From positions 1 to 49,540 of the IMG/VR virus record IMGVR_UViG_3300046001_002717: DNA of 49,540 nt. One strand, given 5' to 3'. Below, in pieces: positions 1 to 49,540 of the stretch. The notes under the pieces were generated by a model. The model saw only the letters and a list, made by a program, of their open reading frames with translations. It had not been told where the DNA came from and made no database searches. Position 1 is the stretch's first letter. Every line of letters starts with the position of its first letter. The DNA is from a virus. The position numbers were made by a program, and so were the translations under genes.

Positions 1-2
1 AA

Positions 3-71
3 AAACCACCTGTCCATTTCATCAAGGAGGGGGGGGAGGGAGAAACTTTCTAGCGTGCGTGAAAGACGTAA
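3..71. repeat. Left copy of 69-bp terminal direct repeat
   Basis: Bases 3-71 are identical to 49467-49535. The repeat contains a G-rich run (eight G, then AGGG) at 28-39. It means the sequence is either terminally redundant or an over-extended circular assembly. The copies are not flush with the contig ends: 2 bases on the left and 5 on the right fall outside, and base 2 and the last 5 bases do not match the other copy. Confidence 0.9.
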
Positions 72-502
72 CCCACCTTCCTATAATTTTTATAATTTTT
101 AACGGGGAGGGGGTTAAATGAATTATAGCCCTTTAGAGCCTCTAGAACACCTTCAGGCTACCACCCTAGCCTAACATGTCTATTAACAGCTTGTAGGGGT
201 GTTTAAAGGGCTTCTAGCCCTATGTCTTATGACGCTCGACGTGTACATCTCGCGTATGTCTACGCACACCTATGCTCGCACATGCTCGCCTACACAGGTA
301 CGCACATGCGTTTATTAAATATAAAAACAATACAAAAACATTAAAGACAAATACAAATACATAAAGACAATACATATAAATACATTAAAGTCTTAGGGTA
401 GCACATGTTTGTCATTCTGTCAAGTACTTTTTTCTTACAACATCGAACATAGGAATATCTTCGTGTAAAACACATAAATTGGTGTCCAAAAACATAAAGG
501 GC
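72..502. other. Left-end non-coding region
   Basis: I see no convincing gene here. The stretch holds a second G-rich run (104-113), a hairpin with arms AGGGCT/AGCCCT at 207-221, a CpG-rich patch with repeated ATGCTCGC near 270-290, and an AT-rich block with spaced ACATTAAAG repeats at 338-390. It sits between the terminal repeat and the promoter of the structural operon, so packaging-site or replication-origin functions are possible. This is inference from position only. An antisense ORF from 799 down to 341 overlaps the promoter and the small terminase and looks spurious. Confidence 0.5.
338..390. repeat. AT-rich imperfect direct repeats
   Basis: ACATTAAAG or ACATAAAG occurs at 338, 359 and 382, at 21 and 23 base spacing. 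The first two copies continue with similar sequence (AGACAAATAC, AGACAATAC). The block is strongly AT-rich. Such helically phased repeats are seen at replication origins or regulator sites, but nothing else here proves a function. Confidence 0.45.
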
Positions 503-531
503 TTGACAAGAAGATAAATTTCGTGTATAAT
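503..531 (+). promoter_or_regulatory. Consensus sigma70 promoter of the structural operon
   Basis: TTGACA at 503-508 and TATAAT at 526-531 are separated by exactly 17 bp, a perfect match to the bacterial sigma70 consensus, with GTG just before the -10 box. It faces the small terminase gene 54 bp downstream and is the only obvious promoter for the roughly 25-kb plus-strand array. It fits a phage with no RNA polymerase gene of its own. Confidence 0.9.
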
Positions 532-584
532 GGAATGTAGAGACACATTTATTTGTGTTAAATATTCTCAAAGAGAGGACAACA

Positions 585-1214
585 ATGCTGTCAGATGCAC
601 CAAAACTTAAAGCCATTCCACGTAAAAGAGCTATGCGTAAGCTGTCTGAAACCAACAAACATTGGGGAGACAAGCAAAAGCAAGAAGCTGTTGAAGCATA
701 CATTATGCTTGGTGGCAACATGAAACAAACCTCCGTTGCTCTAAACATTCCTCGTGTAACTCTCATTGCTTGGAGTAAAACAGAGTGGTGGAAGGACATT
801 TACGATGAGGTTAAGCAGCAAGATAACATTGTTCTTTCCCTACGCTTACAGAAAATTGTCGCTCGTTCCCTTGATCTTGTTGAAGACCGTTTGGAAAAAG
901 GCGACATTTTTTACGACCAAAAACTTGGTACTGTTGTTCGCAAAGAGGTTTCCCTACGAGATGCTCACCAGGTTTTCAAAGATTCCTTTCTTGTTAAAGA
1001 ACAAATTGAAAAGCCGAATACAGTTGCTCTTGATGGTGTGTCCATAGGTGATAAACTAGCCAACCTAGCTGCACAGTTTGAGAAACTTGCTGATGCACAG
1101 AAACATAAACCTAAAGTCGAGGTAACCGACATCATTTACATTGAGGAGAAGGCCCATTCCGTTCATGAAGAAAGACCCCAAGACGGGGAAGATGGTACGG
1201 GATTATCGACGTGA
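585..1214 (+). CDS. Terminase small subunit (putative)
   Basis: This 209-residue protein opens the packaging module. It is basic at the N-terminus, with a predicted helix-turn-helix around residues 30-65 (QTSVALNIPRVTLIAW), followed by helical segments and an acidic tail, which is the usual plan of small terminases that recognise the packaging site. I chose ATG 585 over an in-frame ATG at 555 because AGAGAGGA lies 5 bases before it. The large terminase follows after three small genes. Identity rests on the helix-turn-helix and gene order, not on a diagnostic motif. Confidence 0.65.
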   Translation: MLSDAPKLKAIPRKRAMRKLSETNKHWGDKQKQEAVEAYIMLGGNMKQTSVALNIPRVTLIAWSKTEWWKDIYDEVKQQDNIVLSLRLQKIVARSLDLVEDRLEKGDIFYDQKLGTVVRKEVSLRDAHQVFKDSFLVKEQIEKPNTVALDGVSIGDKLANLAAQFEKLADAQKHKPKVEVTDIIYIEEKAHSVHEERPQDGEDGTGLST

Positions 1215-1473
1215 GAATCTCCTCTACAACTCTCGACCAGAACAACGAGCTGCACGAAGCGAACGAACAGTTGCTCGAAACCAAGCCAACGCTGACGGAC
1301 GAACAAGTAAGGGAGATGGAAAAGACCTCGACCACCGTGTTCCCCTTTCTAAAGGAGGAAGCTCTGCTAAGTCAAATTTACGAGCTGTGTCAGCATCTTC
1401 CAACAGAAGCTTCTCCCGAAATGCTAATGGAAGCCTTAAGAGTCAGACAAGCAAGCGCGAGAAAAAGAAATGA
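1165..1473 (+). CDS. Small HNH-family nuclease beside terminase
   Basis: This basic protein of 102 residues carries a compact HNH-like core, DLDHRVPLSKGG followed by SNLRAVSASSNRSF. The DH pair would bind the metal, and the later Asn-Leu is typical of the HNH fold. Similar small HNH proteins are common beside phage terminases and can assist DNA cleavage in packaging. The start is ATG 1165, with GGAGAAGG upstream, overlapping the end of the small terminase. A second long frame (1211-1486) overlaps it on the same strand and is probably a shadow. Confidence 0.7.
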   Translation: MKKDPKTGKMVRDYRRENLLYNSRPEQRAARSERTVARNQANADGRTSKGDGKDLDHRVPLSKGGSSAKSNLRAVSASSNRSFSRNANGSLKSQTSKREKKK

Positions 1474-1679
1474 CTTTAATTCCTAACATTAAACAAGCTT
1501 GGAAGATGTTTTCCATCCAAGCACAAGCACTAAATGCTGCTCTCTTAGTATCATGGCAAAGCCTCCCAACAACCTTTCAAACTATTCTTCCTGTACAATA
1601 TCTCCTAATACTTGCTGTTGTATTATTGATCTTAGGTGTTGTAGGACGAGTTATTCAACAACCTTCTGTAAATGACTGA
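1470..1679 (+). CDS. Holin-like small membrane protein
   Basis: The 69-residue protein has an amphipathic N-terminal half (WKMFSIQAQALNAALLVSW) and one strong membrane segment near the C-terminus (LLILAVVLLILGVVGRVI) ending in a short polar tail. This resembles a family of small phage proteins often annotated as holins, which permeabilise the inner membrane at lysis. It overlaps the HNH gene stop by ATGA, so translation is probably coupled. No endolysin gene was recognised nearby, so the lysis role is inferred from topology only. Confidence 0.6.
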   Translation: MTLIPNIKQAWKMFSIQAQALNAALLVSWQSLPTTFQTILPVQYLLILAVVLLILGVVGRVIQQPSVND

Positions 1680-1845
1680 GTATAAACTACCTCTTATTAG
1701 ACGCCGTACATGGCCCGGTGCCCCTTGGGGAGAATGGTATACTCCCGCTTCAATAGATGAATTTGATGAGGTTCTAATGGAGGAATACAATTGGGGTAAA
1801 CTTAAGTGTGCGGAACATCAACAAGTAAATGATACTAAACAGTGA
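1672..1845 (+). CDS. 57-residue hypothetical protein
   Basis: A short ORF starts at ATG 1672, overlapping the holin-like gene stop, and runs into the large terminase start (17-base overlap). It encodes a Trp- and Pro-containing acidic peptide (MTEYKLPLIRRRTWPGAPWG at the N-terminus). The otherwise empty 150-bp gap between two real genes, together with coupled overlaps on both sides, is the main support. I do not recognise a family. Confidence 0.55.
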   Translation: MTEYKLPLIRRRTWPGAPWGEWYTPASIDEFDEVLMEEYNWGKLKCAEHQQVNDTKQ

Positions 1846-3352
1846 TATTATTGAAGGTTTCTCCAAGACAGTATTATCAAGTAAGTTTGACCAAGCAGTA
1901 GAAAGTCCAGCTTTTCACAAAGAAGCCTGGGACTTTTGTTGTAGTAAATATCCAATGGTGGCAATATCTGCACCACGAGGTCATGCTAAAACTACTGGTG
2001 TTACTGTTAGCTACGGATTAGCTACCCTCCTCTTTAGACAACGAAAGTTCATGCTGTTGGTTTCCGATACGGAAGCACAAGCAATGATGTTCTTAGGTTT
2101 CTTCAAAGAACACCTCCAAGATAATGACGTACTAATTGATTTGTTTGGTTTGAAGCGCAATGCCGAAGGTAAGGTTATCTTCATCAAAGATACCGAGAGT
2201 GATATTATTGTTGAAATGTCAGACGGCCATAAGTTTCGTGTTATGGCAAAGGGTGCAGAACAAAAGCTACGTGGTCTCATCTGGAACGGTACACGACCAG
2301 ACATTATTCTTGTAGACGATTGTGAGAATGACGAGTTGGTTCAGAACAAAGAACGACGTGAGAAGATGCGAAGGTGGTTCTATAGTGCTTTAATGCCCTG
2401 TAGAAGCGCAAACGGTGTAATTAGAATGGTAGGTACCATCTTGCACATGGACAGCCTCCTAGAGCGTTTAATGCCTAAGCCCTGGGATAGATGGAGTCAC
2501 AATCTTCCCCTTAAACTTTATAGTGAGAAGCTTGTAGCTGGTGGTTGGTATAGCATAAAGTACCGAGCACACAACGAAGACTTCTCTCACATCCTTTGGC
2601 CAGACCGATGGCCCAAACAAAAGCTTAAACAGGAACGAGAAGGTTACATTGCACAGGGGATGCCTGATGCATATAGCCAAGAATATCTAAACTACCCTAT
2701 TGATGAGAGTGTAGCATACTATAAACGTAAAGACTTTATGGATATGCTGGAAGAGCATAGACAACAGAAACTACATATTTATGTAACTGTTGACTTAGCC
2801 ATCTCAGAAAGTGAACGTGCAGACTATTCTGTGTTTATGGTTGCTGGTGTAGATGAATATAAACGTATCTTTGTCATTGACGTTATTCGGGAACGAATTG
2901 ATGGACGAGATATTGTAGATATGCTTATTAACCTACAGCGAGCATGGGAACCAGAAGTATTTGGTATCGAGGAAATGCAAGTATCTAAGTCAATTGGTCC
3001 TTTCCTTCGGGAAGAGATGATTAGGACAGGAGTATACCTTAATATTAAACCTCTTAAGCATGGAGGTAAGGATAAAATTGCTCGGGGTAGGAGTATGCAG
3101 GCCCGTATCAGAGCACACACAGTGTATTTTAATAAACAAGGAGATTGGTATCAAGGGTTTGAGGATGAATGTACGCGGTTTCCGCGAGACAGTCATGACG
3201 ACCAAGTAGATACCCTTTCATATTTAGGTCTGATGCTAGATTCTCTAGTAGAAGCTCCAACCCAACTCGAACAGGAAGAAGAACTCTACGATGACGAATT
3301 ACGAGAATCAGGATATGGCAGGTCAGGCGTCTCCACCACCACAGGCTACTGA
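1829..3352 (+). CDS. terL: Terminase large subunit (packaging ATPase/nuclease)
   Basis: This 507-residue motor protein pumps DNA into the prohead and cuts the concatemer. The Walker A-like motif APRGHAKTT lies at residues 48-56 and Walker B, DIILVDD, near residue 158. The C-terminal RNase-H-like nuclease shows VDLAISESERADYSV, then IEEM, then DDQVDTLSY near residue 460. Length and motif order match phage large terminases. The gene overlaps the portal start by 62 bp. Start ATG 1829 gives the full N-terminal domain. Confidence 0.95.
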   Translation: MILNSDIIEGFSKTVLSSKFDQAVESPAFHKEAWDFCCSKYPMVAISAPRGHAKTTGVTVSYGLATLLFRQRKFMLLVSDTEAQAMMFLGFFKEHLQDNDVLIDLFGLKRNAEGKVIFIKDTESDIIVEMSDGHKFRVMAKGAEQKLRGLIWNGTRPDIILVDDCENDELVQNKERREKMRRWFYSALMPCRSANGVIRMVGTILHMDSLLERLMPKPWDRWSHNLPLKLYSEKLVAGGWYSIKYRAHNEDFSHILWPDRWPKQKLKQEREGYIAQGMPDAYSQEYLNYPIDESVAYYKRKDFMDMLEEHRQQKLHIYVTVDLAISESERADYSVFMVAGVDEYKRIFVIDVIRERIDGRDIVDMLINLQRAWEPEVFGIEEMQVSKSIGPFLREEMIRTGVYLNIKPLKHGGKDKIARGRSMQARIRAHTVYFNKQGDWYQGFEDECTRFPRDSHDDQVDTLSYLGLMLDSLVEAPTQLEQEEELYDDELRESGYGRSGVSTTTGY

Positions 3353-5360
3353 AAAAGAGGAGCCTATTTCTGTTCCTAACATCCTAGATACCCTTGACGA
3401 GCAGGAGCAACTAAAGATTGCTGCTCAATGTAAAGAGGGTTTTGAGGAAGATTTGGAAAGTCGTGGTGAATGGGAAAGCAACATTGACGACTGGATTGCT
3501 CTAGCCAAACAAACTAAAGAAGATAAGACATATCCCTGGCCCGGTGCCAGTAATGTCAAGTATCCTCTAGTTACCACGGCTGCTATGCAGTTTGCTGCAC
3601 GTAGCTACCCTAGCTTGGTACCTTCCAACGGCAAGATTGTGAATGCTACAGTCATTGGTAAGGACCAAACAGGACAGAAATACGAGAAGGCTCAACGTGT
3701 TTCTACCTACATGTCCTACCAAGTGATGCACGAGATGTATGGTTGGGAAGAGGACATGGACAAGATGCTTATGATGCTCCCCATCATTGGCACCATGTTT
3801 AAGAAGACGTGGTATGACAAGGTAGAGGACAAGGTTAAGAGCAAGCTGGTGTTGCCTAAGAACATTGTTGTCAACTACTGGACTGTTTCTCTAGATGAAA
3901 CTGAGCGCATTAGTGAAGTAATTCATATGTCTCGTCGTATTCTTAAAGAGAAGCAGAACATGGGTATCTATGCTGATGTAGACCTAGCTGATCCTGTAGC
4001 TGCTGCCAATCTAATGCCTGACGATGCTATGCAAAATAGCAACAGTGTTCCTTATACCATCATTGAGCAACACACTTTTCTTGACCTAGATGATGATGGG
4101 TATGCTGAACCCTACATTGTAACCTTTGAATATACCTCCGGTAAACTGTTGCGCATTAGTCGGCGCTATCACCTTGATGATGTAAAGCTCAAAGATGATG
4201 GGAAAACAATTGCAACAATTAAACCAATTCAGATGTACACCAAGTTTGGTTTTATTCCCAATCCGGATGGTAGCTTTTACGATATTGGTTTTGGTATTCT
4301 TCTTGGTCCTATTAACGAGAGCGTAAACACGCTTATTAACCAACTAGTAGACAGTGGACACTTACACAATCTTCAGTCAGGCTTTATTGGCAAGGCTCTT
4401 AGACTCAAAATGGGTGACCAAAGCTTACGTCCTGGAGAATGGCGACCAGTCAACGCTACCGCAGACGACCTGCGCAAGCAAATTGTACCTCTCCCCACAA
4501 AGGAACCTAGCTCTGTTTTGTTCCAGCTTATGGGGACACTCATTACCTCAGGAAAAGAACTTGCCAGCGTAGCAGAGATTTTCACTGGTAAGATGCCAGG
4601 ACAGAATACCCCGGCTACCACCACAATGGCTACTGTAGAGCAAGGTATGAAAGTATTTACTGCTGTATACAAGCGTATCTTCCGGGCTCTTGCAGAAGAA
4701 TTTGATAAGATTTTTGAACTCAACAGTCTGTATCTTGATCCGAACAAATATGTTACGGTGCTAGATATGGAAGTAGGTCCAGATGACTTTGACCATTCTT
4801 CCTGCGATGTTTCTCCTGCTGCTGATCCTAATGCAGCCTCACAGCAAGAGAAGCTTATGAAGGCCCAAGGGCTCATGGAAATGCTCCAGGTAGCCGGACC
4901 TATCTTCAACCCAGTTAAAGTGCTCTCAAGGGTGTTAGAAGCCCAGGAACAGCCTAACTGGCAAGAACTCTTTAGTGACGAGGTGATTCAGAGCGGTCAA
5001 GTACCACCTCCTCCACCTGATCCTAAGATGATGGCTATTCAAGCTAAGATGCAAGCTGACCAACAGAAAGCCGCTATTGACATGCAAGTGAAACAACAAG
5101 GCATGGAATTGGCTGGTCGCAGTGCAGAACAGAAAATGGCAATGGAAGCTCAAGCACATGCACAGAAAATGCAGATGCAAGAACAAAGCGCCATTGTAAA
5201 ATCAGCCTCTGACATTCAGATGGCTAACATCTTTAGTGCGGCAGAACGTGCTAAAGCAACCCAAGGTCTTGTGCAAAAGCAACAAGCCCATGAACAGAAA
5301 CTATCTCAACAGAAAGAGGTGGCAAAATCAACGTCCAAGAATGGCGCGAAAGCGAAGTAA
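3291..5360 (+). CDS. Portal protein
   Basis: A 689-residue portal, which would form the dodecameric channel at the packaging vertex. It contains the characteristic WPGASNVKYPLV near residue 80, a long alpha/beta core, and a C-terminal tail of about 100 residues rich in Gln, Met, Ala and Lys that is likely a helical barrel. It follows the large terminase directly, as in most tailed phages. Two starts are possible: ATG 3291, preceded by a purine-rich GGAAGAAG, or in-frame ATG 3315. The size suits podovirus portals of the P22 kind. Confidence 0.9.
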   Translation: MTNYENQDMAGQASPPPQATEKEEPISVPNILDTLDEQEQLKIAAQCKEGFEEDLESRGEWESNIDDWIALAKQTKEDKTYPWPGASNVKYPLVTTAAMQFAARSYPSLVPSNGKIVNATVIGKDQTGQKYEKAQRVSTYMSYQVMHEMYGWEEDMDKMLMMLPIIGTMFKKTWYDKVEDKVKSKLVLPKNIVVNYWTVSLDETERISEVIHMSRRILKEKQNMGIYADVDLADPVAAANLMPDDAMQNSNSVPYTIIEQHTFLDLDDDGYAEPYIVTFEYTSGKLLRISRRYHLDDVKLKDDGKTIATIKPIQMYTKFGFIPNPDGSFYDIGFGILLGPINESVNTLINQLVDSGHLHNLQSGFIGKALRLKMGDQSLRPGEWRPVNATADDLRKQIVPLPTKEPSSVLFQLMGTLITSGKELASVAEIFTGKMPGQNTPATTTMATVEQGMKVFTAVYKRIFRALAEEFDKIFELNSLYLDPNKYVTVLDMEVGPDDFDHSSCDVSPAADPNAASQQEKLMKAQGLMEMLQVAGPIFNPVKVLSRVLEAQEQPNWQELFSDEVIQSGQVPPPPPDPKMMAIQAKMQADQQKAAIDMQVKQQGMELAGRSAEQKMAMEAQAHAQKMQMQEQSAIVKSASDIQMANIFSAAERAKATQGLVQKQQAHEQKLSQQKEVAKSTSKNGAKAK

Positions 5361-5512
5361 GCCGAGCCTTTAAACAAGGCTTGCTACAAGCTGTAAAAGA
5401 CAAGCAAGATAGCTGTCTTACATGGGATGCAGAAAAGCTGGTGTACCATCAAGGTTACATCACTGCCCTCCTAGAAATTATTGATTCAGACTACTTCTCA
5501 AAGGAGAACTAA
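5327..5512 (+). CDS. Small protein after portal, apparent ATC start
   Basis: Between portal and co-chaperonin an open frame runs from a stop at 5291 to TAA 5510-5512. It has no ATG or GTG and only a TTG well inside (5369). The best initiation signal is AAAGAGG (5313-5319) placed 7 bases before ATC 5327, giving 61 residues beginning M/I-NVQEWRESEVSRAFKQ. The composition is protein-like and helical, and its stop overlaps the next ATG (TAATG). If ATC is not used, a shorter TTG-initiated form of 47 residues is the alternative. Confidence 0.5.
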   Translation: MNVQEWRESEVSRAFKQGLLQAVKDKQDSCLTWDAEKLVYHQGYITALLEIIDSDYFSKEN

Positions 5513-5832
5513 TGATTGTTGTTACTGGTTGTCGTATCTTAATCAAACCGTTTAAGATTCAAGAGCATGATAAGGTATATGCCTCAGCTAAAGCCGCTGG
5601 TATTGTTCTCTCAGAAACCTCAGAACGTAAAGAACAAGTTAACGTAGACAAAGGCACTGTATTACAAATTGGTGCTAAATGTCATGAGGATTATGTGGGT
5701 GAGCTGGCAGTAGGTGACACAATTGCCTATGCTAAGTTTGGTGGTAAGTTTATCACTGAGCCCGGTAGCGAGGATATTTATCTAGTAATCAACGACGAAG
5801 ATGTTGTTGCTATTTTTAAGGAAACTAAATGA
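5512..5832 (+). CDS. GroES-like co-chaperonin
   Basis: The 106-residue protein matches the Cpn10/GroES pattern along its length: an N-terminal strand CRILIKPF, a mobile-loop-like AAGIVLSETSERKEQ (the GIVL element binds GroEL), GTVLQIG, VGDTIAYAKFGGKFI, and a C-terminal DEDVVAIF. Phage co-chaperonins such as T4 gp31 replace or adapt host GroES so that the chamber can fold the capsid protein. Its position between portal and scaffold, just before the capsid genes, supports that job. SD AAGGAG lies 6 bases before ATG. Confidence 0.8.
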   Translation: MIVVTGCRILIKPFKIQEHDKVYASAKAAGIVLSETSERKEQVNVDKGTVLQIGAKCHEDYVGELAVGDTIAYAKFGGKFITEPGSEDIYLVINDEDVVAIFKETK

Positions 5833-6623
5833 ATGAAGAGAATGGCGTAGTGCCAGAAGGCCAGGAAAATGTTCCAGAGGCACCCCAATACACTGAGATG
5901 GAGCAGAAAGCTCTACAGATGGGTTGGCGTCCTAAGGAAGAATTTCATGGGCAGGAAGATGATTTTATTGATGCACGAGCTTTTGTCCAACGACAGCCTC
6001 TCTTCGATAAAATTGAATCACAGAGTAAACAACTCAAGTCTCTTTCAAAAGGTTTAGAAGCTCTTAAGGTTCACTACACTCGTGTTGAAGAAGCTGCTGT
6101 AAATAAAGCCATTGAGACCATGAAGACCCAGCGCAAGCAGGCTCTTTCAGATGGTGATGGTGATAGTTTTGAATTGTTTGATAATGAAATTAAAAAGGCT
6201 GAGACTGAACTAGCCCGTATTGAGCAAGTGAAAGAAACCCCTCTGGTAGAGGAACAAGTAGTTCACCCAGAATGGCAAGCTTTCCAAAGTCGCAACCCTT
6301 GGTACAGCAACACTCCTCACATGCGTATGTATGCTGATGAGTTTGGTAACAAGCTTGCAGCTCAAGGTGTTAGCCCAGCTAATGTACTGAAACAGGTTGA
6401 GGAAGCTGTTCGCAAGGAATTCCCGAACAAGTTCACCAACCCTAACAAGCTTAATGCCCCTGACGTAGATAGCTCACGGGGTAACAGTAAAGGAAGCCGT
6501 AAAGATGACGACAGCTTTCTTTCTGACCAGGAACGTAAGGTAATGAATGACCTTATTCGCAGCAAAGTGCTGACTAAAGAGAAATACATTTCTGACCTCA
6601 AGGCCGTTAAGGGCCTTAAATAA
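5829..6623 (+). CDS. Capsid scaffolding protein (putative)
   Basis: This 264-residue, highly charged protein has an acidic, disordered N-terminus, an EMEQKALQMGWRPKEEF segment often seen in phage scaffold proteins, a coiled-coil centre (about residues 60-140) and a basic C-terminus. Scaffolds organise capsid subunits in the prohead and then leave. It is placed between portal and capsid genes and overlaps the co-chaperonin stop by 4 bases. No protease domain is visible. Confidence 0.7.
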   Translation: MNEENGVVPEGQENVPEAPQYTEMEQKALQMGWRPKEEFHGQEDDFIDARAFVQRQPLFDKIESQSKQLKSLSKGLEALKVHYTRVEEAAVNKAIETMKTQRKQALSDGDGDSFELFDNEIKKAETELARIEQVKETPLVEEQVVHPEWQAFQSRNPWYSNTPHMRMYADEFGNKLAAQGVSPANVLKQVEEAVRKEFPNKFTNPNKLNAPDVDSSRGNSKGSRKDDDSFLSDQERKVMNDLIRSKVLTKEKYISDLKAVKGLK

Positions 6624-6634
6624 GGAGAACCATT

Positions 6635-7033
6635 ATGGCTCGTACTCCATCTGTGGCAAGTGCCCGTCCCCGTAGAACCCCCCTCGAAGCTCGCAATCGT
6701 CTGTCGATTAAGAACAAAGAGCCGGGTTTTACATATCGTATTGTTAATGATGTTGATGACCGTGTAGAGCTTCTAAAGGAACGTGGGTATGATGTATGTA
6801 CCACAGAACAAATTGGAGCAATCGGTAATAAGCGTGTGGACAATACGGCCTCTGTAGGTTCAGTTGCACATTTTTCTGTTGGTCAAGGTACAAAAGCAGT
6901 TGTTATGCGAATCCCTGACGATTGGTACAAAGAAGACCAAGAAATTAAACAGCAGGAAGTTGATGCAATGGAGTCTACTATGAAGGGTGATGCCCGTAAA
7001 GCTGCTGACTTCGGTAAACTACAAATCGACTGA
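6635..7033 (+). CDS. Conserved-type virion-module protein, unknown function
   Basis: A 132-residue protein with a basic, Arg-rich start (ARPRRTPLEARNRLSIKNKE), a central alpha/beta part (FTYRIVNDVDDRVELLKERGYDV) and a charged helical end. It has a clear SD, AAGGAGA, before ATG 6635 and lies between scaffold and capsid proteins. Proteins of this size and place are common in podoviruses, but I do not know a function. A minor head or assembly role is inference. Confidence 0.6.
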   Translation: MARTPSVASARPRRTPLEARNRLSIKNKEPGFTYRIVNDVDDRVELLKERGYDVCTTEQIGAIGNKRVDNTASVGSVAHFSVGQGTKAVVMRIPDDWYKEDQEIKQQEVDAMESTMKGDARKAADFGKLQID

Positions 7034-7084
7034 TCTTTCGGGCCATTACCTTATTTCTTTTATGTATTGAAAGGATAAGCTAAA

Positions 7085-7720
7085 ATGGCTAACACTTCTC
7101 GTATTAACGGCTTTAAGCCCGTTAAGCACCTCACTGGTGCTCCTTATAATGGTCAATCTACTCTATATGAAGTTTCTTCAAGTGACAGTAACCCTGTCTT
7201 TGTGGGTGACCTTGTTAAACTCTCTACCAATGCTTCTACCTCAGGTGTTCCCTGTGTACAAAGTGTTGTTGCTGCCTCCAGTCAAATTACTGCTGGTCCT
7301 ATTCTTGGTGCTGTGGTTGGTGTTCTAAATGCCAAGATGGACCCTCTGGATGGCCTGATGACTGGTGGTTCTATTGCCCTTGATACTCCTCAGTATCGTG
7401 TGGCCTCAACCAAGCAATTTGTTCTAGTTGCTGACGATCCCGGTCTTATCTATGAAGCCGAAGCTGACGCTGCGGTTACCCTGGCTAACATCGGTTTCAA
7501 CGTAGGTGTAGGTGCTTCCGCTCACACGAATCCCCTGATTACTGGGGCTTCTCCTATGTATGTATACTCAACCACCACTCCAGATGCCACCTCAACCCGG
7601 CCCCTGCAAATTGTTGGTCAAGTAAAGCGCGCAGACAATGAAACTGCCGCGCAGTATAATAAAGTCCTGGTTCGCATCAACGTCCATACCTATGGTAGCG
7701 TTGGCGTGGCAGGCGTTTGA
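7085..7720 (+). CDS. Capsid-module structural protein (decoration-like)
   Basis: A 211-residue protein rich in Gly, Ala, Ser, Thr and Val with beta-strand character throughout (for example TAGPILGAVVGVLNAK and RPLQIVGQVKR). It has a strong ribosome site (AAAGGATAAGC) and codon use like the capsid gene that follows 18 bp later. This profile is typical of capsid-decorating or cement proteins encoded just before the major capsid gene. I cannot exclude another minor head role. Confidence 0.6.
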   Translation: MANTSRINGFKPVKHLTGAPYNGQSTLYEVSSSDSNPVFVGDLVKLSTNASTSGVPCVQSVVAASSQITAGPILGAVVGVLNAKMDPLDGLMTGGSIALDTPQYRVASTKQFVLVADDPGLIYEAEADAAVTLANIGFNVGVGASAHTNPLITGASPMYVYSTTTPDATSTRPLQIVGQVKRADNETAAQYNKVLVRINVHTYGSVGVAGV

Positions 7721-7738
7721 TAATTTTAGGAGAATAAG

Positions 7739-8671
7739 ATGAGTGGCGTAATTACTACCTCAAGCTTTGCCAAAAGTCTTTGGCCCGGCGTTAATGCTTG
7801 GTATGGCGAAGCTTACAATGAATATCCCGTTGAATGGGACAAGCTGTTTGAAAAGAATAGCTCACGACGAGCCTTTGAAGAGGACGTTGGTTACAGCGGT
7901 ATGGGTCTTGCTGTGGTTAAAGATCAAGGTGCTCCCGTCACCTATGATACTGCCAAGCAGGGTTTCACTAGCCGTTACAACCATGTAACCTATGGTCTCG
8001 GCTTTGTGGTTACTCGTGAAGCGTATGACGATGACCTGTATGATGTTGTGGCTAAACAGAAGGCACGTGGGTTGGCTTTCTCAATGCGTCAAACCAAGGA
8101 AATCATTGCAGCTAACATCTATAACCGGGCATTCACTGCTGGTTATGTTGGTGGCGATGCTGCTACCCTCATTGCTTCCGCTGGTGGTGGTGGCTCTAGC
8201 TCTGCTCCTAACGTCGCTGGTGGTACGTACACCAACGGTGTTGCAGTTGCTACTGATCTGTCAGAAGCTGCGCTGGAACAAGCCTGTATTGACATTGCTG
8301 ACTTCAAGAATGACCGTGGCCTGAAAATTGCGGTTCGTCCTCGTAAGCTTGTCATTCCTAAGGAACTGATGTTCGAGGCAAGCCGTATCCTGAAGACGGA
8401 AGGTCGTGTTGGTACTGACCTGAATGACATCAACGCCATTAAGAATATGGGCATGATTCCTGAAGTTATTGTGAATCACTACCTGACCCAAGATGACTTC
8501 TGGTTCATCCTCACTGACGTTAAAGATAGTCTGAAGTATTTCGAGCGTCGTGCTGATGAGTTCGGTATGGATGAGGACTTTGACACCGAGAATGCCAAGT
8601 ACAAGGCTACGGCTCGCTATAGCTTCGGCTGGACCGACCGGCGCGGCATCTACGGTAGTCCTGGCGCCTGA
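7739..8671 (+). CDS. Major capsid protein (putative, HK97-type fold expected)
   Basis: This 310-residue protein is the best candidate for the major capsid. It has a suitable length, sits after portal, co-chaperonin and scaffold, has a strong SD (TAGGAGAATAAG) and even codon use. A central region of alternating helices (AANIYNRAFTAGY; LEQACIDIADFKND) is followed by a C-terminal PEVIVNHYLTQDDFWFILTD strand region and KYKATARYSFGW. A Gly/Ser-rich insert near residues 145-165 may be a surface loop. No N-terminal processing region is obvious. Confidence 0.8.
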   Translation: MSGVITTSSFAKSLWPGVNAWYGEAYNEYPVEWDKLFEKNSSRRAFEEDVGYSGMGLAVVKDQGAPVTYDTAKQGFTSRYNHVTYGLGFVVTREAYDDDLYDVVAKQKARGLAFSMRQTKEIIAANIYNRAFTAGYVGGDAATLIASAGGGGSSSAPNVAGGTYTNGVAVATDLSEAALEQACIDIADFKNDRGLKIAVRPRKLVIPKELMFEASRILKTEGRVGTDLNDINAIKNMGMIPEVIVNHYLTQDDFWFILTDVKDSLKYFERRADEFGMDEDFDTENAKYKATARYSFGWTDRRGIYGSPGA

Positions 8672-8686
8672 CCTTAAGGAGAGAAA

Positions 8687-9097
8687 ATGAGTTATACTAA
8701 CCCCAATCTCTCCTATCCCAAACGTCGCTGTACGCTGCAACTGGTTATTCCAATTGCACGTACTGACAGTGCTACGCAAAAAGCGTGGCTTCCTAAGGAC
8801 GCAGTGGTTACGGGTGTTCATGTTCTACAGAATGTGAACGCCTCTACCGCTGTTGCCACCTTCACGGTGGGCCTTGGGTCTGATGCGGATGGGATTCTTG
8901 AAGCCTTCACTATGGGCACTACAAAGGTAGGTCTGGTGAATGCAGGTGTTTCTTCAGGTGTATCGGTGCTGACCAAGCTAACTGCTGATGCACCAATTAC
9001 CTCAACCTATGCTGTTGGCAGCTCAACTGCCGGTGGTACTGGTTTTGTTATTATTGATTTCTTCGTCACTGGTCCTGGCGAAGCAGTTGACGACTAG
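8687..9097 (+). CDS. Small structural protein downstream of capsid
   Basis: A 136-residue, beta-rich protein with many Thr, Val, Ala and Gly residues (AVVTGVHVLQNVNASTAVAT, GTGFVIIDFFVTGP). It follows the capsid gene by 16 bp with SD TTAAGGAG. It is the last gene before an intrinsic terminator. The composition resembles head-decoration or head-fibre proteins, but the exact role is unknown. Confidence 0.6.
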   Translation: MSYTNPNLSYPKRRCTLQLVIPIARTDSATQKAWLPKDAVVTGVHVLQNVNASTAVATFTVGLGSDADGILEAFTMGTTKVGLVNAGVSSGVSVLTKLTADAPITSTYAVGSSTAGGTGFVIIDFFVTGPGEAVDD

Positions 9098-9138
9098 CAT
9101 CTTCCCCTAACGGGTCCAGATGCAGCCTAACGGCCAAT

Positions 9139-9163
9139 GAGGGTGAAAAGCCCTCTCTTTATT
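9139..9163 (+). terminator. Intrinsic terminator after capsid cluster
   Basis: The arms GAGGGT (9139-9144) and GCCCTC (9150-9155) form a 6-bp stem with loop GAAAA, followed by TCTTTATT. It sits in the 108-bp gap after the capsid genes and could partly end transcription, so that capsid mRNA exceeds tail mRNA. There is no clear promoter after it, so read-through must supply the tail genes. Confidence 0.7.
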
Positions 9164-9205
9164 CATCTTCCTAAAGCGAAAGCCAGGAAACAATAGGAGA
9201 TAAAC

Positions 9206-9634
9206 ATGGGAATGCACGTAACGCTTCATGGTAAGAATGACACCCCCGCAAATGGTGCCGATGGCACATGGCAACCTGTTAAGGTTAATGCGGCAGGTCA
9301 ACTTTCAATTGCAATGCTCAATGGTGAGCTTGCACAATTCAACCGGCTTGCTGCCGGCCCCGTTGCACAATACGTAAACCTCACTGCAGATGGTGTTGTT
9401 GCTAATGCACCCTGCATTGTGTATGGTTACATTGTTACCACCATTATTGGTGCGGGTACTGTTACTGTTTATGACAACGCCTCTGCCGCTTCCGGTACGG
9501 CGTTGTTTGTCATTCCAGCAGCCACTGCTGTGGGCCAATATAGTTTTCCTGTAGGGGTCATTACCACTGCTGGTGCTTATGCTGACTTTGCTTCTACAGG
9601 AACGGTTAACTTCCTCATTGCTCCTAGTGTGTAA
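9206..9634 (+). CDS. Small beta-rich virion protein
   Basis: A 142-residue protein of Ala, Val, Gly and Thr strands (MHVTLHGKNDTPANGADGTW at the start, then AGTVTVYDNASAASGTALF). The latter segment resembles domains in phage head-decoration and fibre proteins. SD AATAGGAGA precedes ATG 9206, and the stop overlaps the next gene start (TAATG). A capsid or fibre accessory role is inferred from place and composition. Confidence 0.6.
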   Translation: MGMHVTLHGKNDTPANGADGTWQPVKVNAAGQLSIAMLNGELAQFNRLAAGPVAQYVNLTADGVVANAPCIVYGYIVTTIIGAGTVTVYDNASAASGTALFVIPAATAVGQYSFPVGVITTAGAYADFASTGTVNFLIAPSV

Positions 9635-11103
9635 TGACTACCTATTATATTGATTCTATTAGTGGAACAGACACTAATGATGGGTTGTCTGAGACTACTC
9701 CTTGGAGAACAGTTCCTGTACAATCTGGTTATGGGCTAGGTAATACATGGCTACTAAAAAGAGGAAGTGTTTTCCCACCAATAGATGCAATTTTTACAGG
9801 TAATGCCGCCAATGAGAGTCAACGTGTGGTATACGGAGCTTATGGTAGTTTAACTGCTCCTCCCCCTAAAATTGATGCTACAGGTGTTGCTTATGGAATG
9901 CGAGTACAAAATAAAGATTACGTAACAGTACAAGACATTGATTTTTATAATTCTACTAATGGCGGCTTAGTAATTTATAATAATATTACAAGGGCTTGTA
10001 ATTATTTTAGAGCAACTAGAGTTCGTGCCTATAATAATGCTGTAGATGGTATTGGTATGACACATGGGATCAATGCAGGGGGGGTAACCTCCTCTCCTGC
10101 TATTGGTGTTATTTTTGACTCTTGTGAAGGACATAATAATGGACAACATGGCGTTGCCATTGTTGCTCACGCAACAGGAGCTGTTTTAAAAAATTGCTAT
10201 TCTACAAATAATAGTCTAACTTCTTCCGGCTGGGGGGTTTATCAGGGAGGTCTCTCTGTTACTTATTTGGGTGCTATTGGTTGGACTATTGTGGGTAATG
10301 TAAAAAGTCGTTCTTCTGCTATGGGAATTGAGCCTCATAGTGTGTGTTCTGGTAATACTGTTGGAGGTAAGTTTTTCTTAACTAAGAATGTGGGTACTCC
10401 TACTACTCCAGGAACAGGGGAGTGGGGTTACTCTGCTGGTACTATTTATGTAAACATTGGTACTATTGCTTCTGGTTATGCTATAGCAGTGACTTTTCTT
10501 CCAAATACCAATGCAACTATTCAAGATAGCCGGGGTGATAATCATTCTTATTTTGATGCCGTTGGGGTAGGTTTGGATCGTGGTGTTTTTGGTGGTACCC
10601 TTAAGCGGTGCGTTGGTGATAATAATTTAGGATCAGCTATACAAGTAAACCAAGCTACTGATATTACTGTAGTAGGCTGCTTTGGTAAAAATAATAGAGA
10701 GTGTGTTTTACTCTCCACTTCTGCAGGAATAAATAATATTTACAATTGTACTAGTATTGATAACACTTATGGAGTTAGAGTAGAAAGAGTAGATACTGGT
10801 ACTACTGTAAACGTAAAAAATAATCTACTATTATCGCCCACAGCTATTTACGCAGCAACTAATAATGGTACTATTACAAATAATAATAATGCATATACAG
10901 GTGCTTTGGATGGTGTTTCTGCTGGTGGTGCTGATGTGACTACCAATTTAACATATACAAACCAATATTTACCAAAAACAAATAGCGGTTTAGTTCATAC
11001 TGGTGTCTCTTTTTTACCTGTAGTTGATCTTAATAATAGTACTTATTATAACCCACCCTCTATAGGTGCATACGAGTATATAGATGTTCGAGGTGTTAGA
11101 TGA
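9634..11103 (+). CDS. Right-handed beta-helix protein
   Basis: This 489-residue protein has short repeating turns rich in Asn, Gly, Thr and Val (for example CEGHNNGQHGVAIVAHATGA, then CFGKNNRECVLLSTSAGINN) typical of the parallel beta-helix fold of polysaccharide lyases and tailspikes. It starts with YYIDSISGTDTNDGLSE, a motif seen at the front of many such proteins (GxDxNxGxS). The gene is clearly more AT-rich than its neighbours, with many AAT and TAT codons, suggesting recent acquisition. An adhesin or depolymerase role at the virion surface is likely but not proven. Confidence 0.75.
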   Translation: MTTYYIDSISGTDTNDGLSETTPWRTVPVQSGYGLGNTWLLKRGSVFPPIDAIFTGNAANESQRVVYGAYGSLTAPPPKIDATGVAYGMRVQNKDYVTVQDIDFYNSTNGGLVIYNNITRACNYFRATRVRAYNNAVDGIGMTHGINAGGVTSSPAIGVIFDSCEGHNNGQHGVAIVAHATGAVLKNCYSTNNSLTSSGWGVYQGGLSVTYLGAIGWTIVGNVKSRSSAMGIEPHSVCSGNTVGGKFFLTKNVGTPTTPGTGEWGYSAGTIYVNIGTIASGYAIAVTFLPNTNATIQDSRGDNHSYFDAVGVGLDRGVFGGTLKRCVGDNNLGSAIQVNQATDITVVGCFGKNNRECVLLSTSAGINNIYNCTSIDNTYGVRVERVDTGTTVNVKNNLLLSPTAIYAATNNGTITNNNNAYTGALDGVSAGGADVTTNLTYTNQYLPKTNSGLVHTGVSFLPVVDLNNSTYYNPPSIGAYEYIDVRGVR

Positions 11104-11579
11104 GAGGCACTCTTTTCAAACGCTTTTACTCTGGCTGGTTTACCACTAAGGTTTATCTTTACATCTTTGTCTCCTACATTATCCTACAACTAGGTGTATG
11201 GCTGTTAGACAACAAAGACCCCTTGACGGTAAATGGACCAGCTCAATATGAGCGGGCTACTCCAGGAGCACAAGTAAAACTTAAAATTCCTGTAACACGT
11301 ACACGTTATTGTAATGTACTCATCTCACGTTATATGCTAGATAGTGAAGGCACCTACTACGACTTAATGGCTACTAGATTCCTCTCAGAGGACAGTCTAA
11401 CACAACTAGCAGAGGGTACCCCCTACCACGCTGAGTTCTCGTTCACAGTACCCTCTAATGCCGTTCCTGGGCCTGCTACAGTGGTAACCCAGCTTGCCTA
11501 CATGTGCAATCCCTTACAAGCCATTTGGCCCCTAGACTTTGCTCTAAAAACTAAAATTACAATAGAGGCGAGCCCATGA
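11100..11579 (+). CDS. Membrane-anchored beta-domain protein
   Basis: A 159-residue protein with a short basic N-terminus, one transmembrane segment (about residues 16-35, TTKVYLYIFVSYIILQLGVW) and a C-terminal domain of about 120 residues with beta-strand pattern and three Cys. This topology would place the domain in the periplasm. It overlaps both neighbours (ATGAG, CCATGAC). Host envelope interaction, superinfection exclusion or lysis support are all possible. I do not recognise the family. Confidence 0.6.
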   Translation: MRGTLFKRFYSGWFTTKVYLYIFVSYIILQLGVWLLDNKDPLTVNGPAQYERATPGAQVKLKIPVTRTRYCNVLISRYMLDSEGTYYDLMATRFLSEDSLTQLAEGTPYHAEFSFTVPSNAVPGPATVVTQLAYMCNPLQAIWPLDFALKTKITIEASP

Positions 11580-11815
11580 CAGAAATGGTTATTTCCTACA
11601 TCTTCAATGTATTGTTAGGTATCATCATGTACTTTATGAAACAGAATAGTGATGGGCTACGGGATAGGCTTGCTAAGGTTGAAGATGATGTGGGTAAGGT
11701 TAAGGACACCTACTTTAAAAAGGAAGACTTCCGCGAGTTTAAGGATGAGCTTTGGACTCGTCTAGATAAGATGGAAAACACCTTTGAACGACGGTTGCAT
11801 GAGGTGAACAAGTGA
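11576..11815 (+). CDS. Transmembrane/coiled-coil protein
   Basis: A 79-residue protein with an N-terminal membrane span (VISYIFNVLLGIIMYFM) followed by a charged coiled coil (LRDRLAKVEDDVGKVKD to the end). The plan matches small phage membrane proteins seen next to holins and inner-membrane spanin-like proteins, so a role in lysis is possible. It is translationally coupled to the genes on either side by 4-base overlaps. Confidence 0.6.
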   Translation: MTEMVISYIFNVLLGIIMYFMKQNSDGLRDRLAKVEDDVGKVKDTYFKKEDFREFKDELWTRLDKMENTFERRLHEVNK

Positions 11816-12162
11816 AACGTATAGGCTGGCCCGGTAAGGGCCATAAATTCGCCTGTCATAGATGTGGCTTCTGGTTCCCTTCTACAGAAATTAGGAAAGA
11901 GTGGACTGGTGCTCTGGTGTGTCAGAAGGACTTTGAACCTCGTCATGAGCAAACGCTCATTAAGGTACATGGTGAGAAAGCCTTTCCTTCTTTTGTTTCT
12001 AAAGATGGTACAGATACTTTTGTAGAAGGTGCTAGATGTGATATTGTAACAAGTAGTGCTTATGCAGATTTAGGTACAGCAGATTGTATGCAAGCAGATA
12101 ATAACACTATCCCATATCTAACTTTGTTTGACTTATTCTCTAATGGACATGGAGTGCCTTAA
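11812..12162 (+). CDS. Zinc-ribbon protein in tail module
   Basis: A 116-residue protein with an N-terminal zinc-ribbon-like element: CHRCGFWFPSTE, then CQKDFEPRHEQ about 20 residues later. The first pair, CxxC, and the later Cys/His residues could hold one zinc. Small proteins of this form often lie before the gp4-like head-completion gene in podoviruses, as here. Function unknown. It overlaps the next start by a single base (TAATG). Confidence 0.6.
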   Translation: MKRIGWPGKGHKFACHRCGFWFPSTEIRKEWTGALVCQKDFEPRHEQTLIKVHGEKAFPSFVSKDGTDTFVEGARCDIVTSSAYADLGTADCMQADNNTIPYLTLFDLFSNGHGVP

Positions 12163-12854
12163 TGACCACCTCGTCAAGCTACACAAATCAACTTACTAGA
12201 GATCAACTTCTTACAGCAGCTTTGCGTAAGCTGGGTGTCATTGCTGAAGGACAGACTCCTAGCGCAGCAAACCTTGCGGATGGGCAGATAGCCATTAACG
12301 CAGCAATAGGTCAGCTACGGGGCTTAGGGATGCCTCTATGGGCACGTTCTGAGTACACCTTCACTCCCACTACCAACGTCTACACCATTGGTACAGGTAT
12401 GACACTAGATACAGTGTTTCCTGTACGTATGTTACAAGCTTTTCGTACAGAAAGTAATGCACGTATTCCTATGGAACTGGTTGCACGACAGGACTTCAAT
12501 ATCTTACCCACTACTGTAGGTAGTATGCCCCTAAAGGTTAACTACCAACCAGGGGTTAACTATGGTATTATTTCTCTGTGGCCTACACCAGCTTCTACCA
12601 ACACAAGCACTGTTACTTTAGTATATCAACGACCCTTTCAATATTTTACATCAGGCGGTGAGACCGCCGATTTTCCTGAGGAATGGCTCCTACCCCTTAT
12701 CTATACTACTGCTGTGCTTCTTGCTCCAGAATGGGGCATTCCTCTTGCAGATAGAACAGCATTAAAGAGTGAGGCTAAAGACTACATTGAAACTGCTACA
12801 ATGTCTGGACAAGAGGATGCTAGTTTCTTTATTCAACCTGAAAGACGTATGTAA
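12162..12854 (+). CDS. Head-to-tail adaptor (P22 gp4-like)
   Basis: A 230-residue protein beginning with an all-helical DQLLTAALRKLGVIAEGQTP and SAANLADGQIAINAAIGQLRG, followed by SEYTFTPTTNVYTIG. This is the recognisable pattern of P22 gp4-like head-completion proteins, which bind beneath the portal ring and seal the packaged head. The next gene is gp10-like, the same order as in P22. No muramidase motif is visible. Confidence 0.75.
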   Translation: MTTSSSYTNQLTRDQLLTAALRKLGVIAEGQTPSAANLADGQIAINAAIGQLRGLGMPLWARSEYTFTPTTNVYTIGTGMTLDTVFPVRMLQAFRTESNARIPMELVARQDFNILPTTVGSMPLKVNYQPGVNYGIISLWPTPASTNTSTVTLVYQRPFQYFTSGGETADFPEEWLLPLIYTTAVLLAPEWGIPLADRTALKSEAKDYIETATMSGQEDASFFIQPERRM

Positions 12855-14329
12855 TGGCTTTTAATAAAGCACCAACGCAAGACACATATTCTTCGGAACG
12901 TGTGTCTTTGTTTCGTGAGATTGCTCTGCGAGATGGGGGTACATCTGGTAAGGATGAAGACTACCTCAACGTATTTACAGAGATTGTTAAACAAACTAAG
13001 GCAGGTGACCAACGTAGGTTTGTAATGAAACGTGCTGGTTCCACAGAAGCTATCCCTTCCGTAGGTGGCACAGCTATTCGTGGTATGCACTTTGCTACGG
13101 ACAAGAACAAACTGTTCTATTGTGTTGGTCGTAATATATATGTCTACGACTTTGGTGTTTTTAGCAGCACTACTCTAACCAACGTCTTTACTACATCATC
13201 AGGTACTGTGGGCTTTACAGAGTTTCTGTATGACGATGGCTCTGTTAAGATGGTGGCATCCGACGGTTCAGCTACTTCTGGTCTTGTAACTATTGATAAT
13301 AGCAACGTAGTTGTTACTTCTTCAGATGCTGCCATTCCAGCACATGATCCTAATATTGTTTTCCTAGATGGTTATCTCTTTCTTGTCAAAGCAGATAGTT
13401 CTATTATCTTTAACAGCACTAACAATGATCCACTAGCCTTCACTGTAGATGCCATCATTGCTCCTGAACAAGAGCCGGACCAAGTAACCCGTCTAGCTAA
13501 GATTAACAACTATCTCATTGCCTTTGGTTCTACCTCAATTGAGTATTACTGGGATGCTGCTAACGCTGCTCCTGATAGCCCAATGCAACGTAACGATACC
13601 CCAATCAAAATTAATACCTATTTAGCTGGTTTTGCTATTCATGGGAACTCTATTTATTTCATTGGTGCGGATGCTAACGGTCAACCTGACGCCTTCGTTC
13701 TCAAGGACTTTAAACTAGAGAACATAGGTACCCCAAGCATCAGCCGTTATCTCTCGTCTGTGTCCACTACAGTGGCTTCCTGGAGGGGTGCTATCATTGC
13801 CATTCAAGGGCATGTCTTTTATGCCATCAATGCAGGATATGGTAAGACTTGGGCTATTGATGTAGAGACTGGTTTGGTTACTCGTTTTGCATATCAAGCA
13901 CAACAATACTTTGACATTGCTGCAAGCACCAACTTGTTTAATGCCAACTCTACCCGTACCTATTTCTCTCTTGGTACAGACAGTGCTATTTATAGGTTTG
14001 ATGAGACCTTGCATCAAGACTCTACTGTAAACTACACCTGCTCAATTATCACAGAAGCAAATGACTTTGGGACATTAAATAGAAAGACCATGCGTAGATT
14101 GTCCATCCTAGGTGATCGTCCTTCAGCAGATACATATATTTCTATTCAGTGGAGTGACGATGACTACACTACATACAACACTGCTGTAACAACTAATCTA
14201 CGACAGGACTTAGCTTGCATTCGACAACTAGGTTGGTTTAGACAACGTATATTTAAATTTACTTACTCAGATAACTACCCACTTCGTATCCAAGACATTG
14301 AAGTAGATATTAATAAAGGAACTTCATGA
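12854..14329 (+). CDS. Tail hub / packaged-DNA stabilisation protein (P22 gp10-like)
   Basis: A 491-residue beta-rich protein with repeated strand-turn units consistent with a beta-propeller ([57 protein letters not shown]). This is the pattern of P22 gp10-type proteins, which plug the channel and carry the tailspikes. It lies directly after the gp4-like gene and directly before the tailspike, as expected. Confidence 0.75.
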
Positions 14330-15855
14330 CGCAATCAACAAACTTTGTTGCAGGTACAGTAGTCACCAAAGAATGGCTAAATGATGTAGATGCAAATATT
14401 TACGACTATCACTTTAATGTTAAAAACTATGGTGCTGTAGGTGATGGTGTAACGGACGACACCGTGGCCTTTACTGCTGCTATCACTGCTCTAGCGGATA
14501 ATCCGGGCGTTATCTTTGTACCAAAAGGTACTTACTTAATTACCTCTACGGTAAGCATTACCAACCATCGACAGTGGATTGTTGGGGAAGGTCGCTGGAC
14601 TAGTGTTATCTTGTTTATGCCTTCCTCTACAGATATTTGTTTCTTTATTGGTAAAGGTGGAGAAGGGACAACTGATGGTGGTGTTATTTATGAGACTGCT
14701 ATTAAAAATCTTACCTTCCGTTCCACTGACACAACCACAAAGAAAACAGCTATTGAGGTAAAGGACGGTTCTCTCACTCAAATAGAAGACATTCATGTGG
14801 GAGGTTCTACTCGATGGATTGGTGCTAGTTCTATTGGTGTACGAACTCGTGGTCGAGATAGCCTGCTACTACGTAATAGTGTAATTGAATGTAGTTTACC
14901 AATTGTCATCGGATACAACGATAATTTCCCCACAATCTGTGCGGATCACTTCCGATTCGAGAATTTACAACTTGCTACGCGAGCACACCTAGAAACCCCG
15001 GCAAACTATGCTACTGCTATTGTTACTTGTGAGCCTGGGATTACGCTATCAAATGTAAGCTTCAGTGGATACCAAGCTTGGCTGCGTGGTAGACATGGTT
15101 TCTATTATGACAATAGTGGTACTGCTGCTGCTGGAGCATCTTATGGTGTAGTATTTGAGAATATTCGTTGGGAGGGAGAGCCAGGGGATGATGATACTGG
15201 CTATTGTTTCTATTTAAACCACGGAGCAACTAGTACCATTAATAATGTGCGTATTGTAAATATGCAAGCCGGTGAAATTGGTAATGGTATTTATCTACGA
15301 AACTTTCTGAACGCTGATTTGGAATCATGTAATTGGCAAATTGGTGCTAGAGAAGTTCTAAATATTGCTACCAACAATGGCTCAGAAGTTGTCCGTGTTT
15401 CCAACTGTGTATGGACAACAGGATGTACAGCTAGTATTCCAAGCACTTTCTTTTTGTATGCCGCACTAGCATCTAGTAACTCAGCTCCAGTTGTTCGTAC
15501 TGGGGAGTATGCTGCTAGTACCACTCGACGTGACTTCTACAGTGGTGGTGCAATTAATGAGTTCTCCGTAGATGTTGCTGCTACTGATCCCACAGTAGTA
15601 ACCCTCCCTCTGCGATCAACAGCAACAGTAGTAGGTATCTTAGCAGACTCACGAGGAAAGTATGCAATTGTGGGTTTTAATGCTTCTAGTAAAGCAACAA
15701 CACTAATTTACAATGATGGTACTTGGTCTGTAGCAATTAATACGGCTTCCAAATTAAATGTATATTGGGATGCGGGTTCTTCTACATATAAAGTACAAAA
15801 CAAGACAGGGGCTGATCGAACCCTCTATTTTCAGAGTTTAGGTTCTAATCAGTAA
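14326..15855 (+). CDS. Tailspike with pectate-lyase-type beta-helix
   Basis: A 509-residue protein. The N-terminal attachment part ([14 protein letters not shown]) leads into [17 protein letters not shown], the signature that opens pectate-lyase-3-type right-handed beta-helices in phage tailspikes. Helical coils with Asn and aliphatic ladders continue to about residue 380, then a small beta C-terminal domain. It probably binds and may cleave surface polysaccharide during adsorption. Catalytic residues cannot be assigned by eye. Confidence 0.85.
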
Positions 15856-16442
15856 TGGCATCCAAACTACCTCCCCTCCCGGTTGGGGTAGCACCGGGCT
15901 CTGGCTATTGGAACGACTGGTACGAGAAGCTACGAAAGATTATTAATGATCTTATCGGTGGTATTGGTCACAATGTCTTAGCGGGTCTGCAAGGAGGTCA
16001 GCCTGGGGAATATTATCATTTAACCCAAGCAGAACATACTGCTCTCTCTACACCCACTGATCCTTGGACATATGTTAAACTTACTTCAGATCAGGTAGTT
16101 ACTACAACCTCTGGTACTGCTACAGCACTAGCTTTTACTCCTGCTGCCGATACCTTATACGAAGTGGAGGGACAACTATGGTTACAAAGCTCAGACATTG
16201 CTTCAGGGCCACAACCAGGAATAGCCTGGAACACAGGTAACTCAGATGGAGTTGCTCATATATCTACTACTGAAACGGCTACGGCAAGCGTAGCTGCCAA
16301 TATACCAACTGGTACTGATGCTGCTGCCCTAGCTACATCCTTCCCTGACACAACAAATAGTTATCCTGCCCAAGTAAAGGCATCATTCAAAACAGGTGCT
16401 AGTCCTTCTGGTGCCTTTACTATAACACTAGCGAGGAGCTAA
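15855..16442 (+). CDS. Tail fibre-associated protein
   Basis: A 195-residue protein with the motif HNVLAGLQGGQPGEYYHLT (about residues 38-57), a widespread element of tail fibres and tail proteins, followed by a beta-rich Thr/Ala domain. It sits immediately after the tailspike (ATG overlaps the stop) and before other fibre genes, so it is likely part of the adsorption apparatus. Confidence 0.65.
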   Translation: MASKLPPLPVGVAPGSGYWNDWYEKLRKIINDLIGGIGHNVLAGLQGGQPGEYYHLTQAEHTALSTPTDPWTYVKLTSDQVVTTTSGTATALAFTPAADTLYEVEGQLWLQSSDIASGPQPGIAWNTGNSDGVAHISTTETATASVAANIPTGTDAAALATSFPDTTNSYPAQVKASFKTGASPSGAFTITLARS

Positions 16443-16865
16443 ATGGCTACATATACTAAGTTTCAAGATTTCTCACAACAGCTTGTTGAAGGTATTCATG
16501 ATTGGAATGCCCATACTTTTAAGGTAATGCTTACTCTTACCGCACCAGTTGCTACTAATACTGTAAAGACTGATCTAACAGAAATTAGTGCTGGTAACGG
16601 GTACACTGCTGGGGGTACTGCCACCACCATTGCTACTAGTGAAACTACAGGCACTACTACAGTAACAGGCACAGAAATTATCTGGACTGCTTCTGGTGGT
16701 TCCATTGCTAACTTTCGTTATGCTGTTCTTTATAATGATACGAGTGCTTCAGATAACCTAGTGGCATTTTGGGATTATGGTAGTACAGTTACTGTAGCTA
16801 CTGGTGAAACCTTTACCGTGAAGTTTAACAATGCTTCTCCTGGTTCAATCTTTACACTTGCTTAA
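16443..16865 (+). CDS. Beta-sandwich tail protein
   Basis: A 140-residue protein starting ATYTKFQDFSQQLVEGIHDW and continuing with Thr- and Gly-rich strands, ending in a sheet with ATGETFTVKFNNASPGS. This is a recurring phage tail or fibre accessory family in this genomic place. It follows its neighbour by one base. The role is otherwise unknown. Confidence 0.6.
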   Translation: MATYTKFQDFSQQLVEGIHDWNAHTFKVMLTLTAPVATNTVKTDLTEISAGNGYTAGGTATTIATSETTGTTTVTGTEIIWTASGGSIANFRYAVLYNDTSASDNLVAFWDYGSTVTVATGETFTVKFNNASPGSIFTLA

Positions 16866-16873
16866 GGAACAAT

Positions 16874-17350
16874 ATGCCTATTAATTATACTACCCTAAAA
16901 GACTATATTGCTGCTGTTCCTGAATGGGCTGCTATGCCTAAGAATAGTGATACTGCTTTCTTCATTGCTGTTGAGCTAAATAAAGAAGCACCTAACAATT
17001 ATGTAGTTTGGCGAACTGCCGTGCCAGTAGATGAAATTATGCGTAATGGTTTAGACTGGACTCGTGTAGACAACCTCTCTGTAGGTAAGGCCCGCATTTG
17101 GGATTGGATGACACGTCTAGATACTCTTAATCCCTCTAAGGTAAATATTCGTGCAGGTATTGATGCCACTTGGGTTGGTACTGCTGCTGACTTAGCAGTG
17201 CGTGCTGTTGTGTATACTCACTGTAAACGTAAAGCATCCGTTGTAGAGAAACTGTTTGCTACAGGTACGGGTACAGATGCATCCCCCGCAGCAATGGGGT
17301 ATGAGGGTCCAATACCCTACCAAGAAATTCTCACTGCCTGGGATGCTTAA
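16874..17350 (+). CDS. Tail-module protein, alpha-helical
   Basis: A 158-residue mostly helical protein (YTTLKDYIAAVPEWAAMPKN, IWDWMTRLDTLNPSK, AVRAVVYTHCKRKASVVEKL). It lies amid fibre genes with coupled starts and stops. The sequence resembles conserved phage virion proteins found next to structural genes, but the exact function is unknown. Confidence 0.55.
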   Translation: MPINYTTLKDYIAAVPEWAAMPKNSDTAFFIAVELNKEAPNNYVVWRTAVPVDEIMRNGLDWTRVDNLSVGKARIWDWMTRLDTLNPSKVNIRAGIDATWVGTAADLAVRAVVYTHCKRKASVVEKLFATGTGTDASPAAMGYEGPIPYQEILTAWDA

Positions 17351-17859
17351 TGGCAACCACAACTATTAATTATAGTAGCAATACTACAATTACTATTTCC
17401 CCTGCTTCTACAGCATCAAGCACTACTTTTATTGGTGGACGGGAAAGCAGTGAAATAGATAACACTACCAACAAGTATATGGATGCCTTGGTACAAGGTA
17501 AGGTTACTGTCGGCACTACCCCAACAGCCAATACACAAATTGTAGTTTATGTTTGGGGAGCAGATACTTCCTTAGCAACTACACCTATTGATGTATTAGA
17601 TGGAACAGATAGCACCGAGACCCTCACTAATACAGGTGTTTTATTTAGTGCTTTAAAGCTCGGTACGGTAATTAGTGTGACTGCTGCGACTAGTGATATT
17701 GGATATGCCTTTGCTCCCTTTAGTGTCGCTTCTCGATTTGGTGGTATTATGCCAAAGTTTTGGGGTTTATTTGTAACACATAACACCGGGGTAAACCTTA
17801 ATGCCACAGGAGGAAACCATGTGTTTAGCTTCAATGGTATTAAATACGATGTGGCCTAA
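17350..17859 (+). CDS. Beta-rich tail protein
   Basis: A 169-residue protein rich in Thr, Ser and Val with strand pattern across its length and a final core GLFVTHNTGVNLNATGGNHV. It shares a one-base overlap (TAATG) with the gene before and abuts the next. Probably a fibre or tail surface protein. No family motif is recognised. Confidence 0.55.
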   Translation: MATTTINYSSNTTITISPASTASSTTFIGGRESSEIDNTTNKYMDALVQGKVTVGTTPTANTQIVVYVWGADTSLATTPIDVLDGTDSTETLTNTGVLFSALKLGTVISVTAATSDIGYAFAPFSVASRFGGIMPKFWGLFVTHNTGVNLNATGGNHVFSFNGIKYDVA

Positions 17860-19020
17860 ATGTTAGTTATTCATCAACCTTGGGAAAGCCAACCACAAGG
17901 TTCTTGTGAAATAGATTGGTCGAACCCCATCACACAAGGCCTTGCGTTTGTAGTAAGCCCAGGTTCAGGGCCTATTGATATAATTAGGGGGAAAGTGTGG
18001 ACTCCAGGTGGAATTTCTATATCTGCCACAGAAAAAGGTCTTGGCGCCGATCCTGCGTCGAATGCATCCGTTGGCGCGAGCCTAAATATTCCGTGGCTTA
18101 CGAGTAACGGCGCATACACAGGTGATCTATCAGTATTTGTAATATCGAATCCGACTGCATCAACAACCCGAGAGTTTTTTCTATCCTATACAAACGGAGC
18201 CAACGAGTTTTATTTTGGTGGCAATCAAACTGTTTCCCTCGCCGCATCAAGCGGTACGTTTGCTGCGTCAACAAACGTCACAAGCGTTCAGGGGGTATCT
18301 GCCTCTGGTTATATTGACAGCAAATTTAGAGCTTTTTCATATACAAGAAGTGCCAGCGCAGCTTTTGGCTACCTGTATGCCAATGGTGTTCTTGTCGCCA
18401 GCAATGCAGTTGTTGCGCGGGCAATAGGTACAAGCGCCTCTGTTCTTAGGGTGGGCGGCTACTCAACAGCAAATTGGGGGATTAGCGGACAAATTCCAAT
18501 TGCGCTAGGTTGGGATCGTGCCCTTTCGGCGGATGAGCATAAAAGCCTATCGGATAACCCCTGGCAGATATTCCAACCATACAATATTTATATCCCAGCC
18601 TTTCTATCAAGTGGTGCCTATACCCTTAATCTAGAAACAGGTGTTTATTCTTTTACAGGTATTGATGCTACTTTAACCAAAGATTCTAAACTCACTCTAG
18701 ATAGTGGTACTTATGCTCTATCTGGTAGTAATGCTTCTTTATTAAAAGGTCTCATTTTAGAGGCATCTAGTGGTACATACTCCTTAACTGGTAGTGATGC
18801 TAGTGTTCTTTATACACATCTATTAAATGCTAGTAGTGGCAGTTATTCAATTACAGGAAGTGACGCAACACTTACCTATACACCAACATCCGGTGCTTAC
18901 ACTCTTAATTTAGAGTCTGGTGCCTATCTCCTAACGGGTAGTAATGTTACTTTTATATCTTCTGGAGCAGAAGTCACACTTAAAGCTGGTAGTTGGATTC
19001 GCTACCGTATCATCACATAA
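17860..19020 (+). CDS. LamG-like adhesin with C-terminal beta repeats
   Basis: This 386-residue protein has two parts. Residues 1-245 resemble a concanavalin/LamG-type jelly-roll as found in phage tail proteins (WSNPITQGLAFVVSPG at the front, GWDRALSADEHKSLSDNPWQ at the end). Residues about 250-375 hold about five repeats of 23-27 residues built on SGxYxLTGSDAsL. The codon use changes near 18600: the first part has many GCG, GGC and TCG codons, the repeat part is AT-rich like its neighbours. A receptor-binding role is likely. Confidence 0.7.
   Translation: MLVIHQPWESQPQGSCEIDWSNPITQGLAFVVSPGSGPIDIIRGKVWTPGGISISATEKGLGADPASNASVGASLNIPWLTSNGAYTGDLSVFVISNPTASTTREFFLSYTNGANEFYFGGNQTVSLAASSGTFAASTNVTSVQGVSASGYIDSKFRAFSYTRSASAAFGYLYANGVLVASNAVVARAIGTSASVLRVGGYSTANWGISGQIPIALGWDRALSADEHKSLSDNPWQIFQPYNIYIPAFLSSGAYTLNLETGVYSFTGIDATLTKDSKLTLDSGTYALSGSNASLLKGLILEASSGTYSLTGSDASVLYTHLLNASSGSYSITGSDATLTYTPTSGAYTLNLESGAYLLTGSNVTFISSGAEVTLKAGSWIRYRIIT
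18607..18957 (+). repeat. Tandem coding repeats in LamG-like adhesin
   Basis: About five degenerate repeats of roughly 70-80 bases encode units such as SGTYSLTGSDASV, SGSYSITGSDATL and SGAYLLTGSNVTF. They form the C-terminal tail of the adhesin. Repeats of this kind can expand or contract and may present a beta-solenoid surface. Confidence 0.7.
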
Positions 19021-19028
19021 GGAGCAAT

Positions 19029-20441
19029 ATGCCAGATAGCTATGACAGTTCTTGGGGAGACTTTAGTACACAAGTAGCCCCCGACATGGGTGGTGTCTTT
19101 AACAACCAAGACTACTCCAATTTCTTTGGTGGTTTAGGAGATACCTTAGGCTATACAGGAAATATGTATAACGAGGCTCCTATGGACCTTGGGTACAATG
19201 AGTCTATGGGAGGTAACAACTGGGGCACTGGTCAACAACTGTCCCCTGAGTTTTTACAGCAGTTACAAGGTCTTTCCTTCAACCCTCTACAAGGAGCAGA
19301 AGACCCTACAGTGAGTGTTTCCCGTGGGCAAGAAAACCTAGGTAACTTTCGGTATGGTAGTCAAGGTGGCACCATGTCTAAGATTATGCCAGGACTGGTC
19401 TCTGGACTAGTTACTGGAGGCTTTGGTGCAGGCTTGGGTGGATTGTTTGGTAGTGGGTTAGCAGGCAATGCTGCAGGTAATGCTTTAGCCTCTGGTGGTA
19501 TGACTGCTGCCCGTGGTGGGGATGCCAGTCAAATTGGTTCTTCTATGTTGTCTTCTGGTTTAGGGAGCGGCATTGGTGCTACTAACCCGGCTGGTATGAT
19601 GGGACTAGAGGGAGGTTTAGCTAAGACAGTTAATGCTGGTATTGGTGGTGCTTTAGGATCAGCCGTTAGGGGTGGGAATGCTTTACAAGGAGGTTTGTCT
19701 TCAATGGCTACTACTGGTTTGAATAACTTCAGTGATTTATGGGATAGTTTCTCGGGTGGTGGAGACTCGGAGTTTGATGCTCTACTGGGTAGTGGTGGAG
19801 ATATGTCAGGGCAAACTGATGTGTCTGCAAATACCTATGATGAAGCTGCCCCCGAATATCGTTTTGGTGGAGAGTTCTCACAAACAGCACAGCCTGGAAT
19901 GAAGACAGCACAAAGCTATTCTCCTGACAGTGGTAATATTGCTTCCTTCATGCCTAGCGGTGCTTCTGTAGGCAATTATCTTGGTAGTCATGGTGGTGAT
20001 TTGGCTGCAATGCTTTATGGTTTCTATAACAACAAGAAGCAACAGAAGGCCCTACAAGGGCAGCAACAGGGCCTACAAGACCTTTACAGCCAAAATAGTC
20101 CGTATGCCCAACAGCTACGAAACACCCTACAGGCAAAGGCTGCGGCTGGTGGCAAACGTCTGAACACTGGTGGTCGTGAGGTACAGCTACAAGCTATGCT
20201 GGCAGACCGTGCTGCTCAAACAATGCCACAACAATTTACTAACCAAATGGCCCAAGGTAAACTACGTAGTAGTGGTATGAATGATATTCTTTCTTTTGCA
20301 CGTAACACGGGCTTAATGGGTGCGGCAGGAAAAGGTTTGTCTAATATGTTTACACCACAACCTTCTCTAACAGGTCCAGGTTCTATGCAAGCATATGGGA
20401 ATATGGATAATATGTACAGCAACATGCCTTGGAGCGACTAA
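19029..20441 (+). CDS. Internal virion / ejection protein with Gly-rich region
   Basis: A 470-residue protein. The start is ATG 19029, with AGGAG 4 bases upstream; an in-frame TTG at 18993 is unlikely. Residues about 120-230 are Gly/Ala-rich with glycine-zipper character (GLVSGLVTGGFGAGLGGLFG) and could insert in membranes. The C-terminal part is helical and Gln-rich (QQKALQGQQQGLQDLYSQN). Position between the tail genes and two further large proteins matches the internal core or ejection proteins of podoviruses, which form a channel for DNA entry. Confidence 0.65.
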   Translation: MPDSYDSSWGDFSTQVAPDMGGVFNNQDYSNFFGGLGDTLGYTGNMYNEAPMDLGYNESMGGNNWGTGQQLSPEFLQQLQGLSFNPLQGAEDPTVSVSRGQENLGNFRYGSQGGTMSKIMPGLVSGLVTGGFGAGLGGLFGSGLAGNAAGNALASGGMTAARGGDASQIGSSMLSSGLGSGIGATNPAGMMGLEGGLAKTVNAGIGGALGSAVRGGNALQGGLSSMATTGLNNFSDLWDSFSGGGDSEFDALLGSGGDMSGQTDVSANTYDEAAPEYRFGGEFSQTAQPGMKTAQSYSPDSGNIASFMPSGASVGNYLGSHGGDLAAMLYGFYNNKKQQKALQGQQQGLQDLYSQNSPYAQQLRNTLQAKAAAGGKRLNTGGREVQLQAMLADRAAQTMPQQFTNQMAQGKLRSSGMNDILSFARNTGLMGAAGKGLSNMFTPQPSLTGPGSMQAYGNMDNMYSNMPWSD

Positions 20442-21319
20442 TGGACGGACAAAGCTTACAAAATATGTGGGAGAGTGGTAGCCCCTTTCTTGCCCAAATG
20501 GGTGAGCAGGCATGGGGCCAGGATAAACAAAAGGCTCAGCAAGCCCTCTTAGCGGCTCAAGGGCAGGAGCAACGGGCTCAGGCTATGCAACCCCTAGAGA
20601 TGGCCCATAAACAGGTTACAACGGGCTACAATCAAGCCCTTACACAACAGCTCACTGACAAGAAAGCTGGAGAACTTCCTCCAGATAAACGTCTGGAAAT
20701 GGCTGTACAAGAATGGTCCGGTAAAATGTCAGAAGGACAGCGTGCCCAAGAAAACGGTAAAATGCAACAGCGTCTGCAATGGGCTGAAATGGCTAAGGCC
20801 AACAATGGTGTTATGCCTCTTGAGTATATGAATAGTATTCCTCAAGAAGAGCGTAAATATTTTGCTACACCTAAAGATGTAGAGCAAACCCTTAAGTTTG
20901 GTAATGCTTGGTACAACGCACAAGGTTCTGTAAAAGAAGCCCGCGCCAAAGAAGCTGCCGCGCTCGCCCGTGCTAAAGAAGCTGCTGGACCAGGATATGC
21001 TCGTGCTGCCTCTGGTGGTGGTAAAGCTACAGGTAAACCTCCTGGTAGCCCTTCTGCCCTAATGACTCATTACACCATGAAAGCTAATGAGGAAGTAGAA
21101 GGTAGTCCTGAATGGACTAAATATATGACTCTTGCTCAAAATGAATGGCAAAAACTACAGGCCCTTAAAACACAAGCTGCTGAGGCAGGGTTGACAGGTA
21201 AGATGGATATTCCTGCTACTGTACAGAGTGGTATCCCACAAGTTAGAGGGGCCCCTGTTCCCTCAGCTATGCCCGGTACTAAACCACAACAATGGACTCC
21301 ACCTGCAGGCTGGAAATAA
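20441..21319 (+). CDS. Second internal virion protein (helical)
   Basis: A 292-residue protein, highly helical and Gln-, Ala- and Lys-rich (QQALLAAQGQEQRAQAMQPL; KEARAKEAAALARAKEAA), ending in a Pro-rich tail. ATG 20441 shares one base with the previous stop, and GGAGCGACTA before it acts as ribosome site. Gene order (internal protein, helical protein, very large protein) resembles the T7 gp14-gp15-gp16 set, though no sequence likeness to T7 can be claimed. Confidence 0.6.
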   Translation: MDGQSLQNMWESGSPFLAQMGEQAWGQDKQKAQQALLAAQGQEQRAQAMQPLEMAHKQVTTGYNQALTQQLTDKKAGELPPDKRLEMAVQEWSGKMSEGQRAQENGKMQQRLQWAEMAKANNGVMPLEYMNSIPQEERKYFATPKDVEQTLKFGNAWYNAQGSVKEARAKEAAALARAKEAAGPGYARAASGGGKATGKPPGSPSALMTHYTMKANEEVEGSPEWTKYMTLAQNEWQKLQALKTQAAEAGLTGKMDIPATVQSGIPQVRGAPVPSAMPGTKPQQWTPPAGWK

Positions 21320-21322
21320 ATA

Positions 21323-24300
21323 ATGCCCTTACACACCTTTACGTCACCAGAAGGCGACGAGTATGAAGTATCTGGTCCCGATGGTTCTACTCGGGAACAA
21401 GCATTTGGTATTTTACAAGAAGGTATTAAAACTGGTTATTACAAACCTAAGGTTAAACAAGAAGCTGTTGCTCCTAAAACTGGCCTAGGTGTAGGGGGTT
21501 ATGCCGATGCTTCCTATCAATCTTTAAAGAGAGCTTTAACTCCTGCTGATAAGACTGGCCATGAAGCTGCAACACAGAAGACCCTAGAGGCAATGGAACT
21601 AGAGAGAAGCCGGCGTACTGGGGAGGCTAGTGGTTTAGACTCTAGCCCTGCTCTACACTCTCTAATTGGTATGGGAGAAGTAGCTGGCACTATAGGTACT
21701 GGTTTATATGACATGGTTCGTTCTGTAGGCACAGGTGCCCTTAAATCTACTTTTGGTATGGTACCTGATAGTGAGACAGAGGCTAATGCTCAAGTAGGAC
21801 AAAAAACATATATGCCCCGCACTCAAGCAGGTCAAAATATCCTAGATAAAATTACTCCTGCTCTAAATGAACTAGCCCCCTTTGGTCCTTGGGGCGCTCG
21901 TGCTATTGTAGGTCTACCTTCTACTTTAAGTAATATTAAACTTAAAGGGAAGATGGGTAAAGCTGTCCCTGATGCTATTGGAGCAGAGACACCTCCTAAT
22001 ACAGCACGAGAAGACATTATCCGTGGTAAACAATCTGAAACTGCTATGCCTACTATCGATGAGGCAACTCTAAACCAAAGAGGTGGTGGCCAACCGGCAG
22101 ATTTCCAAGCCAAACTAAAAGCTTTTACAGAACAACAAAAGAAACCAGATGTAGACGCTATTATTGCAGAACGACAAAAAGCAATGGAGCAGGAGGTTGC
22201 TCGTCAAACTTCTCTAGATCAGAATGCTGCCAATCGTGCTCGTCAAGGGAACGCGAGTACAGGATTTGAAGCTTGGCGTGAAGGTCAACAACAAGCTGCT
22301 GAACAACGTCTGCCTGGAGATAACACTCCCCTAGACTTTACTCAAGAACCATCCCCCTATGGTTTACAGGATTCCCCTACAGGTCGGGGTGGTATGGACT
22401 TCTCAGGTCAAATGGCAGAAGACCTAGCAAGGCCCTTAGAACAGCGTATGCGGCGTTCTGCTGAGGAACAGGCAGCATGGGACCAGCGTAACCAAGAACG
22501 CTCCCAGGAGCAGGCACAACAAGAAGCACGACAAGCTGCTCTAGAAGATCCCTCTCTTGTAGGTATGGAAGATAGGCTTCGTGCTGAACAATATAAACCT
22601 ACTGGCGATGGGCAGGGCCCAAAGACTCGTGCGTTCAATCGCTTTGGTCAGGGTGGTGCCATTGATCCTCGTGTATTTGAAGACCTATATAAGTTTGGTA
22701 AGAGTGTTATTCGTGGTAACGATGGAAACCTACGTCCTTTATATCATGGTACTGAAAATGAGTTTAGAAACATCAAAGCCAGTACACAAGGTGGTGCATT
22801 AGGTAATGGTGTTTACATGGCCGTACGTCCTGAGTACGCCTCAGGCTACGCAGACGGGAATGGAGGTAATGTACACCAAGTGTATGCTAACATTCTTAAG
22901 CCATTAGTAATTGATGGTCCTGGTGATCCTATGATTAATGCTCTTGTTTCTTTGGGAGAAACCCGAGAGAAAGCTATTAAGATTGTAGAGAAAGCCTATG
23001 ATGATAAAGGATACATTACTAATGAAGTGAGGTCTCGTGCTGTCAAGAAAGGTTATGATGGCATTGTACAAAAGCGTAATGGTATTGAGTCTGAGATTGT
23101 AGCCTTTAATCCAGAACAAGTTAAATCTGCTATTAGTGGGGATGAGCCTGCGGCACGCATTAACAAGTTTGGTCAAGGTGGACAAGCGCCTATGATTGGT
23201 GACTTAGCCGAAGGCATTGTCAAGGTAGGTCGGGGTCTTAAAGCTAAGTTTACAGGTAAGATTCCCCCACAACCAGATACTATTCTTACACCTCGTAGCC
23301 CAGCGACCATTGCTGCTAAGGTGGAGAAAGGTAGTAAGGCTGCTGCCATTGGTATGAAGGACTCTCCTTACATCTCTCCCTCTACCATTGAAGAGGTTGT
23401 AGCCAATCCTGGTAAGGACATTAGCCGTGTTACACAAGAAATGGGTGCAGGTATGTATGCTGCCATTCGTCGTAACTCTCCCAACCGTATGTTGGCCTTT
23501 ACTAACCGGCTATTCACTGACGCTCGTTTAAATAAAATTAAAGACTCAGTACAGTATATTACTGGTAAAGAAGGATATAACAACAAGCTTACCAAGCTGT
23601 CTGCTAAAGAGAAACAAACTATTCATATGGATAGCCTTATCTTTGACAGAGAAGCTATTCCTTTTACTCATGAGAAGGCTGTTGAACTAGGCTACACACC
23701 TGCTATGGAAGAGTTCATGAATCAGCGTATGGCTGCTAATGAGCGTGTTGCTAACCTAGCTGATGGTGTACTGTCTAAGCAAGGCCAGAAGCTTCTAGAT
23801 CGTCGTACCTCGTATGCTTCTGCTAACTTTGATGGTGCCTATCGCACCCTTGTTGGTAAATGGTTTGGTGAAGGTAAAGACCGTGTTTTCAAGATTGACA
23901 CAGTAGTTAATGGCAACAGTTATTGGGAGCTACGTCAGGGAGAGGCTTGGGCTAGAGAGAATGTTCCTGGTGCTGAGTTTCTAGAGCTACCTCGTCGTGG
24001 TCTTAACAAAGAACCTACTAAAGAGTTTAAGGGTGTACAGCAAGATTCAATGTCCCGTCTACTCTCCGAGCTTGCGGGTATGGACCCTAAGTTTGCTGAT
24101 GCAAAAGCAGCTATTGACGCCCACATTGAACTACAAACCAAGAAGCTATATGGTCATGACAAACATGCCATTGAGAAGAAGGGTGTTCGCGGTGCTATTG
24201 GTAATCGTCCTTGGTTAGATGCAGAGCGTAACGCAAGTGATTTCTTTAAACAGGAAGTAAACCACATTGAGGAAGGTCTGCAATACTGGAACTACCAAGA

Positions 24301-25936
24301 TGCTATTAATGAGACTCGGCAAATGGCTGCTCGTCCAGAGCTAGGTCAGATGAAGAATACCATTCAATATATTGATAAGTATTTGCAGAACATTCATGGA
24401 CAAGGCTTAAATGCCTTTGGTGCTGCTATTAATACTGCTGTAGATGCTGTGTTTGCCTCCACTGGTTTTGGTAGTGCTTCTACTTCCAAGGGTGTAATGA
24501 ACGCTGCCCGTGAGGCTGCTTCTCTGTGGATGATGGGTATGTTCAATACTGCTTTCCCTGTTATTCAACTAAGTCAGTTCCTTACGGGTATGACCCCTGA
24601 AGCTATGCGTATTCGTAGTGAGTTTGGTTTAAGTCCTACAACTATTGCTACATCTCTAGGTAACTCTACCTTTAGCCTGTCTCTCATTGCTGCGGCTGAC
24701 CTTATGGGTAAGCCTATGGATGCTTTCCCTAGTCACCTTGTAGATGCTTACAAGTGGGCTAAAGAGCACGGCATTACCCAGTATAATGAGGTAGAACAAA
24801 GTCACTCAGCTACACAGAATCCTAAGTGGAGTAAGGTGAAGGACATTGCGGGCTTGCCCATCTCTGTACCTGAACGTATTACTGGCCCACAAACCTTTAT
24901 GTGGGCTGTAGACCTTCTGCATGAAGCTGGCTTACGTGGGGATGACTTGCACCGTGCTGCATACAATGCTTCTAAGTATGCCATGACGGAGTATCACCCT
25001 GATGAGGCACCCTTGGTCTATCAACGTCTAGGCGTTGCAGGACCTAACATTGGGGGCTTGAAGAAGTTTGTACACAACTCTATTGACCAACAGTTTGCAC
25101 GCTATGGTGAGGCATTTAAGCACCCTGCTGCGGCTTCTACAGTGTTGGGTATGACCCTTCTCACAGCAGGTGCTACTGGCTTGATGGGTACTGCTATGCT
25201 GGACAAAGCTTCTCTGTCTCTGACAGACAAGGGGCTGCGAGACCATTGGGATGACATGATGGGTACAAGCAAAGCCTCTCAAGGTGTTCGTGATGGTTTT
25301 ACTTCTGTCCTCACTGGCTTTGATGTACAGAGCCGTTATTCTCTTGCTGACGTTGTTCCTGGTAGCTTTGCTGAGGCTGTGGCTGGTCCTCACTTGTCTA
25401 TGCTTGCTAAGACAGCTACAGCTATCCTTAAGTATGGTCTTGATCCTACAGAACAATCATTTAGAGAGGCTGCTAAAGCCGCAACCCCCTCTGGTATGAA
25501 AGGTATGTTGGAAGAGGGTTATATGCTTGGTGAACAAGGTCAGGTATTAGATAAGAATGCTATGAACAAATATCCTCCTGAGATGAACCGCACCCCTACG
25601 GAACATGCTGTACGCAAGTATGGTGGTCCTAAGCCTTTACGTGAACGTCTGTATGATGAACAGAAGTATCAAGCTGACGTTGTACAGCGAAAGATTGAGA
25701 AGAAGCGTAGCGAGGCTGTCACTAAGCTTACTGCTAGCATGGGATTTAAAGACCCCGAAGGGTTCAAGAAAGCTATGACTCAATTTATTGAGGCTGAGGG
25801 TGACGTAGCTTCGTTAGAAGCAAGTATCCAGAAATACTATGAACAGCAAATGCTGTCTAGTAAACAACGTGCCGGAGGTTTGGAGCCAAAGGCGACAATA
25901 CCTTCCATTAAGAAATGGGAGAGATACCAGAATTAG
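21323..25936 (+). CDS. Giant internal virion protein with ADP-ribosyltransferase-like domain
   Basis: A 1537-residue protein, the largest in the genome and last in the structural array. It begins HTFTSPEGDEYEVSGPDGST, a motif seen at the front of large phage internal proteins. Residues about 473-602 read LYHGT, then GNGVYMAVRPEYASGYA, then GYDGIV and EIVAFNPEQVKSA, matching the H-Y-E pattern of ADP-ribosyltransferase-like domains of phage polyvalent proteins. The domain is flanked by a repeated linker, FGQGG, near residues 441 and 616. The remainder is long and helical and lacks an evident lytic transglycosylase motif. It is likely ejected into the host with DNA; target and activity are unknown. 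Confidence 0.75.
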   Translation: MPLHTFTSPEGDEYEVSGPDGSTREQAFGILQEGIKTGYYKPKVKQEAVAPKTGLGVGGYADASYQSLKRALTPADKTGHEAATQKTLEAMELERSRRTGEASGLDSSPALHSLIGMGEVAGTIGTGLYDMVRSVGTGALKSTFGMVPDSETEANAQVGQKTYMPRTQAGQNILDKITPALNELAPFGPWGARAIVGLPSTLSNIKLKGKMGKAVPDAIGAETPPNTAREDIIRGKQSETAMPTIDEATLNQRGGGQPADFQAKLKAFTEQQKKPDVDAIIAERQKAMEQEVARQTSLDQNAANRARQGNASTGFEAWREGQQQAAEQRLPGDNTPLDFTQEPSPYGLQDSPTGRGGMDFSGQMAEDLARPLEQRMRRSAEEQAAWDQRNQERSQEQAQQEARQAALEDPSLVGMEDRLRAEQYKPTGDGQGPKTRAFNRFGQGGAIDPRVFEDLYKFGKSVIRGNDGNLRPLYHGTENEFRNIKASTQGGALGNGVYMAVRPEYASGYADGNGGNVHQVYANILKPLVIDGPGDPMINALVSLGETREKAIKIVEKAYDDKGYITNEVRSRAVKKGYDGIVQKRNGIESEIVAFNPEQVKSAISGDEPAARINKFGQGGQAPMIGDLAEGIVKVGRGLKAKFTGKIPPQPDTILTPRSPATIAAKVEKGSKAAAIGMKDSPYISPSTIEEVVANPGKDISRVTQEMGAGMYAAIRRNSPNRMLAFTNRLFTDARLNKIKDSVQYITGKEGYNNKLTKLSAKEKQTIHMDSLIFDREAIPFTHEKAVELGYTPAMEEFMNQRMAANERVANLADGVLSKQGQKLLDRRTSYASANFDGAYRTLVGKWFGEGKDRVFKIDTVVNGNSYWELRQGEAWARENVPGAEFLELPRRGLNKEPTKEFKGVQQDSMSRLLSELAGMDPKFADAKAAIDAHIELQTKKLYGHDKHAIEKKGVRGAIGNRPWLDAERNASDFFKQEVNHIEEGLQYWNYQDAINETRQMAARPELGQMKNTIQYIDKYLQNIHGQGLNAFGAAINTAVDAVFASTGFGSASTSKGVMNAAREAASLWMMGMFNTAFPVIQLSQFLTGMTPEAMRIRSEFGLSPTTIATSLGNSTFSLSLIAAADLMGKPMDAFPSHLVDAYKWAKEHGITQYNEVEQSHSATQNPKWSKVKDIAGLPISVPERITGPQTFMWAVDLLHEAGLRGDDLHRAAYNASKYAMTEYHPDEAPLVYQRLGVAGPNIGGLKKFVHNSIDQQFARYGEAFKHPAAASTVLGMTLLTAGATGLMGTAMLDKASLSLTDKGLRDHWDDMMGTSKASQGVRDGFTSVLTGFDVQSRYSLADVVPGSFAEAVAGPHLSMLAKTATAILKYGLDPTEQSFREAAKAATPSGMKGMLEEGYMLGEQGQVLDKNAMNKYPPEMNRTPTEHAVRKYGGPKPLRERLYDEQKYQADVVQRKIEKKRSEAVTKLTASMGFKDPEGFKKAMTQFIEAEGDVASLEASIQKYYEQQMLSSKQRAGGLEPKATIPSIKKWERYQN

Positions 25937-25963
25937 AAAACAGCTTTATTAAAAGCTGAACGT

Positions 25964-26004
25964 AAAAAAGCCCCCAACTCTTTCGAGAAGGGGGCTTTTT
26001 CTTT
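25964..26004. terminator. Bidirectional intrinsic terminator between convergent arms
   Basis: AAAAAAGCCCCC (25964-25975) pairs with GGGGGCTTTTT (25990-26000) around a loop that itself can form TCT-TTCG-AGA. The A-tract on one side and T-tract on the other make it active in both directions. It lies between the end of the plus-strand virion genes and the end of the minus-strand early genes, where both transcripts must stop. Confidence 0.9.
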
Positions 26005-26083
26005 GCTTAAACTCTAATGTCGTTTACATTCTGAGGTACTCACACAACCACAAGAGTGACCACATTCCTGTACTGAAGGAACA

Positions 26084-27727
26084 TCATACTCCACAGCTTC
26101 CGCCGTGTCCTGTAATGTCGCAGACGTCGTGTTCTTGGTAGACAATTCCTTTGTGCTTAACTGCATCTTCATAGGGCACTTCGGTAATGGGCTGACCTCC
26201 TCGACTTCCATCAGGATATGCGGTGAAGCCTCGTAGCCGGGGCGCATACTTCGCAAGAGTGTTTGCAAATCTCTCCACTTGAGCTTCACAGTTATCCTTG
26301 GTTCCCCATGCAGGAAGGTTAATTGTGGAACTGATGGACATATCGACGTAATCCTGGATATCCGCTTGGAACTTAATACGTCTTTCGTAGTCACTCGATA
26401 AACTGTAGGCTGTGTCAATGCTACCTGCCTTTACGCCATACTCATTGATGATACGCTCTGCTGTGGCATCGACAACATATTCGTATTTCCATTGCGTACC
26501 ATTCGTAAGGTATCGACGTTTGTAAGCAACTGCAAATAGAGGCTCAATTCCCGTTGTAGTTGACGCAAGGATGCCAATCGTGCCGGTGGGGGCAATTGCA
26601 CGATATGCGACTGGACGGCTAATATAGAATCGGTCACAATGTTCATCTGCTGCTCGCTTAGATTCATCTTTATATACTCCTAACCAAGTGTGTAGTTCAG
26701 GTGTTACTTCGTAACTGCTTCCTCGTTGGAGGAGCCATTCGTGAATTCCCATGAGACCCAGGCCCAATCGGCGATTCTTTTCACGAACACGGTATACTTT
26801 ATCATAGGGAAGATCAGCTCGTAGTGTTCCACAGACGAGGAACTTACTGGCAAGAGTAACGACGCTCTTGAATTCGTCCAGAGACTTAATATTTCCAAGA
26901 TTGATTGAGCCAAGATTACAAACGTCACTATCATCTTCGCTAGTAACTTCAGTACATGCGTTCCGAAGAGTCTCATTCTGTTTATCACCAAAGTTAAAGC
27001 TAAACCCAGGCTCACCTGTTTCCATCGCCTGTCTCACATTTTTTAGGAACACAGGGTTGTTAGCAAGCTCACCTGTGAGCGCCGCATCGTCATAATTAAC
27101 AGAGATGTTAGTCATGTCGAGAGGAGCAGCACTGTTAAAATTCTCCTCCTTGCGGAGTCGCGTGGCTGCGTCCCAGTTCTTTACTCCGAGGAAGAGAGGA
27201 ATGTCCTCATGCTGCCAATTAAGGCTTGCATAGATTGCAGAACGTCGTGAGCCCCCTTGCATGACGTTTCGGCCGATTTCATTAATGGCAGACATAAGGG
27301 GAAGAGGTCCGCTAGCTGTTCCCCCAGTTCGTTGTAGGACACGTCCACTTGGACGCAGTCGGCTGTAGTCAATTCCAATACCTCCACCAGTCATTAGGCA
27401 AGACATTGCACGCCATGTTACGTTGCTCCATTCTTCTCGGGTGTCTTCTTCAGCCCGTAAGAGGTAGCAATTATTGTAAGCTTTATACGGCCTACCAGCG
27501 TAATAGAGGTACCGGCCACCTGGAAGGAATCGCATCTGTTTGATGTGTTCAGCCAGTTCTTTTCTATCTCCATCTGACATAAGGACCGGGAGAGTGCCTT
27601 GCCTAGAGCCGCATACGTCTTCCACAAGACGGTCAGCCAAAGCATCCCAAGTATCATTCGGACCTTGTGCATACTTCTGGCGGAAGATGTTCTCCGCAAA
27701 TGTTGTCTTGAATCGGTTGATTTGCAT
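26084..27727 (-). CDS. nrdJ: Class II (adenosylcobalamin-dependent) ribonucleotide reductase
   Basis: A 547-residue reductase that makes deoxynucleotides from ribonucleotides. Seen: the redox cysteine in NNCYLL, the loop GGGIGIDYSRLRPSG, the catalytic NACTE followed by VCNLGSINLGN (second redox Cys), an ATP-binding barrel part APTGTIGILASTTTGIEP, and a C-terminal tail HGGSCGV with a Cys likely to shuttle electrons. There is no small-subunit (NrdB) gene, and the length fits compact phage B12-dependent enzymes. ATG 27727 was chosen; upstream in-frame TTG 27757 is weaker. With ThyX and the deaminase it supplies dNTPs. Confidence 0.88.
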   Translation of the reverse strand: MQINRFKTTFAENIFRQKYAQGPNDTWDALADRLVEDVCGSRQGTLPVLMSDGDRKELAEHIKQMRFLPGGRYLYYAGRPYKAYNNCYLLRAEEDTREEWSNVTWRAMSCLMTGGGIGIDYSRLRPSGRVLQRTGGTASGPLPLMSAINEIGRNVMQGGSRRSAIYASLNWQHEDIPLFLGVKNWDAATRLRKEENFNSAAPLDMTNISVNYDDAALTGELANNPVFLKNVRQAMETGEPGFSFNFGDKQNETLRNACTEVTSEDDSDVCNLGSINLGNIKSLDEFKSVVTLASKFLVCGTLRADLPYDKVYRVREKNRRLGLGLMGIHEWLLQRGSSYEVTPELHTWLGVYKDESKRAADEHCDRFYISRPVAYRAIAPTGTIGILASTTTGIEPLFAVAYKRRYLTNGTQWKYEYVVDATAERIINEYGVKAGSIDTAYSLSSDYERRIKFQADIQDYVDMSISSTINLPAWGTKDNCEAQVERFANTLAKYAPRLRGFTAYPDGSRGGQPITEVPYEDAVKHKGIVYQEHDVCDITGHGGSCGV

Positions 27728-27947
27728 TATTGTGTTGTTTCTCCAGAGCCTTTTCAAGCTGAAATAGATGGTGTTTAAGCAAGCTTACTTCTCGTTCTAC
27801 AGCAACCACAAGCCATTTAAGCTCAATGGAAGCAAAGGTTTCTTCTTTAGGAAGTACCTCTCCTACACCTTGTTTAAGGAAGCATAGATCGTTAGTTAGG
27901 TCTCGCTTAATGCGGTGAATGTAGTCAGTTAAATATAATGGATGCAT
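27654..27947 (-). CDS. Hypothetical helical protein
   Basis: A 97-residue protein from ATG 27947, which overlaps the upstream stop (TAATG), to 27654. Its C-terminal 24 codons overlap the reductase start. The centre is a long amphipathic helix (ELKWLVVAVEREVSLLKHHLFQLEKAL). Coupling to the upstream gene supports it as real. The family is not recognised. Confidence 0.5.
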   Translation of the reverse strand: MHPLYLTDYIHRIKRDLTNDLCFLKQGVGEVLPKEETFASIELKWLVVAVEREVSLLKHHLFQLEKALEKQHNNANQPIQDNICGEHLPPEVCTRSE

Positions 27948-28225
27948 TAGAATAGCGTAGGTGCATTCACCTTGTCTTTGTATGTTTGCTTTTCTTCTTG
28001 TGGAGCCTTGCCTAAAGGTCCGCAAATAACAGCTTGTCCTTGGTCGTCAATTAGGTAGCCACCTACAAGACACTGAGCATGGTAGGCTTCGACTCCAGCA
28101 ACAATACCTTTATCGTAGGCATATTTATGTGACATAAGTAAGCCCATTATAATAATAATGGTAGCACATATGATACCAGCTTGTTTAGTTACTTTTTGTG
28201 TTCTAGTAGGAATACTATTGAGCAT
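27947..28225 (-). CDS. Single-span membrane protein
   Basis: A 92-residue protein with SD CAGGAGA 6 bases before ATG 28225. A basic N-terminus is followed by one membrane span (AGIICATIIIIMGLLM) and a C-terminal domain with two Cys (AQCLVGG, AVICGPLG). It could be a periplasmic-facing small protein. A role in host takeover or lysis cannot be read from sequence. Confidence 0.55.
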   Translation of the reverse strand: MLNSIPTRTQKVTKQAGIICATIIIIMGLLMSHKYAYDKGIVAGVEAYHAQCLVGGYLIDDQGQAVICGPLGKAPQEEKQTYKDKVNAPTLF

Positions 28226-28316
28226 TACGTTTCTCCTGAATGGCACAGAAGGCACACCAGCCTTTGCGCAACCAACCACCACACTTAGGACATTTCAAAT
28301 GATCTCTTTTACTCAT
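28215..28316 (-). CDS. 33-residue zinc-ribbon miniprotein
   Basis: A tiny ORF starts at ATG 28316, overlapping the ThyX stop (ATGAGTAA), and ends at TAG 28215, overlapping the next start. It encodes LKCPKCGGWLRKGWCAFC, two CxxC pairs that make a complete four-cysteine zinc knuckle, with basic flanks. Its length is near the minimum for a zinc ribbon. Tight coupling on both sides and the intact knuckle argue that it is expressed. It may bind nucleic acid or a host protein. Confidence 0.65.
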   Translation of the reverse strand: MSKRDHLKCPKCGGWLRKGWCAFCAIQEKRNAQ

Positions 28317-28962
28317 TGTTTAAAGCTTCCATAATAGAGGGGAAACAAGTGCTCAGCAAGGCCCCTACAGCCTCCGCTACGAGACGCGTTTCCTTTTGTG
28401 TCCCGTTACCCTTACGCAGCTCGTAGAAGTGAACCCAAGACCGCAGAGTACCGTTCATGTACATACGGGAGGATGTAAGTCCTTCTGGCAACACAGCACG
28501 AGCAACCTCTTTAGCAATGCCTCGTTCTAACGCTGCTTTATAGTATGTGTAGGCAACCCTACTAACCTCATCCTGTGCAAACACCCACCAGTTTGTCAAA
28601 TCAGTGTTGTCAGTTTCTAAGCTGTTCTGTCGGTTCTTAGTGTCCTGCATTCGACATTCCCGTAAGGGAGCTTGTTCCAACTTATCTACCTCAGCATAAC
28701 GCTGACTAAACTCTTGGAAGCTAAAAGAACGATGACGCAATAGTTGCCTTGCAATGTCGCGTGTAGTATTGATTTCTACACACATGTTAACCATTTCAAA
28801 AGGACTAAAGTGTTTGTTCTTTAGGAGGTAACCAATGAGCTTTGTAGCATCCTTACCAATGTTCTCTGGAGCAGAGACTCGTGCCATGTCCGCAATGAGT
28901 TGTTCCGCGTCCGGTGTAGCCCAAATGTATTTAACTAAAGGGGCGTGTTGGGTCTCGTTCAT
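28309..28962 (-). CDS. thyX: Flavin-dependent thymidylate synthase ThyX
   Basis: A 217-residue enzyme converting dUMP to dTMP with methylene-tetrahydrofolate, NADPH and FAD. The ThyX signature RHRxxSxxExSxRY appears as RHRSFSFQEFSQRY (about residues 76-89). Further typical parts are HFSPFEMVNMCVEI, an AR.VLPEGL segment, and a final RSWVHFYELR. SD GAGGAAA precedes ATG 28962. It works with the ribonucleotide reductase and the dCMP-deaminase-like protein encoded on the same strand. Confidence 0.95.
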   Translation of the reverse strand: MNETQHAPLVKYIWATPDAEQLIADMARVSAPENIGKDATKLIGYLLKNKHFSPFEMVNMCVEINTTRDIARQLLRHRSFSFQEFSQRYAEVDKLEQAPLRECRMQDTKNRQNSLETDNTDLTNWWVFAQDEVSRVAYTYYKAALERGIAKEVARAVLPEGLTSSRMYMNGTLRSWVHFYELRKGNGTQKETRLVAEAVGALLSTCFPSIMEALNNE

Positions 28963-29110
28963 CGAGAGTTTCCTCGGGTTCAGGTTTGTCTAAAAAGTCT
29001 TGAATGAGTTGTTGTGCTTCCTCATCCTCTACCATACGCTCTAGGAAACGCTTCTTACCTAGACGCTTTTCATTCTCTTGTTCTTTAAAATTCTTTTCTT
29101 TTTCAGTCAA
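28931..29110 (-). CDS. 59-residue charged protein, TTG start
   Basis: An open frame from TTG 29110 (SD GGAAGAAG just before) to 28931 overlaps the upstream gene by 8 bases and the ThyX start by 32. The peptide is very charged and helical (TEKEKNFKEQENEKRLGKKR, then ERMVEDEEAQQLIQDFLDKP). A plus-strand ORF over the same bases is less credible because all neighbours read leftward. Function unknown. Confidence 0.5.
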   Translation of the reverse strand: MTEKEKNFKEQENEKRLGKKRFLERMVEDEEAQQLIQDFLDKPEPEETLDERDPTRPFS

Positions 29111-29261
29111 GGGCTTCTTCCAGGTTCACGCGGTTTTCAACAACAACATCATGAAGAGCATCTACAAGGTCTTGCATGTCATATCCAAGAATGTCTAGGA
29201 ACTCATATACATCTAGCTGTGCCACTAGGCGAGCCTTCAAATCACTAATGGCATCACTCAC
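29103..29261 (-). CDS. 52-residue acidic protein, GTG start
   Basis: GTG 29261 lies 7 bases after GGAG and overlaps the end of the upstream DUF3310 gene. The product (VSDAISDLKARLVAQLDVYE at the start) is acidic and helical. It is part of the tightly packed minus-strand operon with overlapping starts and stops. No family recognised. Confidence 0.55.
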   Translation of the reverse strand: MSDAISDLKARLVAQLDVYEFLDILGYDMQDLVDALHDVVVENRVNLEEALD

Positions 29262-29553
29262 GTTGATGCTCCATAGCCTCGTCTAGCAGGTTCATTTGAA
29301 CCCATTGGTGATGTACACCTGTAATGGTTACATGTGATTCTGTCTTCGCTTCCTCGACCTCAATGAGTTTTTCGAGGAAGTGGATTGCTTTCTTAATGTC
29401 TTGGACACCCCCTTTGTCTTGCCACCGTGCAATGTACTTGAGAGCGGTCCCTTCCAGATAACCAAGGTTCCAGGCGAGAACAACATCCCAGGGTTGTAAA
29501 TCTCCATACTTCTTGTAATGGTCACCACCATATTGTAACTCATTTGCTGCCAT
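29254..29553 (-). CDS. DUF3310 family protein
   Basis: A 99-residue protein with the DUF3310 pattern: GGDHYKKYGDLQPWDVV, then LGYLEGTALKYIARWQDKGG and DIKKAIHFLEKLI. The family is common in phages and sometimes called a nucleotide kinase, but the biochemical role is not established. ATG 29553 has SD GGAGAAG; an upstream in-frame ATG at 29574 lacks one. It overlaps the phosphoesterase gene end. Confidence 0.8.
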   Translation of the reverse strand: MAANELQYGGDHYKKYGDLQPWDVVLAWNLGYLEGTALKYIARWQDKGGVQDIKKAIHFLEKLIEVEEAKTESHVTITGVHHQWVQMNLLDEAMEHQRE

Positions 29554-30325
29554 ATTTCTTCTCCAGATATTCAAGGGATACAGGCATTACATCAAACTCA
29601 CCGTCAACCACATTGTGCATCATAATAATGCCACGCCAATGCTTGTTACCTTGTGGTCCCATATAATCCTCATCGTGACTGTAACAGCTACCTGCAATGA
29701 TTGATGTTAGCCTCTTGCCGTCACCTCGGTGTGCCATAGCAATTTGTAAGCCTTGTTGATGGCCTGCGACAGTGCTCATGTGCTTCTTGCTTAGAGTGAG
29801 AGCAGCACTACCCACAGGACGGCCAAGAGGACCGGAGACAAAGTAGTGAGAGAAAGCAACCCCACCGATAACCACAACTTCAAGGAATGGAAATACTTCC
29901 CACCCATAAGCTTCATATTTAAGATCATCGGTGGACAGCACTCCTTCTAGTTTTGCATCGTTGTTAACTGCTCGATTAATTCGTTCACAGTGATTTCCCA
30001 AAGTGAGTACCATACGAGGTTTGTATTGCTTCTTACCTTGCTTCTTGGCAATGAAGTTAAACTCCTGGATAGGAGATAAGAGTTTCTCCATTCCCTCATG
30101 AGTAGAAGCAATATCCGCTTTGTATCGCCTACCTTCAAATGACTTTTTACCTACGTCGTAAGAACTTAGACTCTCCATGTCAGCAAAGTCACCTATCTGA
30201 ACAACTACATCTGGCTTTTTGTCTACAAGGTACATTCCGATATGGGATAGATAGGTAAGGTCAACCCCAGGTTTAACCTGGCAATCAGGTATAACAGCGA
30301 TTTTAATGTTGTTGCTCCTCGTCAT
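29540..30325 (-). CDS. Calcineurin-like metallophosphoesterase
   Basis: A 261-residue hydrolase with the binuclear-metal motifs in order: PDCQV (first metal ligands), QIGDFADMESL (GDxx), LGNHCER (GNHE-type), AFSHYFVSG, and VAGHQQGL (GHxxx). Substrate is unknown; phage members of the superfamily act on nucleic acid ends, cyclic nucleotides or phosphoproteins. Start ATG 30325 overlaps the upstream gene; further upstream codons in the frame read through that gene and are unlikely to be used. Confidence 0.85.
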   Translation of the reverse strand: MTRSNNIKIAVIPDCQVKPGVDLTYLSHIGMYLVDKKPDVVVQIGDFADMESLSSYDVGKKSFEGRRYKADIASTHEGMEKLLSPIQEFNFIAKKQGKKQYKPRMVLTLGNHCERINRAVNNDAKLEGVLSTDDLKYEAYGWEVFPFLEVVVIGGVAFSHYFVSGPLGRPVGSAALTLSKKHMSTVAGHQQGLQIAMAHRGDGKRLTSIIAGSCYSHDEDYMGPQGNKHWRGIIMMHNVVDGEFDVMPVSLEYLEKKYGSK

Positions 30326-30503
30326 CAATTGGAGGGAAGTTCCTGTAGTCATCCTCATCCTCAATGATTTGCATAGGTAGGGCACCAGCTTCCATTAGCG
30401 TGTTTAAACCCACTGCTAAAACATATTCATGTTCTTCTGGAGACAGGGTGCCCTTAAAGGTAACTTCACCCTTTTTTGTCTTGATTACTTTTTTTACTTC
30501 CAT
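30303..30503 (-). CDS. 66-residue acidic hypothetical protein
   Basis: SD AAAGGA stands 5 bases before ATG 30503. The N-terminal part is basic with beta character (EVKKVIKTKKGEVTFKGTLS), and the C-terminal half is strongly acidic (IIEDEDDYRNFPPIDDEEQQ). The size and acidic tail recall DNA mimic or inhibitor proteins, but this is only a resemblance in charge. It overlaps both neighbours. Confidence 0.6.
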   Translation of the reverse strand: MEVKKVIKTKKGEVTFKGTLSPEEHEYVLAVGLNTLMEAGALPMQIIEDEDDYRNFPPIDDEEQQH

Positions 30504-30864
30504 TGGATTCCTTTCGTTGTTGGGATTCATTGTAGCTTTTAATCTTATGACAGCCTATGCATAAAACTTGTAAGTTGTCTTTAGAACAAAAGAGCCTTTC
30601 AATGAAAACATCCCAAGAGATAAAACCGTGCTCTGGGTGGACGACTGGCTCCCGGTGGTCTACAACCACATCTTTAGAGGGAAACTCACCTTCACAGAGA
30701 GCACATAGATAATGTTTACCTTCTCTGTTTGTCTTGGTGTTAAGTCTCTGTCCTACATATGCCTCGTTGAGACATTCATATTTGGGTGGATAGCGTCGAG
30801 TGCCAGAGCGCAATACGGAGGTAACAAAAGCTTTTAATCTTCCTTCTGACCAGGGGGCTGCCAA
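30466..30864 (-). CDS. HNH endonuclease, TTG start
   Basis: A 132-residue nuclease. A zinc-binding CALCEGEF and CIGCHK frame the HNH core VVDHREPVV, then DNLQVLCIGCHKIK, giving a canonical Cys4-HNH arrangement. Start is TTG 30864, well placed after AAGGAAAACA. It directly follows the 5'-3' exonuclease (31-base overlap), so it may act in recombination or concatemer processing, or be a mobile nuclease. The tail is Lys/Ser-rich. Confidence 0.8.
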   Translation of the reverse strand: MAAPWSEGRLKAFVTSVLRSGTRRYPPKYECLNEAYVGQRLNTKTNREGKHYLCALCEGEFPSKDVVVDHREPVVHPEHGFISWDVFIERLFCSKDNLQVLCIGCHKIKSYNESQQRKESNGSKKSNQDKKG

Positions 30865-31573
30865 TGTTTTCCTTCCTCTTTTAGAATATATAGAAGTTGT
30901 GCATTTACATGCAAGTCAGGACTATTCTCTGTCTCGGCATAAATGTCATATACATAACTATACATATCAATTTCTTCTGTCATATGGTTAATGGGCTCTT
31001 GCAGCTTCTCAATGAACTTAGGACATGTACCTCGCATAGCACCATCAAATCCAGGAATGTTGTCACTCTTATCACCCAATATAATTTGTTTATAAAACGT
31101 CTTTAAACCATCTAGAGGAGACACCAGTTTAAACTCCTGGTTAACCCAATTGAAGTGATTACCCGCAATCATCAAGAGGTCTTTGTCCAAACTGCAGATT
31201 CGGCTGTTTCCGTCAAGCTGTGTCTGACGAATACCAAGCATGTCATCTGTTTCAATGCCATTGACAATAGAGCTACCATACTGTGTTACAAGCTGTTCTC
31301 TACAAGCTTCTAGGTATGTTGGTTTAGGTTTGTCTTTACGGTTGGCCTTATACTCAGGGTAAATGGTGTAACGGAAGTTGTCACTACCTCCTAGATAACA
31401 TTCAATCTCACTACTGTTCGTAGCAATACAAATACGCTCAATCATATCGTTGAGCCGCCAAATAGCAACCTCAGGGGGCTCTAGGAAGGGCTTAGCTCGT
31501 GTTGGTTCACACGAGGCGCTGGCTCGGTATGCGATTAGATCGCCTAACCGTCCAGGAGATTAATTAAGCTCAT
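30834..31573 (-). CDS. 5'-3' exonuclease; frame broken at codon 9-10, possible 5-nt ribosome bypass
   Basis: A flap/T7 gp6-like exonuclease. Seen: GDLIAYRAS, NFRYTIYPEYKANR, IETDDMLG, SLDKDLLM and GDKSDNIPG, which are the acidic metal sites of the family. ATG 31573 has a strong SD (AAGGAGGG, 31590-31583) and reads MSLINLLDG, then TAG at 31546-31544. The rest of the protein is in another frame beginning GGC GAT (31544). Jumping from GGT (31549-31547) to GGC (31544-31542) gives a continuous 244-residue protein with the family's LLDGD aspartate. No ATG, GTG or TTG follows until residue Met of MIERIC (31445), which would lose that aspartate. Alternatives are a pseudogene, a -1 frameshift, an intron, or an error in the sequence. 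Confidence 0.75.
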
Positions 31574-32094
31574 GGACGACTGCCCTCCTTACTCAACCAG
31601 GAGATTTGAGTGTTCTGTTTCATTGCACGCCTATATTGTTGCGTTAGTCTAGCTTTCCAATCAAACTTGTTTTTATTAAGACCTTTGAGTTTTCTGTACT
31701 CATTAGTTGCTTCTCGACAAGTATTGTGGTAGCCGGTCCAAGTAGTATTTACTGTAGAAAACTTATCTATTGTTTCGTACTGTTTATGATAGGAGCACCA
31801 AATGTGTGTGGTCCAGTGTACTCCAGCTTTTAGATATTTCTCCTTTGCATGGATAAGGAAATGCTCTTTGTCGTTAGCACAAAGCTGTAGATTTTCTCTA
31901 CGATTATCTAATTTATTAGAATTAATATGGTGTACTAATTCATCTCCTACTAGCTCTCTACCTAGTATTTTCTCCATAATGTGTCGATGGACATACTTCT
32001 CAATACCATTGAGAGAGAATCTTAAGTAACCTACCCCATTGATCCATGTATGTCCAATCTCTGCAATGAGGTCTCCGTCAAGGAGGTTAATCAT
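31570..32094 (-). CDS. HNH homing endonuclease with exonuclease-derived N-terminus
   Basis: A 174-residue HNH protein. Its core KYVHRHIMEKILGREL, ELVHHINSNKLDNRRENLQL is the standard HNH of phage homing nucleases; a C-terminal part is basic and may read DNA. The first residues, MINLLDGDLIA, copy the start of the exonuclease encoded just downstream (INLLDG-DLIAYR), with different codons. ATG 32094 overlaps the upstream stop, and its own stop overlaps the exonuclease ATG. This suggests insertion into an exonuclease gene and co-evolution with the broken exonuclease start. An ATG at 32124 is less likely. Confidence 0.8.
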   Translation of the reverse strand: MINLLDGDLIAEIGHTWINGVGYLRFSLNGIEKYVHRHIMEKILGRELVGDELVHHINSNKLDNRRENLQLCANDKEHFLIHAKEKYLKAGVHWTTHIWCSYHKQYETIDKFSTVNTTWTGYHNTCREATNEYRKLKGLNKNKFDWKARLTQQYRRAMKQNTQISWLSKEGSRP

Positions 32095-32299
32095 CTTTTT
32101 CCATATTGATGGTACAGTTAGCAATACTCACATTACTAATAACAAACACTTTACTCAGAACACGCAGGGCTTCTTTCTTAGTAGACTCATCAGTATGTGG
32201 CGCATTAAGAACACTTAGAATTGCTTTGGTAATTTCTGTAGCTGATTCTTTATTGTGACCCACATGGATACCTACAGGGGCTGCTTTAGTTTTTTTCAT
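32087..32299 (-). CDS. 70-residue hypothetical protein
   Basis: ATG 32299 follows the previous stop by one base. The protein starts with a basic run (MKKTKAAPVGIHVGHNKESA) and continues as helices (TEITKAILSVLNAPHTDEST). The in-frame extension to 32356 would overlap the upstream gene fully and is not favoured. Its last 8 bases overlap the HNH gene start. Function unknown. Confidence 0.5.
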   Translation of the reverse strand: MKKTKAAPVGIHVGHNKESATEITKAILSVLNAPHTDESTKKEALRVLSKVFVISNVSIANCTINMEKDD

Positions 32300-32300
32300 T

Positions 32301-32468
32301 TCATACTTTCTGAATAGTGAAGCCATATTGGCTATATGTATCACTGTAAGAACCATGTAGGCGGGTCACTAGACGACGCACATACTTCTTAGCTGCCTGA
32401 TAATCGCTAAAGCTTTTACTGTTGTAACGCTTTAGCTTTCCACAAACCTCAAGCATGATTTTATACAT
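32301..32468 (-). CDS. 55-residue basic hypothetical protein
   Basis: A short ORF from ATG 32468 (overlapping the upstream stop as TAATG) to TGA 32301. The product is basic and Tyr-rich (MYKIMLEVCGKLKRYNSKSF; KKYVRRLVTRLHGSYS). It fills an otherwise empty stretch in a tightly packed operon, the main reason to accept it. Function unknown. Confidence 0.6.
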   Translation of the reverse strand: MYKIMLEVCGKLKRYNSKSFSDYQAAKKYVRRLVTRLHGSYSDTYSQYGFTIQKV

Positions 32469-32638
32469 TAAACTTCCTCCGCAAAAACTTCAAAATCATC
32501 GTAATCTACTTCTACCTGTGGGTCTTTAATGCCTTTAGTTTTATAGACCTTAATTGCTTCTTCTTGAGAGGTTGCCTCTACAACCCACATCTCTGTAACA
32601 TTAGCCTTACCTTCGCGGTACACACAGAACTCAGGCAT
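32468..32638 (-). CDS. 56-residue acidic hypothetical protein
   Basis: ATG 32638 overlaps the stop of the OB-fold-like gene (TAATG) and the frame ends at 32468, overlapping the next start. The peptide (MPEFCVYREGKANVTEMWVV) has beta then helical character and an acidic end. It has good protein-like composition. Function unknown. Confidence 0.6.
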   Translation of the reverse strand: MPEFCVYREGKANVTEMWVVEATSQEEAIKVYKTKGIKDPQVEVDYDDFEVFAEEV

Positions 32639-33207
32639 TACATTACCTCCACATCATTTTCCATCTTAAACAAATCACCCTGTACAGTTTGTTCGGGTGT
32701 CTCCATTACATAGGCCACAAGAGTATCAGCCAGGGCCAGAACAGCTTCAACAGTAGGAGGAGACTTAGCACCCACAGTAAGTAGGTTAATTGCACCAGAG
32801 AGGCTTGACTGTTTAATGATGTACCGTTGTTTGATGGCACGTTCTTCGGGGGTTTCATAGGTTGATTTTACTTGTACACTTTTGTTGATAGACCCTGCTG
32901 AGGTAGTATGCATAGAGGATGCTGCTGAGGTTTGTTCAGTAGGAGCAACTGAACCTGGAGGCAGGGCCACTACCTTAGTCCATTGCCAGAAGTCACCTTC
33001 TTTTTCCTTGGTTACATCATAAAGCTCACCAGCTTTAAAACCAGATACAGCACCATATACAGCAGAGTATTGATTAATCTTTACACTCTCAATCTTACCT
33101 TGAAAAGAGTTGTTCTTATAGGCAATCTCAAAGAGTTGATAGGGCTTGAGAGCCTTGCTAACAGCAGAGGCTTTGACACAAGACAGAACAGTAATGTTAA
33201 TTTGCAT
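32638..33207 (-). CDS. OB-fold-like, possible ssDNA-binding protein
   Basis: A 189-residue protein. The N-terminal 80 residues are beta-rich (YELFEIAYKNNS-like strand, GKIESVKINQYSAVYGAVSG, GELYDVTKEKEGDFWQWTKV), consistent with an OB fold. A Ser/Thr/Gln linker follows, then helices and an acidic C-terminus (DLFKMENDVEVM), as in phage ssDNA-binding proteins. The place, between polymerase and exonuclease and just after a promoter, suits that job. The family assignment is an inference, not a motif match. Confidence 0.5.
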   Translation of the reverse strand: MQINITVLSCVKASAVSKALKPYQLFEIAYKNNSFQGKIESVKINQYSAVYGAVSGFKAGELYDVTKEKEGDFWQWTKVVALPPGSVAPTEQTSAASSMHTTSAGSINKSVQVKSTYETPEERAIKQRYIIKQSSLSGAINLLTVGAKSPPTVEAVLALADTLVAYVMETPEQTVQGDLFKMENDVEVM

Positions 33208-33271
33208 GTTTATTTCTTTCGTTAAAGGGTTGTTAAAAGGTTCTGGAACGAAGTGAAGAACCTATACATCT

Positions 33272-33300
33272 ATTGTACACCATTGTAAGGCGGCTGTCAA
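33272..33300 (-). promoter_or_regulatory. Sigma70 promoter within replication operon
   Basis: On the minus strand TTGACA (33300-33295) and TACAAT (33277-33272) are 17 bp apart, with GTG before the -10. It lies at the end of the 33297-33497 gene and 65 bp before the OB-fold-like gene. The sequence TTGACAGCC...GTGTACAATAG is shared with the promoter at 38255-38283. Confidence 0.85.
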
Positions 33301-33497
33301 GCCTTGAGAACTTCTACATCCACACCGTTGTATTCGTGTGCTGCTTCAAGAGCTTGGTTCCAACACACCCGTAGCCATTTCTGGAGTCGCTTCTCATCTT
33401 CCGAGACAGAAGCATGATGAAAAAGGTCGTCTAGGATACGTTCGCGGGTAATCTCAAATCCTACCCAACCATTGTACCACTCTTCAAACGCAAGCAT
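33297..33497 (-). CDS. 66-residue FEEWY/WNxAxEAA-type protein
   Basis: A helical protein with FEEWYNGW near the start and WLRVCWNQALEAAHEY near the end. The spacing FxxWY...WNxAxxAA recurs in two other small genes here (38280-38498 and 39228-39479), marking a small paralogous family often seen in phages. It overlaps the polymerase fragment gene by 14 bases. Function unknown. Confidence 0.6.
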   Translation of the reverse strand: MLAFEEWYNGWVGFEITRERILDDLFHHASVSEDEKRLQKWLRVCWNQALEAAHEYNGVDVEVLKA

Positions 33498-34218
33498 ATT
33501 TAATTTCCTTCATATCTTTCATGTTCATACCAGCCTTAACCTCGCAGGCTAAAGGCACCTTCCAATCGTAGCCAAAGATGTTCTTAATGTTCTTTGGCAG
33601 GTCTCTAAACACCTCATGGAACATTGCTACCAACGGCTCTGTATAAGCCTTAGGAGCATCAACTACAATGGAGTCATGGATGGTAGACAGCAAGAGAGTT
33701 TTGTCGATGTACGGACTCTTTTTAAGCCTATTATTAAAACTCACTCGTGCCAAAGCCATAACATCATGACCAGTACCCTGTGTGGGGTAGTTCACAGCTT
33801 TCGTCACAGGAAGCTCTAGTTCTCCTTTGTAGTTGGTTACCCAAGGGATAAGCCATTCACGCCCCAGCGGGCCGATTAGGGGCTTTCCTGAGGCTATTAA
33901 AGATAGGTTGTGGTCATACAGCTTATCAATGCCTTTATACTTGGTGTAAAACTTCTCACCCACAGCATCCCAGTATTTTACGGATGTTGAAACGTGCATG
34001 AAGTCAGGGTCTACAGTGAAGGCATAACCCTTGCCCCTGTTAAACACTGTACGAAAGAGATAGATTTTTGCTATTAGCCTACTTGGTAAACCAAACGCTG
34101 CTTGGTTTAGGGAGTGGGTATCTTCTTTGTTCAGTATTTCTTTAAGGGCTGTAGGGTCTTGGCTAAGCTCAGTTACTACGCGCCATTCGAGACCCGCAGC
34201 ATCGGCGGAGATAAGCAT
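33484..34218 (-). CDS. DNA polymerase A, C-terminal (palm-fingers) part
   Basis: A 244-residue protein beginning exactly at motif A: MLISADAAGLEWRVVTELS (the catalytic Asp is in ADAAG). Motif B follows as RLIAKIYLFRTVFNRGKGYAF and motif C as TIHDSIVVDAP with the second catalytic Asp. It completes the exonuclease-thumb part encoded at 34965-36092; together they total 619 residues, a normal size for a phage T7-class polymerase. ATG 34218 lies 2 bases after the upstream stop, so re-initiation is likely. Two chains must assemble to give a working enzyme unless splicing joins them. Confidence 0.85.
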   Translation of the reverse strand: MLISADAAGLEWRVVTELSQDPTALKEILNKEDTHSLNQAAFGLPSRLIAKIYLFRTVFNRGKGYAFTVDPDFMHVSTSVKYWDAVGEKFYTKYKGIDKLYDHNLSLIASGKPLIGPLGREWLIPWVTNYKGELELPVTKAVNYPTQGTGHDVMALARVSFNNRLKKSPYIDKTLLLSTIHDSIVVDAPKAYTEPLVAMFHEVFRDLPKNIKNIFGYDWKVPLACEVKAGMNMKDMKEIKYACV

Positions 34219-34220
34219 AA

Positions 34221-34403
34221 TTAGCCCATTGCATCTTCTTGTGATGCTTTATATCCAGCGTTATACATTGACCCTACTAAAGCTTGGATAAGGTCTAGGG
34301 TGTCAGTGTTAAGCATGTCCCAAAAGATGAGGGCCTCCGCAGCAGAATAGGGGGTGTTAGCAACTACGCACATTACAAATTGTTCTTTTTTATGTAGATT
34401 CAT
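34221..34403 (-). CDS. 60-residue hypothetical protein between polymerase parts
   Basis: A helical protein (EQFVMCVVANTPYSAAEALI; LDLIQALVGSMYNAGYKAS). Its ATG touches the upstream stop (TAAATG) and its stop is 2 bases from the downstream polymerase fragment. It is one of three small genes that separate the halves of the polymerase. It does not resemble a homing nuclease. Function unknown. Confidence 0.6.
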   Translation of the reverse strand: MNLHKKEQFVMCVVANTPYSAAEALIFWDMLNTDTLDLIQALVGSMYNAGYKASQEDAMG

Positions 34404-34754
34404 TTATGCAATGTTCCAAACGTAGTCTGAGTTAGTTTTAACACTCTCATTACCATCATACTCATCAATATGATAGGCTGTCCCTTTAGGTAAATCTTCG
34501 ACAGCTAGAGAGGCACACATACCATTTGCTTTCTTGCCTAGTTGTTCTACTACAGCCACAAGGATAGGATCAGTGCGGTCTAAGTTCCCCCCACCACCGT
34601 AGTCGTATTCCACTGGTTTTCCTGGTTCCCACACATCCCCCAAAATACAAGGCCCGCACCAGTTAGGATCGTTTGAAAGTTTTCGACCTAGCAGCACAGC
34701 CTCTCGTGAGAGACCAAAACCACCAAAACAATTGTTATAAACTACTTTAGTCAT
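34404..34754 (-). CDS. Conserved phage protein of unknown function
   Basis: A 116-residue protein starting VVYNNCFGGFGLSREAVLLG, a pattern I recall from hypothetical proteins of many phages. A Gly-rich YDYGGGGNLDRTDPILVAVV segment and a charged end follow. It may be a small alpha/beta domain. It lies within the interval splitting the polymerase. Function is not known. Confidence 0.65.
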   Translation of the reverse strand: MTKVVYNNCFGGFGLSREAVLLGRKLSNDPNWCGPCILGDVWEPGKPVEYDYGGGGNLDRTDPILVAVVEQLGKKANGMCASLAVEDLPKGTAYHIDEYDGNESVKTNSDYVWNIA

Positions 34755-34755
34755 A

Positions 34756-34947
34756 TTACACTTTCTTCATTAATAGAGAAGCCATTGTCTTCTTATTCTT
34801 CAATGCCTGTAGCTCACGTTCTAGTTTTAGAATATGAACATTTGCAGCAGCAATGGCTTCAAAGTTAATCTCTACATCTAAATCAATGTCAGGATCATTG
34901 ATGGCATTTACCATCTGTTCCCATGCATCACGTTCATATTTATTCAT
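34756..34947 (-). CDS. 63-residue coiled-coil hypothetical protein
   Basis: A protein with an acidic first half (NAINDPDIDLDVEINFEAIA) and a helical, coiled-coil second half (HILKLERELQALKNKKTMAS). It begins 17 bases after the stop of the polymerase N-terminal part and is the first of the three genes in the split. Function unknown. Confidence 0.55.
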   Translation of the reverse strand: MNKYERDAWEQMVNAINDPDIDLDVEINFEAIAAANVHILKLERELQALKNKKTMASLLMKKV

Positions 34948-34964
34948 TATACCTACTTACAATT

Positions 34965-36092
34965 TTAATCATCATATCTGCTGATTATGATATCGGACAC
35001 ATCTCCGGCTAGGTTCTGCCCATTGGGTTTAGAAGAAGAGAGGCGTCCCGTTTGTGTTACGCACATGTTATAGCCAGGATATAAATATCCGGGTTGCCAG
35101 TCCATCTCTTTGTTTAGGTTTGGTAGGCCCTCGTAATAAGTACCTATTAGTTTATCTAGCTTAGATAGCTGTTGAATGTATGGTAAATACTTTTTAGCGA
35201 AGGGTCCTTTAAGTTTCTTTAAAGTGCCTTCTGCGGTTGAGAAGATGTTTTCCTTCCCCATCTCACTCTTAGGAAGAGGTTGCACCATACGGGGTAGCAC
35301 ATGCTCAATGTCTTTGTTCACATACTTGACTTGCCCTTTTTTTGCACCTGATTTATAGAAACCATCAGCTTGTTTAACAGTTTCAACAATAGTTCCACCA
35401 TATAGGAATGCAGAAAGCTGGTCGTTAGACCCAAAATTAATAGGAACCCCAGGGTACACAACAGACAATAGAGCAAGAACAGCAGAGCGTTGTTCATGAC
35501 ATTCTGCCACACGAGAAGCACATAGTTCTTCGTCATACTTTAAGCCATTCCACTCCATTTCAACAAGGGTTAGCAAATCCTGACAGGCCAGTTTAAATAG
35601 CTTGTACAATAACGGACGTTGCACAAACTGTTGTAGCTGTTTGTTGTAGATCGCATAAGTAAGCTCCACATCCTGCACGCAGTAAGTGGTAAGGATATCT
35701 TTAGGAACTGCGTCGGTGTCAATACCTTTGTCCCAATATTCGAGCTTAACAACGTCCAGCTTGTTTGATAGACCATATTTCTTTGCCGTTTCTTCAAGGG
35801 AGGGGTAGGGCTTCTGCCTGTCCAGCATGTACTCTGCTAACTGTACGCAATGCACTTGTTTAGGAGATTCAAACCCTAGTTTTTTGTTCCAAAGTAGGTC
35901 AAACTTAGCGTTAAAAGCAACTACTAAATCCACAGAGGCAAACCAATCTTTATCAAAAGACTTAAAGTTAAAGGCGCAATGTGTTTCTTCTTTATTTAAT
36001 TTCCAACCTAAACAAACTGCTTTGCCTTGTAAGCTATGTGCATTCCCTTTGGCGAATGTGTTGGTCTCATAATCGAAGGTTAAAATATTCAC
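34965..36092 (-). CDS. DNA polymerase A, N-terminal (3'-5' exonuclease and thumb) part
   Basis: A 375-residue protein with the proofreading motifs FDYETNTF (Exo I, DxE), VVAFNAKFDLLW (Exo II) and YCVQDVELTYAI (Exo III), then a thumb region and the pre-motif-A element TGRLSSSKPNGQNL. It stops at ISRYDD, where whole polymerases continue into motif A. The missing motifs A-C are in the 33484-34218 gene. The start is GTG 36092 after GGATTTTTAAAT. Confidence 0.9.
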   Translation of the reverse strand: MNILTFDYETNTFAKGNAHSLQGKAVCLGWKLNKEETHCAFNFKSFDKDWFASVDLVVAFNAKFDLLWNKKLGFESPKQVHCVQLAEYMLDRQKPYPSLEETAKKYGLSNKLDVVKLEYWDKGIDTDAVPKDILTTYCVQDVELTYAIYNKQLQQFVQRPLLYKLFKLACQDLLTLVEMEWNGLKYDEELCASRVAECHEQRSAVLALLSVVYPGVPINFGSNDQLSAFLYGGTIVETVKQADGFYKSGAKKGQVKYVNKDIEHVLPRMVQPLPKSEMGKENIFSTAEGTLKKLKGPFAKKYLPYIQQLSKLDKLIGTYYEGLPNLNKEMDWQPGYLYPGYNMCVTQTGRLSSSKPNGQNLAGDVSDIIISRYDD

Positions 36093-36094
36093 AT

Positions 36095-36652
36095 TTAAAA
36101 ATCCAAGTTTACTGGTTGATATTGTGGAAAGTAATGTGGGGCATATTCAGGTAGAGCATACATAACCTTAAACTCAGGGAACTTCTTAGTCATTTTCTCT
36201 ACATATTGCATGTTAACCTTACGGTCGAAGAATAGCTGTTCTTTTTGTGCTTGCCACAAGAAGTGATAGGTAACACCACCCAGTCCATACTCTCGGGTGT
36301 AGAACACACGGCTAAGGCTACAAGGGAAAGCGTAAATGTGTTCCTCTATGCTGCCCTTCACCTGGATAATTTGAATAGGTACAGGGATACCTGCAACAGA
36401 GCATTTAAACATTACATTAAATGTGCTCTCCTCATACATACCGTTGTCACAAGGTTCTACCTTATCAAACCAAGGCGTAAGAGATGCTTCTGTTACCTCT
36501 CCCTTAATGAATACATCAATGTCTGCAATTTCCTTTTCTAACAACATGTCTCGAATAGCACCCCCTGCAATGGCAGACTGTTCTGCTCCTGCTAGGTCTA
36601 CACAGGTTAAGATGCCTTCCAGCTTAGTTAGATATTCTGCATCAATAAACAA
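36095..36652 (-). CDS. Nucleotidyltransferase-like protein, TTG start
   Basis: A 185-residue protein with AGGAIRDMLLEKEIADIDVFIKG near residues 29-51, the GG...RD...DxD pattern of the polymerase-beta nucleotidyltransferase superfamily (as in tRNA CCA-adding and antitoxin-like enzymes). The start is TTG 36652 with GGAG 7 bases upstream. Substrate unknown; in a phage it could modify RNA ends or transfer NMP to a host protein. It lies between helicase and polymerase. Confidence 0.65.
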   Translation of the reverse strand: MFIDAEYLTKLEGILTCVDLAGAEQSAIAGGAIRDMLLEKEIADIDVFIKGEVTEASLTPWFDKVEPCDNGMYEESTFNVMFKCSVAGIPVPIQIIQVKGSIEEHIYAFPCSLSRVFYTREYGLGGVTYHFLWQAQKEQLFFDRKVNMQYVEKMTKKFPEFKVMYALPEYAPHYFPQYQPVNLDF

Positions 36653-36818
36653 AAGGAGTCTCCTTAAGAAGGCTTAGGTAGTGGTAGTGTTGCCCAATTT
36701 TCCAGCACTTAATGATTTTATCTCCAGCATCTAAGATAGCATCTGGCTTATTTGTGAGCTGATACTGTAAAACATCCTCAGGTGACCAAATCTTTGTATC
36801 TAGCGAACTCGGGTTCAA
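36642..36818 (-). CDS. Small hypothetical protein, start uncertain
   Basis: After the helicase stop (36778) an open frame continues to TGA 36642 and encodes a protein-like sequence (EDVLQYQLTNKPDAILDAGD, then KIIKCWKIGQHYHYLSLLKE). It contains no ATG; the nearest usual start is TTG 36818 inside the helicase end, without a good ribosome site. Its last 11 bases overlap the next gene. The C-terminal 45 codons are most likely real coding; the 5' end is unknown. Confidence 0.45.
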   Translation of the reverse strand: MNPSSLDTKIWSPEDVLQYQLTNKPDAILDAGDKIIKCWKIGQHYHYLSLLKETPFVY

Positions 36819-38007
36819 TGAGGCATTGGAGCTTCCCGTGCCGTTGCTTTGGGTCGCTGTCGGTGTCCCCCATGAGTTTGTTTTTGGAGATGTTGAGAAA
36901 GCGAATGGCTTCCCAACCGCTGTCGTGAGTGGTTCCGATTCCCAAAATCCAATCGGCTTCGGCTTGCTTTGCTGTTTTTGCATTTGCGACGTTAGCCATT
37001 GTGAGCCAACGAACGCCTTCTCCACTCCCATCTGCCTGAGTAACACCAATGACGGGGGCATATCGTTTTGCGAGTTCTCTTGCCCATTGGTAAATTGCAC
37101 CAAGAAGCAAGTCCTCCCGGTCAGCTTTAAAACCCGTGATCTTGTCAATTTGGTCAAAGATAATAAGGGACGGTAGAAGTTTTTTGGACAGAGCTTCCAC
37201 GGTGTTTTTGTTAATTTGCGCAGAATCGTAGAGTTTAAATCGGCCTCCGGTTTGTTGCTGAAATAGGTCTCGATAATGTTTAATGTTTCCATATAATGTC
37301 TCTAGAGTTACTCCGAAGTAGGCTTGATAGACCCGGAGCATAACTTTGCTCCCTTGCTCTTCGTTATTGAACCATATAATTGGTCCAGCGCCAGCAGGAC
37401 TTTGTTGTAAGAAATACGACACTTCTGAAGCGAGGAACGTAGTTTTACCTGCTTCGGGTCTTGCGAAGATAAATCCAAAATCGCCGCGTCTAAGTGACCC
37501 AAGGCTTGCGTTAAGACATTGTAGGCGCCATCTAAGTCCAGGTTGTTTAATTGTTTCATTTAAAATAATGTCTAGGTCGTCGGATACGAATGTATCCTCC
37601 TGGTCAACTTGTTCGACATGCTGAAGCGCAGCAAATATTTCTTGTGTATATCCTTCTGGTTGTTTTCCTTCGCATTCCTCATACGCTGCAATGGAAACCC
37701 TTTGCAAGATGTTTCTACGCTTGAGGCTGTCGATAAGTTTAACAACTGTAGATTCAATAGGTGTGTATAATTCTAGAGTTTCAAATACCTTTTCATAATA
37801 TTCTTTGTCTTTAGGAGACAGGCTGAAAACAACATTCGCCAAGTCCATAACACTGGGGTTTGCATCATCATCGGAGTGAATAGAACACAAACTAGTGTAA
37901 ACAACTTTAAGTTCATCAGGAAAGTCTTTCGGAGATAAATAACTACTATATTTATTATAGTGTTCTTTATTTAATAAATACTTTAAAATAGATAGTTCTA
38001 CGTTCAC
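36778..38007 (-). CDS. Replicative DNA helicase (DnaB/T7 gp4 C-terminal type)
   Basis: A 409-residue RecA-fold helicase. Walker A is ARPEAGKTTFL (near residue 180), preceded by GSLRRGDFGFIF. Walker B is SLIIFDQIDKITG. Later parts, VIGVTQADGSG and ANVANAKTAKQAEADWILGI, match motif H3 and H4 of DnaB-like hexameric helicases. The N-terminal 130 residues are helical, as in DnaB, and have no zinc finger. Start is GTG 38007 after AAAGGA. The primase is a separate gene, unlike T7. Confidence 0.9.
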   Translation of the reverse strand: MNVELSILKYLLNKEHYNKYSSYLSPKDFPDELKVVYTSLCSIHSDDDANPSVMDLANVVFSLSPKDKEYYEKVFETLELYTPIESTVVKLIDSLKRRNILQRVSIAAYEECEGKQPEGYTQEIFAALQHVEQVDQEDTFVSDDLDIILNETIKQPGLRWRLQCLNASLGSLRRGDFGFIFARPEAGKTTFLASEVSYFLQQSPAGAGPIIWFNNEEQGSKVMLRVYQAYFGVTLETLYGNIKHYRDLFQQQTGGRFKLYDSAQINKNTVEALSKKLLPSLIIFDQIDKITGFKADREDLLLGAIYQWARELAKRYAPVIGVTQADGSGEGVRWLTMANVANAKTAKQAEADWILGIGTTHDSGWEAIRFLNISKNKLMGDTDSDPKQRHGKLQCLIEPEFARYKDLVT

Positions 38008-38008
38008 A

Positions 38009-38221
38009 TTATCCTTTCACGGTATAGCAATAAACATTCCATTTATTTTTCCCCATAACATCCCAGCTATTTTCTGTAATAATTTTCTCTTCTTTATCTG
38101 TTCCTAAGTATTTATATCCATAGGATGGAGATAAAGAATAAGGAATACTGTTTAAAGTTTTATATACTCCCAATACTTGATAGCCTAAATCAATATCTTC
38201 TGTTAATAGATATACTTTCAT
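38009..38221 (-). CDS. 70-residue Tyr-rich hypothetical protein
   Basis: The first gene after the promoter at 38255-38283. It begins MKVYLLTEDIDLGYQVLGVY and has alternating strands, ending WNVYCYTVKG. It resembles short phage proteins often annotated as hypothetical with a VYL(L/I)...GYD-type beginning. Function unknown. It ends one base before the helicase start. Confidence 0.6.
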   Translation of the reverse strand: MKVYLLTEDIDLGYQVLGVYKTLNSIPYSLSPSYGYKYLGTDKEEKIITENSWDVMGKNKWNVYCYTVKG

Positions 38222-38254
38222 GTCTTACCTGTTGTTGAATGTAATGAAACAACT

Positions 38255-38283
38255 ATTGTACACTAGGCAAGCAAGGCTGTCAA
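38255..38283 (-). promoter_or_regulatory. Sigma70 promoter before helicase-polymerase genes
   Basis: On the minus strand TTGACA (38283-38278) and TACAAT (38260-38255) are 17 bp apart. TTGACAGCC and GTGTACAATAG match the promoter at 33272-33300 base for base outside the spacer centre. It drives 38009-38221, helicase and onward. Confidence 0.85.
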
Positions 38284-38498
38284 GTGGCCTTGAGATCGGA
38301 TAGAGCATCCTCAGGGTAAAGAGCACCAAAGTTCATCTGCTGTCTAACCTTCAAGGCTGCTGCGTCAATAGCAGCATTCCATACTTTTCTTTGATTTGGT
38401 TTACTAATAATCAAATGTTGTTTTTCTCCTGGACTCAGGTTAGTTGTTGTATACTCATTGCCCCACCATTCTTCAAAGGTCATTTTAATAGTTGACAT
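38280..38498 (-). CDS. 72-residue FEEWW/WNAAIDAA-type protein
   Basis: A helical protein with MTFEEWWGNEY at the start and KVWNAAIDAAALKVRQQMN in the centre. It is one of three related small proteins in this genome (with 33297-33497 and 39228-39479). It overlaps the primase stop region. In-frame ATGs at 38498 and 38483 are both possible. Function unknown. Confidence 0.65.
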   Translation of the reverse strand: MSTIKMTFEEWWGNEYTTTNLSPGEKQHLIISKPNQRKVWNAAIDAAALKVRQQMNFGALYPEDALSDLKAT

Positions 38499-39244
38499 AA
38501 ATTTTCTCGGGTTAATTCCTTTGGATCGTGCTCGGCCCTAATGGACCGAACACTGAACCCCAACATCTCAGCCTGTTTAGCCAGCATGAGGCTCTTAGGC
38601 CACATGTCAGGGTCTAAGAATACGTCTAAAACGTCGTAGAACGCTCTCAGACGAACGAGCTTCAAGCGAGTAATACCTGACCCTAGCAAAGGCATGCTGT
38701 CGCCGCCTAGAGCCTCTACTGACGCCACCTTGATGGCAGACAAGCAGTCCTCAACCAGCGTTAGCCGACGAACCACGCCACTAGGATGGTCACCAACAGC
38801 ATCCCGACAACGGTAGATAGGAAGCACATTGTTAATATCTCCTTGTGTATAATAGCGCTTTGCTTTACTTACTGGATTTAAATTCCTAGCTTGCCATGCT
38901 AAGACCCTTCCTTCTGTATCCCAGAAGGAAAATATAAGCTGATTGCGTGCTGGTGAGTAATATACCTGATTTTTGAGTAGGGATTCAACGCCAATCTCGT
39001 ATTTCGCTGCCCAAGCCAGCGCCTGTACAGAGTAATTTTGTGTGGCATCATCTGGAAGCTTGTTTGTTTTGGGCTGCATCTCCGATACATCCTCTCGTTG
39101 AGCATTCGTAACGAAAGGGGAGATTGTCGCTTGTTTAGTAGACCGTCCATGTGAGAAACAATATGTTGAGCCATCGTCATATACACCTAATGCGTCGCTG
39201 CTGCCGCAAATAGGGCAGGCAGTGTGTTTAAGAAAGCGTGCCAC
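38480..39244 (-). CDS. DNA primase (T7 gp4 N-terminal type), separate from helicase
   Basis: A 254-residue primase. A zinc finger CPICGSSDALGVYDDGSTYC-FSH (Cys10, Cys13, Cys29, His32) recognises the template. The catalytic TOPRIM fold shows LVEDCLSAIKVAS (conserved Glu) and DVFLDPDMWP (DxD). It stops where T7 gp4 would continue into the helicase, so priming and unwinding are two proteins here. Start is GTG 39244, overlapping the upstream gene. Confidence 0.88.
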   Translation of the reverse strand: MARFLKHTACPICGSSDALGVYDDGSTYCFSHGRSTKQATISPFVTNAQREDVSEMQPKTNKLPDDATQNYSVQALAWAAKYEIGVESLLKNQVYYSPARNQLIFSFWDTEGRVLAWQARNLNPVSKAKRYYTQGDINNVLPIYRCRDAVGDHPSGVVRRLTLVEDCLSAIKVASVEALGGDSMPLLGSGITRLKLVRLRAFYDVLDVFLDPDMWPKSLMLAKQAEMLGFSVRSIRAEHDPKELTRENLCQLLK

Positions 39245-39479
39245 GGGTTAAAGCAGCATTCCAGACAAGGAGAGCTGTATCATAATCATACCCAATTTTA
39301 TTTTTATTTTCTGGATACCATTTGTCAAAGGTAAGCTTCCTCTCAGCAGCTACGTCATCAAAAGCCTGGGCACGGTTGATAGACCTAATGTAGTCGCTTA
39401 AGTCCTGTTGGCCCTTAAGCTCCCGTTCCGTCGGACGAATTTGTCCGGCTGGGTGTTGTGTGTCTTTGTGTGCGTTCAT
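39228..39479 (-). CDS. 83-residue WNAA-type protein
   Basis: The C-terminal half, FDKWYPENKNKIGYDYDTAL then LVWNAALTRG, carries the FxxWY...WNAA pattern shared with two other small genes here. The N-terminal half is polar (HKDTQHPAGQIRPTERELKG). ATG 39479 overlaps the upstream stop (ATGA). Function unknown. Confidence 0.65.
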   Translation of the reverse strand: MNAHKDTQHPAGQIRPTERELKGQQDLSDYIRSINRAQAFDDVAAERKLTFDKWYPENKNKIGYDYDTALLVWNAALTRGTLS

Positions 39480-39721
39480 TGCTCATCCTCCTGTTGCCAT
39501 CCATTGTGTTGCCCTGTGTGTTCTACAAACACACCAAGCTCATCGTAATCGGGGTCTTCAAACACAGATACAAAGGTGTCGTCTAGGTCCTCACGGTCAA
39601 AGGTGGCTACATCAATATCTTTAATGCATTTATTACACAGGTCCATATATTCCCCAGTTGTTGCACTCTTGCGAGTGCTCTCAAAGTCATTTAAAGCACG
39701 GTCACATGAATAACAGCGCAT
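39476..39721 (-). CDS. Zinc-binding acidic protein
   Basis: An 81-residue protein with CYSCDRALNDFESTRKSATT then DLCNKCIKDID, two CxxC pairs forming a zinc ribbon, followed by a very acidic tail. It is similar in plan to small zinc proteins found next to phage primases. ATG touches the upstream stop (TAAATG). Function unknown. Confidence 0.65.
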   Translation of the reverse strand: MRCYSCDRALNDFESTRKSATTGEYMDLCNKCIKDIDVATFDREDLDDTFVSVFEDPDYDELGVFVEHTGQHNGWQQEDEQ

Positions 39722-39802
39722 TTACTGTCCCCCGAGGCCTAGGCCCACGATAAAGGAAATAAGAATAATAAGCACTAGGAGAGCCCAATGTAAAATAATC
39801 AC
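39722..39802 (-). CDS. 26-residue membrane peptide
   Basis: GTG 39802 sits 6 bases after GAGGAG and overlaps the upstream stop; the frame ends at TAA 39722, directly before the next ATG. The product is almost entirely one hydrophobic helix (IILHWALLVLIILISFIVGL) ending GLGGQ. The good ribosome site and exact packing argue for a real micro-protein of the inner membrane. Role unknown. Confidence 0.55.
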   Translation of the reverse strand: MIILHWALLVLIILISFIVGLGLGGQ

Positions 39803-40521
39803 ACACACTCCTCTTGTTCAGCCCAGCCCTGGCAGTATTTTGGGTCGCTGTTGGCCCAAGATACAACCCCGCAATTGTGCATTAAGCTTGTTTGAATGTT
39901 TTTGTCCTTTGGAAGGTCTCTACGACAATTACGCTCCTCATTGTAGTACCACAGATATTCACTTAGGCTTGTAGGAAAACTCCCTAGTGGTTTCTTTAAA
40001 CAGGCATTAAAATTAGCTTCGTCTCCCCCGTTATGTTTGTCTTTCAGCATGTCTGGTAGGGTAGTGTATTCCTTCTCCGTATTGGCAAGGCGAATGAACA
40101 GCGTTACCTGAGACATAAACAAAGTGTTAGTCAGATATTCTAGCGGCACCTTGATGAAAGCCCCTATGTCGTGTTGATAGACCTCAACGGCAGGGTAGCC
40201 CTCATTCAGCAGATGGTCATTCACCACCCCCATGTTCACTAGGAAGCTCTTAGAGACGTTTTTAAGGAGGATAGGTAGGGTGGTATCACCCTTGTTAAAG
40301 AACTCGCTGTGGGTTACCTGGAAACCATAAATACTAAAGTCTCGTTCTAGGTGGAACGAAGTGACAACCTCATTCATGAAGTCTTTGCATTTCCACCATT
40401 TACTTACAGGCTCATAGGTGTCAGGACCAACAAGCTTGATGTTCTGCCACCGCAGCGGATTGGTTTGTCCAATTTCTGAGTAGGAGCCTTCGTTCCAAGA
40501 ACCAACATTAATTAGTATCAT
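39799..40521 (-). CDS. Hypothetical protein at end of amidoligase operon
   Basis: A 240-residue soluble protein starting MILINVGSWNEGSYSEIGQT, with alternating helices and strands and a Cys-containing C-terminus (RNCRRDL, MHNCGVVS, YCQGWAE). It overlaps the ATP-grasp gene stop by 4 bases, so it is probably made together with the amidoligase enzymes. I do not recognise a fold. It could be a substrate or partner of the pathway. Confidence 0.55.
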   Translation of the reverse strand: MILINVGSWNEGSYSEIGQTNPLRWQNIKLVGPDTYEPVSKWWKCKDFMNEVVTSFHLERDFSIYGFQVTHSEFFNKGDTTLPILLKNVSKSFLVNMGVVNDHLLNEGYPAVEVYQHDIGAFIKVPLEYLTNTLFMSQVTLFIRLANTEKEYTTLPDMLKDKHNGGDEANFNACLKKPLGSFPTSLSEYLWYYNEERNCRRDLPKDKNIQTSLMHNCGVVSWANSDPKYCQGWAEQEECV

Positions 40522-41210
40522 GCTGTAATTGCCTCAATGTATTTAGCTACGTTTGAGCCCTGAATGCCAGGAGCACTGTTAACCTCAATGACAAACAACT
40601 CGTTTAACTTCTCGTTAAAACCTATGTCTACACCCTTAAACATAGAGTTGGTGACTTTAGATGCCTTTAGAGCAAGCTCGCGAATGCCAGGAGGCTCTAC
40701 AACATCTTGGCTACAGAATACATAGCCATTAGCTGTGTTCCTAATCTTAGTTTCTACCGTGCCCTCAAACCCCTTACGCTTACGTTTCTCTAGAACACAC
40801 ACAACCTGATCTTGGTAGACATGAACACGGAACTCTTTCTTTTTCTTTCTATACAGGGTGTAGACGGGGGCCGAAACAAGGGGAATCTCTGTACCTTCGA
40901 GGACAACAATGCCTTTGCCCTCACTAGCTCTCGTGAGAGTCCGTGCGAAAACCGTCTGTCCTTCTTTAAGCCACTCGTTACACTTTTCAATAGACGTTGT
41001 GAATGATAGCGCCGGTAGGTCATGAGCTGCGAACCACTCATATTGGAATAGCTTGTCCTTACATTCTCCATAAGTAATATTCTCTCGGTTGGGGCGAGGA
41101 GCTTTGCTGCGAAATACTTTGTAGCCTAGCTTGGTTGATAGACCTTCAGCCAACAGCTTCAGGCTTTTACTACCTAGTTTATGAGAAACGAGTCGTAGTT
41201 TTAATGACAT
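40518..41210 (-). CDS. ATP-grasp ligase (phiEco32-type amidoligase operon)
   Basis: A 230-residue ATP-grasp protein: VFARTLTRASEGKGIVV (ATP-binding loop), EFRVHVYQDQVVCVLEKRKR, and GVDIGFNEKLNELFVIEVNSAPGI with the Mg-binding Glu and Asn. The family couples ATP to formation of a peptide or amide bond through an acyl phosphate, as in RimK. Similar genes are known in phiEco32-type phages beside class II amidotransferase and COOH-NH2 ligase genes, as here. The substrate is unknown. Confidence 0.85.
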   Translation of the reverse strand: MSLKLRLVSHKLGSKSLKLLAEGLSTKLGYKVFRSKAPRPNRENITYGECKDKLFQYEWFAAHDLPALSFTTSIEKCNEWLKEGQTVFARTLTRASEGKGIVVLEGTEIPLVSAPVYTLYRKKKKEFRVHVYQDQVVCVLEKRKRKGFEGTVETKIRNTANGYVFCSQDVVEPPGIRELALKASKVTNSMFKGVDIGFNEKLNELFVIEVNSAPGIQGSNVAKYIEAITA

Positions 41211-42289
41211 GTCTTACTCTTTGCTGGTACGTTTACATTGCTAACCCATACCTCAAGGACACCATCTCGGTATTCGTGCTTGCTGTACATTGCAGTACAG
41301 AAACGTCCATTGGTAAGGTCATCTACTTCATATTGGAACTTGTCTTTAAGAATATATTTAAACTCCACCCCCTCATATTCAGGGTTTGATGCAACAATGA
41401 GCCAGTCATAACACTCGTTTGCCGAGGGTGTATGTGGACTGGAGCAAATGGCTTCGTCTGGGAAAAAACTAATGTAGGTTGAGGTCTTCAGGTCATGGGC
41501 TAGGCCCTTCGCTTCACGCTTAGTAAGCACAGTCCCAGTACTGCCCGTGTGGCGTTGTAAAGGGACCGGTGCTTTTTTTGGGATTGCCTCCTCCTTAATA
41601 ACAGGGGTATTAACTGACATGTCAATAGAGTATAACGTATCTACCTTTAGCTCCTGAATGTCCTTTATCTTATATCCATTGCGCAATAAGGCACCATGAG
41701 CCATCCATGCCTCAGACGCATAGCAAATAGTTCCGTCATCTGTTGTAATGAAATTTAAAGGACGTTGGTTATTACGTAGGAAGTAAACTGTATCCTTGTC
41801 AGCATCATACCACACACAAGCATAGGCACCATACACCCGATTGAGAGCATCTCCTAGTTTGTCTAGGTCTCCTTCGCACTTGGATAGATGCATACCCAAA
41901 GCCTCGCTATCTACTTCCGTGTCAGCAAGCTGTTTATGATTATGTAGGGTACCATTGTGAAAGAAAACGTACCGATCATCAAGCACAAAGGGATGAGCAT
42001 TGTCGTCTACCCGTTTACCGATGGTTGCCTTACGATTGTGCCCCAGTAGGGCACGGCCCTTACTTACAATGTCAGGTCTAACAGCCTTGTACTCGTTGTT
42101 ATAAACAAACCAGGAAGCATCACTAGCTTCCTTCAAGATTGTTGCACCACTATGCTTGTTAATGGCACACATACCTGTTGCATCGTCACCCCGTAGGGTG
42201 TCAATGTAAAGCATGTCCTCAAATACTTTAACATCCCTTTCAAAGAAACCAAGAGAACTTTTACTGATAATACCAACGTGACCACAGAT
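41201..42289 (-). CDS. Class II glutamine amidotransferase with ATC start
   Basis: A 362-residue N-terminal-nucleophile amidotransferase. From ATC 42289 it reads M/I-CGHVGIISKSSLGFF, placing the catalytic Cys at residue 2 as the family requires (MCGI.G). Further family marks are RGDDATGMC, GRALLGHNRKATIG, FHNGTLHNH and GAYACVWYDAD. GGAGA (42300-42296) is 6 bases upstream of ATC. The frame has no ATG, GTG or TTG between the in-frame stop at 42320 and ATG 42214, which would remove the active site. It would supply ammonia to the ligases beside it. Confidence 0.85.
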   Translation of the reverse strand: MCGHVGIISKSSLGFFERDVKVFEDMLYIDTLRGDDATGMCAINKHSGATILKEASDASWFVYNNEYKAVRPDIVSKGRALLGHNRKATIGKRVDDNAHPFVLDDRYVFFHNGTLHNHKQLADTEVDSEALGMHLSKCEGDLDKLGDALNRVYGAYACVWYDADKDTVYFLRNNQRPLNFITTDDGTICYASEAWMAHGALLRNGYKIKDIQELKVDTLYSIDMSVNTPVIKEEAIPKKAPVPLQRHTGSTGTVLTKREAKGLAHDLKTSTYISFFPDEAICSSPHTPSANECYDWLIVASNPEYEGVEFKYILKDKFQYEVDDLTNGRFCTAMYSKHEYRDGVLEVWVSNVNVPAKSKTCH

Positions 42290-42300
42290 GATACTTCTCC

Positions 42301-43095
42301 TTAGCTGACAAAAGCCAGCTTAACGTCAATAAGGCTGTCTGTAAAATCCAGCGTATAGTTGGAAAGACTAGCTGAGGGAATTACTTGTGCCAGCATGTCC
42401 TTAGGTGCAGTGCCTGCAATGAGTTGTTGCTCTAGCCAGTTTAAAGGCATGTTAAACGCGAAGGTCCATAGTTCCATAATCATCTGTAGCCATTGTTGAT
42501 AGACCTCCTTATCCCCCGTACCAAAGAGGTGTCGGAACTCTACAGTACCAATGGTGCGTACAGGCTTGAGGTTGAATGCTGTATATTTACTCCATGCGTC
42601 AATTAGATATTCAATTTTACCTGGATAATGTTTAGGCAACAGGGTATAGCTTAGAGGTACACAATGGATGTTATGCTTGCGTACTGGGCCAGCAAAGGCA
42701 AAGAACACAGGCTCAAACAAAGCATACAGCAGGACAAATTGTTTTAGCTGTGCCTTACTCATAGAAGCCACATTCACATGCACATGTGTTGAGGTGCGCG
42801 CAGTGTACGGTTCTGGCCCTAGAGAAAGGGAGCCATGTAGCTCATCAAACAGTTCTAATGCCCTTTTAAACGGCACAGGACGAGTGACAAACTCAAGACC
42901 ATTATTGCGCAAGCTACCATCCTTGATGGCACCCAAATCACCAAACCAATAAGGGTGGTCGGAACCTACATCATACCCCTTAATGTTCACACTGTAGATG
43001 TTCTCAATTTCATACTCAGTGCCACAGATGAAATGATCGGCATCTGCGCATTCTTCGTTGGAAAGCTCAATACTAAAGTCTTCATAGATAGTCAT
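42301..43095 (-). CDS. Amidoligase (COOH-NH2 ligase, glutamine-synthetase-like)
   Basis: A 264-residue protein with CGTEYEIE (Mg-binding Glu), DLGAIKDGSLRNNGLEFVTR and TSTHVHVNVASM, then GTVEFRHLFGT. This G.E.E...DGS..GxE..T...HVHV...EFR order is that of the amidoligase family of the glutamine synthetase fold, which joins a carboxyl to an amine using ATP. It is the first of two such ligases in the operon. The start is ATG 43095; a GTG 12 bases upstream is possible. Confidence 0.8.
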   Translation of the reverse strand: MTIYEDFSIELSNEECADADHFICGTEYEIENIYSVNIKGYDVGSDHPYWFGDLGAIKDGSLRNNGLEFVTRPVPFKRALELFDELHGSLSLGPEPYTARTSTHVHVNVASMSKAQLKQFVLLYALFEPVFFAFAGPVRKHNIHCVPLSYTLLPKHYPGKIEYLIDAWSKYTAFNLKPVRTIGTVEFRHLFGTGDKEVYQQWLQMIMELWTFAFNMPLNWLEQQLIAGTAPKDMLAQVIPSASLSNYTLDFTDSLIDVKLAFVS

Positions 43096-43673
43096 ACGAA
43101 TTTCCACCCTGGGAAAAGAGGAATAAGGTCGGGTTTAAATAGGCTGTTAACACAAATGGCCTTAGCTGGTGCGTCGAAGTTCCCAATCTTAGTGCCTAGA
43201 GCAAAGACATAACCACCCCTACAAATAGAGAAGTGTCGAGATAGGGCCCAAGAATAATAGGTGTCTGCACTAAAATCAATAAGAGAGACCTCTTGATAAG
43301 AGGGCTTATCCACAAACTGTTGGAGCTTTTGGATATTAAAGCCCTGGTTTACCCACTCACCTTGGCCCTTGAGTTGGAAGAGACCAGTATTTTGTGAATG
43401 AATGCCCCGGTTATATTGTTTGGCGGGCATACGAGCCAGCATACAAGCATAGGAGCCGTTTTGATATACCACACGCCCAGGTAAAGCAAAGTCTACCTCA
43501 TATGGCTCATTTAAATCTAAATAAATCTCGAAGCCGTCGGTATCTGAGCATCTGATTTCGTCAGGGTTGATAGACCTGATTTGCCAGAGCCGGTCCCCTG
43601 TCTCCTTAAACTTAACAATGTTATCAGGATAATATTTCTGAATATCCTGATATGTACTCTTGTGAAAAATCAT
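43092..43673 (-). CDS. Hypothetical protein between the two ligases
   Basis: A 193-residue protein, beta-rich in the first half (VKFKETGDRLWQIRSINPDE; FEIYLDLNEPYEVDFALPGR) and with three Cys. It is coupled by overlaps to a ligase gene on each side, TAATG at its start and 4 bases at its end. This intimate place suggests an obligate partner of the amidoligase pathway, perhaps a carrier or accessory subunit. No motif recognised. Confidence 0.6.
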   Translation of the reverse strand: MIFHKSTYQDIQKYYPDNIVKFKETGDRLWQIRSINPDEIRCSDTDGFEIYLDLNEPYEVDFALPGRVVYQNGSYACMLARMPAKQYNRGIHSQNTGLFQLKGQGEWVNQGFNIQKLQQFVDKPSYQEVSLIDFSADTYYSWALSRHFSICRGGYVFALGTKIGNFDAPAKAICVNSLFKPDLIPLFPGWKFV

Positions 43674-44434
43674 TATACAACCTCCAAATGAAACTCTTTG
43701 ACCAGCTCGTTGGCTAGACCCTTATCATTCTCATTAATACAGCGAATAATCTCTGTCCGCAAATTCTTTGTAGAGAAACCGGTATCCACAAAATCAAGGG
43801 CCGTTGCTGTGTTGTTCCACACCCAATCAATATATTTACCCTCAAAAATCCAGAAATTGCTGAGGGTGCGGTACTCTACACCATAGGGCTTAGGCCGATA
43901 GCAACCAGCCTTACCATAGAGCTGCTTGCGCATCTCACCATTGTCCATCAACACGGAAGGCACACCGAGGAACAGGTCACATGCCTGAATAACCTTTCGC
44001 ACATCTAGGTTAGTTTCAATGTGTACGTGCCCACCTGCGCTGCGCATATTAGGAGTGGGTGGGGATGGCTTCTTATTAACCTTACCGTTCCATGCGTTGA
44101 AATCTGGCTCACATCCGAAGATGTGTGCAGCAGGGTGTTTCATCTCACTGTCGGGCATAACAACACAACTAAGGTTGCTGAACTTGAGATGCTTATGCTC
44201 TGCAAGGAAGCGTTGCTGAACAGCTTTAATGTGGTGTTTAAACTGCTCGCTGGTTGAGGCAGGGGGAATGCCAAATTCAATACAAACATTATCCTCCTGA
44301 AAGGTGAAGCCTGCTTCCATGTCAGGCACCTGCAAAGGGTTCCACTTGTCGTGCCCATCCAGCAGGCCACAAACAGCTTTGAAGTTACCAGCCGTGTCTA
44401 CCAAAAGGCACTCGGGGTCTGATCCTAGACGCAT
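43673..44434 (-). CDS. phiEco32-type COOH-NH2 ligase (type 2)
   Basis: A 253-residue protein with GSDPECLLVDTAG at the start, FQEDNVCIEFGIPPA (metal-binding Glu), MRSAGGHVHIETNLD and EYRTLSNFWIFEGKYIDW. These match the phage-restricted COOH-NH2 ligase family first noted in phiEco32, a glutamine-synthetase-fold amidoligase predicted to make isopeptide or amide bonds. It follows SD AGGAAATATC. Confidence 0.85.
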   Translation of the reverse strand: MRLGSDPECLLVDTAGNFKAVCGLLDGHDKWNPLQVPDMEAGFTFQEDNVCIEFGIPPASTSEQFKHHIKAVQQRFLAEHKHLKFSNLSCVVMPDSEMKHPAAHIFGCEPDFNAWNGKVNKKPSPPTPNMRSAGGHVHIETNLDVRKVIQACDLFLGVPSVLMDNGEMRKQLYGKAGCYRPKPYGVEYRTLSNFWIFEGKYIDWVWNNTATALDFVDTGFSTKNLRTEIIRCINENDKGLANELVKEFHLEVV

Positions 44435-44455
44435 GATATTTCCTTTAAATATATA

Positions 44456-44608
44456 TTAACGGGGCTTCCAACCATTCTTAACCGGATCACCACCGGGCCA
44501 ACCCTCAGCGGGAGGAATAGCAGTGTAGGTCTTGCACTTCACACTACTAGTGCGACTAGGACGATTCTTCTTGCGTTGAGCACAAACACGACGGGAAGTA
44601 GTAGCCAT
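44456..44608 (-). CDS. 50-residue basic peptide in the amidoligase operon
   Basis: ATG 44608 follows GGAGATTTAAAA. The peptide is basic in the first half (MATTSRRVCAQRKKNRPSRT) and Gly/Pro/Trp-rich at the end (IPPAEGWPGGDPVKNGWKPR), with two Cys and no clear fold. It stands between the class I amidotransferase and the type 2 ligase. Such a flexible, Lys- and Arg-rich peptide is a fair candidate substrate or carrier for the ligases, but this is inference from place and composition. Confidence 0.6.
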   Translation of the reverse strand: MATTSRRVCAQRKKNRPSRTSSVKCKTYTAIPPAEGWPGGDPVKNGWKPR

Positions 44609-44622
44609 TTTTAAATCTCCAA

Positions 44623-45303
44623 TTAAACAATACAAGAGGGTTTTGGAATACAAAACTCACGAACCAACTCTACACAATGCTTTGTGAATTGAGCACCAAC
44701 AGGCATCCATTCGGGGTGTGGTTGAATAGCTAGTCCTTTAATTTCAGGGAACCATAAGATTTCAGGGTCTTTGTCTAGCTCTCGCTCCACTGGCTTAGGT
44801 GAAAAACCATCTTGATATTGTGAGCCATCACGCTCCGACCATGCTAAGAGTTCATAGGTGCCGGCCTTAGGATTCATCATCTGATGGTGGTTGGCAGATG
44901 CGTGCATTGATAGACCCTTATCCGTCACAATGCCGTGTGCATGAGCATGGCCCTTAACATCCTGAATTAAACTGCCTCCAGCAAACACACATAGAAACTG
45001 GGCACCACGGCAAATACCAATGATAGGAATTTTTAGCTTCTTTGCTTCCTTCATTAGATGCCATTCTGTCATGTCCCGTAGGCTGGGCTCAGGACCAGTA
45101 CCAGAACGCTCAGTAAGGGGGTGATATGGCTGATGGTAGAACGTGGGATGAATGTCGGTACCTCCCCATAGGACAAGAGCATCAGCGCCTGCTAGGCTAC
45201 CCTTTTCGACAGCGTTAAAACTCTCTTCATATACAGCATCAAAAGGATAGACACTACTACTGGTGGTTCCGAAGGGTGAATAGGCTAGAGTTAGTTTCTT
45301 CAT
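44623..45303 (-). CDS. Class I glutamine amidotransferase-like hydrolase (peptidase C26 / PuuD-like)
   Basis: A 226-residue protein with LWGGTDIHPTFY, the nucleophile elbow GICRGAQFLCVFAGG (Cys in GICRG), and AIQPHPEWMP carrying the His-Glu pair. This is the gamma-glutamyl hydrolase (PuuD) branch, which cleaves gamma-glutamyl amides. In an amidoligase operon it may trim or reverse a gamma-glutamyl-type bond, or release ammonia. It starts at ATG 45303, overlapping the upstream stop. Confidence 0.85.
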   Translation of the reverse strand: MKKLTLAYSPFGTTSSSVYPFDAVYEESFNAVEKGSLAGADALVLWGGTDIHPTFYHQPYHPLTERSGTGPEPSLRDMTEWHLMKEAKKLKIPIIGICRGAQFLCVFAGGSLIQDVKGHAHAHGIVTDKGLSMHASANHHQMMNPKAGTYELLAWSERDGSQYQDGFSPKPVERELDKDPEILWFPEIKGLAIQPHPEWMPVGAQFTKHCVELVREFCIPKPSCIV

Positions 45304-45665
45304 ACCTTAGCCTTTAGATAGTTGGTTGTGCAGAAACAAACGCTTTGATCCTTGGTTGAAGTGATGGTGACAATCATTGGGTTATCTGAAGCCGGCCAAT
45401 CAACATCACTACCCATGTGTGCATAGGTGCGGCAGATTTTGTTGATGACATATTCTTGGTTTGTTACAGCCGCTTGGACAATTTGCCCTTCAACTAGTTT
45501 AAATTCCTTTAAAAGTTCCTTGATGATGTTGTCTCTACGCCGCGCCTCATTATACACCGCAATGTTTGTAACTGAGGGTTGGACAACAGGAGAAGGGGCT
45601 TTCCAAGGGGCAGGGGGTGTGTATACAACAGGCTTGCGCCTGTCTTCTAAAACTAGTTTAATCAT
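45300..45665 (-). CDS. Hypothetical protein upstream of C26 hydrolase
   Basis: A 121-residue protein with a Pro-rich basic beginning (VYTPPAPWKAPSPVVQPSVT), a central helix (RRRDNIIKELLKEFKLVEGQ) and a beta-rich end with two Cys (SVCFCTTNYLKAKV). It is coupled by 4-base overlaps to its neighbours. Function unknown; it may belong to the amidoligase operon. Confidence 0.55.
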   Translation of the reverse strand: MIKLVLEDRRKPVVYTPPAPWKAPSPVVQPSVTNIAVYNEARRRDNIIKELLKEFKLVEGQIVQAAVTNQEYVINKICRTYAHMGSDVDWPASDNPMIVTITSTKDQSVCFCTTNYLKAKV

Positions 45666-46096
45666 ACGAAATGCTGCCCTTTCTTTGCAAGAAACTCATT
45701 ACTCTTTAACGGCCCATTTAAATATGTCTTATCTTTCACTTGGAATTTCTTGTGGTGATTCTTAAGGAGCAAGGGTTGTATACCGAAAGGTCGCAACACA
45801 TACCCAAACAAACGATAACCTGTGTGTTCCCCGCTATTTACCTGTTCATCCGCATAAGTTTTAATTGTTTTATAACGAGAGATGTAGTTGTCGTAGTTTT
45901 TAATAGACTCGTTTAAATATATATCGTATCCTTCTTGGCTATCTGCTGCACTTTTAGTGGTGTAATAGACAATGATGTAGCTTTGAAGATGTAACATATC
46001 TTCACCAAAAACAGAAGCGGATTCTCCTGGCTCGGGAAAATCCATAATAAAAGGGTTGGTTTTAAAGCTAACCTTAGCCTTCGGTGTCGTTGCCAC
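45662..46096 (-). CDS. Hypothetical protein, GTG start
   Basis: A 144-residue protein starting at GTG 46096 after AAAGGAATATT. It has a Tyr-rich middle (LQSYIIVYYTTKSAADSQEG; IKNYDNYISRYKTIKTYADE) and a basic end. No motif is recognised. It precedes the amidoligase operon and shares its 4-base overlap pattern. Confidence 0.55.
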   Translation of the reverse strand: MATTPKAKVSFKTNPFIMDFPEPGESASVFGEDMLHLQSYIIVYYTTKSAADSQEGYDIYLNESIKNYDNYISRYKTIKTYADEQVNSGEHTGYRLFGYVLRPFGIQPLLLKNHHKKFQVKDKTYLNGPLKSNEFLAKKGQHFV

Positions 46097-46105
46097 AATA
46101 TTCCT

Positions 46106-46243
46106 TTAAAGGTTGTTTAAACAAACATCTTCACCACTACCAACAAACTTTTTAGGTTGCTTGTCGGGGATGTTGTTCTCATACCAATCGAGCCACAGCA
46201 ATTGTGCTGTGTCTCTGGCTTGATCGCCATTAAGTGTGTTCAA
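46106..46243 (-). CDS. 45-residue hypothetical protein, TTG start
   Basis: A short frame whose sequence looks coding (DQARDTAQLLWLDWYENNIP, then KKFVGSGEDVCLNNL). TTG 46243, overlapping the deaminase end, is the most suitable start. An ATG at 46315 in the same frame lies far inside the deaminase gene and is less likely. Function unknown. Confidence 0.45.
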   Translation of the reverse strand: MNTLNGDQARDTAQLLWLDWYENNIPDKQPKKFVGSGEDVCLNNL

Positions 46244-46550
46244 TGATCTTGATGCCGGTTTGCCGAATGACTTCACAGCAGATTGAACAGGGGGCAGCGT
46301 TGGCTGGTGTACCATCTTTTAAATACCTCATTACAACAAGTTTATATGCTTCTGACCAGTCCTTGACTTTAACAAGGGCTGCTATCTCAGCATGAAGATA
46401 TATGCAACTGGGGCGGCCCACTTTATTAGCCGCCTTAGCTTGCACTGTATGGGTTTTCACATAACTGTTTTGGCCTGTTGACAACAAGCGTCCGGCTTTG
46501 TTGAAGACAAGAGCGGAAACAAGTTGCTGCTGTCGTCGGTTGCGAGCCAT
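46230..46550 (-). CDS. Cytidine/dCMP deaminase-like protein
   Basis: A 106-residue protein with the zinc-deaminase signature: YLHAEIAALVK (HAE, catalytic Glu) and NAAPCSICCEVIRQTG (PCxxC). This is the minimal catalytic core. Conversion of dCMP to dUMP would feed ThyX, encoded in the same strand, but the exact substrate (free nucleotide or nucleic acid) cannot be read. It overlaps the upstream gene. Confidence 0.8.
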   Translation of the reverse strand: MARNRRQQQLVSALVFNKAGRLLSTGQNSYVKTHTVQAKAANKVGRPSCIYLHAEIAALVKVKDWSEAYKLVVMRYLKDGTPANAAPCSICCEVIRQTGIKIIEHT

Positions 46551-46675
46551 TTTACAAGAGGTGTTATTGTTCCGTTGTGCTGCACAGCATATTCATCTGC
46601 ACGGGTTTTATCTTTGGTGATAAAGCTCTCAGCCTTACCATGCCTGACATATTCAACTACATATCCAATGAACAT
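46457..46675 (-). CDS. 72-residue hypothetical protein
   Basis: ATG 46675 follows AAAGGAAAACGC. The first half (FIGYVVEYVRHGKAESFITK) looks like a beta hairpin followed by a helix (TRADEYAVQHNG), as in many small phage proteins. The last 30 codons overlap the deaminase start, which is long but tolerated in this dense region. Function unknown. Confidence 0.5.
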   Translation of the reverse strand: MFIGYVVEYVRHGKAESFITKDKTRADEYAVQHNGTITPLVKWLATDDSSNLFPLLSSTKPDACCQQAKTVM

Positions 46676-46833
46676 GCGTTTTCCTTTACTTTATAGTTGG
46701 AACAAATATGTTTTAATACACCAATTAAAGGCTTGCCTTTTTCTGACCAATTCTTACTGCAATCTTGCCAAGGATAATTATGAATAACCCCTTTGGTATG
46801 GTATTTACAAGTATCACAAGTAGGCTTAGACAC
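46657..46833 (-). CDS. 58-residue zinc-binding protein, GTG start
   Basis: GTG 46833 follows GGAGAATTTAAA. The peptide has CDTCKYHTKG and later NYPWQDCSKN and KHICSNYK: four Cys plus His, a probable zinc site. It fills a gap otherwise without a minus-strand gene, overlapping the next start by 19 bases. A similar Cys-rich small protein is common in phages. Function unknown. Confidence 0.6.
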   Translation of the reverse strand: MSKPTCDTCKYHTKGVIHNYPWQDCSKNWSEKGKPLIGVLKHICSNYKVKENACSLDM

Positions 46834-46866
46834 TTTAAATTCTCCTTTAAACGCGGCGGGCCGAGC

Positions 46867-47190
46867 TTATTCGTTAGAAGAAGCGATTACTTGAGCATCC
46901 TTGAGCTTACCCGTTTCACCGTCGAAGATGAACATACAGGTATCTGTTTTTTGTTTGTTTTTATCTGCACAAGTAAATCCTATACGAACCTTATTATCGA
47001 AAGATACTTCTTTTTCAATACAAGCATATAAAACAACGTCGGGCTTAGGCTCGGGTTTAATTCGATAGGTCACCTTCGGTTCCCAGAAGGGCGAAGAACA
47101 AGCATCACACCACTCATTACAAACTTTATTGAGATATTGAATAGTCGCCCCTTTAGCCCAGGCCACGATGAGGTCATGATGTACGTGCAT
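46867..47190 (-). CDS. Hypothetical early protein
   Basis: A 107-residue protein with ATG 47190 after GGAGATATTTAA. Front: HVHHDLIVAWAKGATIQYLN, with CNEWCDACSSPFWEP, then a beta-rich domain (VTYRIKPEPKPDVVLYACIE). The beginning resembles a frequent phage pattern in which residues near W and F precede KYRIKPE-like strands. Function unknown. Confidence 0.6.
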   Translation of the reverse strand: MHVHHDLIVAWAKGATIQYLNKVCNEWCDACSSPFWEPKVTYRIKPEPKPDVVLYACIEKEVSFDNKVRIGFTCADKNKQKTDTCMFIFDGETGKLKDAQVIASSNE

Positions 47191-47277
47191 TTAAATATCT
47201 CCTAAAAACAGGGTTTCAAGTATGAAAGAAAGCTCCGCCGCGAATGCGTCGCACACAGCCTCAAAGAAAGTGCGCAT
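47191..47277 (-). CDS. 28-residue early peptide
   Basis: ATG 47277 follows AAGGAATATTTAA and the frame ends at 47191, touching the next ATG. The product (MRTFFEAVCDAFAAELSFIL) is amphipathic and helical. The shared initiation context and exact packing favour expression; the small size keeps doubt. Confidence 0.45.
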   Translation of the reverse strand: MRTFFEAVCDAFAAELSFILETLFLGDI

Positions 47278-47289
47278 TTAAATATTCCT

Positions 47290-47451
47290 TTAAACAAAAC
47301 AGGTTTCTTCAGACGACAAAAAGCCGGCCTGTTCAGCCAGCCGGTTTACATACTCAACTTCAAGGGCATCCATAAGCTCACGAAGTTTTGATTCTGGCAA
47401 TGCATACGCTTGCAACATGAGTTGTTTTGCCAGGGTTTCTGTTTCATTCAT
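47290..47451 (-). CDS. 53-residue acidic early protein
   Basis: ATG 47451 follows GGACATTTAAAC. The product is helical and acidic (NETETLAKQLMLQAYALPES; ELMDALEVEYVNRLAEQAGF). It belongs to the string of small early genes with the same start context. Function unknown. Confidence 0.55.
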   Translation of the reverse strand: MNETETLAKQLMLQAYALPESKLRELMDALEVEYVNRLAEQAGFLSSEETCFV

Positions 47452-47466
47452 GTTTAAATGTCCTTG

Positions 47467-47577
47467 TTAAACCAGCTTGTTATCGACAAATGAAACCATA
47501 CGATGGCGCTTATACGTCACCACAGGTTGACGGGTAATGTAGCAAAAACGACCATTAGCGTAGGCAATGAGAGACAT
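47467..47577 (-). CDS. 36-residue basic early peptide
   Basis: GGAGG lies 7 bases before ATG 47577 with TTTAAAC between. The product (MSLIAYANGRFCYITRQPVV, then KRHRMVSFVDNKLV) is basic and beta-like. It sits between two other early genes with the same start context. Function unknown. Confidence 0.5.
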   Translation of the reverse strand: MSLIAYANGRFCYITRQPVVTYKRHRMVSFVDNKLV

Positions 47578-47591
47578 GTTTAAACCTCCAT

Positions 47592-47807
47592 TTAAAGGGA
47601 CATAATGGAAACATAATGACGATGTTGCGCTTTGCACACTTCGTCAATAGTATTGTACGTGCCGATATAATAAGGATAATCATCCCCGGTATATCCGACC
47701 TCATCATCAAAGAAATAATATCCCTTTTGGAAAGTGTTATCCTTTCCGTCATGGAAATAAATAGGATAATAGCAATCGCGGGTTTGAATGTTACGAATAC
47801 GTTCCAT
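47592..47807 (-). CDS. 71-residue Tyr/Asp-rich early protein
   Basis: AAAGGAGAG precedes ATG 47807 by 6 bases. The protein is rich in Tyr, Asp and Phe (NIQTRDCYYPIYFHDGKDNT; KGYYFFDDEVGYTGDDYPYY), with a net acidic beta-rich character. Early, small and acidic proteins of phages often inhibit host factors, but nothing specific is seen. Confidence 0.55.
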   Translation of the reverse strand: MERIRNIQTRDCYYPIYFHDGKDNTFQKGYYFFDDEVGYTGDDYPYYIGTYNTIDEVCKAQHRHYVSIMSL

Positions 47808-47885
47808 TATCTACTCTCCTTTAGAAAACACACAAGAAAACCACTTAAGGCAGCGGCCACAATAGCCGCTGAATTTAAATAGTTT

Positions 47886-48680
47886 TTAAACCGGGCTTTC
47901 TTCTTCTTCAAAGCCGAGTGCAGTGGCGAGTGCTGACAGAACATCCTCGCAAAACTCTGCGCCATGCTTAGCGAGGAGCGTAGCGACAACCTTGTCAACC
48001 TTCGCCTTATGCTCTGCCACGGCCATATCATTAAGAACGTCCTTTGCAATGGCCTTACACCGTTGTTCCCACTCATTGTAGGTTTCCCCGGCCTCCTTGG
48101 GGGTCTCCTTGCGTGCTTGTTCCTCGGCCTTATATCGGGCCTTAAATTCTTGATCGTTTTCCTTCGCTTGTGCAACATCGGCACGCGCCTTGCCATCCCA
48201 GGTAAGTCCTTGTTCATTCAAAAAATCACGGGCTTTCTTCACCGCGACACTAAAAGCGGGATAAGTATCAGGGTTGACAATGCCACTATCAGGGACACTG
48301 ATAATGCTCGCTAAAGACAGCTTCGCCGCTCCAAACACTTGTCGGCGTTGGCTAGCTTGCGTTGCCATGCTCGATTGCTTAGGGCCATACTTATCACGCC
48401 CCTTTGCACCATCGGCGGGTTTCCATCCCGATGCATCATCGGTTGCCTTAGCCATACTCAGGGCCTGCGCTTCCGCTTGATCGTATTCACCGACAGTCAT
48501 ACCGCCAGACACAAAGCCGAGAATAACCCGCGTCGGGTTGTTGTCCACTTTGCCAAACTCAGCGAACAAAGCACGTGCAGCCATGTGAACGGCCGTACCT
48601 TTGCTATCTACGGTTTTGGAGATAGCGACCATACCCGCATCGCTAATTGCAGCCGTGCTACCTTGCATTGTTGCATTCAT
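47886..48680 (-). CDS. Hypothetical early protein, 264 residues
   Basis: The largest gene of the early end. It begins NATMQGSTAAISDAGMVAIS, is Ala-rich and helical, with a central DKYGPKQSSMATQASQRRQV and a charged second half (ENDQEFKARYKAEEQARKET). Codon use is richer in G and C than its neighbours. Start ATG 48680 follows CGAGGATTTAAA. No fold recognised; its place suggests a host takeover or DNA-binding role. Confidence 0.6.
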   Translation of the reverse strand: MNATMQGSTAAISDAGMVAISKTVDSKGTAVHMAARALFAEFGKVDNNPTRVILGFVSGGMTVGEYDQAEAQALSMAKATDDASGWKPADGAKGRDKYGPKQSSMATQASQRRQVFGAAKLSLASIISVPDSGIVNPDTYPAFSVAVKKARDFLNEQGLTWDGKARADVAQAKENDQEFKARYKAEEQARKETPKEAGETYNEWEQRCKAIAKDVLNDMAVAEHKAKVDKVVATLLAKHGAEFCEDVLSALATALGFEEEESPV

Positions 48681-48699
48681 TTTAAATCCTCGTTACAAA

Positions 48700-48807
48700 C
48701 CGGAGAAGGTCCGGCACCTAGAGAAACAACATAGAGAAGCCTACATGATAGGCTATTCTATGCTGCCCATGTGTCACCTAAGTGACAACATAGGCTAGGA
48801 TAAACCC
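48700..48807. promoter_or_regulatory. Leader with hairpins and an operator-like dyad
   Basis: Upstream of the 264-residue gene this gap holds a hairpin CCGGA/TCCGG (48700-48714), another with arms AGCCTA/TAGGCT (48738-48754) and a dyad TGTCAC-CTAA-GTGACA (48772-48787). The same half-sites recur near the right end (49281-49328), suggesting a shared regulator. No clear -35/-10 pair was found here. Confidence 0.5.
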
Positions 48808-48900
48808 TTATCGGTTGTCATACTCCCGGATAACGTCACCAATGGCATCCCATGCGATGACGTGCAAATATTTCTTTGACAGCATTTCAAAGGCCAACAC
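48808..48900 (-). CDS. Possible 30-residue early peptide
   Basis: A short frame from GTG 48900 (or TTG 48897) to TAA 48808, after AGGGGGAA. The composition is protein-like (AFEMLSKKYLHVIAWDAIGD) and the frame overlaps the previous gene by 14 bases. Given its length it remains tentative. Confidence 0.35.
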   Translation of the reverse strand: MLAFEMLSKKYLHVIAWDAIGDVIREYDNR

Positions 48901-49015
48901 TTCCCCCTCGAATATCGAACACATGCAACATGCATTCGGCATTGGAGTCGTTAGCGTCGAAGCGATCGCCTTGCATCTGGACCGGGTAGAGAGATTGGCG
49001 GATAGGTGTTTGCAT
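48887..49015 (-). CDS. 42-residue early peptide
   Basis: AAAGGA stands about 9 bases before ATG 49015. The product (MQTPIRQSLYPVQMQGDRFD) ends HVFDIRGGSVGL. It is followed and preceded by similarly small frames on the same strand. A plus-strand ORF across it runs against the direction of the operon. Function unknown. Confidence 0.45.
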   Translation of the reverse strand: MQTPIRQSLYPVQMQGDRFDANDSNAECMLHVFDIRGGSVGL

Positions 49016-49041
49016 GATTGGTTCCTTTGAGGGTGACGGGT

Positions 49042-49167
49042 TTAGACGAACAATTCGTCGGAAAAACCGATAGAAACAACAGGCGACCATTCACTAAAAG
49101 GAACACCCGAAAAAGCGGCTTCATAGTAGGCCGTAAGCATTAGGGCTTTGATTTGGGAGGAGGTCAT
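49042..49167 (-). CDS. 41-residue early peptide, first gene of the leftward array
   Basis: ATG 49167 opens a frame ending at TAA 49042. The product (MTSSQIKALMLTAYYEAAFS, then GVPFSEWSPVVSIGFSDELF) has a helical start and hydrophobic end. It is the first likely gene after the right-end leader. The ribosome site (GAGCACC) is weak, so confidence is modest. Confidence 0.4.
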   Translation of the reverse strand: MTSSQIKALMLTAYYEAAFSGVPFSEWSPVVSIGFSDELFV

Positions 49168-49449
49168 TTTAGGTGCTCAGGCAGGGTTGGTGATGCAAGT
49201 ATATATGCAACCCCCGTGCCAGGGGGAATCGACCCGATTCCTTTCACATTGTGAGACTAGAGCTAGGTCAGTGTAACAAAGTGACGGGAATGGTCACATG
49301 GGGGTGACGTTTCTTGTCACAAGTGACATTCCTTGTCAGGCACACCTTATGCCATACCCTTGTTAGGTATATATCAATGTAGCTATATGCGCAAATAGAT
49401 GGTAAGCATACTGACAATGTGAACACTGATGCTCTCATGCATGTTATCG
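49168..49449. promoter_or_regulatory. Right-end early leader/control region
   Basis: About 280 bp without a gene, upstream of the leftward early array. It contains mutually exclusive hairpins at 49211-49241, GTGAC/GTCAC half-sites at 49281, 49293, 49304, 49316 and 49323, and AT-rich stretches (49368-49388) that may hold promoters. No consensus sigma70 pair with 17-bp spacing was found; TTGATA near 49371-49376 (minus strand) is the best weak -35 candidate. Confidence 0.5.
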
Positions 49450-49465
49450 TTTATCAAATGATAAA
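49450..49465. repeat. Perfect dyad TTTATCA-AA-TGATAAA beside the terminal repeat
   Basis: Seven-base arms (49450-49456 and 49459-49465) flank AA. It lies one base from the right terminal repeat and has no counterpart at the left end. It may be a protein-binding site linked to termini formation or early control. Confidence 0.6.
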
Positions 49466-49466
49466 G

Positions 49467-49535
49467 AAACCACCTGTCCATTTCATCAAGGAGGGGGGGG
49501 AGGGAGAAACTTTCTAGCGTGCGTGAAAGACGTAA
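49467..49535. repeat. Right copy of 69-bp terminal direct repeat
   Basis: Identical to bases 3-71, including the eight-G run and GCGTGCGTGAAAGACGTAA. Joining through the repeat places the divergent early and late control regions back to back. Confidence 0.9.
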
Positions 49536-49540
49536 TTTCT

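Follow-up and report, generated by a model that had tools for sequence, protein, structure and literature searches.

A 5′–3′ exonuclease gene whose conserved frame has no start of its own

How is a conserved phage 5′–3′ exonuclease produced when its reading frame is interrupted within the first metal-site motif? This question is raised by the window analyzed here, the whole 49,540-nt stretch of IMGVR_UViG_3300046001_002717, a single metagenomic contig, in which profile matches place the exonuclease on the minus strand (PHROG 107, 7e-49; Pfam 5_3_exonuc_N, 1e-10). The features of the locus are as follows; L numbers denote other contigs.

31570–32094, minus strand: HNH endonuclease ORF (Pfam HNH_3, 5e-9), fused in frame to the original exonuclease codons 1–11 (MINLLDGDLIA)
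32062–32094, minus strand: original exonuclease start (codons 1–11), which today encodes the N-terminal end of the HNH protein; L053, L051, and L047 are arranged alike
31583–31590, minus strand: Shine–Dalgarno sequence AAGGAGGG of the recoded start; AGGAGGG invariant in all carriers
31550–31577, minus strand: hairpin GUCYA-U-GAG / CUY-N-URGAC, conserved among carriers; it takes in the start codon, and its last base immediately precedes the take-off codon (from pairing and stability)
31544–31573, minus strand: recoded leader ORF MSLINLLDG, ending in UAG (read from the sequence)
31547–31549, minus strand: take-off codon GGU, invariant in all carriers
31542–31546, minus strand: the five putatively bypassed bases, UAGGC; TAGG invariant
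31546–31544 and 31544–31542, minus strand: UAG stop and landing codon GGC, which shares the G of UAG (read from the sequence)
30834–31541, minus strand: exonuclease body after resumption, from GAU (PHROG 107, Pfam 5_3_exonuc_N; the hop product aligns over residues 4–232)

A preliminary description had reported a strong Shine–Dalgarno sequence, ATG 31573, the reading MSLINLLDG, a TAG directly behind GGT, and a return of the exonuclease frame at a GGC five bases on, and all of these elements were confirmed on the sequence. The leader reaches GGT 31549–31547, TAG 31546–31544 follows immediately, and the conserved frame (GDLIAYRAS...) is open from GGC 31544–31542 to its stop at 30834 (236 aa), so that the step from GGT to GGC is +5. 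Ahead of GGC, the window offers this frame no start codon, and the first one available afterwards is ATG 31445, 33 codons into the gene. No exonuclease other than this one is encoded in the window. A search for an exact copy of the window's own exonuclease start found none, and no near-identical DNA was found among GenBank phages. A random 5-nt insertion in this stretch would permit a same-tRNA hop giving the exact product with a probability of 5.5%, or 0.5% when an adjacent stop is demanded as well; the recurrence of the gap in seven other contigs is more decisive than these chance figures.

Two further features of the neighborhood were recorded. The family-A DNA polymerase of the window (33484–36092) lies in two ORFs, 34965–36092 (ending ..SRYDD) and 33484–34218 (starting MLISADAAGLEWR), set apart by a spacer of about 750 nt with three small ORFs, and the polymerase of MW202697 (L040) is likewise split (3696–4856 and 5275–5820). 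A second HNH-type gene (PHROG 3106; 30466–30861) overlaps the 3′ end of the exonuclease, a position conserved in relatives, gap-free ones included.

The gap recurs at the same codon in six lineages

The same module was observed at the same exonuclease codon in seven further viral contigs (L041, L047, L048, L049, L051, L052, and L053), with the consensus AGGAGGG-N5-GUCYAUGA, followed by 8–9 codons and then by ..GAC GGU UAG GN GAY. In 8/8 sequences, window included, the 0-frame ends in GGU-UAG and the exonuclease resumes exactly at +5 on a GGN codon, which is GGC in the window, GGU in L041, L047, L048, L049, L051, and L052, and GGA in L053. Leaders are 9–10 residues long, and the codons flanking the module differ synonymously between carriers; L041, whose exonuclease is 79% identical to that of the window, has the same Shine–Dalgarno sequence and ATG and the same GACGGTTAGG amid synonymously different codons. 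L047 and L049, assembled from two metagenomes, agree over 5,312 bases and represent one phage, and the exonucleases of L048 and L051 are 84% identical. The lineages with the module number six, window included, the most distant of which share 34–40% of exonuclease residues, and all carriers are uncultivated metagenomic contigs.

Two patterns, both limited to +5 gaps, were used in the scans. The exonuclease-motif scan of 2.9 million viral contigs (L/I/V-D-G/A, any two bases, G/A-D-x-x-A-Y-R) left the two bases separating take-off from landing unspecified and accepted Ala besides Gly codons. Of the eight loci it returned, seven were real, and each of these had TA (UAG) and landed on Gly at +5; L050 matched the motif by chance. 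The gene-independent pattern (Shine–Dalgarno sequence, TCYATG, a variable stretch, and GACGGTTAGG), which contains no exonuclease sequence after TAGG, led to exactly the same seven viral contigs. Among the rejected candidates, L046 matched the Shine–Dalgarno/ATG part by chance only, and L054–L056, which the module pattern matched among genomes, lack a leader frame.

The gap was found in none of eight isolates or GenBank relatives (MW202697, MW202796, OK172329, MK613347, MK613348, OP830906, MW202701, and MF431616), all with intact starts, and a further 35 viral relatives (L003–L037) also have intact exonuclease starts. The close gap-free relatives of the window are L002 and L043. Positions 1–6736 of L002 contain two different exonuclease alleles in opposite orientation and look like an inverted chimera, and L043 has another HNH gene (942–1394) one gene upstream of its intact exonuclease, beside a conserved small gene MYK(I/L)M....

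The same five bases occur in other contigs, and the independent assemblies L047 and L049 agree. Relatives without the module have an intact gene; L048 and L052 have no nuclease and keep the gap. An assembly or sequencing error, which a single metagenomic contig such as the window naturally invites, is refuted by this recurrence and can be regarded as virtually impossible, given that six metagenomes supplied seven further contigs with these five bases, most of them only 36–47% identical in the exonuclease, and that the window's other alignable genes each run in one frame. Recurrence, synonymous flanks, purifying selection (see below), and the intact gene in module-free relatives together exclude both an assembly error and a recent frameshift.

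Purifying selection after the gap, in a frame that needs its N-terminus

Comparison of the window with L041 gave a pN of 0.128 and a pS of 0.680 overall, and 0.089 and 0.643, respectively, in the first 33 codons, which are the stretch ahead of the window's first internal ATG; for L048 and L051, pN was 0.092 and pS 0.292. These figures mark the sequence downstream of the gap as functional, protein-coding, and under purifying selection. The broken 0-frame could nonetheless mean that the gene is dead or yields only a fragment, the gap being an old inactivating mutation that spread with the cassette, and homing can spread mildly harmful alleles. We consider this improbable: purifying selection extends over the whole frame in several lineages, including the codons ahead of any internal start, a gap of exactly +5 with the same TAGG is held while synonymous sites are near saturation, and the gap persists in L048 and L052, where the nuclease is lost.

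In the alignment, the LVDG Asp of the Taq polymerase 5′ nuclease, a metal-binding residue in this family, stands opposite the first Asp of LLDGD; on this basis, the exonuclease needs its N-terminus. The window, L047, L049, and L053 have no exonuclease-frame start ahead of landing. L041 and L052 have in-frame ATG/GTG codons upstream, and L048 and L051 have an ATG 2 codons past landing; none of these would restore the catalytic Asp. The latter ATG codons would suit a split enzyme, in which translation terminates at UAG and re-initiates just downstream while the leader peptide provides the catalytic Asp in trans, and phages offer precedents for split enzymes in Aeh1 NrdA and T4 topoisomerase (PMC2988022). 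This arrangement seems very unlikely, as a start codon near landing is absent in the window, L047, and L053, and none follows shortly after in L041. Moreover, we know of no precedent for a 9-residue peptide complementing an exonuclease fold in trans.

An upstream endonuclease gene carries the original exonuclease start

The preliminary description had placed a homing nuclease beside the gap. A nuclease gene is indeed present upstream, but it is more than a neighbor. Its N-terminus, MINLLDGDLIA (ATG 32094), is of the same type as the starts of the gap-free relatives L002 (two alleles; L002b) and L043 (MINLLDGDLIAYRSAAS...), and is the exonuclease's original start, which that description overlooked. 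Since this native start persists upstream, fused to the HNH gene, the gapped start is a second, recoded copy; it forms the 3′ end of an insert of ~530 bp, and six synonymous differences separate it from the native copy. The TGA of the HNH ORF overlaps ATG 31573 of the recoded copy (ATGA), which suggests translational coupling of the leader to the nuclease ORF.

All intact modules were observed to have an HNH or Endonuclease VII-type gene directly upstream, usually fused in frame to the exonuclease's original first codons (MINLLDGDLIA- in the window, MIALIDGDII- in L053, MSKTLLIDGDI- in L051, and MTHILTDGD- in L047); in L041, the native start has decayed (ATGTTAAATCTTGTTGACAGGGCTTAA). L051 and L053 have HNH genes 51–55% identical to that of the window. 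Unlike these, the L041 nuclease is an Endonuclease_7 protein (1.5e-23), with an EndoVII-like homolog in L047/L049 (48% identical). These two unrelated families share the 3′ module and a C-terminal tail, KEG(S/R).., encoded by it. Querying viral and genome contigs with the HNH protein gave no match, the patterns having demanded exact 8-mers. In two carriers, the nuclease has been deleted and the gap kept, with the last 34 HNH residues left in L048 and ~20 EndoVII residues in L052. The remnant in L052 is a 23-codon mini-ORF (565–633; MKAAMKYLISHTENGTLKEGSGL) that still ends at the AUGA overlap, as if translational coupling had been kept.

The carriers are polyphyletic on the exonuclease tree (the AU test rules out a single clade, p 3e-60, and no fewer than four changes are required), and the module therefore moves. 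A linked endonuclease gene at the interruption and a scattered distribution among host genes are two of the features expected of a mobile cassette. Judged from gene order and phylogeny, the nuclease and the recoded gapped start are one transferable unit.

With a native start upstream, in frame with the HNH gene, a self-splicing intron joining that start to the exonuclease body might also be envisaged. Such an intron is scarcely credible: no Rfam group I or II match was obtained even at E up to 10, no junction with U before and G after would restore the protein in this sequence, L048 and L052 have neither the upstream start nor the nuclease, and a second recoded start with its own Shine–Dalgarno sequence would be needless.

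A hairpin spans the replacement start codon

The preliminary description had drawn a hairpin 3′ of the take-off codon (GGUUAG-GCGAU-CUAAUC), which proved not to be conserved; its alternative, GCGAU-CUA-AUCGC, can form in the window and is absent from relatives. The hairpin that is conserved lies elsewhere, running from just before the AUG to the base preceding GGU, with 98% of cells paired across seven sequences. RNAalifold recovers the same stem, and its consensus fold contains no stem 3′ of take-off. One pair shows a double change (C-G in four sequences, U-A in three), and at sites where a recoded copy has the pairing A or G, the native copy of that phage has T or C. Compared with synonymous recodings, the real leader ranks among the most stable 0.2–6% in each of the 6 lineages, corresponding to a combined p of ~8e-7 if the lineages are independent, which is true only in part given the shared ancestry of the module. 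The hairpin signal, although observed, rests on one double change and on stability tests, and is weakened by this shared ancestry.

Proposed mechanism: a 5-nt bypass within a mobile cassette

The best explanation of these observations, and in our judgment a very probable one, is a mobile homing-endonuclease cassette with a programmed 5-nt bypass by P-site tRNA-Gly (GGU to GGN), similar to T4 gene 60/mobA, the hop itself being inferred without protein data. The programmed bypass beside a homing nuclease that had been suggested for the window is thus supported, with take-off GGU, UAG, and a +5 GGN kept in six lineages. According to this model, the cassette would have inserted at the catalytic-site codons (D-G-D) of the exonuclease gene, where its nuclease gene would borrow the original start and its 3′ end would supply a recoded replacement start with its own Shine–Dalgarno sequence and the 5-nt frame-breaking gap. 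Ribosomes would initiate at the replacement AUG and read 9–10 codons to GGU, placing UAG in the A site; peptidyl-tRNA-Gly would then detach and re-pair 5 nt downstream at GGC/GGU, and translation would resume at GAY to give an intact LLDGDLIAYR active site, with INLLDGDLIAYR as the expected junction peptide.

From GGU, the only nearby codon cognate to tRNA-Gly with anticodon GCC lies at +5, and a stop codon in the A site is a known setting for hopping (PMC5009743). The +5 hop is inferred from this sole cognate codon, from the UAG in the A site, and from the better score of its product. The anticipated product LLDGDLIAYR keeps the invariant LLDGD metal-site motif and scores 177.3 bits (aligned over residues 4–232, metal site included), 9 bits better than the 168.4 bits of the −1 product, whose N-terminal alignment is lost. 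That −1 product, LLDG-LG-DLIAYR (junction peptide INLLDGLGDLIAYR), would arise by ordinary −1 (or +2) frameshifting at GAC GGU UAG, which brings about the identical frame change and, in the window, would find the −1 frame open over the 15 nt that precede the landing codon. Frameshifting of this kind is nevertheless very unlikely, since it would put two residues into the invariant D-G-D metal site and require tRNA-Gly to pair with CGG or UUA in the absence of a slippery heptamer; no slippery sequence for −1/+1 re-pairing was found, nearby GGN being reached from GGU only at +5, and the conserved UAGGN offers a cognate codon only there. A 5-nt hop would also explain the fixity of UAG, the only stop whose last base can start a Gly landing codon.

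Several points count against this best explanation or limit it. Protein, ribosome-profiling, and reporter data are all missing, so the hop and its efficiency are inferred. In L053, the landing GGA is a poor match for a GGU-reading tRNA-Gly with a GCC anticodon, and the leader of 9–10 residues is too short for a T4-type nascent-peptide signal. The combination of landing GGA with take-off GGU in L053 (584–586) constitutes a natural test of the pairing needed for landing.

The role of the hairpin is likewise inferred: ending before the take-off codon, it probably stimulates the hop or limits backward movement. It cannot fully form while its 3′ arm still lies in the ribosome, and, as with the 5′ stem-loop of T4 (PMC11194080), it may refold behind the ribosome, favoring forward movement, or it may instead control initiation. 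Self-protection is a further inference. The gap and the recoding probably shield the occupied allele from the cassette's own nuclease, as that allele lacks an intact target, the gap sitting at the nuclease-ORF junction codons and the rest of the copy being recoded; protection against a linked nuclease has also been proposed for the T4 gap (PMC5009743). That the gap is kept where the nuclease has been lost would suit a defense against nucleases of competing phages, again an inference.

A broader reading is that these loci form a mobile family of minimal bypasses, with a 5-nt hop at codon 9–10 driven by the start-codon-spanning hairpin and not by a nascent-peptide signal, and with a self-protecting replacement start that was captured by two unrelated endonuclease families and kept after nuclease loss. 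We lean toward this reading with some reserve; if true, it would define a mechanistically distinct class of ribosome bypassing. It would suggest that bypass can be minimal, without a long nascent-peptide signal, and would support the view that such gaps originate within homing-endonuclease cassettes as a means of self-protection. In practical terms, gene callers would annotate the exonuclease of every carrier as truncated or without its catalytic aspartate.

Comparison with known systems

To our knowledge, T4 gene 60 is essentially the only accepted case of programmed ribosome bypassing in bacteria or phages, and the 5-nt hop of the module would be the shortest natural ribosome hop known. Our search of the open-access literature found no earlier report of the module or of a natural case this short. 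The mobA–gene 60 mobile cassette is reportedly the subject of work by Bonocora et al. in PNAS in 2011 (doi 10.1073/pnas.1107633108). Gene 60 bypassing was called unique among T4-related phages in 2010 (PMC3014915), and a second independent family with natural variants would open bypassing to comparative analysis.

The closest of the other likenesses concern short hops and interrupted replication genes. Hops of +5/+6 in E. coli reporters and synthetic stop-hops (Weiss et al. 1987, doi 10.1101/sqb.1987.052.01.078, cited in PMC10274946; PMC5009743) likewise carry peptidyl-tRNA past a stop codon to a matching codon 5–6 nt on; those are constructs, whereas the site described here is natural, conserved, and apparently required for the enzyme. 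The mitochondrial byp elements of Magnusiomyces capitatus are also numerous short inserts bypassed in translation (PMC5009743), but they are nucleotide blocks of other sizes and need relaxed mitochondrial decoding. Aeh1 nrdA/mobE resembles the module in having a free-standing homing endonuclease in a region of a replication gene that is critical for function (PMC2988022), yet NrdA is split into two polypeptides, whereas the recoded start and hop would keep the exonuclease as one. Its linked nuclease also sets the module apart from the byp elements, whose copies are not known each to have one.

The most extensive comparison was made with T4 gene 60 and the mobA–gene 60 cassette (PMC5009743, PMC3014915, and PMC11194080). 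Both systems have a Gly take-off codon directly followed by UAG, a Gly landing codon, and a frame change; in both, an essential replication gene is interrupted by an HNH endonuclease gene lying upstream, take-off is preceded on the 5′ side by a stem-loop (PMC11194080), which in the module spans the start codon, and the gap is proposed as a guard against cleavage. The match between take-off and landing is of the gene 60 type in 7/8 sequences (GGU to GGC/GGU) and imperfect in L053 (GGU to GGA). In contrast, the gap measures 50 nt in gene 60 and 5 nt in the module, where the landing codon shares a base with the stop, and the leader has 46 residues with a KKYK signal in gene 60 and 9–10 residues without KKYK in the module, too few for a nascent-peptide signal ~25–30 residues before take-off. 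A take-off stem-loop that contains the take-off and stop codons is likewise lacking, the local hairpin of the window not being conserved. The module further differs in having two nuclease families, in occurring in several independent lineages, and in residing in an exonuclease and not a topoisomerase gene, and it has no sequence relation to gene 60. Thus, the module works like T4 gene 60/mobA while failing its defining features, and is not a member of that system.
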